A stretch of DNA of 64,000 bases, from assembly GCF_001625445.1 (NCBI RefSeq), contig NZ_LWHG01000011.1, positions 868,001 through 932,000 of the forward strand, given 5' to 3'. Below, piece after piece: positions 1 to 64,000 of this stretch. This stretch comes from Haladaptatus sp. R4 (lineage in GTDB: Archaea; Halobacteriota; Halobacteria; Halobacteriales; Haladaptataceae). A program made the translations under genes and the position numbers. Within the stretch, counting starts at the first letter, position 1, and every line of letters begins with the position of its first letter. The notes under the pieces are model-generated. The model searched no databases and was not told where the DNA came from. It saw only the letters and a program-made list of their open reading frames with translations.

Positions 1-495
1 CTCAGCTGTCAGCGGCGGCGGAACGTGGTCCACTATCTCCTCCAGCAGGGCGAATCCGTCTCGCTCCACGAACTCTCGAAGCAGCTCGCGGCGTGGGAGA
101 ACGAGATAGTGCCCGAGGAGGTCACGTACGAACAGCGAATGCGCGTCTACACGGCGCTTCGACAGGCACATCTGCCGAAGATGGACGACGCCGACGTCGT
201 CCACTTCGACGCGAACGGAGGGACGATACGGCTCACCGACGCTGCGACGAAGTTGGAGGTCTATTTGGACATCGTCCCCCACGACGGAATCCCGTGGAGC
301 GGTTACTATCTCGGACTCGGCGGCGTCTCGGTAGGGCTGATCGCGCTCGCGTGGATCGGTCTCTTCCCGTTCGACCGACTACCGGGCCTCGCGTGGGGAT
401 TCGTGATTTCGCTACTGTTCCTCGCATCCGCCGTGGCACACAAGCGACACGACGAACGGCACCGCCTCGGCAAGGAGGGCCGCCCGCCGCTATGA
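1..495 (+). CDS. DUF7344-type regulator, C-terminal part (5' end off window)
   Basis: The reading frame is open from the first base, and the first residues (LSCQRRRNVVHYLL) match the start of the haloarchaeal DUF7344 winged-helix fold. The gene therefore begins upstream, and the GTG at base 25 is probably not its start. The HTH part is followed by two hydrophobic segments near the C-terminus (around residues 100-120 and 123-140 of the visible part), then a basic tail, so this is a membrane-anchored DUF7344 protein. Its stop overlaps the ATGATG start of the signal peptidase gene, suggesting one operon. Such proteins are often encoded beside export or surface-structure genes. The regulatory target is unknown. 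Confidence 0.75.
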   Translation, partial: LSCQRRRNVVHYLLQQGESVSLHELSKQLAAWENEIVPEEVTYEQRMRVYTALRQAHLPKMDDADVVHFDANGGTIRLTDAATKLEVYLDIVPHDGIPWSGYYLGLGGVSVGLIALAWIGLFPFDRLPGLAWGFVISLLFLASAVAHKRHDERHRLGKEGRPPL

Positions 496-1082
496 TGGCC
501 GTCGCCGCCGCCCGAAAGCCACGGCGAATCGCACGCCTCGGCGGGATGGTGCTCCTCGTCGCTGGCATCCTTCTGCTGGCGGTCGTCGTGTTTCCGCAAC
601 TCGTCGGCGCGAGCGGGAGCTACGTCGTGCTCTCGGGGAGCATGCATCCGACGATACACGCCGGGGACGTCGTCGTCTCGAAGCACGTCGAACCGAGCGC
701 AATCGAGGAAGGCGACATCCTCGTCTTCCATCGCGAATCGGCTTCGAATTCCGACCGCACGACACACCGCGTCGTCGACGTCGTCCACCGCGACGACGGA
801 CTGTACTTTAGAACGAAGGGAGACGCGAACGAGAATCCGGACGTCGGACTCGTCTCGGCCGACGACGTGATCGGCCGCGTTTGGTTCCACGTCCCGTACA
901 TCGGGCATCTCCTGCTGTTCGCACGGACGCGCGCAGGGTTGCTCTCGTTGGTCGTCCTCCCCTGTCTGCTGATCGTGATCTCGGAAGCGTACTCGCTCGT
1001 CGGTGCGACGCGGGCCAAAAGCGAAGACGAGGACGAAACGGGCGGTGACAAGGACGAAACGGATGGTAAAGATACGAGATGA
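492..1082 (+). CDS. Archaeal type I signal peptidase (SipW/Sec11-like)
   Basis: This 196-residue membrane peptidase would remove signal peptides from Sec-exported proteins at the outer face of the membrane. Residues 18-38 form an N-terminal membrane anchor. The catalytic serine is S50 in SGSMHP, the ER/archaeal-type catalytic histidine is H92 (TTHRVVDV), and a KGDANENPD box holds the conserved aspartate at about 111. A second hydrophobic stretch lies near residues 145-165, followed by an acidic tail. The start chosen is the ATG overlapping the upstream stop codon; the frame is open further upstream but without family similarity. The downstream Thr-rich exported protein overlaps by ATGA, so it may be a dedicated substrate. 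Confidence 0.85.
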   Translation: MMAVAAARKPRRIARLGGMVLLVAGILLLAVVVFPQLVGASGSYVVLSGSMHPTIHAGDVVVSKHVEPSAIEEGDILVFHRESASNSDRTTHRVVDVVHRDDGLYFRTKGDANENPDVGLVSADDVIGRVWFHVPYIGHLLLFARTRAGLLSLVVLPCLLIVISEAYSLVGATRAKSEDEDETGGDKDETDGKDTR

Positions 1083-1432
1083 TACACGGACCCAATCCCA
1101 AAGCGACCGTGCTCGTAGTCGCGGCGCTCTGCCTGCTAAGCACGATCAACACCCCGGTCACACACAGCCTGTATGCGGATTCCGAGGTGATGAGTTCGAA
1201 CTTCGTCGGCGGAAACGTCACGACTACCGCCGTCGAGAACGCAACGAATCACACCACGACGAACGTGAACGAAACGTCCGTCGAACCGACGACCGTCTCC
1301 CCCACGACCAGCGGAACGACGCCACCACCGAACACCACGACGTCCTCCTCGCTGGTAGGGACGACGACGAACGAAACGACGGATACCGACCCGGTCACGA
1401 CACGAAAAACGGTGACCGAAAACAGTGGCTAA
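1079..1432 (+). CDS. Small exported Thr/Asn-rich protein
   Basis: This 117-residue protein has a hydrophobic N-terminal segment (residues 8-24) followed by a sequence (SLYADSEVMSSNFVGGN) that resembles the post-cleavage start of SipW-dependent camelysin/TasA-type proteins. The rest is a low-complexity Thr/Ser/Asn/Pro tract with at least six N-x-S/T sequons, so it would probably be glycosylated outside the cell. It overlaps the signal peptidase gene by four bases (ATGA), indicating cotranslation. No TasA beta-sandwich follows the signal, so it may be a short spacer, cap or degenerate fibre subunit. No specific function can be assigned. Confidence 0.6.
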   Translation: MIHGPNPKATVLVVAALCLLSTINTPVTHSLYADSEVMSSNFVGGNVTTTAVENATNHTTTNVNETSVEPTTVSPTTSGTTPPPNTTTSSSLVGTTTNETTDTDPVTTRKTVTENSG

Positions 1433-1507
1433 CCGGGATAGCGTCACCGTGATCGGCGGCAGGCCGAGCTAGCATCGTTTTAGGATCGGCGGTACGTATC
1501 CGAACCG

Positions 1508-2346
1508 ATGGACGACCTCGCCGCTCGGATCACCGCCGTTACCGACGAACCGCCGACGGAGCTTTGCGAACTCGACGGGGGCGAAATCGGCGCGGTGTAT
1601 CGCGCCGATTTCGCTTCCGGCACGCCGCTCGTCGCCAAGACGAGCGACGCGACGCTGACGGTCGAGGCGACCATGCTTCGCCACCTCGCTGACCACGGCC
1701 TTCCCGTCCCCGACGTGTATCACGTCGAGGACGACCTGCTGTTGCTCGAATTCATCGACGGCGACTCGACCATTACGCCCGACGTGGAGCGGGAGATGGC
1801 CGACCACCTTGCCGCCCTGCACGACACCGCCGCGCCCGCCTACGGGTTCGACTGCGACACGCTCACGGGGTCGCTCTCACAGCCGAATCCGTGGACGGAA
1901 TCGTGGATCGAATTCTACGGCGAACACCGTCTCAGGCACGCGGCGGAAGTCGCGCGGGAAACCGGTGAACTGCCGGAGTCGATGGTGGAGCGAGTGGAAG
2001 AACTCGTGAGCGACCTCGATTCGCTCGTCGTCGAACCCGACGCGCCGTCGCTGATCCACGGCGACGTGTGGACGACGAACGTGCTCGAATCGGACGGGGA
2101 ACTGCGCGCGTTTCTCGATCCGGCGGCGTACTACGCCCACTCGGAGGTCGAACTCGCGTACATGGACTGGACGAACTGCGTCGGAAACGCATTCTTCGAG
2201 CGCTACGACGAACGCCGCGGTATCGAGCGGGATTCGAATCGCGCCGGGACGTGTACGTCGTCTATCCGCTGCTCTCGCACGTCTTTCACTTCGGGGAGGG
2301 GTATCTGTCGGAACTCGACCGGACGCTGTCGCGGGTGGGCTACTGA
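1508..2346 (+). pseudogene. Fructosamine/ketosamine-3-kinase family protein, frameshifted
   Basis: Family members phosphorylate protein-bound or free ketosamines, or related small molecules, using ATP. The first part reads through the kinase core: VAKTSD (ATP lysine), LIHGDVWTTNV (catalytic loop) and FLDPAAYYAHSEVELAYMD (metal-binding DPA). Around base 2228 the frame changes: after YDERRGIE the family continuation GFESRRDVYVVYPLLSHVFHFGEGY appears one frame earlier and ends at 2346. Inserting one C in GAGCGGG restores IEPGF. The gene is otherwise complete, about 279 residues, so a sequencing error or very recent mutation is more likely than old decay. Confidence 0.8.
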
Positions 2347-2348
2347 AG

Positions 2349-2999
2349 CTAGTCCAAAATCTCGAAAATTTCGGGCAAGCCCTCGATCTCGTACGTCGGT
2401 TCGACGGAGAGTTCGTACTCCGTCCTGTGCGGGCGGCGGATGAACGCCGAATCCAGTCCGGCGTTGTCGGCGGCGACCACGTCGCTCTCGCTGTCGCCGA
2501 CGAAGAGGGCGGTTTCGGCTCCGATGTCGGCCAGCGCGCGGTCGAGGAAGTGCGGGTTCGGCTTCTTCCGGCGGATTCCCTCGACGGTCGGTGGCCTGCC
2601 GTAGTAGGTCTCGAAGTGGCGTGCGAGTTCGAAGTAATCGAGCATGAACTCGACGGTTGCCTGCTGGTTCGAACTGACGAGGCCGAGCGGTTGCTCGAAC
2701 GAGGAGAGGGCGTCGATGTCGTCGTAGGTCGTCGTCCGTCCGGCCTCGATTTCACGCAGTTGAATCTCCGAGGCGGCGCTGTCGCGCGTCTCCCAGAACG
2801 AATTCGGGTCGAAACCGTACGCCTCACACACCTCCCGAAAGCCGTCGGGGGTGGCGCTGTGCGTTACAGCGGCAAGGTGGTCCTCCGCCGGGTCTACGTC
2901 GAACTCCTCGAAGGCCGAGCGCGCCGCTTCCTGGAGCAACTCGCGTTTCGGCGGTTTCACGAGGACGCCGTCGTTGTCGAACAACACCGCATCGTACAT
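2349..2999 (-). CDS. HAD-superfamily hydrolase (phosphoglycolate-phosphatase-like)
   Basis: This is a 216-residue cytosolic phosphatase-type protein. HAD motif I is VLFDNDG (first Asp is the nucleophile), motif II is LVSSNQQ, the motif III lysine is in RKKPNPHF, and motif IV is FVGDSESDVVAADNAG. An alpha-helical cap lies between motifs I and II. The ATG at 2999 puts motif I five residues from the N-terminus, as is normal in this family; upstream codons in frame show no similarity. It is convergent with, and almost touches, the kinase gene. A sugar- or phosphoglycolate-phosphatase role is likely, but the substrate cannot be read from sequence. Confidence 0.85.
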   Translation of the reverse strand: MYDAVLFDNDGVLVKPPKRELLQEAARSAFEEFDVDPAEDHLAAVTHSATPDGFREVCEAYGFDPNSFWETRDSAASEIQLREIEAGRTTTYDDIDALSSFEQPLGLVSSNQQATVEFMLDYFELARHFETYYGRPPTVEGIRRKKPNPHFLDRALADIGAETALFVGDSESDVVAADNAGLDSAFIRRPHRTEYELSVEPTYEIEGLPEIFEILD

Positions 3000-3086
3000 G
3001 AATCGAGTTCGTGAGCGGAGGGGGGTAGGCGTTCCCATTTCCGGCGGCCAAAGCCGGTTTGGACCTCGATGCCGAAAGTAGGTTCG

Positions 3087-3332
3087 ATGGACCCGAATTC
3101 GGACTTTTCGGACGAACAGGAGGGCAAACGCGTCGTCGCGGACGACGGCACCGAAGTCGGCGTCGTGAAGGAGGTTCGGGACGGGACGCTGTACGTCGAA
3201 GTCGGGGGCAACCCGAACCCGGACACGATCGATGAACTCGGCTGGGGCGGGGTCGTCAACCAGTCGGTGCACGAACTCAAGCGGCAGTTCATCGGGACGA
3301 TCACCGACGAGACGGTTCGCCTGTCCGTGTGA
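3087..3332 (+). CDS. PRC-barrel-like small protein
   Basis: This 81-residue acidic protein (starting MDPNSDFSDEQ) has the pattern KRVVADDGTEVGVVKEVRDGTLYVEV, which is a PRC-barrel strand series as found in haloarchaeal PRC-barrel proteins. An in-frame ATG six codons upstream (3069) is an alternative start. The domain is associated with RNA processing and small regulatory roles, but its function here is unknown. It stands alone between the divergent HAD phosphatase gene and the TauE/SafE exporter. Confidence 0.7.
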   Translation: MDPNSDFSDEQEGKRVVADDGTEVGVVKEVRDGTLYVEVGGNPNPDTIDELGWGGVVNQSVHELKRQFIGTITDETVRLSV

Positions 3333-3550
3333 ATACACGACCGCGGTGGCAAAGGTCGCCGCTTTCTGCGACGGCCGTTCGAGCACCCTTTCGGACAGTT
3401 CGGCGGTTTCGGCGCTCATACGGCGTTATTCACCGAAACGTCACGTCATCGCTCTCGGTGACCGTTTCCCGATTTCTCCCACCTAACTACGTGGAATGAC
3501 AAAGGGGGGGTAATGAATACGGATTCGAGACCCTCGGAGGCCACTCGCTG

Positions 3551-4468
3551 ATGTCCGGGGAATCGACGGTACACCCCGGGGAGTTCGTTCGAAACCTGCG
3601 TCAGTTCCGCTATCGGGAACTGATGATGGCGGTCGCAACCGTCGCCGTCATCGTCGGCGCAATCGGTCTCTTTCCCGGGACGGCGAACGTCACGCAAGGG
3701 TTGAAGACGAACGCGACAACGACTGACCTCGTCCTGTTCGTCGCGCTCATCATACTGGCGGCGATGCTGAAGGGGATGGTCGGGTTCGGCTTCGCGCTCA
3801 TCGCAACGCCGCTCGCGGCGTCGGTCATGAACGTCGATATCGCCGTCGTCGTTCTCGCCGTCCCGCCGTGGATGATCAACGTCTTTCAGGTGGGCGAGAC
3901 GAACACCGGCCTCGGCTACGTCCGCCGTGAGTGGTCGCTCATCGCCCTCGCGTTGGTCGGTACCGTTGCTGGCGTGTTCTTCTTCTCGGCGTTCAAGACC
4001 AGCGCGGTGGTGGTGTTCCTCATCGGCCTCGTCCTGTTCGGGTACGTCCTCTTCCAACTCGGGAAGGGGTTCGTCTCCATCGAGGGGACGCACAATCCCG
4101 TCGCACTCGGCGTCGTCGGCCTGCTGGAAGGCTTCCTCCTCGGCGCGGCCAACCTCGGTCCGCTGCTCCCGACGTACCTCCACACGTTCGAGCGGGACAA
4201 AGAACGGTACGTCGGCGGCCTCTCGATGGTGCTCGGTCTGGTGTTCACGGTGAAAATCCTCCAGATGCTGGTGACGGGCGTCATGACGACGTACTACCTC
4301 TGGTTGGGTTCGACCTTCGCAGTCGTCACCCTCGTCGGCCTGTTCGCCGGGACCTATCTCCGACGCGTCGAAATCGACGAGCGGAAGTTCAACTGGTTGG
4401 TCGTCGCCATCCTGCTGGTCATCTCGCTGAAAATCTTCTCGAAGACGGTTCCGGCGCTGTTCTTCTGA
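3551..4468 (+). CDS. Sulfite exporter TauE/SafE-family permease
   Basis: This is a 305-residue integral membrane protein with about eight hydrophobic segments. The N-terminal family signature is visible as MLKGMVGFGFALIATPLAA, and the repeat half as GLLEGFLLGAANLGPLLPTYLHTF. TauE/SafE proteins export sulfite, sulfoacetate or other organosulfur or C2 anions. The N-terminal 30 residues are polar, and a predicted exposed loop (about residues 55-70) contains N-x-T sites. The start at 3551 gives the longest plausible N-terminus. Convergent with the small gene at 4472-4783. The exact substrate is unknown. Confidence 0.85.
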   Translation: MSGESTVHPGEFVRNLRQFRYRELMMAVATVAVIVGAIGLFPGTANVTQGLKTNATTTDLVLFVALIILAAMLKGMVGFGFALIATPLAASVMNVDIAVVVLAVPPWMINVFQVGETNTGLGYVRREWSLIALALVGTVAGVFFFSAFKTSAVVVFLIGLVLFGYVLFQLGKGFVSIEGTHNPVALGVVGLLEGFLLGAANLGPLLPTYLHTFERDKERYVGGLSMVLGLVFTVKILQMLVTGVMTTYYLWLGSTFAVVTLVGLFAGTYLRRVEIDERKFNWLVVAILLVISLKIFSKTVPALFF

Positions 4469-4471
4469 GAA

Positions 4472-4783
4472 CTACTGTACCGTGGCGACGTTCCACCCGT
4501 CGTCCGTTATCCGCTCCTCGGCGACCGTTTCGCCGTCGCCCAGGACGCGGAACAGGAATCCTTCTCCGTTCCGCTCCGTCGCGAGTCGAATCGTCCTCAC
4601 GTCGGCGTCGAATTCGGTTCGCCGCTCCTCGGGGACCCAATCGTCACGGATGGCCGTCATGCCGAAATCGCCGTACGAAACCGTAGTCGATTCCTCGATG
4701 GTTCCGTCGGCGCGAACCTCCGCGACGATTCCTTCGTTGCTCTCGTTCTCCCGAATCACGAGCGTGTACGTCGTGAGTGACAT
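4472..4783 (-). CDS. Conserved haloarchaeal hypothetical protein (103 aa)
   Basis: Small soluble acidic protein rich in beta-forming segments (TYTLVIRENESN, ADGTIEESTTVSYGDFG, GFLFRVLGDGETVAEERIT). It has no membrane segment, signal or recognised catalytic motif. The start is the ATG beginning MSLTTYTLV; an in-frame ATG nine codons upstream adds a basic sequence that looks untranslated. It is convergent with the TauE gene, leaving only three bases between stops. Function not recognised. Confidence 0.6.
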   Translation of the reverse strand: MSLTTYTLVIRENESNEGIVAEVRADGTIEESTTVSYGDFGMTAIRDDWVPEERRTEFDADVRTIRLATERNGEGFLFRVLGDGETVAEERITDDGWNVATVQ

Positions 4784-4839
4784 GGAGGAGCGTTTGCCAC
4801 CGCCGACCATTCGCGGCGTGGTTGCAAATGCTGGCCTTT

Positions 4840-5151
4840 TTACTCGACCCGTTCGAGAACGATTCCGTCCGTGAACCCGCCCCGGTCGTCGGCTTTTTCG
4901 GCGCGAATCCGTTCCAACTCGTCACGCGTGAGTCCGTCGGAGTCCGCCAGCGCATAGACGACTTCGAGCACGTCGGCCAGTTCCGCCGGTTCGCCGGATT
5001 CCCGGAACTCCGTTACCTCCTCGTCCAACTTCTCCGCGAGTCGTCGCTCGTACTCGTCATCGTCCGCGACGTGCGTCACCGGGCGCTCGTCGTTTTCCTC
5101 GATGATTGCCGGAATCCGGTCGCGTACCAGTTTGTCGTACGTTCGGGTCAT
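4840..5151 (-). CDS. MazG-like / phosphoribosyl-ATP pyrophosphohydrolase-like protein
   Basis: This 103-residue protein begins TYDKLVRDRIPAIIEENDE and continues KLDEEVTEF...ELADVLEVVYALAD. These are the EExxE and ExxD metal-binding helices of the all-alpha NTP pyrophosphatase (MazG/HisE-like) superfamily. The KLVRDRIP start is typical of the house-cleaning subgroup common in archaea. It probably hydrolyses non-canonical nucleoside triphosphates. The ATG at 5151 was chosen because the family starts directly before the KLVRD motif. Confidence 0.85.
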   Translation of the reverse strand: MTRTYDKLVRDRIPAIIEENDERPVTHVADDDEYERRLAEKLDEEVTEFRESGEPAELADVLEVVYALADSDGLTRDELERIRAEKADDRGGFTDGIVLERVE

Positions 5152-5212
5152 GGAAATGATACGGCGACGTGACGCCAAAAAAACGCCGAACGACCGATGG
5201 TTAACGCAAGCG

Positions 5213-5635
5213 CTACGTTTTGCGTCCCGTCACCGATTCGATTCGCAGTTCGTACAGTTCGGGTTCCACGTCGCTGAGCGATTCGTCGAACACCCGGAGC
5301 GGGACGAATCGCTCGTTTATCTCGGCCTCGCTGAGCGTGTCGGACGCGGGAGCGAGACTGCCTCGCACGAGGATGCTCCACGACTCTTCGCCCGTCGTTT
5401 CGTACACGACGAAACTGGCGGTATCGGTGGTTTCCACGAACGATACCTTCTCGCTCCCCTCCTCGACGCCGAAGCGAAGCAGGATTTTCTCGCCATCGTA
5501 GTGGAACGAGACCGGGAGCGAGTAGGCGTCGCCGTCGCGAGCGAGCGACAGGACGCCGGTGTCCGTCGATTTCAATTTCCGTTCGAGTTCCGTTTCGTCC
5601 ATGCCGAACGTGTAGACGTACTCCAAATGTTCCAT
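5213..5635 (-). CDS. Pyridoxamine 5'-phosphate oxidase-like flavin-fold protein
   Basis: This 140-residue protein has the split-barrel FMN-binding pattern: GVLSLARDGDAYSLPVSFHYDGEKILLRFG, KVSFVETTDTASFVVYET and SWSILVRGSL. Haloarchaeal genomes carry many such proteins, binding FMN, heme or F420. The start at 5635 is an ATG just before the domain. It faces away from the gene at 5726, leaving a 90-base divergent promoter region. Cofactor and substrate are not readable from the sequence. Confidence 0.85.
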   Translation of the reverse strand: MEHLEYVYTFGMDETELERKLKSTDTGVLSLARDGDAYSLPVSFHYDGEKILLRFGVEEGSEKVSFVETTDTASFVVYETTGEESWSILVRGSLAPASDTLSEAEINERFVPLRVFDESLSDVEPELYELRIESVTGRKT

Positions 5636-5725
5636 ACCGGCACTACGGAGGCCATCGGCATAACTCGGCCGACTGAACCGTGTCGATTCGAGTGGCTTTT
5701 CCCGCATCGCACCGGAGTCGGAACC

Positions 5726-6313
5726 ATGGAGGAAGACCGGTCCTTTCGCGTGCTCGCCACCCGCTCGGACGGAAGCCTGCGGTTGCTCGACCGGGAGACG
5801 TACGAACCGGTCGTCACCGCCCCCGACGGCCACGGAGGGACCGTAGACGACGTTCACCCCGGCTACCGTATCGACGCCGACCTCGACTGGTCGAACGCCG
5901 AACCGACGGTTCGGTCGCTCTCGGTGCGCCGGAAGACGCTGTACTCCTTCGCCGACGGCATCGACCCCGTCTTCGAGGTCGCACAGCAAGCGTGGACGGA
6001 GGCCCGGATGGCGGGCGAATCGATGAACAGCACCGTGACGCGAAACACCGACAACGAGGTCAACGGCGTGCTCTACGTGTTCGCCGAGGACGAGGGGGGA
6101 CGCGTCTTCGAGTCGTTCCGCGACGGCACCCGCCCGTTGGAACCGCTGATAGACCGGGTGAACGAGGGGAAGGGTGACGACCCGCGGGAGGTATTCGTGC
6201 TCCGTCCCGCCGAGGGAGCCTACGTCATCGTCACCATCGCACTCCGAAAGGGCGGTCAGTTCGCGGAAACGCTTCGGGAGACGTACGACTGTCCGGCACC
6301 GTCGGAAGGGTGA
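5726..6313 (+). CDS. Conserved haloarchaeal protein (possibly DUF6663)
   Basis: This is a 195-residue soluble acidic protein. The N-terminus (FRVLATRSDGSLRLLDRETYEPV) suggests a small beta domain. A helical middle (AQQAWTEARMAGESMNSTVTRNTDNEVNG) is followed by a strand-rich end (REVFVLRPAEGAYVIVTIALRKGG). The start is the ATG giving MEEDRSF; the frame is open upstream but overlaps the divergent flavin-fold gene. I recall this as a haloarchaea-restricted family similar to DUF6663, but that name is from memory. No catalytic motif is seen. Confidence 0.6.
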   Translation: MEEDRSFRVLATRSDGSLRLLDRETYEPVVTAPDGHGGTVDDVHPGYRIDADLDWSNAEPTVRSLSVRRKTLYSFADGIDPVFEVAQQAWTEARMAGESMNSTVTRNTDNEVNGVLYVFAEDEGGRVFESFRDGTRPLEPLIDRVNEGKGDDPREVFVLRPAEGAYVIVTIALRKGGQFAETLRETYDCPAPSEG

Positions 6314-6349
6314 CCGAATCCGTCTCCGTCGTTTCTATCCGATCCGCGG

Positions 6350-8197
6350 CTACAACGTCTCGTCGAGATAGTCGGCGACGATCCGGTGCGATCGAATCTT
6401 CTGGTCGATATCGAACGAGCCGTGTCCCTGCTCGCCGAGTTCCTCGTAGACGAATTCCTCGCCATCCGCCCACCCACGCGCTACGAGCGCGTCCCGATAC
6501 AGTCGCGCCTGCGAGACGGGACACCGCGGGTCGTTGACGCCGTGAATCATGAGAATGGGGGACTCCGCCGAATCGACGTGGGTCAGCGGCGAGCGCTCGC
6601 GGTACAGGTCCTCGTTTTCGTCCGGCGTCCCGAGTTGCTGTTCGAGGATGTGCTGGTAGTGCGGCATGGAATCCTCGTACAATCGGCGAAGGTCGGTGAT
6701 GCCGACGTTCGCCACCGCAGCGGCCCAGAGGTCGGGATACCCCACGTGCTGGCTGTAGGCGCTGTAGCCGCCGTAGGAGCCGCCGAACACCGCGACGCGG
6801 TCCTCGTCTATCCAGTCCCGTTCCATCAGCCAGCGGCCGCCGTTGGCGATGTCTTCCTGTTCGCCGCCGCCCCAATCGCCACGGATGGCGTACTTGAACG
6901 CCCGACCTCTCCCCGTCGAACCGCGATAGTTCGGCTGAAAGACGGAGTAGCCACGCGCGACCAGAAACTGCGTGAGTTCGTTGAACGACCGGGTGTACTG
7001 TGCGTGCGGCCCGCCGTGTACCAACACGACCGCCGGTTGCCCGGTCGCCTCGGGATCAGCGCCGGGTCGTTGTCGGGCGTCGTACAGCAGTCCTCCGATC
7101 ATCCAGTCGCCGGATTCGTAGGTGACGTACTCCGCATCGACGAACGCCGACGGATCGATGTCCCCGTATTCGGCGTCGAGGACGACCTCGTGCTCGTCGG
7201 TACCGAGGTCGTAGGCGAGGAGCCGCTGTCGTTCGTCCGGTGTCGTTTGCGTGAGAACGGCGCGGCCATCCGCGAGGAACGGCCGGTCGACTCCTTGGAC
7301 GACGGTCGTGTTGCCTTCGAGGAGATCCAGTTCCCGCCCGGCTCCGGTTTCGAGGTCGTAGATGACGGGGACCGTCGCCGCCCTGCGGGTGCGGAGGACG
7401 AGCGCGCGGCGGCCGTCCGGAGTGAACGTCGCGGGGTATTCGACGTGTTCGCCGTCCCCGAGCCACTCGACGGAATTCCGTTCGAGGTCGTAGATTCCGG
7501 CGCGAGGTTTGTCCTCCGCGTTGTCCTCGATCAGCAAGCGCGTGCTGTCCGGTCCCCAGTCGGCGACGGACGTTTCCGACCCGTTTTCGCCGACGTCGAG
7601 GCGTCGCGGGTCGCTCCCGTTCGAGGCGGCGACGTACGCGTCCATATTGTCGAGGTCGTCGGTTTCGTTGGTCACGTAGGCGATTCGGTCCCCCTCGGGA
7701 CCGTACATCGCGTTCCACGTCGGTCGGCCGTAGTCCGTGAGTTGCGCGGTCTCGCCGGTTTCGATGTCGGCGCGGTACAGGTTCATCTGCTCGCCCTCGT
7801 CGCTCGCGTACAGGAGGTATCGACCGTCCGGGGAAACGTCGCAGATCACGCACTGGCCGTCGGTTTCCACGATCGTTTCGCGGTCGCCGTCCGTCGTCAG
7901 CGCGTGAACGTCGTTCTGTTCGTCGCCGCCGTCGTCACGGTGGAAGAATATCCGTTCACCGTCAGCATCCCAGCAAACGTGCCAGCGGGCGCTCTTCGGG
8001 ACGTTTCCGTCGCTCACCTGTTCGAGTTCGCCGGATTCGACGTCGAGGATACATAGTTCGTTTCGGCCGCTTCCGTCGTAGTAACACGCGACGCGTTCGC
8101 CGTCGCGTGACACCATCGGATGGTAGAACTTCGGGAGGGACGCGAGCGCTTCGAGCGGGACCGCCGAGTCGGAGGAATCGTGCGTCGGATCGGACAT
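6350..8197 (-). CDS. S9-family peptidase (prolyl oligopeptidase-like)
   Basis: This 615-residue serine peptidase has an N-terminal seven-blade beta-propeller (about residues 20-340) with repeated DG..LLYASDEGE and PDGRYLLY strands. The C-terminal alpha/beta hydrolase (about 360-615) carries the nucleophile in VFGGSYGGYSAY, an oxyanion-region HGGPHAQ, the acid in HGVNDPRCPVSQ and the histidine in EQGHGSFD. There is no signal peptide, so it is cytosolic and probably an acylaminoacyl- or oligopeptidase. The ATG at 8197 precedes a family-like start. It lies upstream of the regulated MFS operon only by position; the 53-base gap to that gene may allow read-through from it. Confidence 0.93.
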   Translation of the reverse strand: MSDPTHDSSDSAVPLEALASLPKFYHPMVSRDGERVACYYDGSGRNELCILDVESGELEQVSDGNVPKSARWHVCWDADGERIFFHRDDGGDEQNDVHALTTDGDRETIVETDGQCVICDVSPDGRYLLYASDEGEQMNLYRADIETGETAQLTDYGRPTWNAMYGPEGDRIAYVTNETDDLDNMDAYVAASNGSDPRRLDVGENGSETSVADWGPDSTRLLIEDNAEDKPRAGIYDLERNSVEWLGDGEHVEYPATFTPDGRRALVLRTRRAATVPVIYDLETGAGRELDLLEGNTTVVQGVDRPFLADGRAVLTQTTPDERQRLLAYDLGTDEHEVVLDAEYGDIDPSAFVDAEYVTYESGDWMIGGLLYDARQRPGADPEATGQPAVVLVHGGPHAQYTRSFNELTQFLVARGYSVFQPNYRGSTGRGRAFKYAIRGDWGGGEQEDIANGGRWLMERDWIDEDRVAVFGGSYGGYSAYSQHVGYPDLWAAAVANVGITDLRRLYEDSMPHYQHILEQQLGTPDENEDLYRERSPLTHVDSAESPILMIHGVNDPRCPVSQARLYRDALVARGWADGEEFVYEELGEQGHGSFDIDQKIRSHRIVADYLDETL

Positions 8198-8250
8198 ACC
8201 TGTCTTCGATGCGTATCCGACGGTAATAATGTTGTTCGTCTATCAACTAC

Positions 8251-9519
8251 TCAGTCGAGCGGTTGGGCGTCCTCGGTGACCCCTTCGACCGCTTCGTCGT
8301 CCTGTTGGAGGCCCTTGTGGAGGTAGTAGAACGCGCCGAGCGTCCCGATGATGCCGACGATACCGCCGATGTAGAATGCGTCCTGAATCCGAAACGTGTC
8401 CGTGATGGCTCCGAACCCGACCGGGCCGAACACCTGTCCGGCCGAGAGGGAGGCGGTGAACGCGCCCGTCACGAGACCCATCCCGTGGACACGGCCGCGT
8501 TCGGTGCGGATGGCGACGGCGGAGGTTCGGGAGACGGCGCTGAACGCGCCCATGCAGATCATGAGGCCGATTAACAGGGGAAGCGTGGTGGCGAACGGTA
8601 CGGCGAGCATGGTGAACGCGCTCAACAAACCGCCGGTGACGATGAAGTGAACGCGATACTCCGCGTAATCGTCGGATAGCCGACCGAGTGGAATCTGGAG
8701 AACCCCACCGACCGCCATATACACCGAGAGGACGACGCCGACCATCGTCGATGACAGCCCGAAGGCCGCCGAGGTTGCGAGGACGGGGAAAAAGGAGTTG
8801 AATCCCCAGCGGTAGAATCCACGCGCAACGATGTAGGTCATGATACCGCGGAGTTCGAAGTCGGCCCAGACGGCACGGGCGGCCTCCCACGGGTTCGGAG
8901 CCCCCGCGGTATCGCGCACGTCGTCGGGGAGTTCGGGAACGAGAACGACGACGAGGAAGAACGAGACGACGGTCAGCGCCGCCATCACGTAAAACGGCGT
9001 CGTGATTCCGGTGAGGGTGAACCACGGCGTGTGGATCGCGTGTTCGGCGAAATAGCCGCCGACGGTCGGCCCGATGGCGATGCCGCCGAACAGCGAGACG
9101 TAGAACAGGTTCGTGATGGAGCCTTCGCTTCCTTCCGGCGTGATGTCGCCGACGTAGGACTGTGCGATTGGCGTCACGAGGACCGACGAGAACCCTTGAC
9201 AGAACCGCACGACGCCGAGCATGAGCGGCGACGACACCATCGAGTACGCGATGGAGAGGACGGCGAACAGACCGAGACCAGTGAGAAGCAGGTTCTTCCG
9301 ACCGTAGGAGTCGGAAACCCGACCGGTGAACGGCGCGAGAACGCCCCGAGAGATGGCGAAGCCGGAAAAGATGAGTCCGACGATGACGCCGGACGCGCCG
9401 AGGTCCTGCGCGTACGTCGGGAGAATCGGTTCGAGGATGCTGAAGCCGAGCATCGAGACGCCGGTTGCAACGAACAGGCCGACGAACGCACCCTTGTGTT
9501 CGCCGAGTTCGTCAAGCAT
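8251..9519 (-). CDS. MFS transporter (drug/sugar efflux type)
   Basis: This 422-residue major facilitator has 12 predicted membrane segments. The loop 2-3 motif A is present (GRVSDSYGRKNLLL), with a related motif in the second half (LGRLSDDYAEYRV). The MFS_1 pattern AGVVIGLIFSGFAISRGVLAPF also fits. The ATG at 9519 (MLDELGEHKG) is chosen; an ATG three codons earlier (9528) is possible. A palindrome matching the operator-like sites of the neighbouring DHA2 and TetR genes lies at 9576-9593, between a weak TATA-like run and the start. This suggests TetR-controlled multidrug or metabolite efflux. Confidence 0.9.
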   Translation of the reverse strand: MLDELGEHKGAFVGLFVATGVSMLGFSILEPILPTYAQDLGASGVIVGLIFSGFAISRGVLAPFTGRVSDSYGRKNLLLTGLGLFAVLSIAYSMVSSPLMLGVVRFCQGFSSVLVTPIAQSYVGDITPEGSEGSITNLFYVSLFGGIAIGPTVGGYFAEHAIHTPWFTLTGITTPFYVMAALTVVSFFLVVVLVPELPDDVRDTAGAPNPWEAARAVWADFELRGIMTYIVARGFYRWGFNSFFPVLATSAAFGLSSTMVGVVLSVYMAVGGVLQIPLGRLSDDYAEYRVHFIVTGGLLSAFTMLAVPFATTLPLLIGLMICMGAFSAVSRTSAVAIRTERGRVHGMGLVTGAFTASLSAGQVFGPVGFGAITDTFRIQDAFYIGGIVGIIGTLGAFYYLHKGLQQDDEAVEGVTEDAQPLD

Positions 9520-9575
9520 GTCTCTCACGCCCCGTGGCGTGGCTACTCGTGTTCGAGAGGCGGTTCATACACGAC

Positions 9576-9593
9576 TTACTGACCAGTTAGTAA
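9576..9593. promoter_or_regulatory. TetR-operator-like palindrome, class II (MFS promoter)
   Basis: TTACTGACCAGTTAGTAA is a near-perfect 18-bp palindrome just downstream of a T-rich TATA-like run (9594-9600, read on the minus strand) of the MFS gene. It differs from the class II site at the DHA2 promoter (12023-12040) at only two positions and is similar to the site before the TetR gene at 15819. Occupancy here would block initiation. Confidence 0.7.
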
Positions 9594-9627
9594 AAACGGT
9601 TACGAACGAGGTAGTCCGTGGCGTTAT

Positions 9628-9700
9628 TGTCCGAAAAAAGAACCGTAGCGCGCGAAAAAAGCGGTCAAATCGACTATATGGATGGTCAGTCGTTCGTCGG
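9628..9700. repeat. Imperfect direct repeat, copy A
   Basis: About 70 bases here, containing TCCGAAAAAAGAACCG, then a C/G-rich pair and CGCGAAAAAA, then GGTCAGTCGTTCGTCG, match 10275-10346. The second copy overlaps the 3' end and downstream flank of the DHA2 exporter gene. Copy A has no gene ending in it. Confidence 0.65.
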
Positions 9701-9762
9701 AATCTCGACGACATCGATAACTTCATCCATAAGAGATGCACAAAATGACATCGTATATACCG

Positions 9763-10167
9763 ATGTACCGACGCCGTTTCCTGCAAGTCTCTGCCCCGAC
9801 GTTCGTTGCGATTGGAAGTGGCTGTCTCTCTCGGCAGAAACAAAAACCGTCCCTATCGATCGTTTTTATCAGTGTCAAAAACCTCTCGTCTGCTGATTTG
9901 GAGTTCGATATAGCGGTAGTCACGGAGAACGAGACCGTGTTCGAATCGAGTCGACTCATCAGTGCGGGAGATGCGATAGAAATCAAGCGACCGGTCGATG
10001 ACCCGGGGGATTACTCACTCAGGCTTTCAGCTCAGGGACGAACCGTGACACAGGAAATTTCCCTCTTCGCGAAGGGGGATGATGAGTGTGTCAGTCTGAC
10101 CGGCGAACTCGACCAGAGCGGTCGGCTTTTAATCGAAGGCAACGGTTACAACCGATGCCAGCCGTGA
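9763..10167 (+). CDS. Tat-exported lipoprotein-like small protein
   Basis: This 134-residue protein starts MYRRRFLQVSAPTFVAIGSG followed by CLS. That is a twin-arginine signal with a lipobox cysteine, typical of haloarchaeal Tat lipoproteins. The mature part (SLSIVFISVKNLSSADLEFDIAVV...) is a single small beta-sandwich-like domain, with two late cysteines (in DDECVSL and NRCQP) that could pair. The ATG at 9763 is chosen because it places the RR motif at the N-terminus; an upstream in-frame start at 9736 exists. It is less GC-rich than its neighbours and is flanked by the direct repeat, suggesting an inserted gene. Function unknown. Confidence 0.75.
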   Translation: MYRRRFLQVSAPTFVAIGSGCLSRQKQKPSLSIVFISVKNLSSADLEFDIAVVTENETVFESSRLISAGDAIEIKRPVDDPGDYSLRLSAQGRTVTQEISLFAKGDDECVSLTGELDQSGRLLIEGNGYNRCQP

Positions 10168-10274
10168 GGATAGTACCGTTTTGCCTTTCCATTCGTGTGC
10201 GTGGCTAACGACGTCGATGCTGTATCCGAGCGTTGTCGCTCGGACTGACCGTTGATCGACAGGGTAGCACGGGG

Positions 10275-10346
10275 TTGTCCGAAAAAAGAACCGCGACGCG
10301 CGAAAAAACGGACGAAACGCTCTCCGGATGATCAGTCGTCGCTCGA
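10275..10346. repeat. Imperfect direct repeat, copy B (DHA2 3' end)
   Basis: This partner of the repeat at 9628-9700 covers the downstream flank and last codons of the DHA2 exporter. It may contain its transcript end: on the minus strand the A-runs read as T-runs after the stop. Confidence 0.65.
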
Positions 10347-11954
10347 AGCCGTCGAGTCGTCCGAGGACATCGCACCGTCCATCGGCTCCGCGCCGCCCTC
10401 GCCCATCGAGACGTGGGCCTCTTCGCTGAGTTCCGCGTTGGGGAGCGTGAGCGAGACGACGAACGCGAGGATGAGTACACCCATTCCGGCGAGGAACACG
10501 GTGTCGATGCTGTTCGCCATCGCCGTCACCACCACGTGCTGAATCTGGTCCGGGAGCTTCTCGATGGCCTCCGGGCCGATGCTCGCGGCGTCGGACGTGA
10601 GCTGTCCGGAACCGGCCTGTCCGGCGAAGGCGTCGGAGAGGCGGTTGGTGAGTTGGTTGTTCAACAGCGCACCGAGGACGGCGACGCCGATACCGCTCCC
10701 GAGGCTCCGACTGAACGTGACGGAGGTGGTCGCGACACCGAGGTCCTCTCGGTCGACGGCGTTCTGAACCGCCACGGTGAGGACGGGCATGACGAATCCG
10801 AGTCCCATCCCGGTGACGATCATGAAGATGGTCGATTCCGTCGAGGTGGTCGATGGTCCCATCGTGTGGAGGAACCAGTAGCCGACCGACGCGACGAGGG
10901 TTCCGACGACGGCGAAGACCTTGTAGCGGCCGAACCGGGTCATCAACTGTCCCGTCGCACCGCTCGTGACGAGCATCCCGCCGACGAGGGGGAACAGGAG
11001 CAGACCGGAGTTGGTCGCGCTCGCACCGAGGACGTCCTGCAGGAAGACGGGGAGGTAGATGGTCGCCCCGAACATCCCGATGCCGAGACAGAAGCTCAGT
11101 GTCATGACGCCCACGACCGTGTGCCTGTCGAGCAGGTGAACCGGGAAGACCGGTTCGTCGACGCGCAGTTCCTGCAGAACGAACAGGACGCCGAAGACGA
11201 TGGTCGAAGCGATCAGCCCAAGGATTTGGACGGAATCCCAGGCGTACTCGCTACCGCCCCACGTCGTGGCGAGCATGAGCGAACCGACCGCGACGACGAG
11301 GAGCGCCGCCCCGAGGTAGTCGATATCGAGGTCGGTTGCGTCCGGCGTCGGAAGGTCGAGTTTGAAGTGCGTGATGAGGATCGCTGCGAGTCCGATGGGG
11401 ACGTTGATGTAGAAGATCCAACGCCAACTGTAGTGGTCGGTGAGGTAGCCGCCGAGGAGCGGTCCGCCGACGGTCGCACCACCGAAGATGAGCATCATGT
11501 AGCTCATGTACTTCCCACGTTCGCGGGGCGAGAAGATGTCGCCGAGGATGGTCGTCGCCATGGCGATGAGACCACCCGCGCCGATACCTTGCAGCGCGCG
11601 GAAGGCCGCGAGTTGCGTCATCGGGCCAACGACGTCGTTGATCGCGGCGAACTCCCCGGCGAGTCCGGAGAGGATCGAGCCGATCAGGAAGATGGAGATG
11701 GACGTCTCGAAGATGAGCGAGCGTCCATAAATGTCGCTCAGCTTCCCGTACAGCGGCGTCGTCACCGTGACCGTCACGAGGTAGGCAGTGACGATCCACG
11801 ACATCTTGCTCGCGTCACCGAGATCGCCGACGATGCGCGGGAGCGCGGTCGAAACGATGGACTGGTCGATGGAGCCCAGCAACATCCCCAACATGAGTCC
11901 GCCGAGAATGATGGCCCGTTCACGACCGAGTCCGTTACTCGATTCCGTACTCAT
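10332..11954 (-). CDS. DHA2-family multidrug exporter (EmrB/QacA-like MFS)
   Basis: This 540-residue, 14-segment MFS protein exports drugs or other toxic small molecules by proton antiport. It shows the DHA2 start (LGMLLGSIDQSIVSTALPRIVGDLG), motif A (LYGKLSDIYGRSLIF), motif C-type sequence (GATVGGPLLGGYLTDHYSWRWIFYINVPIG) and an acidic Ser-rich tail. The start is ATG 11954, preceded by GGAGG at good spacing. Its promoter carries two different operator-like palindromes (11997-12014 and 12023-12040), implying input from two regulators. The remains of a repeat overlap its 3' end. Confidence 0.93.
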   Translation of the reverse strand: MSTESSNGLGRERAIILGGLMLGMLLGSIDQSIVSTALPRIVGDLGDASKMSWIVTAYLVTVTVTTPLYGKLSDIYGRSLIFETSISIFLIGSILSGLAGEFAAINDVVGPMTQLAAFRALQGIGAGGLIAMATTILGDIFSPRERGKYMSYMMLIFGGATVGGPLLGGYLTDHYSWRWIFYINVPIGLAAILITHFKLDLPTPDATDLDIDYLGAALLVVAVGSLMLATTWGGSEYAWDSVQILGLIASTIVFGVLFVLQELRVDEPVFPVHLLDRHTVVGVMTLSFCLGIGMFGATIYLPVFLQDVLGASATNSGLLLFPLVGGMLVTSGATGQLMTRFGRYKVFAVVGTLVASVGYWFLHTMGPSTTSTESTIFMIVTGMGLGFVMPVLTVAVQNAVDREDLGVATTSVTFSRSLGSGIGVAVLGALLNNQLTNRLSDAFAGQAGSGQLTSDAASIGPEAIEKLPDQIQHVVVTAMANSIDTVFLAGMGVLILAFVVSLTLPNAELSEEAHVSMGEGGAEPMDGAMSSDDSTASSDD

Positions 11955-11996
11955 ACGTTGATCCTCCGTTCGAGCGGTGGATCACTGCGTAAATAT

Positions 11997-12014
11997 TGAA
12001 TGAACATTCAGTCA
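11997..12014. promoter_or_regulatory. Operator-like palindrome, class I (DHA2 promoter)
   Basis: TGAATGAACATTCAGTCA matches, in opposite orientation, the 18-mers at 12441-12458 and 20238-20255. The shared form is TRACYGAAYRTTCATTCA. It lies about at the predicted transcription start of the DHA2 exporter gene. Confidence 0.7.
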
Positions 12015-12022
12015 CCTATGGC

Positions 12023-12040
12023 TTACTGAACAGTTAGTCA
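12023..12040. promoter_or_regulatory. Operator-like palindrome, class II (DHA2 promoter)
   Basis: TTACTGAACAGTTAGTCA is the class II site also found at 9576-9593 and 15823-15840. It sits directly downstream of an ATTTAT TATA-like sequence (about 12042-12048 on the minus strand) and only eight bases from the class I site. Confidence 0.7.
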
Positions 12041-12274
12041 GTGATAAATGTTTCGAGAGAAGAATTGGCACTCAGGTCTCCATTTCGGGTGCGAGAACGC
12101 TTCTCTCCCTCAATCCTCACGATTAGTAATTTCGTTTTGGCGGTCGCCGTCCGCTTTCAGCGCGGTAGCGAGTCGTCGCGGGGAGACGACACGATTGCAC
12201 TGATTGCACGGTGCACACCGCTTGCACAGAACTCTCAGGTTCTTCTACCTCCGTTTCACCCCTACTTCGGTTCG

Positions 12275-12385
12275 ATGACAGTCCAAAGCAGTCAACAGAC
12301 GAACAGTTCGTGGGGCGAGTCGCAATAGTCACCGACGCTTCGCGCGGTATCGGCAGTGCAGTTTCGAAGCGACTCGGCGGCGGAT
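12275..12385 (+). pseudogene. Remnant of a short-chain dehydrogenase N-terminus
   Basis: In the 447-base gap between the DHA2 and TetR genes a short stretch encodes FVGRVAIVTDASRGIGSAV, the NAD(P)-binding Rossmann start (T-x3-G-x-G) of an SDR. The preceding MTVQSSQQTN is in another frame, and nothing SDR-like follows beyond SKRLGG. It is truncated and frameshifted, so it is a real relic rather than a repairable gene. It suggests that a dehydrogenase gene once stood in this divergent region. The rest of the gap holds only the operator sites and no other visible gene. Confidence 0.6.
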
Positions 12386-12440
12386 TTTCCGGCCGATGGC
12401 TCCGATTAACCCGCCATGCTCCAGCACGGTGGGGCGGAGA

Positions 12441-12458
12441 TAACTGAACGTTCATTCA
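12441..12458. promoter_or_regulatory. Operator-like palindrome, class I (TetR promoter)
   Basis: TAACTGAACGTTCATTCA contains the perfect palindrome TGAACGTTCA and matches the class I 18-mers at the DHA2 and ABC promoters. It directly abuts the TATA-like TTTATA (12462-12467), over the BRE region of the TetR promoter, which suggests autoregulation of the gene at 12605. Confidence 0.7.
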
Positions 12459-12461
12459 ATT

Positions 12462-12467
12462 TTTATA
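12462..12467 (+). promoter_or_regulatory. TATA box of the 12.5-kb TetR transcript
   Basis: TTTATA centred near 12464 predicts a transcript start about 26 bases on, at 12489-12491. That coincides with an ATG at 12489, so the mRNA would be leaderless for the small ORF upstream of the TetR gene. Confidence 0.6.
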
Positions 12468-12488
12468 CCCGGAGTCCGTAGCTAGCGT

Positions 12489-12605
12489 ATGCACCGATTC
12501 GATGCGAAAGCCATCGCGTTCGGTGGTCGGTCCCCGGAACGCGAAACGTTCGACCCGCCTCGCCCAGCGACGCGGAAACGGATAAACGAGGGTTTCAGCC
12601 GGTAA
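12489..12605 (+). CDS. Putative 38-residue leader ORF before TetR
   Basis: The ORF starts MHRFDAKAIAFGGRSPERET and ends with TAA overlapping the TetR ATG (TAATG). The product would be small and basic with no signal or known domain. Support is positional: its ATG falls at the predicted transcript start, and its stop couples to the regulator's start. It could be a leader peptide for translational coupling, or simply an unused ATG in a 115-base leader. No family is recognised. Confidence 0.35.
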   Translation: MHRFDAKAIAFGGRSPERETFDPPRPATRKRINEGFSR

Positions 12606-13219
12606 TGACGGCGAAACCATCTTTTCTTGAGGATCCGAGCGACACCCGTGGCGCCATCATGCGGGCGACGTATTTGGCCCTCTGCAAGCACGGCTACGCC
12701 GACCTCACGATTCAGCGAATCGCCGACGAGTTTCCGAAGAGCAAGTCCCTCCTCTACCATCACTACGACGGAAAGGACGACCTCCTGCTGGATTTCCTGG
12801 GATTCATGCTCGAACAGCAAAAGGAGCGAATTCCGGCGAAGCAGTCCTCGGGCAGTCCGCGGGACCATCTGAACGCCATCTTCGACCGCATTTTCGTCAC
12901 ACCGATTCCCGACGACTACCGGGATTTCTCGCGTGCGATGGTCGAACTCCGCGCGCAGGCCGCCCACGACGAGAAGTATCGGAACCACTTCACGCGCAGC
13001 GACGAGTTCTTCCGCGGACTCCTCACGCGCGTCATCCAGTCGGGTATCGACGAGGGCACCTTCCGCGACGTGGATGCCGAGGAAGTCGCGGAATTCCTCC
13101 TTCTGATCGTCACGGGAGCGATGACCAAACGCGTCACGACGAACAACGATGCCATCGAGACGGCCCGTAACGAACTCGACGCCTACGTCCGCCGTCGCCT
13201 CCTCGCTGACGAGGAGTAA
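12605..13219 (+). CDS. TetR/AcrR-family transcriptional regulator
   Basis: This 204-residue protein has an N-terminal HTH: TRGAIMRATYLALCKHGYADLTIQRIADEFPKSKSLLYHHYDGKDDLLLDFL, a textbook TetR_N with a YHHY recognition-helix end. The C-terminal ligand-binding domain is all-helical and ends in acidic residues. It is divergent from the DHA2 exporter across an SDR remnant and two operator classes. A class I operator sits on its own promoter, so autorepression with control of DHA2 is likely. The inducer is unknown. It is paralogous to the regulators at 15211 and 15983. Confidence 0.92.
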   Translation: MTAKPSFLEDPSDTRGAIMRATYLALCKHGYADLTIQRIADEFPKSKSLLYHHYDGKDDLLLDFLGFMLEQQKERIPAKQSSGSPRDHLNAIFDRIFVTPIPDDYRDFSRAMVELRAQAAHDEKYRNHFTRSDEFFRGLLTRVIQSGIDEGTFRDVDAEEVAEFLLLIVTGAMTKRVTTNNDAIETARNELDAYVRRRLLADEE

Positions 13220-13232
13220 ACCGACATCGGAC

Positions 13233-13667
13233 TCAGTGAACGATGGTGACGGGAACCGGTGACCGCCGCGTCACGGACTCCGCGACGCTGCCGAGGAAAA
13301 TCCTGTCGAGACCGGTTCGTCCGTGGCTTCCCATGACGATACCGTCGATGTCGTTCTCGCCGTCTCCCGCGTATTCCACGATGGTGTGTGCCGGACGCCC
13401 CATCAGTTTGACCGTCTCCGTCGTGACATCCAGTTCGTCCGCCAGTTCGGTCATCTTTTCGAGGAGTTCGTCCGTGGCTTCCTGTTCGGCCTTCTCCACG
13501 TCGTCCGCGTAGAGCATGTCCCCGAACTCGTCCGAGGAAATCCACGATCGAGGATCGAGAACGTGCAGGAGGACGATTGTCGCCTCCGGATACACGTCGG
13601 CGGCGTGTTCGAGAGCTGTTTCCGACTGTGGTGCAGCGTCTACGGGGACCAGAATTCGCCGAGACAT
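13233..13667 (-). CDS. Universal stress protein (UspA family)
   Basis: This 144-residue single UspA domain begins RRILVPVDAAPQSETALEHA and carries the ATP-binding end motif GSHGRTGLDRIFLGSVAESVTRRSPVPV (G-2x-G-9x-G-S/T pattern). It should bind ATP and dimerise. The start is ATG 13667 (MSRRILVPVD). It lies convergent to the TetR gene and immediately downstream of the MATE exporter, with 71 bases between. Such proteins accompany stress and transport genes in haloarchaea; the specific role is unknown. Confidence 0.92.
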   Translation of the reverse strand: MSRRILVPVDAAPQSETALEHAADVYPEATIVLLHVLDPRSWISSDEFGDMLYADDVEKAEQEATDELLEKMTELADELDVTTETVKLMGRPAHTIVEYAGDGENDIDGIVMGSHGRTGLDRIFLGSVAESVTRRSPVPVTIVH

Positions 13668-13738
13668 AGGTCGTCTATCGACAGCGACCAGTACAGTTGT
13701 TTCGGTGGAAACGACGAACGCGAGGAAAAGAACCCCGG

Positions 13739-15214
13739 TCAGTCGGCTGGTGACGGGGTGTTGGCTCCCTCGACCTCGCTCGTCTTCCACGTCCCACGGC
13801 GGAACCAGAGGAACGCGATGACGGCCGCGGCGACGTTCGAGAACGCTATCGCGTACCAGACGCCCGTGGGACCCATCCCCCGTATCTCCAGTAGATAGTA
13901 CGCCACAGGGAGACGGAATACCCACAGCGAGAGGATGGTGAACACCATCGCGGTGGTCGTATCCCCGGCCCCGCGGAACGCCGAGGTGACGACCCGGAAG
14001 ACGCCGAGGAACAGGAACGTCGGACCGATGATGCGGAGATACTGTGCGCCGATGTGGATGACGGTTTGACGGCTGAAGTTCTCGCTGCTGCCGACGAAGA
14101 TACCGATGAGAGGTTCGGCGAAGTGCCACGCGACGACGCTCACGACGACGAGGACGACCGCCAGCGTAGCGGACGCGTAGTACACCGCCCGCTCCGAGCG
14201 CTCCGGTTTGTCCGCGCCGAGGTTCTGTCCCACCATCGTCGTCGTCCCTTGCGCGAGTCCGATACTCGGGAGGAAGACGAGCGAGTTCAGCCGATTACCG
14301 ATACCGTAGGCCGCGACCGCCGGGTCTCCGGCCATGGCGACGATGGCGGTCAGGAACGTGATACCGAGCGCCCGCATCGACATATCGACGCTCGCCGGGA
14401 CGCCGATGCGAACGATCTTCTTCACCGTCTCCGGTTCCGGAACGACGTCGTCGAACGAGAGGTGAATTCCGACGCGGCCGCTGAACAGGATTGTGAGGCC
14501 GATGACGGCGGCGATTCCGCGCGACAGGACGGTCGCTATCGCCGCCCCTTGAACGCCGAACCCGGCGAAGCCCGTGGCGTCGAACAGCGTCGTCTGGAGG
14601 CCACCGAGTCCGAGCGCCTGCAACAGCAGGTTGTCGGTGAACCCGTAAACGAAGAACGGGTCGAGGACGATGTTGAGCGTGACGCCGAACGCCATGAGAT
14701 ACATCGGCGTCCGCGTGTCGCCCCAGCCACGCAGGAGCGCCTGAAACATGAAGAAACCGAACATGAAGAACACGCCGAGGAAGGTCGTCCGCGTGAACTC
14801 CACGGTCCACCGATATATCTGCGTCCCCGGCGTCGTCCCGATGAGCGAGACGAGGGTCGGTGCGGCGAGATATCCGATGACCGCGAACACCAACGACGCG
14901 AGCAGCGTGAACGAGATGGTCTGTCCCGCGACGTGGTCCACGCGCTCGTGGTTGCCTGCCCCCTTGTTCTGTGAGACCAACGCGGTTCCGGCGATGGAAA
15001 AGCCGGTTCCGAGGCTGATGAGCAGGAAGATAATCGGGAACGCGTAGGAAACCGCGCTCACCGCGCCGGGACCGATCTGGCCGACCCAGAACGTGTCCGC
15101 GAGGTTGTACACGACCTGCATCAACTGGCTGGCGACGATGGGTGCCGACAGGATGAGGAGCGGTTTGTACAAGTCGCCGTCGGTCAGATTCAGATCCCTG
15201 CTTCCGGCGCTCAT
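13739..15214 (-). CDS. MATE-family efflux transporter
   Basis: This 491-residue, 12-segment multidrug and toxin extrusion protein exchanges Na+ or H+ for drug cations. The two-fold MatE repeats begin PLLILSAPIVASQLMQVVYNLADTFWVG and KKIVRIGVPASVDMSMRALGITFL. The N-terminal half motif VSYAFPIIFLLISLGTGFSIAGTALVSQNKGAG is characteristic. Its ATG overlaps the stop of the TetR gene upstream (ATGA), so regulator and pump form one operon. The class II operator before that TetR gene would control both. Confidence 0.94.
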   Translation of the reverse strand: MSAGSRDLNLTDGDLYKPLLILSAPIVASQLMQVVYNLADTFWVGQIGPGAVSAVSYAFPIIFLLISLGTGFSIAGTALVSQNKGAGNHERVDHVAGQTISFTLLASLVFAVIGYLAAPTLVSLIGTTPGTQIYRWTVEFTRTTFLGVFFMFGFFMFQALLRGWGDTRTPMYLMAFGVTLNIVLDPFFVYGFTDNLLLQALGLGGLQTTLFDATGFAGFGVQGAAIATVLSRGIAAVIGLTILFSGRVGIHLSFDDVVPEPETVKKIVRIGVPASVDMSMRALGITFLTAIVAMAGDPAVAAYGIGNRLNSLVFLPSIGLAQGTTTMVGQNLGADKPERSERAVYYASATLAVVLVVVSVVAWHFAEPLIGIFVGSSENFSRQTVIHIGAQYLRIIGPTFLFLGVFRVVTSAFRGAGDTTTAMVFTILSLWVFRLPVAYYLLEIRGMGPTGVWYAIAFSNVAAAVIAFLWFRRGTWKTSEVEGANTPSPAD

Positions 15215-15819
15215 TCGTCGCCTCCGGCGCAAATATCGTCGACGAACTCGTCGATGACTTCACGCCCCACTTCGTTCGGGTCGTTGGATCCGAGGACTAC
15301 TCCTCGGCCCCGGACCCCGTCGAGAAATATCAGGAGTCGTTCGGCCGCCCGTTCCGGATCGATGTCCTCCTCGAACTCGCCGCGCTCGATACCCTGGGCG
15401 ATGATATCGGCGAACAGTTCCCGCAGTCGGTCGTTGTTCTCCTGGAACTGGTCGCGGAACGCGTCGTTGTACGGCGCTTGCATCCCCATCTCCAGCATGG
15501 CGATGTCGAAGTCGCTCTCCGAGTCGGGGTCGGGAAACAACGCATCGATGCTGAAGAGCAGGGCGTCCGTCGCGGTGTCGTAATCGTCCGTCGAAATTTT
15601 CGCGTCGAACTTTTCGTGGAGGTGGTCCAGAAACGAGAGGAGCAACTCCTCCTTACAGTTATAGTGGTAGTGGAGAAGCGACTTGCTCTTGCCGAACTCG
15701 TCGCTGATACGCTTCATCGTGAGGTTCGCATAGCCGTGCTTGCAGAGCGCCCGATGTGTGGCGGCCATGATGGCCTCGTGTGTTTCGGGCGGCGGCCCGT
15801 TCGACTGCTGTGTTCCCAT
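15211..15819 (-). CDS. TetR/AcrR-family regulator of the MATE operon
   Basis: This 202-residue regulator has the TetR_N HTH AIMAATHRALCKHGYANLTMKRISDEFGKSKSLLHYHYNCKEELLLSFLDHL, closely similar to the other two TetR proteins here. The C-terminal domain carries a plausible ligand pocket and an acidic tail. A class II palindrome (15823-15840) ends three bases before the ATG, and a TATTAA element predicts a leaderless start, so autoregulation is very likely. It is cotranslated with the MATE exporter through an ATGA overlap. Confidence 0.92.
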   Translation of the reverse strand: MGTQQSNGPPPETHEAIMAATHRALCKHGYANLTMKRISDEFGKSKSLLHYHYNCKEELLLSFLDHLHEKFDAKISTDDYDTATDALLFSIDALFPDPDSESDFDIAMLEMGMQAPYNDAFRDQFQENNDRLRELFADIIAQGIERGEFEEDIDPERAAERLLIFLDGVRGRGVVLGSNDPNEVGREVIDEFVDDICAGGDE

Positions 15820-15822
15820 CTC

Positions 15823-15840
15823 TAACTGAATAGTTAGTCA
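15823..15840. promoter_or_regulatory. Operator-like palindrome, class II (TetR-MATE promoter)
   Basis: TAACTGAATAGTTAGTCA lies between a TATTAA element (about 15847-15852, minus strand) and the TetR ATG at 15819, across the predicted transcript start. It matches the sites at 9576 and 12023. Confidence 0.72.
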
Positions 15841-15964
15841 GGAGAGTTAATAGTTGTGTTGTTCATCGGGAGAAAAACGAGGACGAAACGGAGGGATGCC
15901 AATTCACGTGTCATACTGGTCAATACACGCTGTTCGCATCGAGACCACAAGCGTTTTGCCGTGA

Positions 15965-15982
15965 TAACTAGTTGTTTAGTTA
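15965..15982. promoter_or_regulatory. Palindrome abutting TetR start (divergent class II-like)
   Basis: TAACTAGTTGTTTAGTTA is an inverted repeat TAACTA-6-TAGTTA ending at the base before the ATG at 15983. It resembles the class II sites in its half-sites but has a different centre, so it may bind only its own regulator. Confidence 0.55.
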
Positions 15983-16582
15983 ATGGCAGCGCCTTCCGAC
16001 GGTGACGAGCGTTCCGACGCCGAACAGGCGATAATGCAGGCGACCTATCGGGCACTCTGTGAACACGGCTATGCGAACCTTACGATACACTCCATCGCGG
16101 AGGAGTATGGCAAATCGACGGCCGCAATTCACTATCACTACGACACGAAAGACGACCTCCTCGCGGCGTTTTTGAGCTATCTGTTGGATAAGTTCATCGA
16201 CCGGGTTCACGAGGTGGAGACGACCGCCCCGCGGGAACGACTCGACTCCCTTCTGGATCGACTGCTGACCGACCGCGAAGGCTACCCCGAATTCCTGACC
16301 GCGATGCTGGAGATGCGCGCGCAGGCGCCGTACAACGACGCCGTGCGCGAACAGTTCCAGCGCAACGACGAGTACACACGATATCTGCTCAAGACCGTCA
16401 TCGCCGACGGGACGGACGCGGGCGTGTTCGCCGCCGAGGACCCGGCCCACGCGGCGGAGGCGCTGATGCTCATCGTGGACGGCGCGCGAAACCGGTACGT
16501 CTCCCTGGACGAGAAGAACGCGCTCGAAGAAGCGCGTGAGACGGCCAGGGAGTACGTCGAACACGTTTTGATGGACGAGTAG
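15983..16582 (+). CDS. TetR/AcrR-family transcriptional regulator
   Basis: This 199-residue protein is the third TetR paralogue in 4 kb. Its HTH reads EQAIMQATYRALCEHGYANLTIHSIAEEYGKSTAAIHYHYDTKDDLLAAFLSYL. The C-terminal half includes MLEMRAQAPYNDAVREQFQRND, nearly the same as in the 15211 regulator, so the two probably arose by duplication. It is transcribed divergently from that gene across 163 bases. A palindrome abuts its start codon. No exporter gene follows on its strand, so its target is likely one of the neighbouring pumps or itself. Confidence 0.92.
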   Translation: MAAPSDGDERSDAEQAIMQATYRALCEHGYANLTIHSIAEEYGKSTAAIHYHYDTKDDLLAAFLSYLLDKFIDRVHEVETTAPRERLDSLLDRLLTDREGYPEFLTAMLEMRAQAPYNDAVREQFQRNDEYTRYLLKTVIADGTDAGVFAAEDPAHAAEALMLIVDGARNRYVSLDEKNALEEARETAREYVEHVLMDE

Positions 16583-16612
16583 GAAACCGCCGCTGCCGCT
16601 CGATTTCCGGAA

Positions 16613-17181
16613 CTATCGCGGCTCGTTTCTCTCCATCGCATCCCGAAGCGCTTGGCGAGGCTCGCCTCTTCGAGCGGCCCGTCGTACCGCGCGCCGTCGA
16701 TGAAGAACGTCGGCGTACCGTTGACGCCCCCGTGGATTCCGCCCTTGAAATCGTGCAGAATCCGCTGTTCGAACCGATTCTCGTCGAACACGTCGCGTTC
16801 GAACTGGGTCGTATCCAGTTCCAACTCCTCGGCATACCACCGAAGGTCGTCGTCTTCGAGCGCGTCCTGATGCTCGTAGAGGTGGTCGTGCATCTCCCAG
16901 AACTTTCCCTGCACACCGGCCGCCTCGGCCGCCTCCGCGGCGTGGAGGGCGTGTGGATGGGCCTGTTTCAACGGGAAGTTTCGAAAGACGAACCGGAGGT
17001 CGTCGCCCATCTCCTCCCGGATCGACTTGACGATCGGATACGCTCGGCCACAGTGGGGGCACTCGTAATCCCCGTATTCGACCAACGTGACGGGTGCATC
17101 CGGGTTCCCTCGTAGATGATCGGTTTCATCGATCGGACCGGCGAGCGTGTTGTCCGGGGAAATCGGTGTCCGATCGCTCAT
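16613..17181 (-). pseudogene. DsbA-like thioredoxin-fold protein, frameshifted near C-terminus
   Basis: The product has the DSBA/thioredoxin fold: VTLVEYGDYECPHCGRAYPIV holds the CPHC active site, and VNGTPTFFIDGARYDGPLEEASL holds the cis-proline loop. There is no signal peptide, so it acts in the cytosol as a thiol oxidoreductase. Near 16653 the frame changes: the family-like end ALRDAMERNEPR and its stop at 16613 are in another frame. Adding one C (in CTTGGCG, plus strand) restores it. The ATG at 17181 overlaps the peroxiredoxin stop, so both form a redox operon. Confidence 0.8.
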
Positions 17182-17726
17182 CTCGCGTCCCCGTTTTCGA
17201 ACGCATTGAGCGCCTGTAGTATCCCGCTCGCGCCGGGGTTCACACCGACGGGGGAGACGAACGTCCATTGGATCACCCCCTCGTCGTCGATGACGAAGAG
17301 CGCCCGCTCGCTCGTTCCGTCTTCCGGTCGATACACGCCGTACGTTTTCGCCACCTTTCCCTTCGGTTCGAAGTCGGCGAGCAACGGGAAGTGGAGGTTG
17401 TGGTCGTCGGAGAACGAATCGTGGCTCCAGACGCCATCGACCGAGATTCCCAGTAGCTGTGCATCGTATCGTCCGAACTCGTCGAGTATCTCGTTGTAGA
17501 GCGACATCTGGTCGCCACAGACCGGACTCCAATCCGCTGGATAAAACGCGAGAATGACGGGTTGTCCGCGAAATTCGCGCAACGAAAGCGTTTGGTCCGG
17601 CGTCGAATAGAGCGTGAAGTCGGGCGCATCCGTGCCGCATTCGAGCGCGTCCGCCGGGTAACTCGCTTCCCCCGAGTCGTTCGCCCCACAGACGGAGAAC
17701 TTCTGATCGTATGGTGATTGTTTCAT
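17178..17726 (-). CDS. Peroxiredoxin (AhpC/TSA, BCP-like)
   Basis: This 182-residue thiol peroxidase has the peroxidatic cysteine in FYPADWSPVCGDQMSLYNE, then LLGISVDGVWSHDSFSDDHNLHFPLLAD and a C-terminal RALFVIDDEGVIQWTFVSP. An N-terminal extension of about 35 residues carries two more cysteines (FSVCGAN and LECGTD) that could act as resolving or metal-binding residues. It would reduce peroxides using thioredoxin-like partners. The overlapping downstream DsbA-like gene is a plausible partner. It starts at ATG 17726, with no clear promoter match in the 102-base gap upstream. Confidence 0.9.
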   Translation of the reverse strand: MKQSPYDQKFSVCGANDSGEASYPADALECGTDAPDFTLYSTPDQTLSLREFRGQPVILAFYPADWSPVCGDQMSLYNEILDEFGRYDAQLLGISVDGVWSHDSFSDDHNLHFPLLADFEPKGKVAKTYGVYRPEDGTSERALFVIDDEGVIQWTFVSPVGVNPGASGILQALNAFENGDAR

Positions 17727-17828
17727 GTCCCGTTCCCCCCTCTCTGGAAAGTCACGGGTTTAAGTAGTATATCTGTTGCGGGTGGCGGGAGTACTGACAG
17801 TCGAAACGCCGCGGTACTACCTCGAATC

Positions 17829-18038
17829 CTACTCCGGGTCCATTTCCCACGTCACGAATAGCAGTCCGACAACGCCCAAAACCAAAACGAGCGCGGTTAT
17901 CCTGCCTCCAACATAGCAGAAATGATAGTGTGGACCACTGGTGAGACAACTAGCCTTCGGGAAAAACACCGCCGGAATGACGACGAGCGCTCCAACGACG
18001 ACGGTCAAGACCAGCATCGCTTCCTTTATCGCTTTCAT
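17829..18038 (-). CDS. Small two-segment membrane protein
   Basis: A 69-residue protein with two hydrophobic helices (about residues 7-25 and 45-62) and a short polar loop between them containing CLTSGPHYHFCYVGG. The ATG at 18038 (MKAIKEAM) is preceded by a purine-rich GAGGAAAGTGAG ribosome-binding-like run, so it is preferred over the upstream TTG. The loop cysteine/histidine pairs could bind metal or form a disulfide. No family is recognised. It stands alone between the peroxiredoxin and ABC permease genes. Confidence 0.55.
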   Translation of the reverse strand: MKAIKEAMLVLTVVVGALVVIPAVFFPKASCLTSGPHYHFCYVGGRITALVLVLGVVGLLFVTWEMDPE

Positions 18039-18172
18039 GCTGTTTCTCACTTTCCTCAATTCCGAACGTGTCCGCAGAAATTATTATTCTTGCCATCGTT
18101 ACAGGTCTTGTCCATCGCTGCAGGTATCGACCGCACAGGGTCGCCGAACACGTTACGATGAAATCGAACTCC

Positions 18173-19420
18173 TCACTCGTGGCGGAGCGCGTCGATGGGG
18201 TCGATTCTGGCGGCGTTCCACGCAGGGTACAGACCGGAGACCAGTCCGACGCCGATACCGACGGCGATGGCGACGACGAACCACTTCGGCGCGAATGCGA
18301 GGTCGAAGCCGATGGCCTGTGCGGCGGCGTATCCGCCCGCGATGCCGACGACGGTGCCGACGAGCGAACCGATGACACCGAGGATGACCGCCTCGACGAG
18401 GAACAGTTGGATGATGTCGCGTTTCTGCCCGCCGATGGCCTTCATGATGCCGATCTCGCGGGTGCGTTCGGTCACGCTCACCAGCATGATGTTGGCGATG
18501 CCGATGGCCCCGACGATGAGCGAGATGACGGCGATACCGGTGATGAAACTCGTGAACGTCCCGATGACCTCCTGAATCTGATCGACGAGTTGTTGGTTCG
18601 TCTGGAGGGACACCTCGTAGGACGCGGGTTTGAGTTGGCTGGCGTCGGAGTCGTTCACCAGATACGACTCGACCGCCGGTTGGACGCTATCGACGTGATC
18701 GTAATCGACCGCCCGTACCGTCACCTGCGGGTAGGCCCGTTGCTGTTCGCCGGTCGCCGGACTCTTCACCGTGGTTCCGTAGAACGGGTCCGTGGGCACG
18801 TAGATCTGTGGCTGCGACGTGCCGAACACGTTCGCGCTGGACGAGGCGTTCAGGATGCCGACGACGGTGACGTTTTGCGGGCCGTCGCCGAACTGGAGCG
18901 TGAGGGTGTCGCCGGTCGAGACGTTCGTCGCGAACAGACTCGCCGCCGGTTTGTTCAGCACGACTTGTTCCTTCCCGGAGGTAAAGGCGTGTCCCGACTC
19001 GAACGAGTCCGCGGCGAACGAATCCGCCGTCGTCGCCGTCACGCTCTCCCACCCGACCGTTTGGCCGTCGTAGCCGAGCGAGGACACCTGCACGTTCCCC
19101 TGTGGAATCACGGAATCGACGTCGTCGAGCCCTCGTAACTGCTCGATGTCGTGTTCGGTGAACACGGGTAGCGACGCGCCCTGACTTTGCGGGCCGCCGG
19201 GACCGTCGTTCGTACTCGCCGGGCCGACGCTCGCGACGATGGACGGGTTCGACCCGGCCGAGACCTGGCCGACGACGGCGGCTTGGAGGCTCGCCCCGAG
19301 GGTGACGAACGTGATGACCGACCCGACGCCGATGATGATGCCGAGCGTCGTCAACACCGACCGGAGTTTGTGGTCGCGGATGGAGCGCCAACTCATCGCG
19401 AAACTCTGCCCGATGTTCAT
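18173..19420 (-). CDS. MacB/FtsX-type ABC transporter permease
   Basis: This 415-residue permease has an N-terminal helix (SWRSIRDHKLRSVLTTLGIIIGVGSVITFVTLG), a large outer MacB-PCD-like domain (about residues 45-280) and three C-terminal helices ending in GLYPAWNAARIDPIDALRHE, the FtsX signature. Such permeases extrude lipoproteins, peptides or drugs mechanically with a MacB-like ATPase. It overlaps the ATPase gene by ATGA and depends on its promoter. A class I operator lies upstream of the pair, linking it to the TetR efflux island. Confidence 0.93.
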   Translation of the reverse strand: MNIGQSFAMSWRSIRDHKLRSVLTTLGIIIGVGSVITFVTLGASLQAAVVGQVSAGSNPSIVASVGPASTNDGPGGPQSQGASLPVFTEHDIEQLRGLDDVDSVIPQGNVQVSSLGYDGQTVGWESVTATTADSFAADSFESGHAFTSGKEQVVLNKPAASLFATNVSTGDTLTLQFGDGPQNVTVVGILNASSSANVFGTSQPQIYVPTDPFYGTTVKSPATGEQQRAYPQVTVRAVDYDHVDSVQPAVESYLVNDSDASQLKPASYEVSLQTNQQLVDQIQEVIGTFTSFITGIAVISLIVGAIGIANIMLVSVTERTREIGIMKAIGGQKRDIIQLFLVEAVILGVIGSLVGTVVGIAGGYAAAQAIGFDLAFAPKWFVVAIAVGIGVGLVSGLYPAWNAARIDPIDALRHE

Positions 19421-20154
19421 GGACCCACCTCCATCCGGCGCGGGGAGTCCACCGTCTCGATACGCTCGATTTCGCCGTCCAGCAGGTGGACGATGCGTTG
19501 GGCGTGCTCGGCGACGGTGCGCTCGTGGGTGACTAGGAAGATGGTGTTCCCCTCGTCGTGCAACTCCTCGAACAGGGCGAGAATCCGGCCTTCGGTCTCG
19601 CTATCGAGGTTGCCGGTCGGTTCGTCGGCGAGGATGATGGCCGGGTCGTTCGCCAGCGCGCGGGCGATGGCCACGCGCTGGCGTTGGCCGCCCGATAGTT
19701 CGTTGGGTCGGTGGTCGAGTCGGTCCCCCAACCCGACGCGTTCCAGCAGTTCGCTGGCTCGTTCGTTTCGTTTTTTCTTTCGCTCCCCTTGGAAGACCAT
19801 CGGGAGCGCGACGTTCTCCTTCGCGGTGAGTTTCGGCATGAGGTTGAACGTCTGGAAGACGAAACCGATCTCGTCGCCCCGAAGCGTCGTTCGCTTCGTA
19901 TCCGAAAGCGTCGTGATTTCGGTTCCGTTCACCGTGATCGATCCCTCCGTCGGCATGTCGAGACAACCGACGGCGTTCATCAGTGTACTCTTCCCCGACC
20001 CGCTCGGCCCCATGACGGCGGTGTACGACCCCCGTTCGATGGTGAGGTCGATACCGTCGAGCGCGTGGACGGGTTCGCCGCGATGGTAGGTCTTGCGCAC
20101 GTCCGTCAGCGTTACCGCCGAAGGGGATGGCGTTCGTTCGGTTGTATTTGGCAT
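19417..20154 (-). CDS. MacB/LolD-type ABC transporter ATP-binding protein
   Basis: This 245-residue ATPase has Walker A GPSGSGKSTLM, Q-loop VFQTFNLMPKLTAKENV, signature LSGGQRQRVAIARAL, Walker B IILADEPTGNLD and switch histidine FLVTHERT. The start at ATG 20154 gives a short polar N-terminus before VTLTDVRKTYHRGEPVHALDGI; the frame is open upstream without similarity. It drives the FtsX-type permease encoded downstream. The leader of about 80 bases carries the class I palindrome at 20238-20255, beside a TTTATC TATA-like element. Confidence 0.94.
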   Translation of the reverse strand: MPNTTERTPSPSAVTLTDVRKTYHRGEPVHALDGIDLTIERGSYTAVMGPSGSGKSTLMNAVGCLDMPTEGSITVNGTEITTLSDTKRTTLRGDEIGFVFQTFNLMPKLTAKENVALPMVFQGERKKKRNERASELLERVGLGDRLDHRPNELSGGQRQRVAIARALANDPAIILADEPTGNLDSETEGRILALFEELHDEGNTIFLVTHERTVAEHAQRIVHLLDGEIERIETVDSPRRMEVGP

Positions 20155-20237
20155 TTGGTTGGTAGCGTGTTCGGTGTTCGACGTTCGGACGGTTCGTTTT
20201 GTGGGTAGGGGCGACCGGTGAGTCACTCCCACCGCAC

Positions 20238-20255
20238 TGACCGAACATTCATTCA
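20238..20255. promoter_or_regulatory. Operator-like palindrome, class I (ABC promoter)
   Basis: TGACCGAACATTCATTCA matches the class I 18-mers at 11997-12014 and 12441-12458. On the minus strand a TTTATC element (about 20264-20269) precedes it, so it covers the predicted initiation region of the ABC operon. Confidence 0.68.
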
Positions 20256-20361
20256 GCAAGGGATAAACCTTCCCCGAGACGTGATACCAAACGGACGGCA
20301 ACTCTCTACACCGACCGCTGACGGGCGCGGGATTGACATTCACGGGGGTTGACGAACCACC

Positions 20362-20505
20362 ATGGGGGTTTGTGATATTTGCGAACAGCGCAAGTCGAAC
20401 GGGACGCATCTCGTCGGCCGAACCGGCGAGTTGTGGGTGTGTCGTGGGTGTATGATGCGGGCCGTGACCGGGAAGAAGGAGGAACTGTCGTTCGTGAACC
20501 CGTGA
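20362..20505 (+). CDS. 47-residue zinc-ribbon-like small protein
   Basis: This short ORF begins MGVCDICEQRKSNGTHLVGR and contains WVCRGCMMRAV. Four cysteines (4, 7, 27, 30) make two CxxC knuckles, a compact zinc ribbon. Such very small zinc-finger proteins are common in haloarchaea and often regulatory. The stop is followed within 40 bases by the alpha/beta hydrolase gene. Charge and codon use fit a real haloarchaeal gene. Function unknown. Confidence 0.65.
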   Translation: MGVCDICEQRKSNGTHLVGRTGELWVCRGCMMRAVTGKKEELSFVNP

Positions 20506-20543
20506 GACGAGTTTTATGTTCCTCGTCGTCCTCGTAACGAACA

Positions 20544-21461
20544 ATGACGAAGACACGGGCACGTGAGCTGTCGCGGCTTCGATACGCGAAGAACGATGTC
20601 GATTTCGAAAGCGAGGGGACGCGGTGTGCCGGATGGCTCTACACGCCGGAAGGCGTCTCGAACCCGCCCGTCGTCGTGATGGCGGGTGGCTTCGGCGCGG
20701 AACGGACCTTCGGTCTCCCGGAGATCGCAAAGGAGTTCGTCGCCCGCGAGTACGCCGTGTTCCTCTTCGACTACCGGAACTTCGGCGACAGCGACGGCGA
20801 ACCGCGTAATCTCGTAAACGCGAGCCGTCACGTCGAGGATTGGAAAGCGGCGATCGACCACGTTCGCGGACTGAACGCCATCGACCGTCGAAAGATCGCG
20901 CTCTGGGGAACGTCCTACAGCGGCGGACACGTCATCGAGGCGGCGGCCGACGACCACCGAATCGCCGCCGTCGTCGCACAGGTTCCGTTCGTCGACGGAC
21001 GGGCCGTCGCCCGAGCGTCCGGCCTCAAAAAATCGCTGAAAGGGACCGTCGCGGGGGTGCGTGACCTCGTCAGAAAGTACACCTTCAGGAGTCCGCACAC
21101 GGTTCCGATCGCTGGGTATCCCGACGAGTTCGCCGTCCTGAACACCCCGGATGCGATGGAGGGGATGGAAACCATCGTTCCCGACCCGCCGGTGTGGGAG
21201 AACGAGGTACCGGCACGTGTCTTCCTCGAAATTCCTTTCTACCGCCCGATTTCGTCCGTGGAGGACGTCCCGTGTCCGATGCTTCTGATCGCCGGACGCG
21301 ACGACGACATCGTTCCGGTGTCGTCGGTGCAGTCGGCCGCGGAAGCGGCCGACGCGACGTATCTCGAACTGCCGATCGGCCACTTCGACGTGTACGACGA
21401 CGCGCTCGATACGGTCGTCGGTTACGAGGCGGCGTTCCTCGACCGGAACGTACGCGTGTAA
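20544..21461 (+). CDS. Alpha/beta hydrolase (dienelactone-hydrolase / esterase-like)
   Basis: This is a 305-residue soluble hydrolase. The oxyanion region is VVMAGGFGAERTFGLPEIA, the nucleophile elbow is WGTSYSGGHVIEAAA, the acid is in IAGRDDDIVPVSSV, and the histidine is in PIGHFDVYDD. The motif FDYRNFGDSDGEPRN is typical of the YqkD/DUF1100-like group. There is no signal peptide. The start ATG 20544 lies just after the small zinc-ribbon gene. Probable esterase or acyl hydrolase; substrate not known. Confidence 0.9.
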   Translation: MTKTRARELSRLRYAKNDVDFESEGTRCAGWLYTPEGVSNPPVVVMAGGFGAERTFGLPEIAKEFVAREYAVFLFDYRNFGDSDGEPRNLVNASRHVEDWKAAIDHVRGLNAIDRRKIALWGTSYSGGHVIEAAADDHRIAAVVAQVPFVDGRAVARASGLKKSLKGTVAGVRDLVRKYTFRSPHTVPIAGYPDEFAVLNTPDAMEGMETIVPDPPVWENEVPARVFLEIPFYRPISSVEDVPCPMLLIAGRDDDIVPVSSVQSAAEAADATYLELPIGHFDVYDDALDTVVGYEAAFLDRNVRV

Positions 21462-21532
21462 CCTGTTCCGAATTTACTTCTTTCTCAGAATTATAGTTAC
21501 ATTTATTGTCATGCAATTTAATAACTGATCTT

Positions 21533-21934
21533 ATGTCGGTGAAAATAAACGGCGACGAGACGGCAGCCGCCCTTGCGCTCGATGAGGTCTTCGACGTACT
21601 GGTCTCGTCCCGTCGAAGAGCGGTACTGTACGAACTGTACGGTCGGTCGGACCCCATCGCGCTCTCCGACCTCGCTATCGCGGTCAGCAGGAGTGAGCCA
21701 AACGGAATCGACACCGAGGGGATCACAGCGGACGAGACGGTGACAACGGATCGAGGAGTAGTTCTCGCCTTGGATCACGTCCACCTTCCGAAGTTACAGC
21801 AGGCGGGACTCGTCGAGTACGACCGGACGGAGCGAACCGTTCAGTTGAACCGAATTCCGGGGCAGTTCGAGCGCTATCTTCGGTTTGCGGCCGAGGACGA
21901 ACAGCGAACGGGCACCATCGACGCGACCGTTTAG
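21533..21934 (+). CDS. DUF7344 winged-helix regulator
   Basis: This 133-residue protein has the DUF7344 haloarchaeal HTH: LDEVFDVLVSSRRRAVLYELYGRSDPIALSDLAIAVS, then LDHVHLPKLQQAGLVEYDRTERTVQL. No membrane segment is visible, so it is the soluble type. The ATG at 21533 is chosen over a TTG at 21506 because an AT-rich promoter (TTATAGTTACATTTATTGTC) lies directly upstream. It overlaps the 3' end of the convergent gene by four bases. Its target is unknown. Confidence 0.8.
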   Translation: MSVKINGDETAAALALDEVFDVLVSSRRRAVLYELYGRSDPIALSDLAIAVSRSEPNGIDTEGITADETVTTDRGVVLALDHVHLPKLQQAGLVEYDRTERTVQLNRIPGQFERYLRFAAEDEQRTGTIDATV

Positions 21935-22401
21935 GCGAACTGATTCCCGAGAAACAACGATCCTCCGGCGGAGACGACGCCGAACACGAACAGCACTGCG
22001 TTCGCTCGTGTATCGCTTGCGAGCACGATATCGAAGGTGAGCTTCCGGTCCGAGAGCGGCCAGAAGGGTCGGATTCCCATCGGCGTGATGACGTCCGCGA
22101 GGAGATGGGCGACGATTGCGAGCGCCCCGACCAAACCGCCGAATTCAGCACCGTTCGCTCCCGCGAGTAGACCGCCGCCGACTCCGGTGAGCAGTCCGAC
22201 GAACGCCGCGAAGACGATGGAGTGGGTCGGGCCGCGGTGCCGAACCCGGTCCGTCCGCGTGTCGAGGTCGGGGAGCATCGTCAACGCGAGGACGATGCCA
22301 GCGCCGAGAAACGCCGTCGAGGTGGACCCAGACGCGGCGAGCACACCGGTGACCGGCGCGTAGAGGGCGAGCGCCACGCCACAGTGGCCCGGCTGATACA
22401 T
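21931..22401 (-). CDS. YdjM/DUF457-type membrane metal-dependent hydrolase
   Basis: This 156-residue, four-segment membrane protein has LTMLPDLDTR, RVRHRGPTHSIVFAAFVG and VAHLLADVITPMGIRPFWPLS. The paired Asp/His motifs (D-x-D, R-H-R-G-x-T-H-S, H-x2-A-D) are the metal-binding core of the LexA-inducible YdjM (DUF457) family. Its biochemical substrate is unknown; a phospholipase-like role is proposed for relatives. The start is ATG 22401. It is convergent with the DUF7344 gene. Confidence 0.85.
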   Translation of the reverse strand: MYQPGHCGVALALYAPVTGVLAASGSTSTAFLGAGIVLALTMLPDLDTRTDRVRHRGPTHSIVFAAFVGLLTGVGGGLLAGANGAEFGGLVGALAIVAHLLADVITPMGIRPFWPLSDRKLTFDIVLASDTRANAVLFVFGVVSAGGSLFLGNQFA

Positions 22402-22507
22402 GGTTCTCAGTTACGCTGGACGCGGATAACTGCAACGCGACCGCTGGGAGGTGACGACCCGGGGGACGACGGAAACCGATTTCACGCAGCCATCCGTCCG
22501 CTTCCGC

Positions 22508-23205
22508 ATGAACGAATCGACGGCGGTCGTCACCGGCGGGACACGAGGCATCGGCCGACAGGTCGCGGGCGCGTTGGCGAACGACGGTGCGACCGTCGCC
22601 CTCTGTGGACGCGACGCGGAGGAAATCGAGGCGAGCTCGAGGCCATCGAGGATGAGGGAGGGGAGGCGGTGGGCCTCCGCGCCGACGTGCGTGACGAGTT
22701 CGACGTGGAGCGGCTGATGGAAACCGCCGCGAGAAGCGGCACCGACGGCATCGACGTTGTCGTCGCCAACGCCGGAGTGTACCACGGGACGCCCGGCGAA
22801 ACGCCGCTGACGACGGAATCCTACGCTGCCTTCGACGACACCCTCCGGACGAACTGCCGTGGGGCGTACGCGGCGGTTCGGGAATCGCTTCCCCACCTGA
22901 ACGACGATGCTCGGATACTCGTCCCAACCGGCAGTATCGGGCACGAGACGCACGCGGGCTACGGTTCCTACGCCGTGTCGAAGGCCGCCGCCGAGGGGTT
23001 GGTTCGCGGGTTCTCCGCGGAACTCGACGTTCCCGTCGTCGGCATCGACCCCGGCGTCGTCGGAACCGAGATGATGGGCGGGAACGGACGCGACCCGGAG
23101 GACGTGGCCGAGTTGTTCGTCTGGGCCGCGACGGACGCGAACGCCGAGGACGTGGACGGCAAAATCATCGGGCTGAAGGAGTGGCGGAAGGCGACGCGGG
23201 GGTGA
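22508..23205 (+). pseudogene. Short-chain dehydrogenase/reductase, frameshifted
   Basis: The gene encodes a classical SDR of about 230 residues: cofactor motif VVTGGTRGIG, NAG motif VVVANAGVYHGTP, catalytic S in VPTGSIGHETHAGYGSYAVSKAAAEG (Tyr-x3-Lys) and a C-terminal TEMMGGNGRDPEDVAE. The first 43 residues are in one frame. From about 22636 the remainder (ELEAIEDEGGEAVG onward) is one frame earlier, consistent with loss of one base (or 3n+1 bases) in GAGGCGAGCTC. It is otherwise intact, so sequence error is likely. Substrate unknown. Confidence 0.8.
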
Positions 23206-23268
23206 GTTCGTCGATCAGTCGGAGCGATTCGGAGCGATTCGGGTGGTCGGTCGAAGTGAGCCGAGTGG

Positions 23269-23952
23269 TCAATCGAGTCGGGTCGGCGTGTGAACGTGAA
23301 ACTCCGTCTTCGGACAGTACCGAACCCGTGGCTCGGTCTCGGGTTCGGGAAGGGAACTCGCTTCGAACAGGGAATCGGCGCGCACGTCGGCCGCCGCTCG
23401 CTGGAGCGTCCACGGGTCGTGTTCGACGCGGGCGGTCATTCCGGCCTGTGGAACGAACAGTCGATAGCGCTCGGTCAGAAAGTAATCGAGCGTCCCGTGG
23501 TCGGGAGTGGTCGCTGGTCCTTCGGGGCGATAGGTCGCCTCGAATTCGACCGGGAGCGTGTCGGGGTGAACGCGCCGACTCAGCACTCGATTTTCGGTTC
23601 CCGTCTCGCTGACGATGTCGGCGTAGTAGTACGGGAGATGGTAGAGCAGTCGGGCCACGCGGGCCGCTATCCGACTGCCGGTATCGAGGCTCAGAAAGTA
23701 GACGCCCGGCGCGTTTCCCAAGCGGACGTACGTGCGGAAGTTGATCTGGGGGAACGTCATCCCCACGACGCCGGGTGTTCCGGGTATTCGCGCGTTCTCG
23801 ATGGTCGACGCGAGGACACTGACCCACGCCCGGCCATCGTGGGTGTCGAGCGCCAACGAATCCGGAATCGCGCCGTCGAGTGCGGCCGACTCGACCGGCC
23901 AGTGGACGAACAGACAGTCCCGCCACGTGAACCGGAGTGCGCGAACGGTCAC
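23269..23952 (-). CDS. YqjF-like DUF2071 protein
   Basis: The product of about 227 residues begins TVRALRFTWRDCLFVHWPVE and continues through GVVGMTFPQINFRTYVRLGNAPGVYFLSLD and YRPEGPATTPDHGTLDYFLTERYRLF. This order is that of DUF2071 (YqjF-like) proteins. The GTG at 23952 is chosen because the family starts just before the TWRD..FAHWPV motif; the frame stays open to 24060 but that part is basic and unrelated. No catalytic function is established for the family. Confidence 0.8.
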   Translation of the reverse strand: MTVRALRFTWRDCLFVHWPVESAALDGAIPDSLALDTHDGRAWVSVLASTIENARIPGTPGVVGMTFPQINFRTYVRLGNAPGVYFLSLDTGSRIAARVARLLYHLPYYYADIVSETGTENRVLSRRVHPDTLPVEFEATYRPEGPATTPDHGTLDYFLTERYRLFVPQAGMTARVEHDPWTLQRAAADVRADSLFEASSLPEPETEPRVRYCPKTEFHVHTPTRLD

Positions 23953-24059
23953 GGTTCCACCGTCTTCGGCGCCATGCTTCCTTTCCCGGTTCCGCCCCGC
24001 AATAGTTTTGCGGCGGGCGACCGACGGGCTTAACAACTCCACGAACAATTTTAATAACA

Positions 24060-24893
24060 ATGTCAGGACTCTCTCGTCTGGGTCTCGCCGGGTTCGTCGC
24101 CTTCGTCGTTCTCTCCGGGGTCGGGATCGTGGCCCATCTCTCGAAGGTACTCGTCATCGCGTGGGTCGCGTTCGCCGCCATGGCGGGCGGTGCCGTCCTC
24201 GGTGGCCGTGTGAACGACTCCATGCACGCGAAGCAACTCGTCTGGGCGTTCGGGTTGGCGAGCGGCGCGATGATCACCAGCGCCGCCGTGTTTCTCGTCC
24301 CGAGCGCGATTTCCCATCAGGCCGAATTCGGCGGCTTCGGCATAGCTTTCGGCATTCTCGCCGGATTCAGCGCCCACACCATCGGTCACCGGGCGACGCA
24401 CCTCGAAACCGCGCTTGACCACACGTCGATAGAACTGACCGCCCACTCGCTCGCCGCAGGGGCCATCGTCGGACTCGTCTACGGCAACATGCCCGGCCTC
24501 GGTTTGCTCCTCGGGCTTACCATCGTTTCGCACAAGGGTCCCGCCGGATACGTCGCGGCCCACCGCCTTCGGGGGAGTGGCAAATCCGTCTCCGTCCTGC
24601 TCCTCCCCGCCGCCGGAATCGGCATCGCCGCCATTAGCTCCGCGCTGCTCCACCTCCCCTCGGACCCCGCGATAAACGGCTTCGTCTTCGGGTTCGCCGC
24701 CGGGGTCTTCCTCCACGTCGCCATGGACTTCCTCCCGCGCTGTGAACTCGGCGGTGAGGTGTACGAAGTCGCCCAGTTGAGCGACAACGCACACCACCTC
24801 CTCGACGAACTCCGTACGCACGCGGTGGCGAGCACCCTCCTCGGCGGTGCCATCGTGTTCGGCTTGTGGGCGGTCATCAGTCGCCCGATGTGA
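24060..24893 (+). CDS. ZIP-family-like metal transporter
   Basis: This 277-residue membrane protein has about eight hydrophobic segments. The segment with ELTAHSLAAGAIVGLVYG and the following LTIVSHKGPAGYVAAHRL correspond to the paired ZIP metal-site helices (H-x-x-A-x-G and H-x-x-P). The usual H-N-x-P-E-G is replaced by H-K-G-P-A-G, so the canonical glutamate is missing. ATG 24060 directly follows TTTTAATAACA, a promoter-like AT stretch. Divalent-metal transport is likely but the specificity is unclear. Confidence 0.75.
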   Translation: MSGLSRLGLAGFVAFVVLSGVGIVAHLSKVLVIAWVAFAAMAGGAVLGGRVNDSMHAKQLVWAFGLASGAMITSAAVFLVPSAISHQAEFGGFGIAFGILAGFSAHTIGHRATHLETALDHTSIELTAHSLAAGAIVGLVYGNMPGLGLLLGLTIVSHKGPAGYVAAHRLRGSGKSVSVLLLPAAGIGIAAISSALLHLPSDPAINGFVFGFAAGVFLHVAMDFLPRCELGGEVYEVAQLSDNAHHLLDELRTHAVASTLLGGAIVFGLWAVISRPM

Positions 24894-24961
24894 CCGTCGG
24901 CGTGCCATCGCACGAAAGCGACCACGCAACGACTATTCGTCCGCTCGGGAAACTCACGTGT

Positions 24962-25399
24962 ATGCCGACGCTGATGGACACCTACATCGAAAACCGCGAA
25001 CGCGTGCAACCGAACCACGCCAACAACTACGAGACCGCTCACGGGGGAATCGTGATGAAATGGATGGACGAAATCGGGGCGATGTCGGCGATGCGCCTCG
25101 CGGGTGAGACGTGCGTCACCGCCAACGTGGATCAGATGGACTTCCAACGACCGATTCCCGTCGGGGATACCACGGTCATCCGGTCGTACGTCTACGACAC
25201 TGGACGGACGAGCGTGAAGGTGAAACTGCGCGCCTTCCGCGAGGAACCCCGGACGGGCGAGCGCGAGCAGACGACCGAGTCGTACTTCGTCTTCGTTGCG
25301 GTGAACGACGAGGGACGGCCCACGAAGGTGCCGGACATTCAGGTGGAAACCGAACGCGGCGAGGAACTCCGTGAAGCCGCACTCGCCGGTGAAAAATAG
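24962..25399 (+). CDS. Acyl-CoA thioesterase (4HBT hot-dog, YciA-like)
   Basis: This 145-residue hot-dog fold protein has VQPNHANNYETAHGGIVMKWMDEIGAMSAMRLAG, with the catalytic Asp/Glu region, then CVTANVDQMDFQRPIPVGDTTVIRSYVYDTGRTSVKVKLRAF, as in acyl-CoA thioesterases of the YciA/BACH group. It would release CoA from acyl-CoAs. The ATG at 24962 starts at the family boundary; upstream in-frame codons are unrelated. It sits 68 bases after the ZIP-like gene. Confidence 0.9.
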   Translation: MPTLMDTYIENRERVQPNHANNYETAHGGIVMKWMDEIGAMSAMRLAGETCVTANVDQMDFQRPIPVGDTTVIRSYVYDTGRTSVKVKLRAFREEPRTGEREQTTESYFVFVAVNDEGRPTKVPDIQVETERGEELREAALAGEK

Positions 25400-25450
25400 C
25401 CTCCTTCTCGACGGGCTTGGCACCCAGGTACTGGCGAGGCACGCTTCTCC

Positions 25451-26737
25451 CTACCGAACGATATACGGTCCGTTTCGCGTCCCGAAAACCAACGATTGTG
25501 AGCTGTTTTCGGTCGAATTACTGCCGGTCGTGCTCGAACTCGAAGTCACGCGACCGACCCGCAACCGGTAGTACTGGGTGTCTTGCGACGGTTTGTTTTT
25601 CGACCACTGCATGCGGGCGTTCCCTCGGAGCGTGAACCCCTCTTCGAGCGAAACGTTCGACACGCGAATCGCGGAGCCGCCGTTCGTGACTTGGATGTCC
25701 CGGCCGAGTTGATTGCCGTTGAGGCGGAGGTTATTCAACTGCGTGGTCGCCGAAGTCGGCGCGACCACATCGAGGAGCAGGTCGGTGTACGGCCCCGTAT
25801 CCGTTGGTGCGTACGTCAGGTCACTCACGCCTTGGTTACCGTAGGTGACGATGGTAGTTTGCGGATCGTACGTGAGCGTGAACGGGCGGGTTTCGTTGTT
25901 CTGCCAGTCCTTGTTCGATCTGTTCTTCGGATTGTTGATCGTCGGACCGAGCCGATGCTCCGTCACCCCGGATCCGGATCCACCGACGCGTCCCTGCGCG
26001 ATGAACGCCTGTTGCATCGTGATCGAGTTGTACTCCTGTTGTGTGAGCGTCGTTATCGTAGGATCGGACGCCTGTCCACCCCCGGCCTGCAGCGATACCC
26101 GCGTCGTATCCACGTCGCTCCACCCGGCCGGGGAAACGCGCGAATTCAACGTGAGATCGAGATCGAAAACGAGGCGGTCTCCGTACGCGGCGGTCGATCC
26201 CGTCGGATAGTTCACCTCGAACACGAACACCGCCGGGGACGATCCGAGCGACGGTGACAGTTGAATCGCCTGCTCCGGTCGCCCCGCAACCGTGCTATAC
26301 GAGGCCAACGACGAACCATCGCCGAAAAAGTAACCGACCGTCGTCCCGTCACGTTCGAGGGACGCCCTGAACAGTAGTTCGTCGTCTAGTTCGCCGCCGT
26401 CTGCAGTGGACGTGTTCGACTCGCCGGATTCCGTCGTTCCTTCGTCAGTTGTAACGGTGGTGACGCCGAGGCTGATCGATTCACCGCCGGTGCTTCCGGC
26501 GTTCGTGAGCGACGTTCGATGAGTGTACGAACCGCCGGAACCGAGAACGAGGTCTCCTGCGGCAGGAATCCGATCCGTGTCGGATCCTTGCAGTTTGAGG
26601 TCGAGTGTCCCCCCGTCCGTTTCTCCGGCCGTCGAATCCGAAACGCCGTACAGAGCGCCCCCCGTCCCCGTCATCGCTGACGAACCGACACCGACCGCGA
26701 ATAACTGGAGCGCACGTCGTCTCGATAGCTCTCTCAT
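25451..26737 (-). CDS. Large exported TasA/camelysin-like surface protein
   Basis: This 428-residue exported protein starts MRELSRRRALQLFAVGVGSS, a twin-arginine-like signal. The mature N-terminus (DSTAGETDGGTLDLKLQGSDTDRIPAAGDLVLGSGGSYTHRTSLTNAGSTGGESISL) follows the TasA/CalY pattern seen in the gene at 27312. Residues 140-220 form a beta-rich domain with the WSDVDTTRVSLQAGG segment; the rest is Asn/Thr-rich and adhesin-like. No C-terminal anchor is seen. It is last in the order TasA-like, signal peptidase, this gene, and could be a fibre tip, anchor or alternate subunit. Function is inferred from context. Confidence 0.7.
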   Translation of the reverse strand: MRELSRRRALQLFAVGVGSSAMTGTGGALYGVSDSTAGETDGGTLDLKLQGSDTDRIPAAGDLVLGSGGSYTHRTSLTNAGSTGGESISLGVTTVTTDEGTTESGESNTSTADGGELDDELLFRASLERDGTTVGYFFGDGSSLASYSTVAGRPEQAIQLSPSLGSSPAVFVFEVNYPTGSTAAYGDRLVFDLDLTLNSRVSPAGWSDVDTTRVSLQAGGGQASDPTITTLTQQEYNSITMQQAFIAQGRVGGSGSGVTEHRLGPTINNPKNRSNKDWQNNETRPFTLTYDPQTTIVTYGNQGVSDLTYAPTDTGPYTDLLLDVVAPTSATTQLNNLRLNGNQLGRDIQVTNGGSAIRVSNVSLEEGFTLRGNARMQWSKNKPSQDTQYYRLRVGRVTSSSSTTGSNSTENSSQSLVFGTRNGPYIVR

Positions 26738-26796
26738 CGACTCACCGCGAACCAGTAGGGAGCGCAGATATTTGTGACTTTTTCATTAGAATAAAA

Positions 26797-27261
26797 TTAT
26801 TCTAACCGAGTAAAAAAGTAGCCAGCGGCTCCCATAAGCACACCGCCGCCGAGGATCGCGTAGAGATACGCACTACGCGAGAAAACCGGGTGAACCAGAT
26901 ACCCGTATAGCGGAATCGACAGGACGACTTCACCACGAATTTGGTCCCGATGGACGACGAAGGAATCCGGATACGTTCGAGCATCACCTTTCGTCACGAA
27001 TCCATCGTTCGTCTTCCGAACGATCCGGTGAGTGACGAGTTCACCGTTCTGTGCGAAGGTGATCGCATCCCCGGATTCGTAGTGACCCGAATCGTACGTG
27101 TAAACCACGCTCCCGGGCTTGAGGGTTGGTGTCATACTTCCACTCAGGACGACGTAGCTTCCCACGCCGGGCAACAGCGTGAAAAGGATTTGTCCGACTA
27201 TCGGGAGTAGGAGGATTCCGAGAACGATCCAACCGAGTCGGGAGGGACGGACGAACCTCAT
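26797..27261 (-). CDS. Type I signal peptidase (SipW-like)
   Basis: This 154-residue membrane peptidase has an N-terminal anchor (residues 10-30), catalytic S42 in VVLSGSMTPTLKPG, catalytic H78 in LVTHRIVRK, a KGDARTYPDS box with D93 and a C-terminal membrane helix (about 130-148). Two-anchor signal peptidases of this kind process SipW-dependent substrates. The ATG at 27261 is preferred; a GTG at 27279 is an alternative. A TATTTTAA-like element near 27292 predicts a start close to 27266. It lies between two TasA-like genes, its probable substrates. Confidence 0.88.
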   Translation of the reverse strand: MRFVRPSRLGWIVLGILLLPIVGQILFTLLPGVGSYVVLSGSMTPTLKPGSVVYTYDSGHYESGDAITFAQNGELVTHRIVRKTNDGFVTKGDARTYPDSFVVHRDQIRGEVVLSIPLYGYLVHPVFSRSAYLYAILGGGVLMGAAGYFFTRLE

Positions 27262-27311
27262 CAATCTGAATACGAGCACAACACACTTAAAATAAGTATG
27301 GCATTATTTGA

Positions 27312-28007
27312 TTATTGGCTGCTGTCCTGATTGAGCGTGAAGTTGACCGCGATGTCGACGCCGTCAGCCATCACATCCTCGTCAGCTCCGGTTAGATTAC
27401 CGGTCGTATCGGCACCGGTCCAGTACGCAGCGTTGTCGTTTGCGACTTCGAGGTCGAGAGTGAAGTACGTCGTACTCGAACTGTTCGGAGCGGGTGCTTG
27501 CAGATCATCGAGCACGTTCGTCTGCGCGTTCACCTCTTGGAGATCGACGTATCCGTTCCCGTTCGTATCCGTCACGTTCGACGTGATGTCGTCGAGGACG
27601 GTCCCTTGCGGGCTCTCGTACTGCATCGTCTGAACGCGAATAAGACTCGCCGTCTCGGACGCGTTCAGCTCGTTGGCGAGCTCGGAGTCGTTCGGTTCGG
27701 CACGGAGGTCGTTTTCCGTATAGTTGAAGCCGATTTCGAGATGATCCGCCTCCGTCGATCCCTCGTTCGTCAGCGCGTACGTGTGATTCACCTGGTCACC
27801 TGGTTGGGCATTGATCAGGTTGAAATCCTCCGTTGTGCCATTCGCGCTGCCGTTTATTGCGAGGTCCATCGTACCGGCCTCGACCGTGTTACCCGTGCTT
27901 GAGTCCGTGTCGCTCCAGAACGCCCACGTCCCGACACCAGCGAGAATACCACCGGCGATGACTATCAACGCAAGCGCAATTTTGGTTCTTCTGTTGTTTA
28001 TTTCCAT
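27312..28007 (-). CDS. TasA/camelysin-like fibre subunit with SipW-dependent signal
   Basis: This 231-residue exported protein has signal MEINNRRTKIALALIVIAGG continuing to AGVGTWAFWSDTDSSTGNTVEAGTMDLAINGS. F-x-D-T-D-S-S-x-G-N-x-x-x-A-G-T-x-D-L is the hallmark of SipW-dependent TasA/CalY proteins. The remainder is an acidic, N-glycosylatable beta-sandwich (INAQPGDQVNHTYALTNEGSTEADHLEIGFNY). Bacterial TasA and archaeal bundling pili use this fold for biofilm fibres. It heads the locus with a strong AT-rich promoter upstream (GATTTAAC near 28040). Fibre assembly is inferred. Confidence 0.82.
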   Translation of the reverse strand: MEINNRRTKIALALIVIAGGILAGVGTWAFWSDTDSSTGNTVEAGTMDLAINGSANGTTEDFNLINAQPGDQVNHTYALTNEGSTEADHLEIGFNYTENDLRAEPNDSELANELNASETASLIRVQTMQYESPQGTVLDDITSNVTDTNGNGYVDLQEVNAQTNVLDDLQAPAPNSSSTTYFTLDLEVANDNAAYWTGADTTGNLTGADEDVMADGVDIAVNFTLNQDSSQ

Positions 28008-28149
28008 CTTTGCAGTACATTACACAATAATAACCCCGTTAAATCTTTTCTAGCCCTATCCATATTATTTATAATTATTCAAAAATGTGCGAATATATAT
28101 AGAAACGGAACTGTGGTACGACTCGGGTCGGAAAGTGAAATTCCTCGGG

Positions 28150-28659
28150 TCAGAGTTCCCGCGCCGAATCCGGATTCTCGACGTCCCAGAGATATTCGGG
28201 CAAAAAGGCGTCGAGGTGGTCGATAATTTTGTGCTCTCCGACGTTCATCCCCTCGCAGTGATCCCACGCCGATTCCCGGATATCGACGTACATCTCCCCG
28301 TCTTCCGTGCGAATCGAGACGGGATAGACGAAACAGCGCGCGGGTTTCCACCCGTCTTCGGCCTGCAACTCACAGAGTCCGTCCCCGCGGAGGAAGTGAC
28401 AGGCACAGCCGTCCTCGCCCGTTTCGTCGTGGTCTTTCGCCTCGCGGCGGACGAAATCCTCGCCGCGAAAGCTCGTCGTCGCGTCGTTCAAATCGGCGTG
28501 CTCGCCCAACTCGAAGTACTCGCGGTCGTACAGCATCACGCCGTGATGACAGCACCACGTACAGCTATCGACGCATTCGAACGTGAGGTCGGGGTCGAAC
28601 TCCACGACCACCTCGCGGCCCGGATGCACTTCGACGCGAACCGGAGTGTCTACGCTCAC
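28150..28659 (-). CDS. YkgJ-family cysteine-cluster protein
   Basis: This 169-residue protein contains [29 protein letters not shown] and [10 protein letters not shown], the cysteine pattern of the YkgJ (zinc or iron-sulfur cluster) family. The domain covers about residues 25-110. The family's function is unknown; relatives act in flagellin modification and metal handling. The GTG at 28659 ([14 protein letters not shown]) is chosen because in-frame codons beyond it cross the divergent HemAT promoter. It shares a 193-base divergent region with hemAT. Confidence 0.8.
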
Positions 28660-28819
28660 GTTCGCGGTTCGGCCGTGCGCGGGGAAAGGTCGTCCGATTC
28701 CGGTCGGTCGTTCGGACCGCCTGCAGAATTCTATTCGAATCGAACAGTTCTCTGCCGACACTCCGAATAAAGCGCGTATACCTTTAGTTTTCCCCCGACT
28801 CCCTGTCCACGAGAACGGT

Positions 28820-28832
28820 AATAATTTAAATA
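28820..28832 (+). promoter_or_regulatory. TATA region of hemAT
   Basis: AATAATTTAAATA is centred 27 bases upstream of the ATG at 28853, the expected archaeal TATA position for a leaderless transcript. This supports the chosen hemAT start. Confidence 0.7.
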
Positions 28833-28852
28833 CGTTTGCCCCAGTTCCAGCC

Positions 28853-30418
28853 ATGAACTCAGCGGGCGACGTATTCGGGAACTCCGCTCTCGGGAAGCGA
28901 GTGGACATGGACGAACAGCTTTCGGAGATGGGTCTCGACATGGCGGAAATCGAGCGACGCAAGTCGTTCCTCGACTTCGATAGTGCGGACGCTCGACGAC
29001 TAGCGGCCCTCCGTCCCGTATTCGAGGACCATCGCGCGGAGATCGCCGACCGATTCTACGCGAACCTCCAGTTGGACGAGGAGACGCACGAGATTCTCAA
29101 CAATTCCACGCGCACCATCGACTCGCTCAAGCGGACGCAGGGGGAGTATCTCGTCACGCTCGCCGACGGGTCCTACGGGACCGAGTACGTCCGCAACCGC
29201 GCGCGGATCGGAAAGCTCCACGACATGCTCGGGATGCCGCTGAACCACTACATCGGACAGTACGGCGTCTACTACGATTTGATCTCGTCCATCGTGGAAG
29301 AACGACTGCAGGACGAGATCGAAGCAATGGTTCGTGACGAGTTTTCGTCCGCGATGACCGACGGCGGGCAACTCGCCTCGTCCACGAACGCCGACGACCT
29401 CCTGGGCGGAGTCCGGGACGCGGTACACGAGAGTTTCGAGGAGATGTTGTCCGTGCTTCGCGTGCTCAACCTCGACATGCAGATCACGGCGGACACCTAC
29501 GTCCACTCGCACAGTCGGCAGATGAAGCGGGAAATCGAGCGGTCGCGCACCCTGCGCGAATCGACCGAGGAACACGTTCTCGATGCACACGAGTCGGCGG
29601 GGGACGTCGCGGCGAGTTCCGCCGAGATCAGCGGATTGACCGAGGAGCAATCGAACAACATGGACCGCATCGCCAGCGAGGTGTCCACCCAGAGCGCGAC
29701 CGTCGAGGAAATCGCGGCCAGCGCGAGCGAAGTGGGGCGACAGAGCCGCGAATCCCAGACGCTCGCAGAGGAGGGAAAGCAACTCGGGCAACGGGCCATC
29801 GGCGCGACCGAATCGACGGAGGATGCCCGTGAGAGCATGGTTGAGGACGCCGAGGAACTCCAGAACGCGGTGGCCGAAATCAGCGACGCCGTCGAGATGA
29901 TAAACGACGTGGCGGATCAGACGAACTTGCTGGCGCTGAACGCCTCGATCGAAGCCGCACGGGCAGGCGAGGCTGGCGACGGGTTCGCCGTCGTCGCCGA
30001 GGAAGTCAAATCGCTCGCAGAGGAGTCGAAGGAGCGCGCCGCCGAAATCGAGTCGATGGGTGACCGCATCCAGTCCCGGACCGAGAGCACGCTCGACAGC
30101 CTCGGCGAGAGCGAAGCCTCGATCAGCGAGACGGTCACCGCCGTCCAACGAACCAGCGAAAAACTCGAACGGATCGTCGAATCGGCCACCGAAACGGCCG
30201 TCGGGATGGAGCAGATCACCTCCGCGACGGACGAACAGGCCGCGAGTACACAGGAGGTCGCCACCATGATAGACGAGGCGGCCGAACGGTCCGCACGGAT
30301 ATCGAAGAAGGTGTCGTCGATAGCGGAGACGAACGAAAAGCAGGCGGCGACGATCGAGGAACTGGACGACATCGTCGCCCACCTCGGCGAAGCCGAGAGC
30401 GACATCGACCGAATCTGA
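28853..30418 (+). CDS. hemAT: Globin-coupled heme aerotaxis transducer
   Basis: This 521-residue soluble chemotaxis transducer senses O2 through an N-terminal globin (about residues 35-190). The likely proximal heme ligand is H123 in [24 protein letters not shown], as in other globin-coupled sensors. The C-terminal methyl-accepting domain has the highly conserved hairpin [38 protein letters not shown], flanked by heptad coiled coils with Glu/Gln methylation-site pairs. It has no membrane segments, unlike most transducers. It would signal to CheA/CheW, which are not in this window. The start fits a leaderless promoter. Confidence 0.94.
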
Positions 30419-30432
30419 GCTGTAAACGGCCG

Positions 30433-33104
30433 TTATCCCGTATTTTTCATCCCCGCCGCGACACCGGTCACGGTGAGCCGGAGGGTTCGCCGTTCGGTCT
30501 CGGTCAGGTGCGACTGCCGGAGCAATCGCACCTGCAGGAGGTTGAGCGGATCGACGTAGGGATCCGGCGGGAGAGGCTCTCCTGTAGCCACTCCCGAGAG
30601 AGAAGGTCGTCGCGTCCCGTTATCTCTAATACGAGTTCGACCGAGCGTTCGTACTCGGCTTGGAGTTCGGGGAAGAACTGCTCGCGCAGTTGCTTCGGTG
30701 CGAGGTCGGCGTACTCAGCCGTGATTTCCAGGTCGGTTCGGGCGAGCGCCATCGCCGCGTTGTCCACCGTCGTCCGGAAGAACGGCCAGTTCTCGTACAT
30801 CTCCCGGAGGGTGTCGATGTCGCCGTAGGCGTCCAACCCCTGGGCGAGCGAGTACCATCCCGGCAGGATGCAGCGGGCTTGCGTCCACGAGAACACCCAC
30901 GGAATCGCACGGAGGTCCTCGACGGTTCGTTCGCCCGAGCGCGACGCGGGCCGCGACCCGAGATTCAAGTCCTCGATGACGGTTATCGGCGTCGTCTTCT
31001 CGAAGTACGAGACGAAGCCGTCGGATTCGAGCAGGTCGCGGTAGGCGTCGCGGGCGCGTCCGCCGTGACGTCCATCGCTTCGGCCCACTCGTCCGGAATC
31101 GTCTCCTCACCCTCTTCGAGGGAGGCGTACCGCGCCCGAATCTGGGCGTCCAGCATCTGCTCGACGTTTCGCTCCGCGATGATGGGATTGGCGTACTTCT
31201 CGGCGATGGCCTCGCCCTGTTCGGTGAACTTGACCTGCCCCGAGACGGTCTCGCGGGGAAGCGCCAACAGCGCCTCGTTCATCGGGCCGCCGCCGCGGGA
31301 AATCGACCCGCCGCGCCCGTGGAACAGGCGAAGGGTGACGTCGTACTCGTCGGTTATCTCCGCGAGCCGCTTCTGGTTCTGATAGAGGCTCCAGTTGGCC
31401 GCCAAAAAGCCGTTCTCCTTGTTCGAATCGGAGTAGCCGAGCATGATTTCCTGTGAACCGCCGCGGGCTTCGAGTGCGGCGGCGTAGGCCTCGTTCTCGA
31501 ACAGGGTTCCGACGATGCGCCGCGCGCCTGACAGCGCGTACTCGGTTTCGAGCAGGGGCACCACGTCGAGTCCGGAGTAGCCGGGTAGGTCGACGATTCC
31601 GGCCTGGTCGGCGAGAAACAGCACTTCGAGGACGTGGCTGGCCTCGTCGGTCATGCTGATACAGTACGTGTTGATGGTCTCCTGTCCGTACTCGCGCTGC
31701 CAGTTGGCGGTCTCGGAGAACAGCGTGAGCACTCGGCTCGCCGTGTCAGAAAGCCCCTCGGTATCGAGGTCGATTATCGGTTCGTCCTGGAGGATGGCGT
31801 CGGTCAACAGTTCGACCCGCTCGTCCTCGGTCATCGAATCGTAGTCGAACCCTTCGCGTGCCAGCGCCTCCGCGATGGCCGTGGTGTGGTTCTGTCGGTG
31901 GTCGCGCAAGTCGAGCGCGGCGAGCGAGAAGCCGAACGTCTCGACGCGTCGTCGAAGCGGGTCCACTTCCGTCTCGACGACGCTCTCCGCGCCGTCGGTG
32001 CTGAGGCTGTCGGCGATGGTGTCCACGTCGGCGAGCAGTTCGTCGGCGTTCGTACCCGCCGGGACGAACGTCGCCGACGCGGTCGATTCGCTCGCGCATC
32101 AGCGCGAGTTTCTGCCGGTACGGTTCGTCCGGGTAGCGTTCGGTCGCCCGCTCCGCAATCGTGGGCAACTGCTCGCGGTCGGCGTCGAGCGAGGAATCGA
32201 ACATGGAACTCGTCTCGACGCGGTCGCCGTCCTGGCTCAGCACTCCGGAGAGGCGTTTGAGTTCGTCGCGGTAGTGTTCCAGCACGACTTCACGCTGTCG
32301 CGCCAGCGTTTCGGCCGTGACTTCCGGCGTGACGTACGGGTTACCGTCCCGGTCGCTCCCGGCCCACGACCGGAAGGCGAACAGTTCCGGCACGTCCACG
32401 TCGAACTCCTCGCCGATGGTTCGGTCGAGTTCGTCGTACACGTCGCCCACGATGTCGAATAGGACGTTCTCCAGATACCAGAGGATGTTCCGCGCCTCGT
32501 CGGACACCTCCGGACGGCGCTTTCGAACCTGTCGCGTCTCCCAGAGGCCGGTGACCTCGCTCTCTAACTGGCGCTCCAGTTTGTCCTGTTCTTGATCGGT
32601 CAACATGCGCTCGTCCAGTTCAGCGAGCAGCGCTTCGACGGAGCGGAGTTTCGCCTTCACCGTCTTCCGGCGCGCTTCGGTCGGGTGCGCGGTGAACGTC
32701 GGCACGACGTTGACGTCGTCCAGCACCCGCTGAACGGTCTGCGAGTCGGCTTCGTCCTCCGCGAGGGTTTCCGCGGTCGCACGAAGCCCATCTTCGAGTG
32801 TTCCGTCCTGCGTTCCCTCGCGGATGGCCCGCACGCGTTCGCGCTCCTCGGCGAGGTTGATGAGTTCGAAGTAGGTGGCGAACGCCCGCGCGACGTTGCC
32901 CGCGAGTTCGGGCGAGAGGTCGTCGAGTTCGTCGCGGAGCGCCTCACGCGACTCTGAATCTCCGGCGCGGTAGTCGATCGCTTCGGTTCGGGCGGCTTCT
33001 ACGGCCTCGAACGCCTCGCGGGAACCGAGGCGCGAGAGTACGTCACCCAGCAGTGCAGCGAGTTCACGGACGTCCTGTCGTACGTCCCGGGTATGCAATC
33101 TCAT
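30433..33104 (-). pseudogene. ppc: Phosphoenolpyruvate carboxylase, three frameshifts
   Basis: The gene encodes full-length PEPC (about 890 residues), fixing HCO3- to PEP to give oxaloacetate. Catalytic landmarks are in order: NVVPTFTAHPTEARRKTVKAKL (catalytic His), FRSWAGSDRDGNPYVTPEV, IMLGYSDSNKENGF and RLFHGRGGSISRGGGPMNEAL (second His/Arg region), and the C-terminal end GVAAGMKNTG. Three indels break it: one extra base near 32055 (GACGTTCGTCCCGG region), one missing near 31062 and one missing near 30565 (CCGG[G]ATCCC). Each repair restores family sequence exactly, so sequencing error is the best explanation. The start is ATG 33104. Confidence 0.9.
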
Positions 33105-33178
33105 ACCATAGCGGTGGTGGGCACCCAACGTAAAACGTCGGTCTTAGGGTAATATCTGCGAGAAATTTGAAATGAAAG

Positions 33179-33507
33179 TTAGTTGTATTCGCGCCAGCGG
33201 TAGCCACACTCCTTGCATTTGAAGAAGCGCGTCGGTGCCTCGTCGGCGGACGCGGTCTGTTTGATGGTGTACCACGCGACGTCGTGACCGCACTTGTCAC
33301 AATGCACGTCTTTGGCGGTCGGTTTCCCCTCGAAGTCCGCGCCCTCCTCGGTTTCGATGACGTCGGAGTCGTCCTGTGCTTCCGTCGAGACGAACTCGGC
33401 GCGCGTTCCTCGTCCTTCTCCATCGTCGCCTGACAGTCCTCGTTCGAGCAGACCATCTTCGACCCCATCGTCCGCATCATGGAGCCACAGTCGTCGCAGA
33501 ATTGCAT
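33179..33507 (-). pseudogene. tfs: Transcription factor S (TFIIS-like), frameshifted
   Basis: This archaeal RNA polymerase cleavage and anti-arrest factor has two zinc ribbons: N-terminal MQFCDDCGSMMRTMGSKMVC SNEDC and C-terminal VHCDKCGHDVAWYTIKQTASADEAPTRFFKCKECGYRWREYN, with the catalytic DE in the SADEAP loop. Between them, near 33400, the frame shifts by one missing base in GGAACGCGCG, after MEKDEE. Since TFS is essential or nearly so, an assembly error is more likely than loss. It starts at ATG 33507; its promoter would fall in the repeat-rich region upstream. Confidence 0.88.
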
Positions 33508-33590
33508 ACCCCGTGTTGTGCGTCGAGCGTGAAAAGCGCCACGTACGAACACGAGGGCGAGAAAATTGAGCGGTGTTTGACAGTTTTGCG

Positions 33591-33630
33591 ATTACAGTTG
33601 CTGGGAAATAGACCGCCTCGAAATCTCCTG
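33591..33630. repeat. Direct repeat unit 1 (tfs upstream region)
   Basis: This stretch shares GACCGCCTCGAAA and flanking CAGTTGCTGGGAAATA-like bases with unit 2 at 33720-33759, at about 80 percent match. Both lie in the 717-base gap between tfs and the gene at 34225, where I see no coding gene. Confidence 0.6.
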
Positions 33631-33719
33631 GTCGGTCCCGCGAACGCAGTGAGGGGGACGTTGTCAGAGCTCCGCTCTGACTGAACTCGCTACGAAACGG
33701 AGTGGTTGGTTGGTGTGGA

Positions 33720-33759
33720 GTTGCAATTGCTGGAAAGTAGACCGCCTCGAAAGCCCCCG
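33720..33759. repeat. Direct repeat unit 2 (tfs upstream region)
   Basis: Partner of 33591-33630, continuing into a C-rich run GCCCCCGCCCGCTCGCGG that is common in haloarchaeal intergenic repeats. Confidence 0.6.
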
Positions 33760-33890
33760 CCCGCTCGCGGTCGCTGTGCAGGATATCTGCGCTCTCCGCA
33801 CAGCGCGCAGATAGTGGCCTGCACCAGACGCCCAACGATAAACGCGAGTGCGGCCCCCTTTCAACCCACCCAGACGACCACACCGCAACC

Positions 33891-34122
33891 GCCCCGCCGC
33901 CGCACCACACACCTCCCCAACCGACTCCTTCGCTCACTACGTTCACTCAGTCATCCCTCGCGCGGGCGCACTACCGTGCGCGTCGCGCGCCGTGTTGTTG
34001 GCCGAATATCTGCCAATCCGTCCAGCCCGGTGGCGCGTGCGAGAAACGCGCGCGAGGGATGAGTGAGCGACTGCAAGGAGCGAAGGAATCGGCTGGGGAG
34101 GCGTGTGGTTCGGTGTGGCGGG
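33891..34122. repeat. Large imperfect inverted repeat, MITE-like
   Basis: The left arm (33891-33965) and the reverse complement of the right arm (34047-34122) match at roughly 80 percent over about 75 bases. Shared blocks are CCACAC, CCTCCCCA, CCTTCGCTC and TCACTCATCCCTCGCG-like. About 80 bases of hairpin loop separate them. No ORF with family similarity lies inside. It may be a non-autonomous mobile element or a structured RNA or DNA element. Confidence 0.6.
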
Positions 34123-34224
34123 ACGGAGGCGGTTTCATGCGGCTCGGTCGTTGTACTCACAACAATATCAGACCCGCTTCGTAGCGAGTGAAGACACCGC
34201 CAAAGTCGAAGAAATGAGCGTTCT

Positions 34225-34641
34225 CTACTTCGTCGCACCAATATCGTCGTCTGCGACCATCGGACAATCAGCGACCCGAAGGTGGTCCATATCGTCCATC
34301 GAGAGGATGTCGGTCCCCTCGTGGGTACAGCGCAAGGTCGGCGGGTCGGCGACGTGCGGACACCCTTGACAGGTCGTCTTCGGAACGACGCGAACGTCGC
34401 GGTCGTCCTCCTCGACTCGGGGCGCGGCGACGACCAGTTCGCCGCTGTCCTCGCCCAACAGGTCGGCCCAGACCTCCTCGGCGTCCACCTCGCCGACGTC
34501 CATCTCCACGAACGTCTCGTCGGCCGCAACCGCTTCCGAGCGCCGATTGCGACGTTCCTCCACCTCCGCCGCGAGGGTCCCGAGCGGTTCGTTTGGGTCG
34601 GTACCGGTATCCTGCCCCTCGTCCGAACCGCTCCCAGTCAT
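34225..34641 (-). CDS. Conserved haloarchaeal cysteine-containing protein (138 aa)
   Basis: This is an acidic 138-residue protein. The C-terminal third has TTCQGCPHVADPPTLRCTHEGTDI and VADCPMV; four cysteines plus histidines could bind one zinc or an iron-sulfur centre. The N-terminal half is helical (LGTLAAEVEERRNRRSEAV). Its start overlaps the upstream gene's stop by four bases (ATGA), so the two are cotranslated and probably cofunctional. I do not recognise a named family. No membrane segment or signal is seen. Confidence 0.65.
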   Translation of the reverse strand: MTGSGSDEGQDTGTDPNEPLGTLAAEVEERRNRRSEAVAADETFVEMDVGEVDAEEVWADLLGEDSGELVVAAPRVEEDDRDVRVVPKTTCQGCPHVADPPTLRCTHEGTDILSMDDMDHLRVADCPMVADDDIGATK

Positions 34642-35519
34642 TCCTCGGTCACCTCGGTCAGGAACTCCTCGACCTCCGAGTCGGCGTCGGCGTCGAAACC
34701 GTCGGCGTCGAAGTCATCGCCCCCGAGCACGTCGCCTTCCAGGGCGGGCGGACGGCCGACGACCAACCGGTTCGCGCCGAAAAATCCCTCCTTGGGTTCG
34801 ACGTCCTCGAACGTCGCGCCGCAGTGCGGACAGGACGGTTCGGTCAACAGCGCGATGGTGACGCTCCCCTCGCAGTCGCCGCACTTCGCGCTCGCCATCC
34901 CGTGGCGGTTGGCCGTTCGAGCGAGTTCCGCCGTTGCTGCTTGCGTCGCGCTCCGCGCCGCGAGGATGCGCGTCTGGTCGCGGACGGAGACGAGGGCGCG
35001 CGCGAGAACGTCCAGACGCTCGTCCAACTCGTCGGTCGTGTCCGTGAGATATTCGAGCACCTCCTCGTAGTTCTCGAACCCGGAATCCAACCGTTCGCGG
35101 TTGTCCGCGACGCGCTCGGAAAGTGCATCAAGTTCGTCCACGAGTTCGTCGATGGCGACGTCGTCGCCCTCCTCGGCATCCACCGCCTTCCGGAGTTCGA
35201 ACAGTTCGGTCCGGAAGCCGTCCAATTCGTTCCGGAGGTCGTCGTGTTCGTGGTCGGCGGGTGCCTTTCCGTCGGTTTCGCGCTTTATCTGTACGACGCG
35301 TTCGCGGACGTCGGTCAGTTTCTCCATGAACTCGTCGTGGAGTTCGTCGAGTCGCTCGTCGGAAACGTCCTCCTCGTGGAGGGTACGGTGTGTCGTGAAC
35401 AGTTCGGAGCGGAGGCGTTGGCGGGAACAACCGAGTTCGTCGGCCGTCTCGTCTAGCCACTGGGAAATCGGTTCGGGCAGTTCGACCGCCGGTACGTGAC
35501 CCACGTCTTCGCTCTCCAT
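34638..35519 (-). CDS. Long coiled-coil protein with zinc ribbon (293 aa)
   Basis: The N-terminal region (residues 15-50, PISQWLDETADELGCSRQRLRSELF) looks like a small helical module. Residues 60-200 form a long charged coiled coil with heptad Leu/Val. Residues 212-242 hold a zinc ribbon, KCGDCEGSVTIALLTEPSCPHCGATFED. The C-terminus is strongly acidic. No membrane segment is seen. It starts at ATG 35519 and shares an operon with the 138-residue protein. Haloarchaea-restricted as far as I can tell, with a scaffold or SMC-like binding role only a guess. Confidence 0.65.
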   Translation of the reverse strand: MESEDVGHVPAVELPEPISQWLDETADELGCSRQRLRSELFTTHRTLHEEDVSDERLDELHDEFMEKLTDVRERVVQIKRETDGKAPADHEHDDLRNELDGFRTELFELRKAVDAEEGDDVAIDELVDELDALSERVADNRERLDSGFENYEEVLEYLTDTTDELDERLDVLARALVSVRDQTRILAARSATQAATAELARTANRHGMASAKCGDCEGSVTIALLTEPSCPHCGATFEDVEPKEGFFGANRLVVGRPPALEGDVLGGDDFDADGFDADADSEVEEFLTEVTEE

Positions 35520-35620
35520 TCGGATGAATGACTACTTCTCACAGAACTGACTTAACGTTTCGCCTCGTAGTGAGCGAGACGCTCCGGAAAATAAATGAAA
35601 TTTGATGTTATCGGTTGGCG

Positions 35621-36457
35621 TTACCTGATCTTCCGAACGTTGCTGATGTCGAACCCGTCGCTCTGTGTCTCGGTTTCGAAACGGACGATGTTCTCCTCTT
35701 CGATGCGCGAGAGGACGCCACGGAACTCCCGGACGAACATCGTCCGCGCTCGTTCGTTACCGCCGCGTTCCCACTCGAAACAGATGGTGCCGTCGGTTGC
35801 GTTCATCAAAGCACCCATCTGTCTGTCCGTCAGGCTTTCCTGTGCGACGTGAATGAGGATCAGGCCGTCCCACGCCTGTGATGCCTTCTTCATCCCCTTA
35901 ACGAGCATGACCATCTGATTCCAGTTCACTTGGTCGTCGGGGAGCGAACAGAGGTCGGTCAGAGAGTCGATGACGACGAGGTTGCCGGGCGCGTTCTCGG
36001 TGAGGTACCCTCCGAGCGCTTCGAGGACGTCGCGCCGGTCGTGGCTGTTTCCGAGGTCGGTGATGGTGCGGCGCTTTTCGACGTACCAATCGTGAGGGAT
36101 GGGACTCAGTTGGAAATATTCGGACGAGAGATCCTCGAACGTGATGGCCTCCAGCGCCGGGGAAATCAGCGTTTCGTCGAGTGTGTGCGTCACTTCGTCG
36201 TATATCTCGGACGCGTTGGCGGTAAACGAAACGTAATGAATCTCGTCGGGAAGCGCGGCGCGGGGATCGATCGACCCGTAATGGAGACCGAACTGGTCCG
36301 TATCCGCATGACCGAGGGCGTTTATCGTCGCGCTGGTGTACGCGAACTCGCGCGCGCCAGCACCGGCGTCACCAGCCAGCAATACGACGCTTCCCGGCGG
36401 GGACCCCCCACCGATGAGCGAGTCGAACTGAGAGACACCGAACGGGATTCGATCCAT
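35621..36457 (-). CDS. RecA-fold HTR-like / KaiC-related ATPase-like protein
   Basis: This 278-residue protein begins RIPFGVSQFDSLIGGGSPPGSVVLLAG, the KaiC/RadA-type domain start. Walker B is LVVIDSLTDLC. The Walker A equivalent reads GDAGAGAREFAYTS, lacking the usual Lys and following Ser/Thr, as in haloarchaeal HTR-like proteins. It may therefore bind but not hydrolyse a nucleotide. The start ATG 36457 directly precedes the domain. These proteins are thought to act near signal transduction; the partner is unknown. Confidence 0.75.
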   Translation of the reverse strand: MDRIPFGVSQFDSLIGGGSPPGSVVLLAGDAGAGAREFAYTSATINALGHADTDQFGLHYGSIDPRAALPDEIHYVSFTANASEIYDEVTHTLDETLISPALEAITFEDLSSEYFQLSPIPHDWYVEKRRTITDLGNSHDRRDVLEALGGYLTENAPGNLVVIDSLTDLCSLPDDQVNWNQMVMLVKGMKKASQAWDGLILIHVAQESLTDRQMGALMNATDGTICFEWERGGNERARTMFVREFRGVLSRIEEENIVRFETETQSDGFDISNVRKIR

Positions 36458-36481
36458 GCACTCCCCTCTCATTCCTGATGT

Positions 36482-37463
36482 TTACCGTTTACGCTCGTTC
36501 CCGTCCACGTCCGCACCTCGGTTCCGCGGCGATACGACCAGGACGTCGCCGCCGACGGCCGCCGAATCGAGTGCGGTCCGGGCCGCGTCAACCGCCTCGT
36601 CGGCCAGTTGTCGCGTCGTCACGCCGTACACGGCAGGTCCCCACGACGACTGCCCCGCGCCGAAAACGGCAGGTGACGTTTCCATCTCCGTTACGATCTC
36701 GCCGACGGGTGGTCGGTAGACTCCACCCTGCTCGTCGGCGTACCACGCCCCGTTTCGGCGGCCGATCTCGGCGACCGAACACCCGAACCGCTCCGGATCG
36801 TCCTCCGCGATCGCCGGAAGGGTTCGCCTGACCAGTATCGACGCGATGTCGTCCGCGATGGTCGGATCCGCCCGCTCGACGGCCGAGCGCATGCTCGCGT
36901 CCTCGTCGTCGCCGCTCCTGACCGGGTTCGGCGTCCGGAAGGGCGAGGACGAACCGCCAATCGGCGGGAACGTCGTGGCGCGCGAGGACCGGTGGAACCG
37001 ACCAGTCACCGCGGGGCGGTCGGTCGGTCGTGAACCGTTCGGTCGGATGCCCCGCGTCCACGACGAACCCACCGTGTTCGAACGTCGAAACGCCGATACC
37101 GCTCCTCCCGGCCCTGTCGAGCGCGGGAGCATGCTCGCGGACGGATGGCTCGCGTCCATGCGCGCGTGCGATAGCGGCGAATACGGCCAACGCGAGTTGC
37201 GTCCCGCTCCCGAGTCCGACGTGTCTCGGGAGCGTGTGAAGAACACGAACGTCCGCACCGGAAACGCCGAGCAGATCGACGGTTCGACGTGCGTACTCGC
37301 GAGCACATCGGTCATCGCAGTACACCTCGTCGGCCGGGGTTGCCTCGACGGTAACGGTCGGCGATTCGAGCGCGACTCCCAGCCCACCGTACAGTCGCTC
37401 GTGAGCGAGCGAGAGGTTCTGAAACCCGAAATGGAGTCGGCCGCCGACCGTTACTCGTGCCAT
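36482..37463 (-). pseudogene. Beta-RFAP synthase-like GHMP protein, frameshifted
   Basis: The product of about 325 residues begins MARVTVGGRLHFGFQNLSLA and has the GHMP-kinase ATP loop LPRHVGLGSGTQLALAVFAAIA. This is the beta-ribofuranosylaminobenzene 5'-phosphate synthase family, which builds the arylamine end of tetrahydromethanopterin-like cofactors. Near 36916 the frame changes after LPDAEPGQ, and the family continuation SGDDEDASMRSAVERADPTIADDIASILVRRTLPAIAEDDPERFG follows in another frame. Removing one base (GGAG) repairs it. It lies next to the HTR-like ATPase; whether it acts in archaeal C1 metabolism here is uncertain. Confidence 0.75.
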
Positions 37464-37544
37464 ACCTACCCGTCAGTGGATGGAAAAATGGCGATTTCGG
37501 CAGTGGCAAATTACCGTGCTATCCCGTCGCGGAGAGGCCGAAAA

Positions 37545-38501
37545 CTACTCCATATGGTCGAGAACGTACTCCGCGGCCCGCGTCGCGCCGTTCTCGTATT
37601 CGGGGGACTCGGGCGGATGGCGCACCGCCCGCACGACGTGCGGGATCGAATGTTCGACTTGGAAACCCCGAAGCCCTGTGCGTTCGATGACCCGCGAAAC
37701 ACCGTGTTGTTCGTCGGTGAACGGGTGAATGATACACGGCGTCCCGGCCACGGCGGCCTCCATCACGGTCGAGTAGCCGGAACAGACGACGACGTTCGCC
37801 GCTTGAATCCACGGGAGAAGCGATGGCACCGATTCCCAGTCGTCGTTACCGACGAGCGTTACGTCGTTACCTTCCGCTTCCAACGCACGCGTGAGTTCCT
37901 TGAAATTCGTCGTGTAAGTACTCGGAACGAGGAGCACATCCACGTTCTCGGGTCGTTCTTCCCCGTTCGGTTCGAGCGCGACGGGAGGGATATGGACGAC
38001 TCCCGCCGGGTCACCTCGGTCTGGTGGCCACACGGAGGGGTAGAGGAACGCATGGGAGATCGAGATCTGATAGCGGTTGAGAATCCACGTGAACACCTCC
38101 TCGACGGCGGCGTCGTAGTAGGAGGCGGCGTTGTGAGTGAGAACGTACAGCGGCGTGTCGGTGCAGTGGGCCGCCATCGCGGCGAACATGTCGTCGGTGA
38201 CGAGCGCGGCTGGGTCTTCGCGGCGAAGCCATCGAACGAAGTCGAAGACGCGCCGTGCACTGTTCGGAACGCTTCGGGTCAACACGTCGAATATCGACCC
38301 GCCCTGATAATCACCGATGTAGTCGACCGTTGCAGGCCGATACACCTCGTAACCGTTGTGCTCGATGAACTGCGACCCCGGACCACCTCCCGCGAGGACG
38401 ACATCCGTTTCCGGCCCTTCCAATGCCTGTGCTACCGCCAGCATCCGGGTCGCGTGTCCCGCGCCTTCCGGATAATGTGCGACAGCAACGGTCCGGCTCA
38501 T
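37545..38501 (-). CDS. Glycosyltransferase (GT28 / MurG-UDP-sugar-like)
   Basis: This 318-residue GT-B-fold transferase has N-terminal VAVAHYPEGAGHATRMLAVAQAL, the usual nucleotide-sugar glycine loop, and the C-terminal UDP-sugar-binding segment WIQAANVVVCSGYSTVMEAAVAGTPCIIHPFTDEQ. The MurG-type pattern is clear. It probably transfers a sugar to a lipid or protein acceptor on the cytosolic face. The start is ATG 38501. It is upstream of the beta-RFAP-synthase-like gene on the same strand, with an 81-base gap. Confidence 0.85.
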   Translation of the reverse strand: MSRTVAVAHYPEGAGHATRMLAVAQALEGPETDVVLAGGGPGSQFIEHNGYEVYRPATVDYIGDYQGGSIFDVLTRSVPNSARRVFDFVRWLRREDPAALVTDDMFAAMAAHCTDTPLYVLTHNAASYYDAAVEEVFTWILNRYQISISHAFLYPSVWPPDRGDPAGVVHIPPVALEPNGEERPENVDVLLVPSTYTTNFKELTRALEAEGNDVTLVGNDDWESVPSLLPWIQAANVVVCSGYSTVMEAAVAGTPCIIHPFTDEQHGVSRVIERTGLRGFQVEHSIPHVVRAVRHPPESPEYENGATRAAEYVLDHME

Positions 38502-38702
38502 GCGCAACTGTCTACCCTGCCGTGGGAAGTAAATTTGGATTTTCAGTTTGAACGGAAAAAGGAGTCGGACACGGTCGATTACGAGGATTTCGGTCGCGCC
38601 GCGCTGGAACGCGAACGGAACTGCGGGCGAGCGGACGTAGCTCTCGTCACGGGAAAAGAACGAACGACGAGTACACTCGCCGCTCACGAGAATGTCCGCC
38701 GC

Positions 38703-38716
38703 AAAATCATGGGACC
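38703..38716. repeat. Short repeat of tRNA-Pro 3' flank (copy 1)
   Basis: AAAATCATGGGACC here is identical to 38952-38965, the flank plus end of the tRNA-Pro gene. It is followed by unrelated ACGGAAGG. Confidence 0.6.
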
Positions 38717-38718
38717 AC

Positions 38719-38745
38719 GGAAGGACGAGCGTTGCTCGTCCTTCC
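38719..38745. repeat. Perfect 12-bp hairpin
   Basis: GGAAGGACGAGC, loop GTT, GCTCGTCCTTCC. The 12-bp stem is perfect. It may end the transcript of the glycosyltransferase's upstream neighbour or belong to a repeat element, as no gene lies here. Confidence 0.6.
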
Positions 38746-38750
38746 TGCAT

Positions 38751-38813
38751 CCATTTTCAACTTGACGACAAACGATTCGCGTCGCTCATCGTTTGTCGTC
38801 CGATTGAAAATGG
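38751..38813. repeat. Long interrupted hairpin beside tRNA fragment
   Basis: The outer stem CCATTTTCAA/TTGAAAATGG and inner stem GACGACAAACGAT/ATCGTTTGTCGTC are separated by short bulges, with loop TCGCGTCGCTC. Its right arm runs into the duplicated tRNA-Pro 3' end at 38811. Confidence 0.6.
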
Positions 38814-38831
38814 GACCGCCGAGAGTCGAAC
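38811..38831 (-). repeat. Duplicated 3' end of tRNA-Pro (att-like)
   Basis: On the minus strand this reads GTTCGACTCTCGGCGGTCCC plus A, i.e. the T-loop and acceptor 3' strand of the tRNA-Pro gene at 38959. Unlike the gene itself it has the normal seven-base T-loop (TTCGACT). A 3'-end tRNA copy is the usual product of integrase-mediated insertion at a tRNA. Confidence 0.7.
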
Positions 38832-38958
38832 ACCGTCGTTCCGCTTCGCTCCACGACGAGCTTCGGACTCACTTCGTTCGTCCGACATCGCGCAATGCAC
38901 GATGCGACGCTCGGCGTTCGACTGATTTTCCTCCTCACGTACGTTCGTCGTAAAATCA

Positions 38959-39028
38959 TGGGACCGCCGAGAGTCAACTCGGGTCCTACGGACCCCATCC
39001 GCAGAGGATACCACTACCCCACGGTCCC
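38959..39028 (-). tRNA. tRNA-Pro (anticodon GGG), T-loop one base short
   Basis: Minus strand: acceptor GGGACCG pairs CGGTCCC, discriminator A. The anticodon stem is TGCGG/CCGTA with loop ATGGGGT (anticodon GGG, proline). The T-stem is CCGAG/CTCGG. The T-loop reads TTGACT instead of a seven-base TTCGACT, a missing C at about 38974-38975. The nearby duplicated 3' end keeps the full loop, so this is probably a sequencing or assembly error rather than a real variant. The D-arm is normal in length. Confidence 0.85.
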
Positions 39029-39072
39029 GCTACATTTCTGAAATGGTGGGTTGCCCTGTTAAGCCCTTCGTT

Positions 39073-40131
39073 TCACTCCCGAGATCGCGGGACGACGAGG
39101 TCCCCGTCGTCCCGGACCGCCAAACTGGTGACAGGGTCGTTCTCGTAGGCCGCGACGCCGTGATAGCGCCCGACGACGTAGCCGTCGTAGTCGGTTTCCA
39201 CCGTCGCCTTCGACTCGCCGTGTGGCGTCACGATGTCGGCGATCACGTCGCCCTCCTCGAACGCGTCCCCCGGTTCGACGCGATGGCGGACGATTCCCGC
39301 CGCGTCGGTGTGCGGATGGACGGCGCGCTTGACCGGGAAATCGACGGGTGTGTCGAGTCCCGTCGGTTCGGGGTCGCCGGGGAGCATGTCGAGTTCGCGC
39401 ATGACGTTCAACAGCCCGATGACACCCTTCGCGCGGGTGTCCTCCTCCACGACCTCGAAGCCGCCGAGTTCGACCGTGAACGACGGAATCCCGGCGTTGT
39501 TCAGCGCCGCGCCCGCCGTCGAACGCTGGAGGTTCTGCTCGACGTACTCCTCCGCGACGTACTCGTTGATGACCGGGAAGTCGTAGGCGTCCACGAGGCG
39601 TTCGAGTTCGTCGGCGAGGTCGTGGGCTTCGTCTTCGGTACGCTCGGACCCATACAACACTCGATCCCGAATCACGAACGGAATCGACCCGACCTGAGCG
39701 GTGTGGAGGTCCACGAGCGCGTCCGCCGACTCCGCGAAGGCGTCGAAGATGCGCTCGTCGATGAGTTCCTGCACGCGCGGCGGGCGCGACCCGTCCGCAT
39801 CCGGGTCGGGGAAGTAGCGGTTCGGGTCGTCGCCGTGGTAGTACGAAGTGCGGGTTGTTTGGCGAAGTCCTGCGGGATTCAAGTTAGGGAGACAGACCAC
39901 GGTGCCGTGAACCTTCGACTCCAAATCCTCCTTCATCACGTCCTGTGCGGTGGCGAGGGCGGTCACCTCGTTGCCGTGAATCGACGCCGTGATCCAGAGC
40001 GTCGGGCCGTCTTCTTCACCCTCCGCGATGAGCACGGGGAGCCGTTCGGGCGTTCCCGTGGGGAGGTCAGTGACGTCCAACCACCCGGTGACCAGTTCGC
40101 CGGGTTTCGATTCCGCAGTGCCGACTTGCAT
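39073..40131 (-). CDS. Succinylglutamate desuccinylase / aspartoacylase-family protein
   Basis: This 352-residue zinc-carboxypeptidase-fold protein shows ASIHGNEVTALATAQD (zinc H-x-x-E), DLHTAQVG (second His region) and a C-terminal barrel-sandwich domain (VRHRVEPGDAFEEGDVIADIVTPHGE). The family hydrolyses N-acyl-amino acids; substrate not known here. The start ATG 40131 is close to the family start (MQVGTAESKPGELVTGWL). A paralogue lies at 49431. It is on the same strand as, and 71 bases downstream of, the cbf5-cmk cluster. Confidence 0.85.
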   Translation of the reverse strand: MQVGTAESKPGELVTGWLDVTDLPTGTPERLPVLIAEGEEDGPTLWITASIHGNEVTALATAQDVMKEDLESKVHGTVVCLPNLNPAGLRQTTRTSYYHGDDPNRYFPDPDADGSRPPRVQELIDERIFDAFAESADALVDLHTAQVGSIPFVIRDRVLYGSERTEDEAHDLADELERLVDAYDFPVINEYVAEEYVEQNLQRSTAGAALNNAGIPSFTVELGGFEVVEEDTRAKGVIGLLNVMRELDMLPGDPEPTGLDTPVDFPVKRAVHPHTDAAGIVRHRVEPGDAFEEGDVIADIVTPHGESKATVETDYDGYVVGRYHGVAAYENDPVTSLAVRDDGDLVVPRSRE

Positions 40132-40201
40132 ACCTGGTGGTGACTCGCACGCGACAAAAAGACGCCCCAACCGGCAGGGGAAGCGAAAATTCCGGAAATC
40201 G

Positions 40202-41074
40202 CTACACCAACACGCGCTCCAGTTCCACGACCGTCCCTTCCTCCGCATCCGCGTCGCCGACCATGTGACCGAGACAGACGGCCGCCCCGTTCGGCGTGTG
40301 ACAGGCGACGAGTTGGTCTTCCTCCGCCTCTTCGGCGTCGATGACTCCCGGCGCGTACACCTGTGCGCCCTGTGCGACCTGCTCGGCCGCGTTGGGTGCG
40401 ATGGTCACGCTCGGCAGGTGGGTCAGCGCGTCCTCGGCGGGGCGGACGACCTCACGTAGCCAGTCGTCCTCGCCCTCCTCCCGCCAGCGCGCCAGCGCGT
40501 CCGAGAGGTCGTGGAGTGTCACGAGGTCGGTGTCGTCGAACGGGCCGGTGGCGGTTCGACGGAGGTGACCCATGTGTGCGCCCGTCCCGAGCGCGAGGCC
40601 GATGTCGTGACAGAGTTTTCTGATATAGGTCCCGCTCTCGCAGCGAATCCGGAGGAGCGCCTGTCGGTCCTGCACTTCCAGGGTGTCCAACTCGTAGATT
40701 TCACGCACGCGGAGTCGTCGCGAGACGGCGCTCTTTCGCGGCGGTTTCTGATACAGCGGTGCCTCGAACTCCGAGACGATGGCTTCGAGGTCGGCTGGCG
40801 CGGTGTCGTGCAGTTCGAGGACGGAGACGTACTCCTTCGAACCCTCCAGAAAGACCTGCGAGAGGCGGGTCGCATCGCCGGTCAGCGTCGGCAGACACCC
40901 CGTGACCTTCGGGTCGAGCGTGCCCGAGTGTGCGGCTTGCTCGACGTCACAGAGGTCCCGCACCCACGCCGCGACCTGGTGGGCCGACGGGCCGGGCGGT
41001 TTGTCGAGGTTGACGACGCCGAATTCGAGGAGTTCGCGTGGCGAACGTTCGGTTGGTGGGCCGCGAAGCGTCAT
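40202..41074 (-). CDS. cbf5: RNA-guided tRNA/rRNA pseudouridine synthase subunit
   Basis: This 290-residue Cbf5/TruB-type synthase is the catalytic subunit of archaeal H/ACA RNPs. The N-terminal catalytic part has GVVNLDKPPGPSAHQVAAWVRD and HSGTLDPKVTGCLPTLTGDATRL with the active-site Asp. A C-terminal PUA domain (about residues 220-290) contains VAQGAQVYAPGVIDAEEAEEDQLVACHTPNGAAVCLGHMVGDA. Gene order adk-DUF106-cmk-cbf5 is conserved in haloarchaea. The ATG overlaps the cmk stop (TGATG). Confidence 0.92.
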   Translation of the reverse strand: MTLRGPPTERSPRELLEFGVVNLDKPPGPSAHQVAAWVRDLCDVEQAAHSGTLDPKVTGCLPTLTGDATRLSQVFLEGSKEYVSVLELHDTAPADLEAIVSEFEAPLYQKPPRKSAVSRRLRVREIYELDTLEVQDRQALLRIRCESGTYIRKLCHDIGLALGTGAHMGHLRRTATGPFDDTDLVTLHDLSDALARWREEGEDDWLREVVRPAEDALTHLPSVTIAPNAAEQVAQGAQVYAPGVIDAEEAEEDQLVACHTPNGAAVCLGHMVGDADAEEGTVVELERVLV

Positions 41075-41652
41075 CAGAAATCGTACGAGATGCCTTCGGT
41101 GGGGTACTTTCCTTCGTCGGACGCTACCTCGTAGTTCTCGATGGCGGTCGTGAGCATGGCGAGAACGTCGTTAGGGTTCCAACGGGCGGTGTTGATGCTT
41201 AGGTCGTAGATGGTGAGGTCGTTGATGTCGATACCGTAATATTCCTCGTAGCGCTGTGCCTCGCTACCCGCACGGGCGCGGGTTTCGGTCGCCGCCTGCT
41301 TCACGGACTTGTCCTCGCGGTCGGAGATACGGGCCGCACGAACGTCGAGCGGTGCGTTGAGCCAGATTCTGAAATCGGCGTACTCCCCGGCGAGCCATCC
41401 GGCGAGTCGGGATTCGAGGACGAGGTCGTCCTCCTGCGTGGCGATTTCCCGAAGCCGTCGATCCAAATCGCGGTCGATATCCTCGTCCTCCTCGGCCAAC
41501 TTGTTGAATTCGAGCGGCGTCAGATCGCGTTCCGCGGCGAGTTCGCGGAAGATGTCGCCGCCGCTGACGTGGTCCAGATCGAACGCGTTTGCGAGTCCCT
41601 CCGCAGTCGTGCTCTTCCCACTCCCCGGTGGGCCTGAGACGGTCAATAACAT
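41074..41652 (-). CDS. cmk: Cytidylate kinase
   Basis: This 192-residue archaeal-type CMP kinase phosphorylates CMP and dCMP. Walker A is [17 protein letters not shown]; the LID and NMP-binding parts include [29 protein letters not shown] and [21 protein letters not shown]. The archaeal Cmk end [26 protein letters not shown] is diagnostic. It lies in the adk-DUF106-cmk-cbf5 cluster, overlapping cbf5 and 39 bases after DUF106. Confidence 0.93.
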
Positions 41653-41691
41653 ATGTGCCCTCGCACGGGCACCAAGAAAGAGGTTTTGAAC

Positions 41692-42609
41692 TTAGGTCGG
41701 CGTCGTCTGGATGTTCAGCGCCTTCCGGATGAGTTGCGTGAACGCCATCGAGCAGAGGAAATACCAGACGATCCACGCCATCATCGGGCCGACGACCCCT
41801 GCCTTCCACGCCGTTTCCCCGATCATCGGAAGGACGATGTGGGAAGGTACCACGGGCGTCGGATGGCCGCCGATGCGCCAGTACATCCAGAGGAACGCCG
41901 GGATGGTGATGAACATCGACCAGACCATCGGGCGGAACTGCTCCTTGAACATCCCCGTCTGGTCGCCCATGGCTTCCATCTGCTCCTGGCGGATGGCTTC
42001 CATCTCCTGCTCGTTGCCGCGTTCCTTCGCTTCCTTCTGACGCTCCTGGATGTCCTTCATGCGCTCCTGATACATGCTCATCTTCTCCATGTCCATCAGG
42101 TTGTCCTGCAGGAGCGTGGTGTACAGTCCCGTCAGCATGGAGACGATCATGATGACGATGTAGAACGGGAGCGCGTGATCTATCGGGCCGAGGACGACGT
42201 TGACGACGCTTCCGACGGCGGCTTTGATGGTGTTGTTGGAGTAGCCCAAGAACAACCCGATGCTCGCCACCGCCGCGAGTTTGTCCCACATCGACCACGA
42301 GGTCGATTCCATGTCGTCCACATCACTCGACGAAGAGGAAGTAGTCGTCGTCGTCGCCGCCGTTCCGGAATCATCGAGCGCGTCGGCGACTTCGTCGGGG
42401 TCCGACAGTTCGAATCCATGAATTCCATCTTCGAGAATCCCCTTCTCTATCAAGCGACCCCACTGACCGCTCGTGAGGTCGTCGTTTACGTCCTGCCATT
42501 GGACTTCGTCCGACCCCTCGTCGGTCCGCTCGTAGATGACCGAGAGGGCGTCGGCCATCGCCGGGTCCTCGGCGATGAGCGTTTCTACCTTCTTCGCTGT
42601 CCGTGCCAT
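41692..42609 (-). CDS. DUF106 membrane protein (EMC3/YidC-like insertase homologue)
   Basis: This 305-residue membrane protein has an acidic, Thr/Ser-rich cytosolic N-terminus (to about residue 105), then three membrane helices typical of the DUF106/EMC3/TMCO1 Oxa1 superfamily. A charged cytosolic coiled coil follows the first helices (MSMYQERMKDIQERQKEAKERGNEQEMEAIRQEQMEAM). The family inserts membrane proteins with the archaeal Sec system. It sits between adk and cmk as in other haloarchaea. Confidence 0.9.
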   Translation of the reverse strand: MARTAKKVETLIAEDPAMADALSVIYERTDEGSDEVQWQDVNDDLTSGQWGRLIEKGILEDGIHGFELSDPDEVADALDDSGTAATTTTTSSSSSDVDDMESTSWSMWDKLAAVASIGLFLGYSNNTIKAAVGSVVNVVLGPIDHALPFYIVIMIVSMLTGLYTTLLQDNLMDMEKMSMYQERMKDIQERQKEAKERGNEQEMEAIRQEQMEAMGDQTGMFKEQFRPMVWSMFITIPAFLWMYWRIGGHPTPVVPSHIVLPMIGETAWKAGVVGPMMAWIVWYFLCSMAFTQLIRKALNIQTTPT

Positions 42610-42828
42610 TACAGCACGATTAGAATTCGGCGTTAATCAACCTTCGCCATCGACACGGGCGTTACGGCGACCGACGGGAGCGTCGGGAAGACGAGATACC
42701 GAAACGGTACGTAGACAAGTGGCGTTCGAACGTCGATGAAGCAGCGTTCGGACACCGACTCGATACGCTCCCCGAAACGGAATCAACGAAGCCGCACGAA
42801 AAAGATTGTTCTTCGAATAGCGACCGAT

Positions 42829-43446
42829 TCAGGCCTGCTCTTCTATCGTTTCACGGATATCGTCCCACACTTCGTCGGGCGTCTGCTCGCCGTCGATGCG
42901 GATGAGTTCGCCGGACTCGTCGAAGTGGTCGATGACGGGTTCCGTGTTCTCGTGGTAGACGCGGAGGCGTTCCCGAACCGTTTCCTCGGTGTCGTCGTCA
43001 CGCTGGACGAGTCGTTCCTTGACCGCTTCGTCCTCGGCGGGGTTGTATTCGACGTGGTAGATGTCGCCCGTTTCGGGGTCGAGACGACGGCCGGTCAGTC
43101 GGCCGACGAGTTCGTCCTCGCTCACGTCGAGGTACAGGACGATGTCGAGGTCGGTGATGTCGGCCAGATACTCCGCCTGCGAGAGGTTTCGCGGGTAGCC
43201 GTCGAGGACGTAGCCGTCGGCCTCGGACAGCGCGGCATTCACGATTTCGTTCACGACCGGGTCGGGAACGAGTTCGCCCTCGTCCATGAAACTCGCGGGC
43301 GTTCCGTGTTCGGTCTCCATGTGCTTGTTCGCCCGAAGCGCGTCGCCGGTCGTGACGTGTTCTACGTCGAATTCGTCGGCGATTCGCGCACTCTGTGTCC
43401 CTTTCCCAGCACCGGGCGCACCCAAAATCAGGATGTTCGGGTTCAT
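42829..43446 (-). CDS. adk: Adenylate kinase
   Basis: This 205-residue adenylate kinase balances ATP + AMP and 2 ADP. Walker A is [16 protein letters not shown]; the AMP-binding [10 protein letters not shown] and [16 protein letters not shown] and the LID region [24 protein letters not shown] follow the bacterial-type long Adk layout. It starts at ATG 43446, with the Walker loop near residue 10. It is first of the adk-DUF106-cmk-cbf5 cluster; the 219 bases before DUF106 contain no visible gene. Confidence 0.94.
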
Positions 43447-43533
43447 GCAATCACCTGCGATGTCCTCGCATAAAGGCTTACGGAAAGGAAGCAGGGCACC
43501 CGGTTTTTGTCGGCGGGGGACGAATCTTCGGGT

Positions 43534-43947
43534 ATGACTCGATTCAGCGCGGACACACCGACGGAACGCCGGAAACTCGTCGTGGACGCCATCACCGCAC
43601 ACCGCGAGCGTACGAGCGCGTTCTGCACGCTCCAAGCCGACGTGGAAAGCGAAGCGGAGGAAGACGATTCCGAGGAGGAACTGGAGGTACCGCCGTGGAT
43701 CCAGTTTGGCGACCGCACGCTCAACCTGGACTGTACCGAGGAGGAACTGGAGCGACTCAAGGACCTGCTCCGGGAGTTCCCGGCCTTCAAAATCGAGCAG
43801 TTGGAGAGTCCGGAGGACGCCGATGGAACGAACGTCCGTATCAGCGCGAAGGCCGACGCCAACCGTATCGCGCAGTTCGTCGAACGCGCGTTCCGCGAGG
43901 TGTACGGCTGTTCGGAGTCGGTGACGCTGTGGGCCGTCGAAGTGTAA
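43534..43947 (+). CDS. Conserved haloarchaeal hypothetical protein (137 aa)
   Basis: An acidic soluble protein: [38 protein letters not shown]..., then a conserved-looking core [70 protein letters not shown]. The Glu-rich linker and small alpha/beta core look like a binding protein. No motif or membrane segment is recognised. It is divergent from adk and convergent to the Lrp-type regulator. Confidence 0.65.
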
Positions 43948-43962
43948 AATTCGTCGCGGAGA

Positions 43963-44715
43963 TCAGACGGTCGCGGTTCCGGAAAAGCCCTCCAAGGCGT
44001 CGTCCGACACTCCTTCGCGTGAGAACACGGTAACGACGTCGTCGGGGCGGATTCGGGTGTCCCCCCGCGGCGTCAGCATCGAATCGTCGCGTTCGATGGC
44101 GATGACGAGGATGTCGTCGCCGATGAGTCCCTCGGCACCGGCCTCCTTGAGCGTCTTGTCGGCGATGGGTGAGTCCTCGCTGATGGCCAATTCCGCGACG
44201 TCGGCTTCCCCGGAGAGGCTGACGAAGTCGGTCATCGAGATGTGGCTCCCCTCCTTGTCGGGGCCGAACGGGTGGTACGGCTGGAACCGCTCGTTCTGGA
44301 TGAGGTCTTCGCCCTCGATTTCGAGCCCGCGGTTCGACAGTTCGCGGGCGATACGCGAGAGGTCGCTGGTGTCCTTCCCGACCGCTTTGACCTGGATGTT
44401 CCCGCGACCGGTCATGAGTTCCCGGACGTTGACCACGCCGGGTATTTCGAGGATTCGCTGCGCGAGCGTCTCGCGGTTCGGGACCGGCGCGGTACACGTG
44501 AACTGGTTCGTCAGTCGTCCATCGACGCGTTCGAAATCGACGTTCGCGTGGAACCCCGTGAGGATACCGTGGTCTTCGAGTTGTTGAATCCGGTTGCGTA
44601 TCGTCCCCGACGAGACGTTGACTTCGCTCGCAATCTGCGGGGCGGAGGTGTCACGCGCGTTCCGCATCAGATAGTAAATTATCCGCCGGTCGATTTCGTC
44701 GAGCCGATATCCCAT
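43963..44715 (-). CDS. Lrp/AsnC-type regulator fused to TrkA-C domain
   Basis: This 250-residue regulator has an N-terminal Lrp HTH (LDEIDRRIIYYLMRNARDTSAPQIASEVNVSSGTIRNRIQQLEDHGILTGFHANVDFERV) and an AsnC/RAM-like middle, then a C-terminal TrkA-C domain (VAELAISEDSPIADKTLKEAGAEGLIGDDILVIAIERDDSMLTPRGDTRIRPDDVVTVFS). This combination is haloarchaeal and is linked to control of potassium uptake. No Trk channel gene lies in this window. The ATG at 44715 is preferred over one six codons upstream. Confidence 0.9.
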   Translation of the reverse strand: MGYRLDEIDRRIIYYLMRNARDTSAPQIASEVNVSSGTIRNRIQQLEDHGILTGFHANVDFERVDGRLTNQFTCTAPVPNRETLAQRILEIPGVVNVRELMTGRGNIQVKAVGKDTSDLSRIARELSNRGLEIEGEDLIQNERFQPYHPFGPDKEGSHISMTDFVSLSGEADVAELAISEDSPIADKTLKEAGAEGLIGDDILVIAIERDDSMLTPRGDTRIRPDDVVTVFSREGVSDDALEGFSGTATV

Positions 44716-44890
44716 ACGGAACAGTAGTCCCAAGGACGTTAAACCGTTTTTCGCCTGCGGCCGGGATTCGTCGGCGAATCGCGTTCGAGACGCGGGTAAT
44801 CTGGGCCTACCGGGGTAACAGTTACATTCCTCGGTGTTGACGACTGATTAACACGTCGTTCGGCCTCATCCGGCCGGACGGTCTCAACGA

Positions 44891-45919
44891 ATGTCCCTCG
44901 ATACGAGCCTCCGCAAACCCACAGATCGGTGCGATTCGCTGCTTTCCGTACTCGACGGTGCCGAATCATTGTCCGTCGTGTGTCACAACAATCCCGACCC
45001 GGATAGCATCAGCAGCGCGCTCGCACTGGCCGCGATTGCGGAGTCGGCGAGCGTCGCCGACGTGGATCTGTACTACAGCGGCGAGATAACGCACCAGCAA
45101 AATCGGGCGATGGTCAACCTGTTGGACGTGGACCTGTGCCCCTTCTCCGAGGAGTGTCTCGATTCGACGGATCTCATGGGCTTCGTCGATCACGCCGTTC
45201 CTGGTCAGAACAACCGCGTGCCCGACGGCTACGTCCCCGACATCGTCATCGATCACCATCCGAACGAGTCGGTCGAGGGGGTCCACGTGGACCACCGGGA
45301 GGAGATCGGCGCGACGGCGTCGATCCTGACCGAGTACCTGGTCGAACTCGATATGGAACTCGACGCCCGACTGGCGACCGCGCTGTTGTTCGGCATTCGA
45401 CGCGAGACGCTCGAATTCACGCGCGATGCCACGGAAGCGGAATACACGAACGCCCGGTATCTCCATCCGCACGCGGACGTGGACCTGCTCCGCCGCCTCT
45501 CGGATTCGCTGTTCACCCACGAAACACTCGACTCCATCGCCGACGCGATTCAGAATCGCGTCGTCAAAGGGTCGCATCTCGTCTCACACGCCGGACGGAC
45601 GACCGAACGGGATACGCTCCCCCAGGCGGCGGACTACCTGCTCAATCTCGAAGGGATTTCGACCACGCTCGTCTTCGGCATCATCGACGAGACGATCCAC
45701 CTGAGCGCACGGACGAGAAACCCCCGCGTTCATGCGGGCACCCTCGTGACCGAGGCGTTCGGCGATATCGGAAGCGTCGGCGGTCATCGAGCGATGGCGG
45801 GCGGCGCGATTCCGCTCGGCCTGTTCGGCGCGCTCGACGACCGCGACGACGTGCTCGTGGAACTCGTGAGCGAGGTGCTCACCGAGCGGTTTTTCGAACA
45901 GGTCGTCGGGACGCCGTAA
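44891..45919 (+). CDS. DHH/DHHA1-family phosphoesterase
   Basis: This 342-residue protein has the DHH motifs VVCHNNPDPDSISSALALA, FVDHAVPG and VIDHHPNESVEG, then a DHHA1 domain ending GSVGGHRAMAGGAIPLG. The set of aspartates and histidines binds two Mn2+, and relatives are NrnA-type oligoribonuclease/pAp-phosphatase or cyclic-dinucleotide hydrolases. It starts at ATG 44891, divergent from the Lrp-TrkA regulator across 175 bases. Confidence 0.9.
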   Translation: MSLDTSLRKPTDRCDSLLSVLDGAESLSVVCHNNPDPDSISSALALAAIAESASVADVDLYYSGEITHQQNRAMVNLLDVDLCPFSEECLDSTDLMGFVDHAVPGQNNRVPDGYVPDIVIDHHPNESVEGVHVDHREEIGATASILTEYLVELDMELDARLATALLFGIRRETLEFTRDATEAEYTNARYLHPHADVDLLRRLSDSLFTHETLDSIADAIQNRVVKGSHLVSHAGRTTERDTLPQAADYLLNLEGISTTLVFGIIDETIHLSARTRNPRVHAGTLVTEAFGDIGSVGGHRAMAGGAIPLGLFGALDDRDDVLVELVSEVLTERFFEQVVGTP

Positions 45920-45935
45920 AACCGAAACGGGGGCG

Positions 45936-48347
45936 TCAGCGAAGCCAGCGCGAGAGCCAAGAGGTGATTCCGAGGTGGCGCTTCGCCATGATGATGGTGC
46001 TCTTCGAGCGCCAACCGACCTGCTCCGGCAGCGCGCCGAAGACGAACTGTTGGAGCAGTCCTTCCCGCGTCGCGCCGATGATGGTCAGGTCGTGCTGGCC
46101 GGTTCGTTCGACGATGGTGTCGACGACGTCGTCGCCGGTGAGCAGTTCGGTCGTGACGGGCGTCCCCTCGCCGAACGACGCCTTCGCGTCTTCGAGTGTC
46201 TCCTCCGCGTCCGCCCGCTCGCTCTCGTCCGCGTCCGGACGGACGACGTGTACGACTTCGACGGTCGCGTCGTTCGAACTGGCGACGTGTTCGGCCACCT
46301 CGACGGCGAGTTCGGCGTGTGGGCCACCGGCGGTCGGGACGAGGATGGATTCGACCCGCTTTTCATCCGGTCCGATTCGCTCGACCAACACGTCACAAGG
46401 GGCGTTTTGGACGACTTCGTCCACGTTGCTTCCGAGGACGATATCGCGTCGTGCGCTCGTGCGCTGACCCTTCCACCCCATCAGCACGGTGTCGCTGTCG
46501 TACTGTTCGACGGTGTTGAGGATGGCCTTCGAGATGTCGTGGCCGATGCGGACCGTCCCGCTGACGGGAACGTCGCTGTCCTTGGCGACTTCCATCGCTT
46601 CCCGCAACACTGCACGCCTTGGCTCCACGAACTTCCGACCTTCCTCGATCGGCGTCTGCTGTGGCACCGTGACGATGCTCATGACGAGAATCTCGGCGTT
46701 CCGGTCACGCGCGATGCTGATCGCGGTACGCATCAACTGCGGTACGCTCTCGGGGTTGGCGATTGGGACGACGATTTGGTTGTCGGTCTCCGACGGGACG
46801 CGTTCGGTGACGATGGTCGGCGTCTCCTTCTCCAACTTCTCGACTTCCTTGTTGCGGGAGTAGCCGTAGTAGATGGCGAGACCAAGCCCCATCCAGATGA
46901 CGGTCGTGACGAGTGCGACGAATCCCTCCGAGTTCGCCCCGATTCCGGGTTCGAGTCCCAGTTCGAGCAGGAGGAACGGCGTCAGGAGGAACTGGAGGAC
47001 GAGGCCGATGAGCGGCGGCCACGGCATGTACGGAATCCTGTACGTCCGTGGCAGGTCGGGGTGCGTCTGGCGCATCCGGATGACCGTCCAGTTCACCTGC
47101 ACGAATAGCAGGATGAACATGAGGTCGGCCGAGGCCGCGACGCTCTCGATGGGGAGCGTGACGGCCATGGCGATGATGAGGACCGAAGAAAGCGCGAGTG
47201 CGATGTGCGGCGTGCGCTTTTCCGGGTGAATGTTGTCGAACATCGCCGGAAGCACTCGATCACGGCCCATCGCGAACGACACTCGACTGGACGAGAAGAT
47301 GGTCGCGTTGAGTGCCGAGAGCGTCGCCGCCAATCCTGCGATCAGCAGGAGCGGGATACCGTACGGGACGAACGACCCCGCCGCTTGGATGATACCGAGT
47401 TCTCCGAGGTCGCCGAGGAGATTCCACGTCGGGACGTTCGCGGGCGACCCGCTCATGCCTGCAATGTTGAGTAGGTGCTGGGTCACGTCGATACCGCCGA
47501 TGGCAGCGAACGAGACGAGGACGTAGATGGGCACGACGATGATCATCGAGTAGAAGATCGCTTTCGGGATGTTTCTCCCGGGGTTGACGACTTCCTCTCC
47601 CGACTGGACGATGATCTCGTATCCCTCGAAGGCGATGTAGGTGAACCCCATCGCGCCGAGGATGCCGATGAAGCCGTTCGGTGCGAACGACGGACTACTG
47701 ACGAACTTCGCGGTCCAATCGGGCGTGGTCAGTGTCGCTTTGATACCGAAGGCGACGAAGACGCCGAGGATTATCAGTTTGAGACCGGTGACGATAATCC
47801 CGGCCGTCCCGGTCTCCTCCGCGCCGCGGAAATTGATGTAGGCGAAGAGGAGGACGACCAGCACGGCCATCCCCTTCTCGGCCATGATGGGCGTCACAAA
47901 GCCGAACAACGCGAAGTCGTGCGTGAGGCCGGTTCCGTAGATGACGAACTCGACGAAGAACGTCCCGAAGGTGACGGCGTACAGGGCACACGCGACGGCG
48001 TGTGCGAACCAACTCATCCATCCGGCGTAGAACCCGTTGGGGTCCACGAGCGCCTCCTTCACCCAGAGGTAGCCACCACCGGCCTCGGGGAACGCCGCGC
48101 CGAGTTCCGCGTAGGAGATAGCGGTGAACATCGCCACGAACCCGTTGAGGATGAACGCGACGGTGAGCGCCGGACCGGCGATACCCGCCGCGAATCCGGT
48201 CAGGGCGAAGACGCCCGCCCCGATCATCGCGCCGACGCCGATGAACGTGATATCGAACAGGCTCATGTCGCGCGAGAGTTCGGTCTCGACGGAACCATCC
48301 TCGACGCCCCCACTCGCCGCGTCCGACTCGGTCGAACTACGGTCCAT
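45936..48347 (-). CDS. APC-family amino acid transporter fused to two UspA domains
   Basis: This 803-residue protein begins with an APC-type transporter of 12 membrane helices (LFDITFIGVGAMIGAGVFALTGFAAGIAGPALTVAFI, residues about 30-500). Two cytosolic UspA-like domains follow (about 520-660, starting IVVPIANPESVPQLM, and 670-790, starting ILVPTAGGPHAELA). Relatives take up amino acids or cations. The ATG at 48347 has a good GGTGA ribosome-binding site six bases before it and is chosen over the ATG seven codons upstream. The UspA domains may gate transport with ATP or cyclic nucleotides. Confidence 0.92.
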   Translation of the reverse strand: MDRSSTESDAASGGVEDGSVETELSRDMSLFDITFIGVGAMIGAGVFALTGFAAGIAGPALTVAFILNGFVAMFTAISYAELGAAFPEAGGGYLWVKEALVDPNGFYAGWMSWFAHAVACALYAVTFGTFFVEFVIYGTGLTHDFALFGFVTPIMAEKGMAVLVVLLFAYINFRGAEETGTAGIIVTGLKLIILGVFVAFGIKATLTTPDWTAKFVSSPSFAPNGFIGILGAMGFTYIAFEGYEIIVQSGEEVVNPGRNIPKAIFYSMIIVVPIYVLVSFAAIGGIDVTQHLLNIAGMSGSPANVPTWNLLGDLGELGIIQAAGSFVPYGIPLLLIAGLAATLSALNATIFSSSRVSFAMGRDRVLPAMFDNIHPEKRTPHIALALSSVLIIAMAVTLPIESVAASADLMFILLFVQVNWTVIRMRQTHPDLPRTYRIPYMPWPPLIGLVLQFLLTPFLLLELGLEPGIGANSEGFVALVTTVIWMGLGLAIYYGYSRNKEVEKLEKETPTIVTERVPSETDNQIVVPIANPESVPQLMRTAISIARDRNAEILVMSIVTVPQQTPIEEGRKFVEPRRAVLREAMEVAKDSDVPVSGTVRIGHDISKAILNTVEQYDSDTVLMGWKGQRTSARRDIVLGSNVDEVVQNAPCDVLVERIGPDEKRVESILVPTAGGPHAELAVEVAEHVASSNDATVEVVHVVRPDADESERADAEETLEDAKASFGEGTPVTTELLTGDDVVDTIVERTGQHDLTIIGATREGLLQQFVFGALPEQVGWRSKSTIIMAKRHLGITSWLSRWLR

Positions 48348-48523
48348 CAACCTCACCTCGCTGTCCACCGAGTAAAGCTCTGCCGTGGTCGTTTGTTATC
48401 GACGACATTATTTCGTATTCCCCAATACAATCGGCAGTATAATACTTTTTCCCCATTCCCTTCATAAGGATATTTCTGGGTAGCTATCTCTGGCGCGAAA
48501 ATAGGTCCGATGGTACCTTCGCT

Positions 48524-48730
48524 TTAGAGCTCTTCGTGAATCCAATAATGGGAGATTTGGGAGGCATCCACCCAGTGGACCTGGTCGTCGGCGTCGATGC
48601 GGATGAACGGCTCCTCCTCGAACTCGACGTTGTGCGTGTGGAGTTCGAGTTCCTCCCCGTCCCCGAGCTTTACCATTATCTCGCCCTTCTCCTGAAGGCC
48701 GTCTTCCAGCCGTTGGTAAATGGATGTCAT
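48524..48730 (-). CDS. Conserved small haloarchaeal protein (68 aa)
   Basis: MTSIYQRLEDGLQEKGEIMVKLGDGEELELHTHNVEFEEEPFIRIDADDQVHWVDASQISHYWIHEEL-type small beta protein, with no cysteine or membrane segment. It looks like a one-domain binding fold and is well behaved in codon use. The ATG at 48730 precedes the only conserved-looking block. I recall such proteins as widespread in haloarchaea, but no function is known. It is upstream of the APC transporter on the same strand, 176 bases away. Confidence 0.6.
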   Translation of the reverse strand: MTSIYQRLEDGLQEKGEIMVKLGDGEELELHTHNVEFEEEPFIRIDADDQVHWVDASQISHYWIHEEL

Positions 48731-48836
48731 TCCATCGATTCCGACACCGTGACTGCTCAAAAGATTTGTTGCCAACGAAAGAAAATATTAGGGGGGCGAG
48801 GCCCCTTTCCGCGGAATCGACGGTCGGAGTTTCGGT

Positions 48837-49250
48837 TCACGCAACGTCGTTGTCCCGGAGCAGGTCGGCCAACACGTGAAAGTACAGCACGACGGCGGTG
48901 AAGACGGCGACAGGTGGCCAGAGGACGACTAACACGCCGACGAGAACGCCGCCGATGGCGACGTGTGAGAGGATACGCAGGTGTTCCAGTTCCGCGCTGT
49001 CCACGTCCTCGAACACCCAATCCTGATCACCGAACGCGTCCCGTGGGTTCGCCAGACATGCGCGGAGATGTCGCCAACTGCCCGTCTCGAAACGCGTGAG
49101 AACGAAGTGGTCCAGGTCGATGAAGACGCTCAACAGCACCCCGTAGACGAACAGGGCGGCGAGCAGTGGCGTTCCGAATCGACTCGAAAGCGGAACGAGG
49201 AGAAGCGCCGAAACGACGGCACCGATGGCGAGGTGCTCCCGCGAGTACAT
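48837..49250 (-). CDS. Integral membrane protein (YdjM/DUF457-like, 137 aa)
   Basis: Membrane protein with four hydrophobic segments and FIDLDHFVLTRFETGSWRHLRACLANPRDAFGDQD, a D-x-D-H motif with loop, and HLRILSHVAIGGVLVG. The Asp/His placement resembles the membrane metal-hydrolase (YdjM/DUF457) superfamily, but without its second H-x-D-x motif being certain. Function unknown. ATG 49250. Confidence 0.65.
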   Translation of the reverse strand: MYSREHLAIGAVVSALLLVPLSSRFGTPLLAALFVYGVLLSVFIDLDHFVLTRFETGSWRHLRACLANPRDAFGDQDWVFEDVDSAELEHLRILSHVAIGGVLVGVLVVLWPPVAVFTAVVLYFHVLADLLRDNDVA

Positions 49251-49430
49251 TGATTGGGTGAATCGACACCGCCTCCGGGCTAAAAGATGGCGTTCGTCAC
49301 GTCTCCCATGTCACTTTCACTAGATGGCAAAATTATTTATATCATAGCCTTTCCCATGGGAACACTAACCACGGTATCAGCAAACGAACTTCGCTACGTT
49401 CAAGGTGTCTCTCCCGCAGTACTGCATTCA

Positions 49431-50397
49431 ATGGGAGGACACAGCGCGGAGCGAATCCCGCTCGCCCGACTGCGTCGGGCGTCGAACTCGAAACGACGAT
49501 ACACACCTACGAGGGTGCCGAAGACGGCCCTACCCTCTACGTACAGGCGGCCCAGCACGGCCGCGAGATCAACGGAAGCGAAGTGCTCCGACGGTTCCAC
49601 GAGGAGATCGAGACGGAGACCCTCGCGGGCCGAATCGTGGCGGTGCCGGTCGCGACCCGCTCACGTTCGACCGGGTGTCGTACACCACGCCCGAGCAGTT
49701 GGACAGTATCAACCCGAACATGAACCGGGTCTGGCCCGGCGACCCCGGCGGGACGATTCACGAGCGCATGGCGGCGACGCTCTGGGAGTACGCCAGCGAG
49801 GCGGACGCCATCGTGGACCTCCACACCGGCAGTCCGAACATGATGACCCACGTCGTCTTCATGGAGGGCGACGAGGAATCGCGCGCGTTGGCGGAAGCCT
49901 TCGGCACCGACCTCCTGCTGTCGGAGGAGGCGGGCGACGACGCCGACGTGGAGTGGTCCGAGCGCAACTTCGGCGGCAAGTTCCGCGTCGCGGCCACGCG
50001 CGAAGGTATCCCGTCCATCACGCCGGAGCTCGCGCACAACAAGGAAGTCGTCGAGAACGCGGTCGAAACCGGACTTACCGGACTCACGAACGTCTGCCGG
50101 GAGCTCGGAATGCTTGCCGCATCTCCGCTGGAGAACGGGGAGAAAGTACTGGCCCGCAATCACCTCGGTCGCGTCGATGCCGACGATTCCGGACTGTTCG
50201 TCGTGGAGTCGAACCACGAAATCGGCGACGAAGTCGAGGCGGGGGAGCGCATCGGAACCCTGTACGACCCGGCGACGTACGAGGTTCGACAGGAGGTAGA
50301 AACCGACCGCGACGGAATCCTCTACGCGTTAACCCGCGAATCGACCGTATGCGGGGGCGGCAAGTTGCTGAGTGTGGCGCTCCTCCGCGAGGAGTGA
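49431..50397 (+). pseudogene. Succinylglutamate desuccinylase / aspartoacylase paralogue, two frameshifts
   Basis: The expected reading is ERIPLARLPSGVELETTIHTYEGAEDGPTLYVQAAQHGREINGSEVLRRFHEEIETETLAGRIVAVPVANPLTFDRVSYTTPEQLD, with zinc H-x-x-E in QHGREING, DLHTGSPNMMTH and a C-terminal barrel-sandwich (ARNHLGRVDADDSGLFVVESNHEIGDEVEAGERIG). The frame breaks near 49472 (one C missing) and 49655 (one A missing). The 3' part from NPLTF is continuous to 50397. The ATG at 49431 fits a TTTATA box near 49338 better than the ATG at 49356. It is paralogous to the gene at 39073. Confidence 0.8.
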
Positions 50398-51039
50398 GAG
50401 CGACGTACCGTTCCGTTCCATCGAGCCAGTTCGTGAAGAACGGGACCCCGTGAACGTCACGCTATTTTTCGAGGAGTGAGAGAGCGCCGGTGACAGTTTA
50501 CCGATTTTCGGGACGCGAGCGATGGCGACGCCGATGATCCAGCCGGGACGAACCGGCGAGGAGATGCCGACCGCTTGGTCGTAATACCCGTTCGCGTCCC
50601 CTTTGGTGATGAATCCCGAGTGCGGTGCCGGACAGTTCCGAAGTTGGGCACAGCTATCCGCACCCGCGACGTACGATGCGTTCGCTTTGTCGTACCAGTT
50701 TTCGCCCTTCGTGACCCAGAACCGCGCACGATGGAGGACGGGAATCGCCGAGTCGTTTCCGTACGGGTGGTAGACGAGGACGTTGCCGGGACCGCCGAGC
50801 GTCTCGAAACCGTCCTCCTTCCCGCTCTGCGCCGAAACGACGCCATCCCGACTATCCGGCGGCGTGACGCGGTGTTTGTCCATCACCACGACCACGTCCG
50901 TCTGGTTGACGTGCGGCGACATGCTCCCGCTGATGACGGTGTACGCGGGCGGCCAGACGCCCAGCGTCACCACGAAGAGAATACTCACGACGAGAACGAC
51001 GGCGACCACGCTGGCAATCAATCGACGGAGGCTGAACAC
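50329..51039 (-). CDS. Type I signal peptidase, long form
   Basis: This 236-residue archaeal signal peptidase has an N-terminal anchor (residues 7-30), catalytic S39 in ISGSMSPHVNQTDVVVV, H103 in PVLHRARFWVTKG and D148 in FITKGDANGYYDQAVG. An inserted loop with two cysteines (DSCAQLRNCPAPH) could form an external disulfide. The last 55 residues after KIGKLSPALS look unlike the family and overlap the neighbouring gene by 69 bases. A one-base indel near 50480 would end the protein at 50462 with SLLEK instead. The start is ATG 51039. Confidence 0.85.
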   Translation of the reverse strand: MFSLRRLIASVVAVVLVVSILFVVTLGVWPPAYTVISGSMSPHVNQTDVVVVMDKHRVTPPDSRDGVVSAQSGKEDGFETLGGPGNVLVYHPYGNDSAIPVLHRARFWVTKGENWYDKANASYVAGADSCAQLRNCPAPHSGFITKGDANGYYDQAVGISSPVRPGWIIGVAIARVPKIGKLSPALSHSSKNSVTFTGSRSSRTGSMERNGTSLSLLAEERHTQQLAAPAYGRFAG

Positions 51040-51123
51040 GACACGGTGGGACGCGAACTACGAGCTTTGTTATCGCCCGCCTGCAAAAGGGAACGTAGTC
51101 CTTTCCGCCGAGCTAGCGAATGA

Positions 51124-51189
51124 CAGTGACGGCGATACTGCCGGGCAGTGATGGCGATACTGCCGGACAGTGACGACTATACTGCCGAT
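51124..51189. repeat. Three 22-bp tandem palindrome-like repeats
   Basis: Three head-to-tail copies of CAGTGA-Y-G-R-Y-GATACTGCCGG-like units (51124-51145, 51146-51167, 51168-51189) lie 85-150 bases upstream of the signal peptidase start. Each centre reads ACTGCCGGGCAGT-like, a near-palindrome. This looks like an array of binding sites. Confidence 0.72.
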
Positions 51190-51258
51190 AAGTATCGTGC
51201 GCGACAGGAACCGAAAGGCCGGACCCATCTCCCAGAAATCGAATGCTACCCGTCGTAA

Positions 51259-52230
51259 TCACTCGCTTCCGAAGTCGAGAAGCGACCGTTGGTGGCGCAT
51301 CAGCGGACGGGCATCGTATCCGTGTTTCTGGAGGTGCCCCGCGAACTCGTCGGCGAATCCGTGTTGCGTGTAGACGATTTCGGGGTCCACCGCTTCCACG
51401 GTCGAAACGAGCTCGTCGAAATCGCAGTGATCGGAGAGCGGAAACGTCGTATCGTAGCCCCCGCGGTAGCGATAGGAATTCGTGACGGCCCATCCCGAAA
51501 ATCCGACCATCGACCCGCCGACCCGTTCGACGAGGTCCCGAACCCAGTCCGTTCGGGAGCGATTGGATGGGAGCACGACGATTTCGTCGCCCGAGAGCCT
51601 ATTCACGTCGAACGGTTCCGCGTCGAAGATGATGTCCGTCGTCGCCTCGATGGCCTCGTTCACGTTCCGAATCGCGTCGCTGACGACGATGGGGCGGTTC
51701 GTCGCCCGCCGAGCCAGATGCTGGAGTTTCCCCGCCCGTCCGAGCGAGTAGCCGAACAGGAACAGCGGTTCGTCGTGGTCGGCGAGCCAATCGCAGATTT
51801 CGCCCTCCAACTCCTCCTGCGGCGGAAAGCGATACTGCGGGTCGCCGTATGTCGTCTCCATCACCAGCACGTCGGCGGGGACCGGGTCGAACCCGTCGAG
51901 ATACTGTCTGTCCCGAGTCGAGAAGTCCCCGGTGTACAGATACCGTCGGTCGTCCTCGCCCGCGACGAGCGTCGCCCGCGACCCGACGACGTGTCCCGCC
52001 GGGAGGAGTTCGATGCCCGGAACGGTGTCGGTGTACTCGAACTCCGCGCCCGTCCGCGCTCGAACGAGCGCGGCGGTCTCGGCAGAACAGAGCACCGTCT
52101 CCGGCGTCGTCCGAAACGTGTGGTCGGCGTGGGCGTGGCTCACGACGTTCACGTCACCCACGGCGCTGCGGGCGTCCGCGACGATGGTCCGGTCCGTCTC
52201 GATGTGGATGCCGTCCCGCAGTCGAATCAC
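51259..52230 (-). CDS. Metallo-beta-lactamase-fold exonuclease-like protein
   Basis: This protein of about 323 residues has VVSHAHADHTF (MBL zinc motif), LYTGDFSTRDRQYLDGFDPVPADVLVMETTYG and a beta-CASP-type C-terminal DHCDFDELVSTVEAVDPEIVYTQHGFADEFAGHL. It resembles the archaeal mRNA 3'-end processing/exonuclease family but is shorter than aCPSF. The GTG at 52230 (VIRLRDGIHIE) is chosen as the family-like start; the frame is open to 52290. A role in RNA or DNA processing is likely. Confidence 0.82.
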   Translation of the reverse strand: MIRLRDGIHIETDRTIVADARSAVGDVNVVSHAHADHTFRTTPETVLCSAETAALVRARTGAEFEYTDTVPGIELLPAGHVVGSRATLVAGEDDRRYLYTGDFSTRDRQYLDGFDPVPADVLVMETTYGDPQYRFPPQEELEGEICDWLADHDEPLFLFGYSLGRAGKLQHLARRATNRPIVVSDAIRNVNEAIEATTDIIFDAEPFDVNRLSGDEIVVLPSNRSRTDWVRDLVERVGGSMVGFSGWAVTNSYRYRGGYDTTFPLSDHCDFDELVSTVEAVDPEIVYTQHGFADEFAGHLQKHGYDARPLMRHQRSLLDFGSE

Positions 52231-52258
52231 GGTTGTTGAGTTGCTGTTGGGACGCGAT

Positions 52259-52436
52259 GGATTTGAACTCGCCGAGACGGTCCTGCTCATCTCACGTTCG
52301 TCTGCGCGGGCGTGCGACTCGTCTGCTCAAATCCCAGTGAACAGTTTCACTGACACGAGTCGTACGCGCCACCTAGCGGCGTCGCTTACGGAGTTGCGTC
52401 AGTGAAAAGTGCGCTGACTGGGATTTGAACTCGCCG
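52259..52436. repeat. Repeats with T-arm-like GGATTTGAAC motif
   Basis: GGATTTGAACTCGCCG occurs at 52259-52274 and 52421-52436. In between, 52328-52354 and 52398-52427 form an imperfect inverted repeat sharing CAAATCCCAGT and TTTCACTGAC. The reverse complement GTTCAAATCC resembles a tRNA T-loop, but no stem pairs, so no tRNA is called. The 352-base gap (52231-52582) shows no gene. Confidence 0.55.
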
Positions 52437-52582
52437 GGGCGTTCCCGGGATTCAGATGGCTTCACCTGGGGTTCGAGAAGATAGTTGAATAGATGAACAA
52501 CTATTCAACTATCGTGGTATTGCCGATCCCGCATGGCCAGCCAAGCGTTGCGTTGAAGTCGCCGTGACGAACCACTCTCCCT

Positions 52583-53286
52583 ATGGACAAAGCCGACCTC
52601 CGCGACCGAATCTGGACGCAGTTGGAGGACGAGGGAATCGCCCGGTTTCCGTTTCCCCCACACGGTCGGATTCCGAACTTCGCGGGCGCGAAGAAGGCGG
52701 CCGACGACTCGCCGAACTTCCGGAGTGGCAGGAGGCGTCGGTCATCAAGGCGAATCCCGACGCGCCGCAGTTGCCGGTTCGACGGCGGGCGCTCCGGGAG
52801 GGGAAGGTCGTCTACATGGCCCAACCACGGCTCCGCGACGAAAAGCCGTTCATGAAACTCGATCCGGCGGAAATCGAGGACACGGACGCCGCGGCGACGG
52901 TGTCGAAGATGGACGGCTACGCCGAACCCGTCGCACCGGACGACGTTCCCCACGTGGATTTCATCGTCTCGGGGAGCGTGGCGGTGACGGAGGAGGGAAC
53001 CCGGATCGGAAAGGGCGAGGGATACAGCGACCTCGAATTCGCCGTCCTGCACGCGTTGGGGGCGGCGGACGACGACACGACGATCACGACGACGGTCCAC
53101 GAAGTACAACTGGTCGACGACGCGCCAGCGCCGGAACCCCACGACGTGCCGATGGACGTCGTGGTGACGCCCGAGCGCGTCGTTCGGACGGAGACGACGG
53201 TCGAGCGACCGGACGGTATCGACTGGGAGGTACTTCCGGAGGAGAAGATAGAGGAGATTCCGCTCCTCCAGCGATTACGGCCGTGA
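52583..53286 (+). pseudogene. 5-formyltetrahydrofolate cyclo-ligase-like protein, frameshifted
   Basis: The product of about 235 residues has KADLRDRIWTQLEDEGIARFPFPPHGRIPNFAGAKKAADRLAELPEWQEASVIKANPDAPQLPVRRRALREGKVVYMAQPRL, and the cyclo-ligase site GSVAVTEEGTRIGKGEGYSDLEFAVLHALG. The family closes 5-formyl-THF to methenyl-THF. The frame changes near 52705 (one C missing: GCCGAC[C]GACTC). The rest is intact. It starts at ATG 52583. Confidence 0.8.
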
Positions 53287-53382
53287 TTTGAGACCGGGTT
53301 GTCGTCGCAACCGGAGTGCAACGAACGCTTGTCCGAGGGAGACGAGCAAATAACGAACCGTGAGCGCGGCGAGTGCGTTGAC

Positions 53383-54432
53383 ATGCGCCGCGACGTTCCG
53401 ACGCTACTCACGATTCCGACGCTACTCACGACGCTGCTCGTCGTTTCGCTGGTCGTCGTCTCCCTCACCGCAGGTGCTGGAGGTGCTGGAGTCCGCCCCG
53501 CTGCGGGGCAGGAAAACGCCGCCAACGGCACGGGGATCGACAGCTGTACGACAATTTCGTCTCCCGGTCGCTACACGCTCACCGGCGACATTCGAAACGC
53601 GACGATCGGTACGTGCCTTCGAATCACGGCGAACGACGTGACGCTCGACGGACGCGGGCATCGAGTCGACGGCGTCGGTGCGTTCGGTACCTCCGGCGTC
53701 CTCGTGACCGGCGGGTCGAACGTCACGGTTCGGAACGTGGGGGCGACCGATTGGGACGACGGAATCCGGTTCGTCGGAACCCGGAACGCGAGGGTGGCCG
53801 AAACGACCACCGCCCGCAACCGCGTCGGACTGTCCCTCGTCTCGTTTCGGGATAGCGAGGCTGTGGACAACGTCGCCCGCTCGAACGCCGTGGCTGGCGT
53901 CTTCCTCGTCGGCAGCAGTTCGAACAACACTCTCCGAAACACCACGGTGCGCGACAACGCCCTGGTCGGCGTCCAACTCGTGGAAGCCACTCGAAACACC
54001 GTCGTTGGCACCGTCGCGCGCAGAAACGAGTTCGGCGTCGCCCTGCTTGGTGCCAACCGAAACACCGTCCGCGGGAGCGTGGCGACCGGAAACCACATCG
54101 CCGGACTGTGGCTCTCCGCGGCGAGCGACAACCGAATCCGCGAGAGCCGCGTTTCGAACCGATTCTACGGCATCTACCTCGCCGACGGCGCGCGGAACAA
54201 CACGGTCGAGTCGAACGTCGCCCGTGGAAACTCCGTCGGCGTCCGGTTGCGGTCGAGCCACCACAACGCCATCCTCGGCAATCGGCTCGTGAACAGCCGA
54301 GACGCTGGAATCCTTCTCATTTCGAGCGACCGAAATCGCATTATCGGAAACCGCGGAACCGGAAATCGACGGGGAATCGCCGTTTCGTCGTCGTCCGACG
54401 GAAACACGCGGTCGAACAACTCCGTGGACTAG
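53383..54432 (+). CDS. NosD-type right-handed beta-helix exported protein
   Basis: This 349-residue protein has an N-terminal hydrophobic signal (about residues 8-32), then a parallel beta-helix built of about 12 repeats of the NosD type (N-x-T-x-x-x-N, e.g. NVTVRNVGATDWDDGIRFVGTRNARVAETT and NNTLRNTTVRDNALVGVQLV). The fold binds carbohydrates or nucleic acids on the surface, or assembles metal sites. It has two cysteines (DSCTT and GTCLR). It starts at ATG 53383. No nos operon is near, so an adhesin or enzyme-like surface role is plausible. Confidence 0.82.
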   Translation: MRRDVPTLLTIPTLLTTLLVVSLVVVSLTAGAGGAGVRPAAGQENAANGTGIDSCTTISSPGRYTLTGDIRNATIGTCLRITANDVTLDGRGHRVDGVGAFGTSGVLVTGGSNVTVRNVGATDWDDGIRFVGTRNARVAETTTARNRVGLSLVSFRDSEAVDNVARSNAVAGVFLVGSSSNNTLRNTTVRDNALVGVQLVEATRNTVVGTVARRNEFGVALLGANRNTVRGSVATGNHIAGLWLSAASDNRIRESRVSNRFYGIYLADGARNNTVESNVARGNSVGVRLRSSHHNAILGNRLVNSRDAGILLISSDRNRIIGNRGTGNRRGIAVSSSSDGNTRSNNSVD

Positions 54433-54445
54433 TTTCGTCGAACGC

Positions 54446-55444
54446 TCACACGTCAGCGTACTCGCGGGCGAACACCGTGAGCAGGATGCGGAGCATCCCG
54501 AGGACGATGGGACCGAAGAACAGCCCCATGAAGCCGAACACGTAGACGCCGCCGAAGATGCCGACGACGAGGATGCCCGGATTCAGCTTCGCCTCCCGCC
54601 CGCTGACGATCGGTCGAAGGTAGTTGTCCGAGAGGCTGATGACGAAGGTGCCGTAGAGGAACAGGAACCCCGCCGCAACCGGCCGATTTACGAGGAAGAG
54701 ATACGCTGATGCCGGGAGCCAGATGACGGAGGCACCGACGAGCGGAAGCAGGGAGAGCAGCGTCGTCACGACCGTCCAGAACACCACGCCCGGGACTCCC
54801 GCGATGACGAAGCCGATGCCGGTCAGGATGCCCTGTACGATTGCGACGAGGACGTTGCCGACCAACACGCCCCACATCACCCGGTCCATCTCGGAGTACA
54901 GTTCGTCCTGTACGTCGTCGTGGAGGGGCGTACACCGGCGAATCCAGCCGACGAACTCCTCGCCGTCGGTGAGCAGGTAGTAGAGCACGAACACCATCAC
55001 GGTGAGACCGATGAGGGCGTTCGAGACGCCGCCGAAGATACCGAGCGCGTTGTCCACCAGACGTGAGGAACTTCCCGCTGGCAGGAGTTCCTGTAACGTT
55101 CGACCGTGGATGGTGACGCCGGTGTATCGTTCGACCAACGCGATGAGTTCGGCGACCTGCTGGTCGCCGCGAGCGATCACTCGGATGAGCGTGATCGCCT
55201 GCCGGGCGGCGATTGCCAGGAGCGCCGTGACGGGAACGAGGACGACGAGCGTGGTGAGGACGAGGAGCGAGAGTGCGGATACCCGAGTGCCGACGCGGTG
55301 TTTCAACCGGCGTTGAACGGGGAACAGGACGTATCCCAACAGGATTGCGGCCAACACGTACTGGAGAAACGGTTTGACGAGCAGAATTGAGAGGAGGCCG
55401 AACACGGCGATGAGAAACAGTAGGAATCCGCGTTCCCGATTCAT
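54446..55444 (-). CDS. AI-2E-family transporter (TqsA/PerM-like)
   Basis: This 332-residue membrane protein has about eight membrane segments: VLAAILLGYVLFPVQRRLK and a C-terminal SDNYLRPIVSGREAKLNPGILVVGIFGGVYVFGFMGLFFGPIVLG, the AI-2E (PerM/YhhT) signature. Its substrate is unknown (relatives export AI-2 or transport ions). It starts at ATG 55444. It is convergent with the beta-helix gene, with 13 bases between. Confidence 0.9.
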   Translation of the reverse strand: MNRERGFLLFLIAVFGLLSILLVKPFLQYVLAAILLGYVLFPVQRRLKHRVGTRVSALSLLVLTTLVVLVPVTALLAIAARQAITLIRVIARGDQQVAELIALVERYTGVTIHGRTLQELLPAGSSSRLVDNALGIFGGVSNALIGLTVMVFVLYYLLTDGEEFVGWIRRCTPLHDDVQDELYSEMDRVMWGVLVGNVLVAIVQGILTGIGFVIAGVPGVVFWTVVTTLLSLLPLVGASVIWLPASAYLFLVNRPVAAGFLFLYGTFVISLSDNYLRPIVSGREAKLNPGILVVGIFGGVYVFGFMGLFFGPIVLGMLRILLTVFAREYADV

Positions 55445-55516
55445 GCCGGAGAAACGACGGGAGGGCGTATAAATCAGCACGAAGGACGTCGAATGGAGTC
55501 CGGGGTACCGAAGCGT

Positions 55517-58249
55517 TCAATCGTCGAACTCGATCTCGATATCGTCCTCCAACGCGTCCAACGTCCGAACCGCCGATTCGACCTCGCCCTTCGTTCGGCG
55601 GGCCGATTTCATCGTCCGTGCGATGGTCCGTATTCGCTCGGCACTCACGTCGAGGTCGAGCACGTCGATGATCACGTCGTCGATGGCGGTTTGTCCACCG
55701 TCGTCGCCAGCGGCTAATCGCTCGAATCCCTCCCGAACCGTCGCTTTCTGCTCGTCCGTCAACGCTTCCGGGTCGACGACGCGAAGGGTTCGAAGGTCGG
55801 AACTGGAGAGGTTGATCGCTCCCCCACCCGTCACCCTCCCGTGGCTCTCGATCACGACCTTCGAGAGACTGGCGTTCAACAACCCGAGCAGGAGCGTCAC
55901 GTCCCCCTGTCGAGGGTGAACGAGCAGGAATCGGTTGCTGGCAACGACTTCCCCATCGGTTCGGAAGAAGAACCGACGTGTGTCCATCGCCTGCGGGCAG
56001 ACGATGGGTGCCGTTTTGCCGTCCAGTCCACCCATCGCGAACCACGGGTCGTTGATCCGCACCGAGTCGTTCGTGCTCGATGGATGGTCGTCGGCCCATC
56101 GAAGATAGGCGGCCACGCCGTCGTGGCCATCCCGTTCGAGCGCCGCGATGACGCGAGTTTCGCTGGAAACGGCGGCGACATCGTCGCAGTCGTCCCCATC
56201 GACGGATTCGGACGAGGAGAGCACCGTCTCCGAGTAGTCGGCCACGTCCAGCATCCACTTCTCCGCGTCGTCCACCGAGTGCTCGTACCCATCGACTTCC
56301 TTCACGCTCTTTATCGCCGGACGGAGGAATCCGTCCTCGACTCGGCGGACCCAGTCATCGTCCGTATCGAGGATGAAGACGGGGTTCGCTCCGGTCTTCT
56401 TTCCTCGCGTGACGGTGGCAATCTCGGACAGCGAAACCGTCTCGGCGTGTTCGAGAACCGCGGTGTAGAGTGCCGGAGCCGTGACGTAGTGATGCAATTT
56501 CCCGCCGAGACGCGCCGCCAGATGCGACTGAGCGACGGTAATTGTCCGATGGCTCCGTTCGCTGCTGATTCGAAGGTTCCCGGAACCCGTCGCGTCACGG
56601 TCGATCACGTCGATGACGTCGTCCGGGCCCATCCGCTCGTTGAGACGGACGAAGTTCGTCCGCGTGTTCCGTCGTGTCGTCGCGTCGTCGGTCCGTTCCA
56701 ATAGCAACAACACCGTGTCCACGAGCGCATCCTCGAACAGGCGGTTTCGAAACCCGACCACCGCTTCGACCTTGTAGTGGTCGTAGAGGAATCGCTGCAG
56801 CGACGGACCGTAATCCGCGGTCATCCACTTCGTCGGCACGATCCACGCCACCCGTGCGCCCTCCCGAAGAAAGCCCGTGACGTGCGTCAGAAAGTAACAG
56901 TACAGATCGCTCCGTCCGTCGAGCGCTGCCCCCGAATCCAGCGCTTCGAGATGCTCGCGGAAATGCTCCCGATCCGTGGCGATGGACTCCTGTCGAACGT
57001 AGGGTGGATTCGCAACCGTCGCGTCGAACGTTCCGACGGCTTCCGGGTCGAGATCGAAGAAGTCACGGTGATGCACTAAGCGTTCGTCCGCCGGTTCGTG
57101 GCGGTTTCGCGCCGCCAGGTTCAACTCGGTCAGTCGAAGCGGGAACTCGTCGATATCCACGGCCGTGAGTTGCCGAAGCAGATTCCGATGCGAACGGTTC
57201 CCCGACCCCAACGCATCCAGTCGCTTGTAGGCCTCCACGAGAAGCGACCCGGACCCGCTCGCCGGGTCGAGTACCCTGTCGCTCGGTGACCGAACCGCCC
57301 AGCGGGCGAGCAGTCGCCCGATTTCGTCCGGCGTGTAGAACTGGCCGAGTTCCGCCCGTTCCTCGGCCGGGATGAGCTTCTGGTACACACGCCCGAGAAC
57401 GTCGGTTTCGATGTCGTCCAACGGTTCGCGCTCGACGCTCTCCGCGAATTCTCGCAGGCGTTCCAGCGTCCCACCGTCGTTCGGTATCTCGCTCCAAAAC
57501 CCGTCGTTCGAATCCTTCCACGCCTCGGTTGCAAACCCCTCTCTCGCTTCGCTCGGTTCACGGTCGCCATCCCGAAGGTATCCATCGAACGCGATGCGTG
57601 CCACCAGTAAACAGCCGTACTGTTGGGCGGCGATCCGAACCGCTCGGTCGAAATCAGAATCGAGGGGATAGCCGTTTTCGTCCGCCCACGTCGCCATCGA
57701 GTCGTGAAAGCCGTCGTCCTCCTCGAACGCGTCGGCGATGAGCGACTCGTATCGCGGCACGAGGGTGGCGTGAAAGCTTCGAAGCCGACCGACGAAGAAA
57801 TCGCCGAACCGAACCGGCGATTCCGTGCCCTCCTGTAGCGCCACCGCGTCCCGAAGGAGTTCCCCGCAGAATTCGGCCATCGACCGGGTTCGCAGGTCGT
57901 ACCCTCGCCGGGTGAACTCCGAGACGTCGGTCGTCGGGGATGCGCTCTCGGAGTTCGGACGGCGAAAGAGGAACGCGTCGTTCTCGTTGACCGTCGCAAA
58001 GACGCGGGTTCCGTTCTCGATGGCACGCTGCTGTCCTCGCCCGACCACGTCGTCCGAGTGCGGGTCCACATCGGACGGCACCGCTTCGAGTACGACGGCG
58101 TCACGACGGGACGACGGAACGAGAACGCTCGCGCTGTCGCCGTCCGCACGAGGTTCGTCGTCGGGAACCTCGAACGGCGTCTCGTGTGCCGAAACGTACG
58201 TCGCCATCTCGGAACGGAGACGGGAACGAAACACGAACGCCGAGTCCAT
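55517..58249 (-). CDS. Large N6-adenine DNA methyltransferase (type IIG/Eco57I-like)
   Basis: This 910-residue protein has an N-terminal region (about 1-270) whose strand-like pattern (SVLVPSSRRDAVVLEAVPSDVD, RVFATVNENDAFLFRR) looks like a type-I HsdR or IIG nuclease fold with the catalytic ExK not intact. The methylase core has motif I DPASGSGSLLVEAYKRL and motif IV VANPPYVRQESI (NPPY, N6-adenine). The C-terminal domain has the TaqI-like recognition pattern (VTRGKKTGANPVFILDTDDDW). No separate nuclease or specificity gene flanks it, so it may act alone as an epigenetic methylase. ATG 58249 preferred. Confidence 0.85.
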   Translation of the reverse strand: MDSAFVFRSRLRSEMATYVSAHETPFEVPDDEPRADGDSASVLVPSSRRDAVVLEAVPSDVDPHSDDVVGRGQQRAIENGTRVFATVNENDAFLFRRPNSESASPTTDVSEFTRRGYDLRTRSMAEFCGELLRDAVALQEGTESPVRFGDFFVGRLRSFHATLVPRYESLIADAFEEDDGFHDSMATWADENGYPLDSDFDRAVRIAAQQYGCLLVARIAFDGYLRDGDREPSEAREGFATEAWKDSNDGFWSEIPNDGGTLERLREFAESVEREPLDDIETDVLGRVYQKLIPAEERAELGQFYTPDEIGRLLARWAVRSPSDRVLDPASGSGSLLVEAYKRLDALGSGNRSHRNLLRQLTAVDIDEFPLRLTELNLAARNRHEPADERLVHHRDFFDLDPEAVGTFDATVANPPYVRQESIATDREHFREHLEALDSGAALDGRSDLYCYFLTHVTGFLREGARVAWIVPTKWMTADYGPSLQRFLYDHYKVEAVVGFRNRLFEDALVDTVLLLLERTDDATTRRNTRTNFVRLNERMGPDDVIDVIDRDATGSGNLRISSERSHRTITVAQSHLAARLGGKLHHYVTAPALYTAVLEHAETVSLSEIATVTRGKKTGANPVFILDTDDDWVRRVEDGFLRPAIKSVKEVDGYEHSVDDAEKWMLDVADYSETVLSSSESVDGDDCDDVAAVSSETRVIAALERDGHDGVAAYLRWADDHPSSTNDSVRINDPWFAMGGLDGKTAPIVCPQAMDTRRFFFRTDGEVVASNRFLLVHPRQGDVTLLLGLLNASLSKVVIESHGRVTGGGAINLSSSDLRTLRVVDPEALTDEQKATVREGFERLAAGDDGGQTAIDDVIIDVLDLDVSAERIRTIARTMKSARRTKGEVESAVRTLDALEDDIEIEFDD

Positions 58250-58362
58250 GGTCCGTGAATCATCGGCGTGATTCAAGAAGTTTCCCCGAGTTCAGCGGAT
58301 ACGCTTTGCCAAACTGGTGGTAAAAAAGGAACCGCAGTGAAAATCGGAAGTCTGTAACGACC

Positions 58363-59838
58363 TTATCCGCCGAACATCTCGCGCATCATCGGATGCATCT
58401 CCATCAGCTGTTCCTCCGCGATCTCCTCGTACAGCTTGTACGTGATGGACACCGCGAGCAGCAGCGAGGTACCGGAGGTGCTACCGATGGTACCGAGCAT
58501 GTTCGCCAGGACGGCCAGCAGGCCGACCAGCGCGCCGCCGAGGACGGTAACCTGCGGGATGTACCGCTCCATCACCTTCTCGATGACGCCCGTGTTCTGG
58601 CGGAAGCCGGGAATCTGCATCCCGGAGTTCTGGATCTGTTTCGCGGTCGATTCGGGACCCATGTCCGCCGTCTCCACCCAGAAGACCGCGAAGATGGCCC
58701 CGCCGATGACCATGAATCCGAGGTCGAGACCGACGCGGATCAGGACCTGCCACCACGCCTGTGAGAGGGCATTAGACCACCACATCCACTGATTGGGGCT
58801 CTGGATGGGTGCGAGGTAGTAGAACAGCCCTCCGACCGGCTGCCCATATTTGTCGAAGTCACCAAGCCACATTGGCATGCTCTTTCCGAGCTGACTGTTC
58901 AGGATGCGCCCGAGGAACTGGATATTCGCCTGCAGGGCGCGGACGAGGATCATCGGCAGGACGCTCGCGTAGATGAGCTTCACGGGGAAGCGACCGCGTG
59001 CGCCTTTCACCCGTGCGTGGCTCAGCGGAATCTCGACGCGCACGCTCTCCGCGTACACGACGACGATGAAGATGAGTATCGTCGTGGCGAGCGCGATGAT
59101 TTGCCCACCGCCGAACAGGAGGTACTGGATACCGCCCGCCGTGAGCAGCGAGACGTTCTCCGCGTTCCCGGTGATGATGTCTATCCACTGCGGGATGAGG
59201 CCGGTGTAGGTACCGAGGCCCTCCGGCGAGATGAGACCGCCGACGAGGCTCTGGCTGACGTTGGCGACGATGAACAGCCCGATACCGCTCCCGACACCCC
59301 ACTTGCTGACGATCTCGTCCATGAACAGGATGAGGATCGCGCCGACGAAGATCTGGGCGAAGATGAGCCACTGGACGCCGAAGTCGCCGATGCCGAGGCT
59401 GGCAGCGACCTGGTCGTTCACCGGTAGGAACCCGCCGATGAACACCATCGGCAGCCCTTCGAGACAGACCATCACGACGACCAGCAGCTTTTGTAGGCCC
59501 TGATAGAGCACTTGGTCGCGTGGGTCGTCAGTGTCCAGTCCCAACAGGTCCGCACCGCCGAGCAACTGGAGGACGATGCTCGCGGTGACGATCGGTCCGA
59601 TACCGAGGTGCAGGACAGTTCCTTGTCCACCGCCGAGGATCGAACGGAAGTTACCGAAGATATCGGCACCTTGGTCTGCCCCGTACAGGAAGACGTTTGT
59701 CAGGAAGAAATACAGCAGTAACACTCCCCCCGTCCACATCAGCTTGCGCTTGAAGGGTATGTGTCCCTCCGGGCGCTGGACGGATGGCATTCGTGTGAGG
59801 ACTGGTTCAGCAGTCTCTTTCCAACCCATGTTCAACAT
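58363..59838 (-). CDS. secY: Sec translocase subunit SecY
   Basis: This 491-residue channel protein has ten membrane helices. The start region reads MGWKETAEPVLTRMPSVQRPEGHIPFKRKLMWTGGVLLLY; the cytosolic loop carries YAESVRVEIPLSHARVKGARGRFPVKLIYASVLPMILVRALQANIQF. It forms the Sec channel with SecE/SecG for membrane insertion and export. Two starts are possible (59829 and 59838); the GGGAGGTG ribosome-binding site at 59846-59853 has the right spacing for the ATG at 59838. The following 240 bases hold its promoter (ATTATACTA near 59898) and no gene. Confidence 0.95.
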   Translation of the reverse strand: MLNMGWKETAEPVLTRMPSVQRPEGHIPFKRKLMWTGGVLLLYFFLTNVFLYGADQGADIFGNFRSILGGGQGTVLHLGIGPIVTASIVLQLLGGADLLGLDTDDPRDQVLYQGLQKLLVVVMVCLEGLPMVFIGGFLPVNDQVAASLGIGDFGVQWLIFAQIFVGAILILFMDEIVSKWGVGSGIGLFIVANVSQSLVGGLISPEGLGTYTGLIPQWIDIITGNAENVSLLTAGGIQYLLFGGGQIIALATTILIFIVVVYAESVRVEIPLSHARVKGARGRFPVKLIYASVLPMILVRALQANIQFLGRILNSQLGKSMPMWLGDFDKYGQPVGGLFYYLAPIQSPNQWMWWSNALSQAWWQVLIRVGLDLGFMVIGGAIFAVFWVETADMGPESTAKQIQNSGMQIPGFRQNTGVIEKVMERYIPQVTVLGGALVGLLAVLANMLGTIGSTSGTSLLLAVSITYKLYEEIAEEQLMEMHPMMREMFGG

Positions 59839-60078
59839 CAATTCGCACCTCCCTACATGTATCTCCTTCGACTCGCATCACAGACAAAAATAGATAGTAT
59901 AATGTAGCGAGGGGGCCACAGAATACGGTCTCGGGCGGTTTAGGGTAATCCGAGAAACGGCCACAAAGTTTTAAGCTCGAAGCCGCACTTCATTCCTGGT
60001 TCGGAGAATCGCAATTATATTCCGATCAGCGTTACTACTCGATAGGGAACTGCATCAAAAAACGGTCAACGAACGGAG

Positions 60079-60567
60079 TTATTCCGCGTCGTCTTCGTCT
60101 TCGCTTTCGCCGAACTCCTCTTCCTGGGCCCGGTCGCTCAGGACGGCGTCGCCGTCCGCTTCCTCGATGAGTTCGACCGCGGATGCCGAGAAGGCGTCCG
60201 CAGTGATGTCGAGGCTGTTGCGAACCTGACCGCTGCCGAGCACCTTGACGGCGTCAGCGTCCCAGCCGTCGTCGACGACATCGCGTGCGTCGAGCTGGTA
60301 GCCGTCGTCGGTCTCCTCGGCGACTCCCTCGGCCGCGTACAGCGCGGCGTCTTCGTCGAGTTTCTGCACGGAAACGGTGAGCACCGTTTCCTTCGAGTCT
60401 TCGGGTCGGGAGAACCCGTGCTTTCCGAGCGGTTCGTAGTTGTGGAACTCGTGTTTTGCGCGACCGGCGCGTCCGCGACCACCACGGTGTCCGGCACCGC
60501 GGCGGTTCTTGTGGGTTCCGCCCCCGTGCGTCCGCGAGCCACGCTGGCGTCGTTTCTTGCTCGTCAT
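60079..60567 (-). CDS. rpl15: 50S ribosomal protein uL15
   Basis: 162 residues. The family start KKRRQRGSRTHGGGTHKNRRGAGHRGGRGRAGRAKHEF is intact (uL15 Gly/Arg-rich rRNA-binding tail), with an acidic C-terminal tail EESEDEDDAE-like typical for haloarchaea. It is the last spc gene before secY, followed by a T-run (minus strand) and the 240-base secY promoter region. Confidence 0.96.
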   Translation of the reverse strand: MTSKKRRQRGSRTHGGGTHKNRRGAGHRGGRGRAGRAKHEFHNYEPLGKHGFSRPEDSKETVLTVSVQKLDEDAALYAAEGVAEETDDGYQLDARDVVDDGWDADAVKVLGSGQVRNSLDITADAFSASAVELIEEADGDAVLSDRAQEEEFGESEDEDDAE

Positions 60568-60569
60568 GG

Positions 60570-61034
60570 TTATCGCATCGCCTTGAGGAGCGTGCTGATT
60601 TCCTCTGTCGTGTGTTTGCCGAGCTGGCCTCCTTCCTTCGTCGGATGCTTGATACCCTCGTGTCCACCACGCGGTGGGTGAAGGCGGAGGACGGGCGTCA
60701 GGCCCTGCTCACGGAGCGTCGTCTCGTCGTCGAGGAGCGCGCTCGTGAGGTCGGCAACGTCGTCGTAGTCGGTGTTCTCTGCGATCCACTCGTCGTCGAC
60801 CTCGTCGCTGCCTTCGAGCGGCTGTGCTCGCTTGGCGAGAACCGTCTCCAGGACCTCCTGGTCGGGTTCCCCGTGGGCGACGAAGTCGTTGACCTTCGTG
60901 ATCATGCCGCGGTAGGTCTCCGATTCCGGAACCAGTGCGCAGTGATTGACCTTGTGGATGTTGAGCATCGACAGGGTGTCACGAATGTCCTGGTTCATGT
61001 TGACCTCACCGCGAACTTGGACGACTGCTTCCAT
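60570..61034 (-). CDS. rpl30: 50S ribosomal protein uL30
   Basis: 154 residues: [57 protein letters not shown] gives the archaeal/eukaryotic long-form uL30, longer than bacterial L30. It ends with HPPRGGHEGIKHPTKEGGQLGKHTTEEIS. Its stop abuts uL15 by two bases; the start overlaps uS5's stop by one base. Confidence 0.96.
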   Translation of the reverse strand: MEAVVQVRGEVNMNQDIRDTLSMLNIHKVNHCALVPESETYRGMITKVNDFVAHGEPDQEVLETVLAKRAQPLEGSDEVDDEWIAENTDYDDVADLTSALLDDETTLREQGLTPVLRLHPPRGGHEGIKHPTKEGGQLGKHTTEEISTLLKAMR

Positions 61035-61675
61035 CAGTCAGCCACCTCCGGTTCCTCGTCGGGACGGGCGCGTGGCCCACGCGCTTGGGAGGCGTTCTCC
61101 AGCGCGTTGTAGGTCGCCTTGGCGAGGTTGAGCGTCGTTCGCGTGTTGCCGTGGCTCTTCGTCCAGGCGTTCTCGACACCCGCGAGTTCGAGGATTTTGC
61201 GAACGGTGTCGGTCGCTGCGAGACCCAATCCGGCCGGTGCCGGGATGAGTTCGACCTCGACACTGCCCGCCTTCCCCTTCGTTCGGTGGGTGAGCGAGTG
61301 CGGTCGGTCGCTTCGGTCTTCCCACGACCCTGCGCCGCGGGGAACGTCGATGATGTTCAGCTTTGCGATCTCGATAGCCTTCTGGATGGCACCACCGACC
61401 TGATCGTCTCGACCTTCCGCGTAGCCGACGAAGCCGTCGCGGTTGCCGATAGCACAGACGCAGCGGAACTTCACCCGCCGACCGGAGTCGGTCATGCGCT
61501 GGACCATGTTGATGTCCAGCACTTCGTCTTCGAGACCGGGAAGGAGCTGATCGACGAGCTCCGGCTCCTTGAGCGGAAGGCCGGAGTTCAGCGCCTCCTC
61601 CATCGTCTCGATGTCGCCATCGGCGACCTTTCGGCCGAGACGAGTCTGGGGTTGCCAGCCGTTTCTGTTACTCAT
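61034..61675 (-). CDS. rps5: 30S ribosomal protein uS5
   Basis: 213 residues. The S5 N-domain is present ([54 protein letters not shown]) and the C-domain [49 protein letters not shown]. It overlaps uL30 by one base and uL18 is one base upstream, consistent with the dense spc operon. Confidence 0.96.
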
Positions 61676-61676
61676 A

Positions 61677-62231
61677 TTATTCGTCCTCCTGGAGGTTCGA
61701 GAGCACTTCGTCGAAGTGCTCGGGTAGTTCTGTGGCGTCGAAATCCCCGCTGTACAGCGGGTCGTCCAGCTGTTCAGCGTACTCGGCGATGTGCTCGCCG
61801 CGGTTACGCGACCAGTCAGCCATCACGCTTTCGTTGTGGGGGATGTCGAGACCAGCGTCGATTGCACCTTCCTGTACTGCGAACGCCTTACTGCCGGGCG
61901 TCGCCGTGTTGAGACCGATGTCGAGCACTGCCTCATCGTAATCAGTGTCGAGTGCGCGTTTGCCGAGCAGGTATCCAGTGAGGTACGCGCTGGGGATGTT
62001 GCCCGTGGGGGCCTCCCAGCCGTACTCCGCCAGATCGCCGGAGTAAGCACTCGCAACTGTGTTGTCGCCGTCGGGACCCATCGTGACCAGCTGTGCCCTG
62101 ACATGCTGGTTGCTCTTCCGAGCGACCAGACGTGGCTTACCCGATTTCAGCAGGCGCAACCTTTGATGGTAGTCAGTCCGGACCTCACGGCGGCGGCGCA
62201 TCGGCACCTTGTATCGTGGTCCAGTTGCCAT
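61677..62231 (-). CDS. rpl18: 50S ribosomal protein uL18
   Basis: 184 residues. The start [49 protein letters not shown] and the core [47 protein letters not shown] match archaeal uL18/L5-type. 5S rRNA-binding protein. It is followed by uS5 after a single base. Confidence 0.96.
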
Positions 62232-62233
62232 TG

Positions 62234-62674
62234 TTAGTAGTTGTTCTCTATGTAGTTCAGCAGGTATTGCACGCTACGGAACTCCCCGCCTTTGGCCTTG
62301 TCGTACAGAGCGCGGTACTGCGTCTGCGTGATTTCGCCGTCGGCACGGAGTTCGCGGAGCTTACGTCGCTGTGCGCGGATACGGTTCGTCCAATCTTCTT
62401 TCGAGTTCTTGCGACCACCCTTCTTCCCCTTGCGGGTTCCGGGCCCGGTTCGGTGTCCGTAGGCGCGCTTCTCGTTGCGCTCACGGGCACGACCGCGGGA
62501 GTTGGTCTTTGCGTCCTTCGACTGAATCGACCCGTCGTCGACCAGTTCGCGGATATCCTCACGGGTGATCGCGTCAGCGATGGCACCCTGTGCGTCGGGG
62601 TCGAACCAAACGCGGTTCTTACCGACGTCGAGAACGTCCGATGCGAGTTTCTTCTGTGCACTCAGGTCACTCAT
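62234..62674 (-). CDS. rpl19e: 50S ribosomal protein eL19
   Basis: 146 residues: [87 protein letters not shown] is the archaeal/eukaryotic eL19 pattern. Bacteria lack this protein, so it confirms an archaeal operon. It overlaps eL32's stop by eight bases. Confidence 0.96.
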
Positions 62675-63377
62675 TGTCTACCTCCACTTCGATGTAGGTC
62701 GGGTTGAGCACGCGAATGCCGTCGTCCTCGGCGACTTCCTCGATACGCTCGCGTTTGCGAGCGCCGACTTTCGAGGCGATGCGAACCGCTTCGGTGTCGC
62801 CGTCCACGCCGTCGAGATCATCGACGTTGTGAACGCGAACCTCGTCGAAGCCGCTCGGGTGCTTGCCCCGAACCGCTTTCGGCGTGCGGTAGCCCGCCTC
62901 GACCATGTCGCCCTTGCCCTTGATTCCCCGGCGCTGCTTGCTGAGGTTTCCGCGCGGCTTGCGCCACGACGAGGGCGTGCGCTTTTTCTTGTGGTAGTCC
63001 TGTCGATTGAACTGCGGGGTCCCGACACGTTTTCGCTGCTTGAGCAGTCGTGCCTCCTCGTCTTCGAGGTCGGGCGTCTTCTCGGTCAGCCCGCGGGGTT
63101 GCAGTTCGGTTTCGACGTCTTCGGCCGGTTCTTCCTCCTCGGCCTCCGATTCCTCTTCTTCGATCTCGGCTTCGGTCTCCTCTTCGACTTCGAGGCTTCC
63201 GACGTCCGCCTTGATACGGGCAGCGAGTGCGTTGCCGATTCCGTCGACTTCCGCGAGGTCCGATTGCTCGGCGGCTTTGATGTCCTCGACGGACTCGAAG
63301 CCTTCCTCACGAAGCGATTCGGCCTTGCTCTCGCCAACACCGCTGATGTCTTCGATCTGTTCTGGTTCGTCTGCCAT
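62667..63377 (-). CDS. rpl32e: 50S ribosomal protein eL32 (with N-terminal extension)
   Basis: 236 residues. The N-terminal ~120 residues form a haloarchaeal helix-hairpin-helix domain ([26 protein letters not shown]), then an acidic Glu-rich linker, and the C-terminal eL32 core [67 protein letters not shown]. It lies between uL6 (3 bases apart) and eL19. Confidence 0.96.
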
Positions 63378-63380
63378 CTA

Positions 63381-63917
63381 TCAGGCACCTCCCGTGGACG
63401 GCTTCTCGGTAATGTAGACGCCGTCCTGGAACACGCGCGTGTCTTTGCCCGACACGCGGGTGAGTTGTTCGATGTCTGCGGCGGTCTGACCGACGTCTTC
63501 GATACTTGGGCCGCGCAGGCTCAGTTCCTCGTCGCTGACCTCGACGACGGTGTCCCCGTGGACGTTCGTTCGTCGTGGCGCTTTCTCTCCGAGGAAGTTC
63601 TCGATGACGACTTCGTCGCCCTCGGAACGGACCTGCATCGGGAAGTGAGAGTAGAAGACTTCCATCTTGTACTCCCACTCCTCGCTCACGCCGTGGACCA
63701 TGTTTCGCACGTGGCTCTCGAACGTTCCCACCGTCGCGTTCGTTTTCGCGTCGGTGACGTCGCTCTCGATGACCACTGCGTCGTCCTCGACCGTGACACT
63801 GATGTTCGGGTACCAGAGCCGTCGCGTGACGGATCCCTCCGGTCCTTCGATGGTCACGTCGAGGTGGTCTACGTCGGCGGACACCTCGTCCGGAATTTCG
63901 ATTTCTACTCGTGGCAT
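63381..63917 (-). CDS. rpl6: 50S ribosomal protein uL6
   Basis: 178 residues: PRVEIEIPDEVSADVDHLDVTIEGPEGSVTRRLWYPNISVTVEDDAVVIESDVTDAKTNATVGTFESHVRNMVHGVSEEWEYKMEVFYSHFPMQV is archaeal uL6. Its ATG begins two bases after the uS8 stop, continuing the spc operon. Confidence 0.96.
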   Translation of the reverse strand: MPRVEIEIPDEVSADVDHLDVTIEGPEGSVTRRLWYPNISVTVEDDAVVIESDVTDAKTNATVGTFESHVRNMVHGVSEEWEYKMEVFYSHFPMQVRSEGDEVVIENFLGEKAPRRTNVHGDTVVEVSDEELSLRGPSIEDVGQTAADIEQLTRVSGKDTRVFQDGVYITEKPSTGGA

Positions 63918-63919
63918 TG

Positions 63920-64000
63920 TTAGTAGACGTATGCGATGACCTGGCCACCGATGCCCTCCTCACGGGCTTCGTAGTGGCTCATGACGCCGTGGCTGGTCGT
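63920..64000 (-). CDS. rps8: 30S ribosomal protein uS8, C-terminal end (5' off window)
   Basis: The window edge cuts this gene; 26 residues remain, TTSHGVMSHYEAREEGIGGQVIAYVY, ending TAA. The sequence is the conserved archaeal uS8 C-terminus (G-V-M-S-x-x-E-A-R-x-x-G-x-G-G). It continues the spc operon upstream, beyond base 64000. Confidence 0.93.
   Translation of the reverse strand, partial: TTSHGVMSHYEAREEGIGGQVIAYVY

Follow-up and report, generated by a model that had tools for sequence, protein, structure and literature searches.

A predicted TasA-type surface fibre locus with a dedicated SipW-like signal peptidase in Haladaptatus sp. R4

Bacillus biofilms have TasA as their scaffold, a protein whose subunits join by donor-strand exchange. 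Bacillus cereus has one signal peptidase, SipW, for two TasA-like proteins, and without this enzyme no fibres are made (PMC4292775). Homologs of TasA are already known from archaea (PMC10151520, PMC9674648), and a literature search of limited reach returned no work on SipW in haloarchaea. The window analyzed here is a stretch of 64,000 nucleotides from Haladaptatus sp. R4 (contig C11, positions 868001-932000; genome of 4.9 Mb, labeled G000). It contains, in a group of three genes, a TasA-family protein, a SipW-like peptidase and a second exported protein with a TasA module.

The three genes and their products

All three ORFs of the preliminary description are present on the minus strand, separated by 50 bp (P0001/P0002) and 59 bp (P0002/P0003); an alternative GTG start of P0002, at position 27279, is possible. 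The features are as follows.

27312-28007, minus strand: P0001, 231 aa, predicted main subunit of the TasA family (family and fold matches)
26797-27261, minus strand: P0002, 154 aa, ER-type SipW-like signal peptidase of a divergent SipW clade
25451-26737, minus strand: P0003, 428 aa, two-domain protein with a predicted Tat signal
26618-26737, minus strand: twin-arginine signal region of P0003, residues 1-40, with the motif SRRRAL (RR invariant in homologs)
26123-26632, minus strand: N-terminal half of P0003, residues 36-205, divergent TasA module (profile comparison and model)
25553-26083, minus strand: C-terminal half of P0003, residues 219-395, choice-of-anchor W domain (NCBIfam), with a lectin-like fold in the model

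Comparison with the nearest relative (genome G004) gave dN/dS values of 0.08 for P0001, 0.18 for P0002 and 0.20 for P0003, which indicates that these are real, constrained genes, P0001 being the most constrained of the trio. Synonymous divergence in the same pair (the window and locus L017) is uneven among these neighbors (dS of 0.25, 0.32 and 0.64 for P0001, P0002 and P0003, respectively), and high expression of P0001 could explain its lower value.

P0001 is a true relative of TasA and camelysin, with the TasA-type beta sandwich. It passed the cut-offs of Pfam family PF12389 (44.7 bits; cut-off 22.5) and of NCBIfam model TIGR04088, which covers the SipW-type signal and mature start (32.8 bits; cut-off 19), and stayed below that of the narrow Bacillus equivalog NF046066 (35.3 of the 450 bits needed). 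A profile of 50 haloarchaeal relatives (A5), searched against PDB sequences, found TasA of Bacillus subtilis at 5e-13, with the whole domain covered. In the AlphaFold2 model of P0001 (mean pLDDT 78.8; 113 residues at 90 or above), the four best Foldseek matches were four TasA entries (prob 1.00, E from 5.9e-6 to 2.2e-4); the next match had an E value of 3.5e-2, and no other fell below 0.01. The TM-scores against TasA were moderate (0.36-0.48).

The signal of P0001 is Sec-like, and cleavage is predicted after GTWA (residue 29). In the model, the signal and the early mature part are unstructured and of low confidence, and the first strand does not begin before residue 49. This predicted free N-terminus matches the segment A28-S41 of TasA, which moves freely as long as the protein is monomeric and supplies the inserted strand once filaments form (PMC10151520); as a single-chain prediction, it is compatible with a filament formed by donor-strand exchange. 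P0001 also contains, at residues 147-158, an EF-hand-like loop of 12 residues (DTNGNGYVDLQE), which is conserved throughout its clade and in some neighbors; that this loop may bind calcium is a guess.

P0002 passed the cut-off of TIGR02228 (NCBIfam; 71.1 bits, cut-off 51.85). The motifs S-x-SM-x-P, THR and TKG are invariant in P0002 and its 12 relatives, as are S42, H78 and D99 over the 13 aligned sequences, i.e. the Ser/His/Asp arrangement of ER-type enzymes and not Ser/Lys; the presumed roles of these three residues are those they have in ER-type peptidases. The score against the Bacillus SipW equivalog NF046067 (NCBIfam) was 59.8 bits, short of the cut-off of 190, and P0002 is thus SipW-like and not the Bacillus equivalog. 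Ordinary haloarchaeal SipWs likewise stay below 190 (93-117 bits). A bacterial origin of the divergent SipW was considered and rejected, since its score with the Bacillus model is lower, not higher, than theirs.

P0003 has the motif SRRRAL in its signal region, and the mature part behind it starts in a TasA-like manner. The S and both R residues of this motif are invariant in six aligned homologs; the protein carries a conserved twin-arginine signal and is a predicted Tat substrate. The consensus is no longer well kept in its cleavage region (GGA-LYGVSD). The N-terminal half resembles P0001 in BLASTP (E of about 3e-4 against a database of small size), and with the signal removed it matched the TasA profile in hhalign (96%, E 4.3e-9, 168 columns); the C-terminal half, put through the same comparison as a negative control, gave nothing (0.3%). 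On this profile evidence, the N-terminal half is a divergent TasA module. Residues 219-395 passed the cut-off of the choice-of-anchor W model NF041928 (89 bits; cut-off 45).

The model of P0003 (mean pLDDT 75.3) consists of two confident beta domains, with an unstructured N-terminus ahead of the TasA-like one. The Foldseek matches listed for it include a TasA fibre structure, donor-strand pilin chains and concanavalin-type lectins, the last with prob 1.00 and TM-scores on the target of 0.42-0.49. As these matches are listed without aligned ranges, we infer that the lectin match belongs to the C-terminal half, an assignment helped by a sub-threshold match of that half to the Pfam legume-lectin family PF18483 (16.3 bits; cut-off 78.3). 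Among PDB sequences, the choice-of-anchor W domain had chance matches only and no lectin, and P0003 as a single sequence found nothing; a single-sequence scan of the genome contigs confirmed no relatives. A scan with profile A4 returned three weak actinobacterial SipW-type proteins and nothing else. A viral origin of P0003 was rejected, as there was no match among phage records.

These results bear out the SipW-dependent TasA/CalY-type start that the preliminary description had read in P0001, the motif being present and TIGR04088 passed. For P0003, it had proposed a TasA-like mature start behind a Tat-like signal. SRRRAL and the homology of the N-terminal half uphold this, although P0003, like the proteins of loci L017 and L018, did not reach the TIGR04088 cut-off, which the choice-of-anchor W fusions of loci L084 and L022 pass. 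The description was incomplete as well, since it had missed the choice-of-anchor W second half.

Export signals, gene coupling and distribution

We surveyed the signals of 132 distinct haloarchaeal TasA/SipW-type precursors with a readable cleavage region, a set that comes from related genomes and was gathered by profiles containing both signal types. RR is present in the n-region of 128 of them, 126 fit a Tat-like pattern, and 100 have Phe at P2′, the site by which TasA is recognized as a substrate of SipW (PMC10269814). Three of the four precursors without RR are members of the P0001 clade; the sequence NRRTKI, present in P0001 and in its nearest relative, lies outside the Tat pattern. The preliminary description had held a Tat route of the larger subunit to be unusual. 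This view is not sustained, since nearly all of the haloarchaeal precursors examined carry a twin-arginine signal and extensive use of Tat is a known trait of haloarchaea (PMC12186497). Judged by its signal, the unusual protein is the main subunit P0001, which has no canonical Tat motif. Its export is probably by Sec, given the absence of a canonical RRx-hydrophobic motif, though NRRTKI remains.

In the tree of mature TasA sequences, as in that of SipW, the same five loci make up one clade (SH-aLRT 99 each): those of the window, G004, G008 (H. caseinilyticus) and G084, and a second copy in the Haladaptatus sp. R4 genome, on contig C30. The divergent SipW clade has a long stem, and the two trees agree, from which it follows that the TasA clade without a conserved RR is paired with a SipW of its own. 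Its distribution is patchy (three of nine Haladaptatus genomes and, in another family represented by 18 genomes, one clear member).

Further copies were observed in the same genome. That on C30 (L008:5095-6970) has a Sec-like TasA and a divergent SipW, in the order TasA, a 237-aa SipW-type protein without RR, and SipW. The equivalent middle gene in G084 (L024) has the twin arginine, and the export signal therefore seems to have been switched. An ordinary SipW of the haloarchaeal clade is located at 93-1082 of the window (plus strand; core about 528-944). Beside it, just outside the window, lies the gene of a Tat/SipW-type TasA-like protein of 324 aa (C11:866531-867505; L007:6532-7506, minus strand). 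Together with those of the trio and of C30, this peptidase brings the genome to at least three SipW genes. The gene at 50329-51039 of the window (minus strand), with a weak SipW-profile match (1e-10) and a very long branch, probably encodes a housekeeping-type signal peptidase.

SipW was found within 3.7 kb in all 36 TasA-anchored loci counted, on the same strand in 32; four further loci were not readable by motif. Conversely, each of the 17 SipW-anchored loci has a TasA-like protein within the same 17 kb, and none of three housekeeping-type signal peptidases with weak SipW matches has such a neighbor. Such kits are common in haloarchaea. Close matches to the P0001 profile occur in 59 of the 392 genomes of the order, whereas relatives of P0003 occur in fewer (10 of 392).

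The trio and its surroundings are kept in G004. On plasmid NZ_CP111040.1 of H. caseinilyticus the three genes also lie together, with P0003 divergent to the other two, and bear the NCBI names signal peptidase I, TasA family protein and choice-of-anchor W domain-containing protein. In six genomes of g51, a genus of another haloarchaeal family, TasA, SipW and a choice-of-anchor W fusion with a TasA-like N-terminal half (by a profile check on L084) occur together. In G003 (L020:5611-8401), the P0003 homolog is split into a TasA-half gene and a choice-of-anchor W-half gene, adjoining SipW, both genes having a Tat signal; the TasA half is present there once more, as a divergent third copy. Large haloarchaeal clusters (L022, L124, L125, L128 and L134) contain one SipW and several TasA-like proteins of the Tat type, 300-600 aa long, a variety of subunits far above the need of one fibre.

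The proposal of a TasA-type locus with a dedicated signal peptidase at 26797-27261 is supported by the families, the folds and the coupling of the genes: P0001 and the N-terminal half of P0003 are both TasA-like, P0002 has the invariant ER-type motifs, and a TasA-like neighbor was present at every SipW locus examined; neither of the two outcomes that the preliminary description had named as refuting was obtained. Co-occurrence, which it had suggested checking across haloarchaea, was seen for the three components in G004, H. caseinilyticus and g51, and for the pair of TasA and SipW in all loci counted.

Assembly model and alternatives

We consider it fairly probable that these three genes specify a TasA-type surface fibre, in which P0001 polymerizes after cleavage by SipW and P0003 is a minor, lectin-bearing subunit. 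According to this model, P0001 would be exported, probably by Sec, and held by its signal anchor until P0002 cuts it after GTWA. The cut would free the unstructured N-terminal strand, which would enter the groove of the next subunit by donor-strand exchange, so that fibres grow. P0003 would be exported folded by Tat and processed by the same peptidase. Its TasA module may then bring it into the fibre, where it would be a minor, terminal or decorating component displaying the lectin-like domain for adhesion. Speaking against the model are the moderate TM-scores to TasA, the altered cleavage region of P0003 and its score below the TIGR04088 cut-off, and the failure to find a TapA homolog.

The proteins may instead be SipW-processed surface proteins that do not polymerize, i.e. 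monomeric or S-layer-associated adhesins in which the TasA fold is kept for another purpose. Haloarchaeal TasA-like proteins are indeed highly diverse in length and number, beyond what a single fibre subunit would lead one to expect. We nevertheless regard this reading as rather unlikely for P0001, which is strongly constrained, has a free N-terminal segment of the kind that TasA uses and would be left without a C-terminal anchor after cleavage (such an anchor was looked for and not found). Less likely still is that P0003 is a functional TapA, which would sit at the filament end as a nucleator, donating its N-terminal strand and accepting none, with the choice-of-anchor W domain blocking growth. 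TapA does nucleate TasA by N-terminal strand donation (PMC10151520), and P0003 has the unstructured N-terminus ahead of a TasA-like domain and is larger and faster-evolving than P0001. Yet its N-terminal half is like TasA, not like the Ig fold of TapA, and no TapA was found for it in NCBIfam, in PDB sequences or among the Foldseek matches listed. Tandem TasA-like genes lacking a choice-of-anchor W domain are, moreover, commoner in haloarchaea, so that no dedicated nucleator need be assumed. It is highly improbable that P0001 is a secreted metalloprotease of the camelysin type, as the name of PF12389 (camelysin metallo-endopeptidase) would have it: the protein lacks HExxH and contains just two histidines, on which ground this reading was rejected, and its best structural matches are TasA fibre structures.

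In preference to these alternatives we retain the fibre model, and we tentatively propose that haloarchaea may possess two parallel fibre systems that differ in export route, an idea we hold to be possible though doubtful. In the common system, subunits would be folded and exported via Tat, polymerizing only after SipW frees the N-terminal strand. The rare one, represented by this locus, would pair a Sec-type main subunit with its co-diverged SipW and take up a Tat-exported, lectin-bearing TasA module into one mixed-route fibre.

Archaeal TasA homologs and the NCBI names of the trio genes in a relative were already known. Two features merit further attention: the division of TasA proteins into Tat-type and Sec-like ones with separate SipW clades, and the fusion of TasA with choice-of-anchor W. 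If haloarchaea do export the TasA fold in folded form via Tat, the signal anchor must retain the N-terminal strand until SipW releases it, which would make the peptidase the switch of assembly. Haladaptatus has both signal types in one locus and genome, together with two kinds of SipW, which allows direct comparisons of export route and of peptidase specificity. Through the lectin-like domain, archaeal biofilm fibres would gain a candidate adhesion function.

Comparison with described systems

The locus resembles tapA-sipW-tasA of B. subtilis in having a TasA-family subunit, an adjoining ER-type SipW and a second exported component. With sipW-tasA-bc_1280-calY of B. cereus, the closest experimental parallel for one SipW with two TasA-like proteins, it shares two such proteins and the lack of TapA. 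It differs from the Bacillus systems in gene order, in the divergent SipW clade, in the second component (a Tat-signal TasA module fused to choice-of-anchor W) and in the EF-hand-like loop of the main subunit.

The archaeal bundling pili (AbpA of Pyrobaculum calidifontis; AbpX, PDB 9sj2 and 9rhp) are archaeal donor-strand fibres related to TasA, as is proposed here. The P0001 family is nearer in sequence to TasA than to AbpX, which profile A5 reached in the PDB at 3.5e-4 (5e-13 for TasA). AbpA was absent from the PDB matches of this profile, and AbpX from the Foldseek matches of P0001 with E up to 0.001.

The haloarchaeal Tat-type clusters, whose proteins are named SipW-dependent-type signal peptide-containing proteins by NCBI, also have TasA-like proteins beside SipW, and their Tat signal is of the kind seen in P0003; P0001 and P0002, in contrast, fall into clades of their own, that of P0001 without a conserved twin arginine. 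The C-terminal half of P0003 is the same domain as in NF041928 proteins of other archaea. Outside haloarchaea this domain can stand alone, ending in hydrophobic PEF-CTERM-like tails (IPEFS..P..; L139, L141 and L143), which support the view that it is carried by different predicted surface anchors; in P0003, a TasA module takes the place of such a tail.
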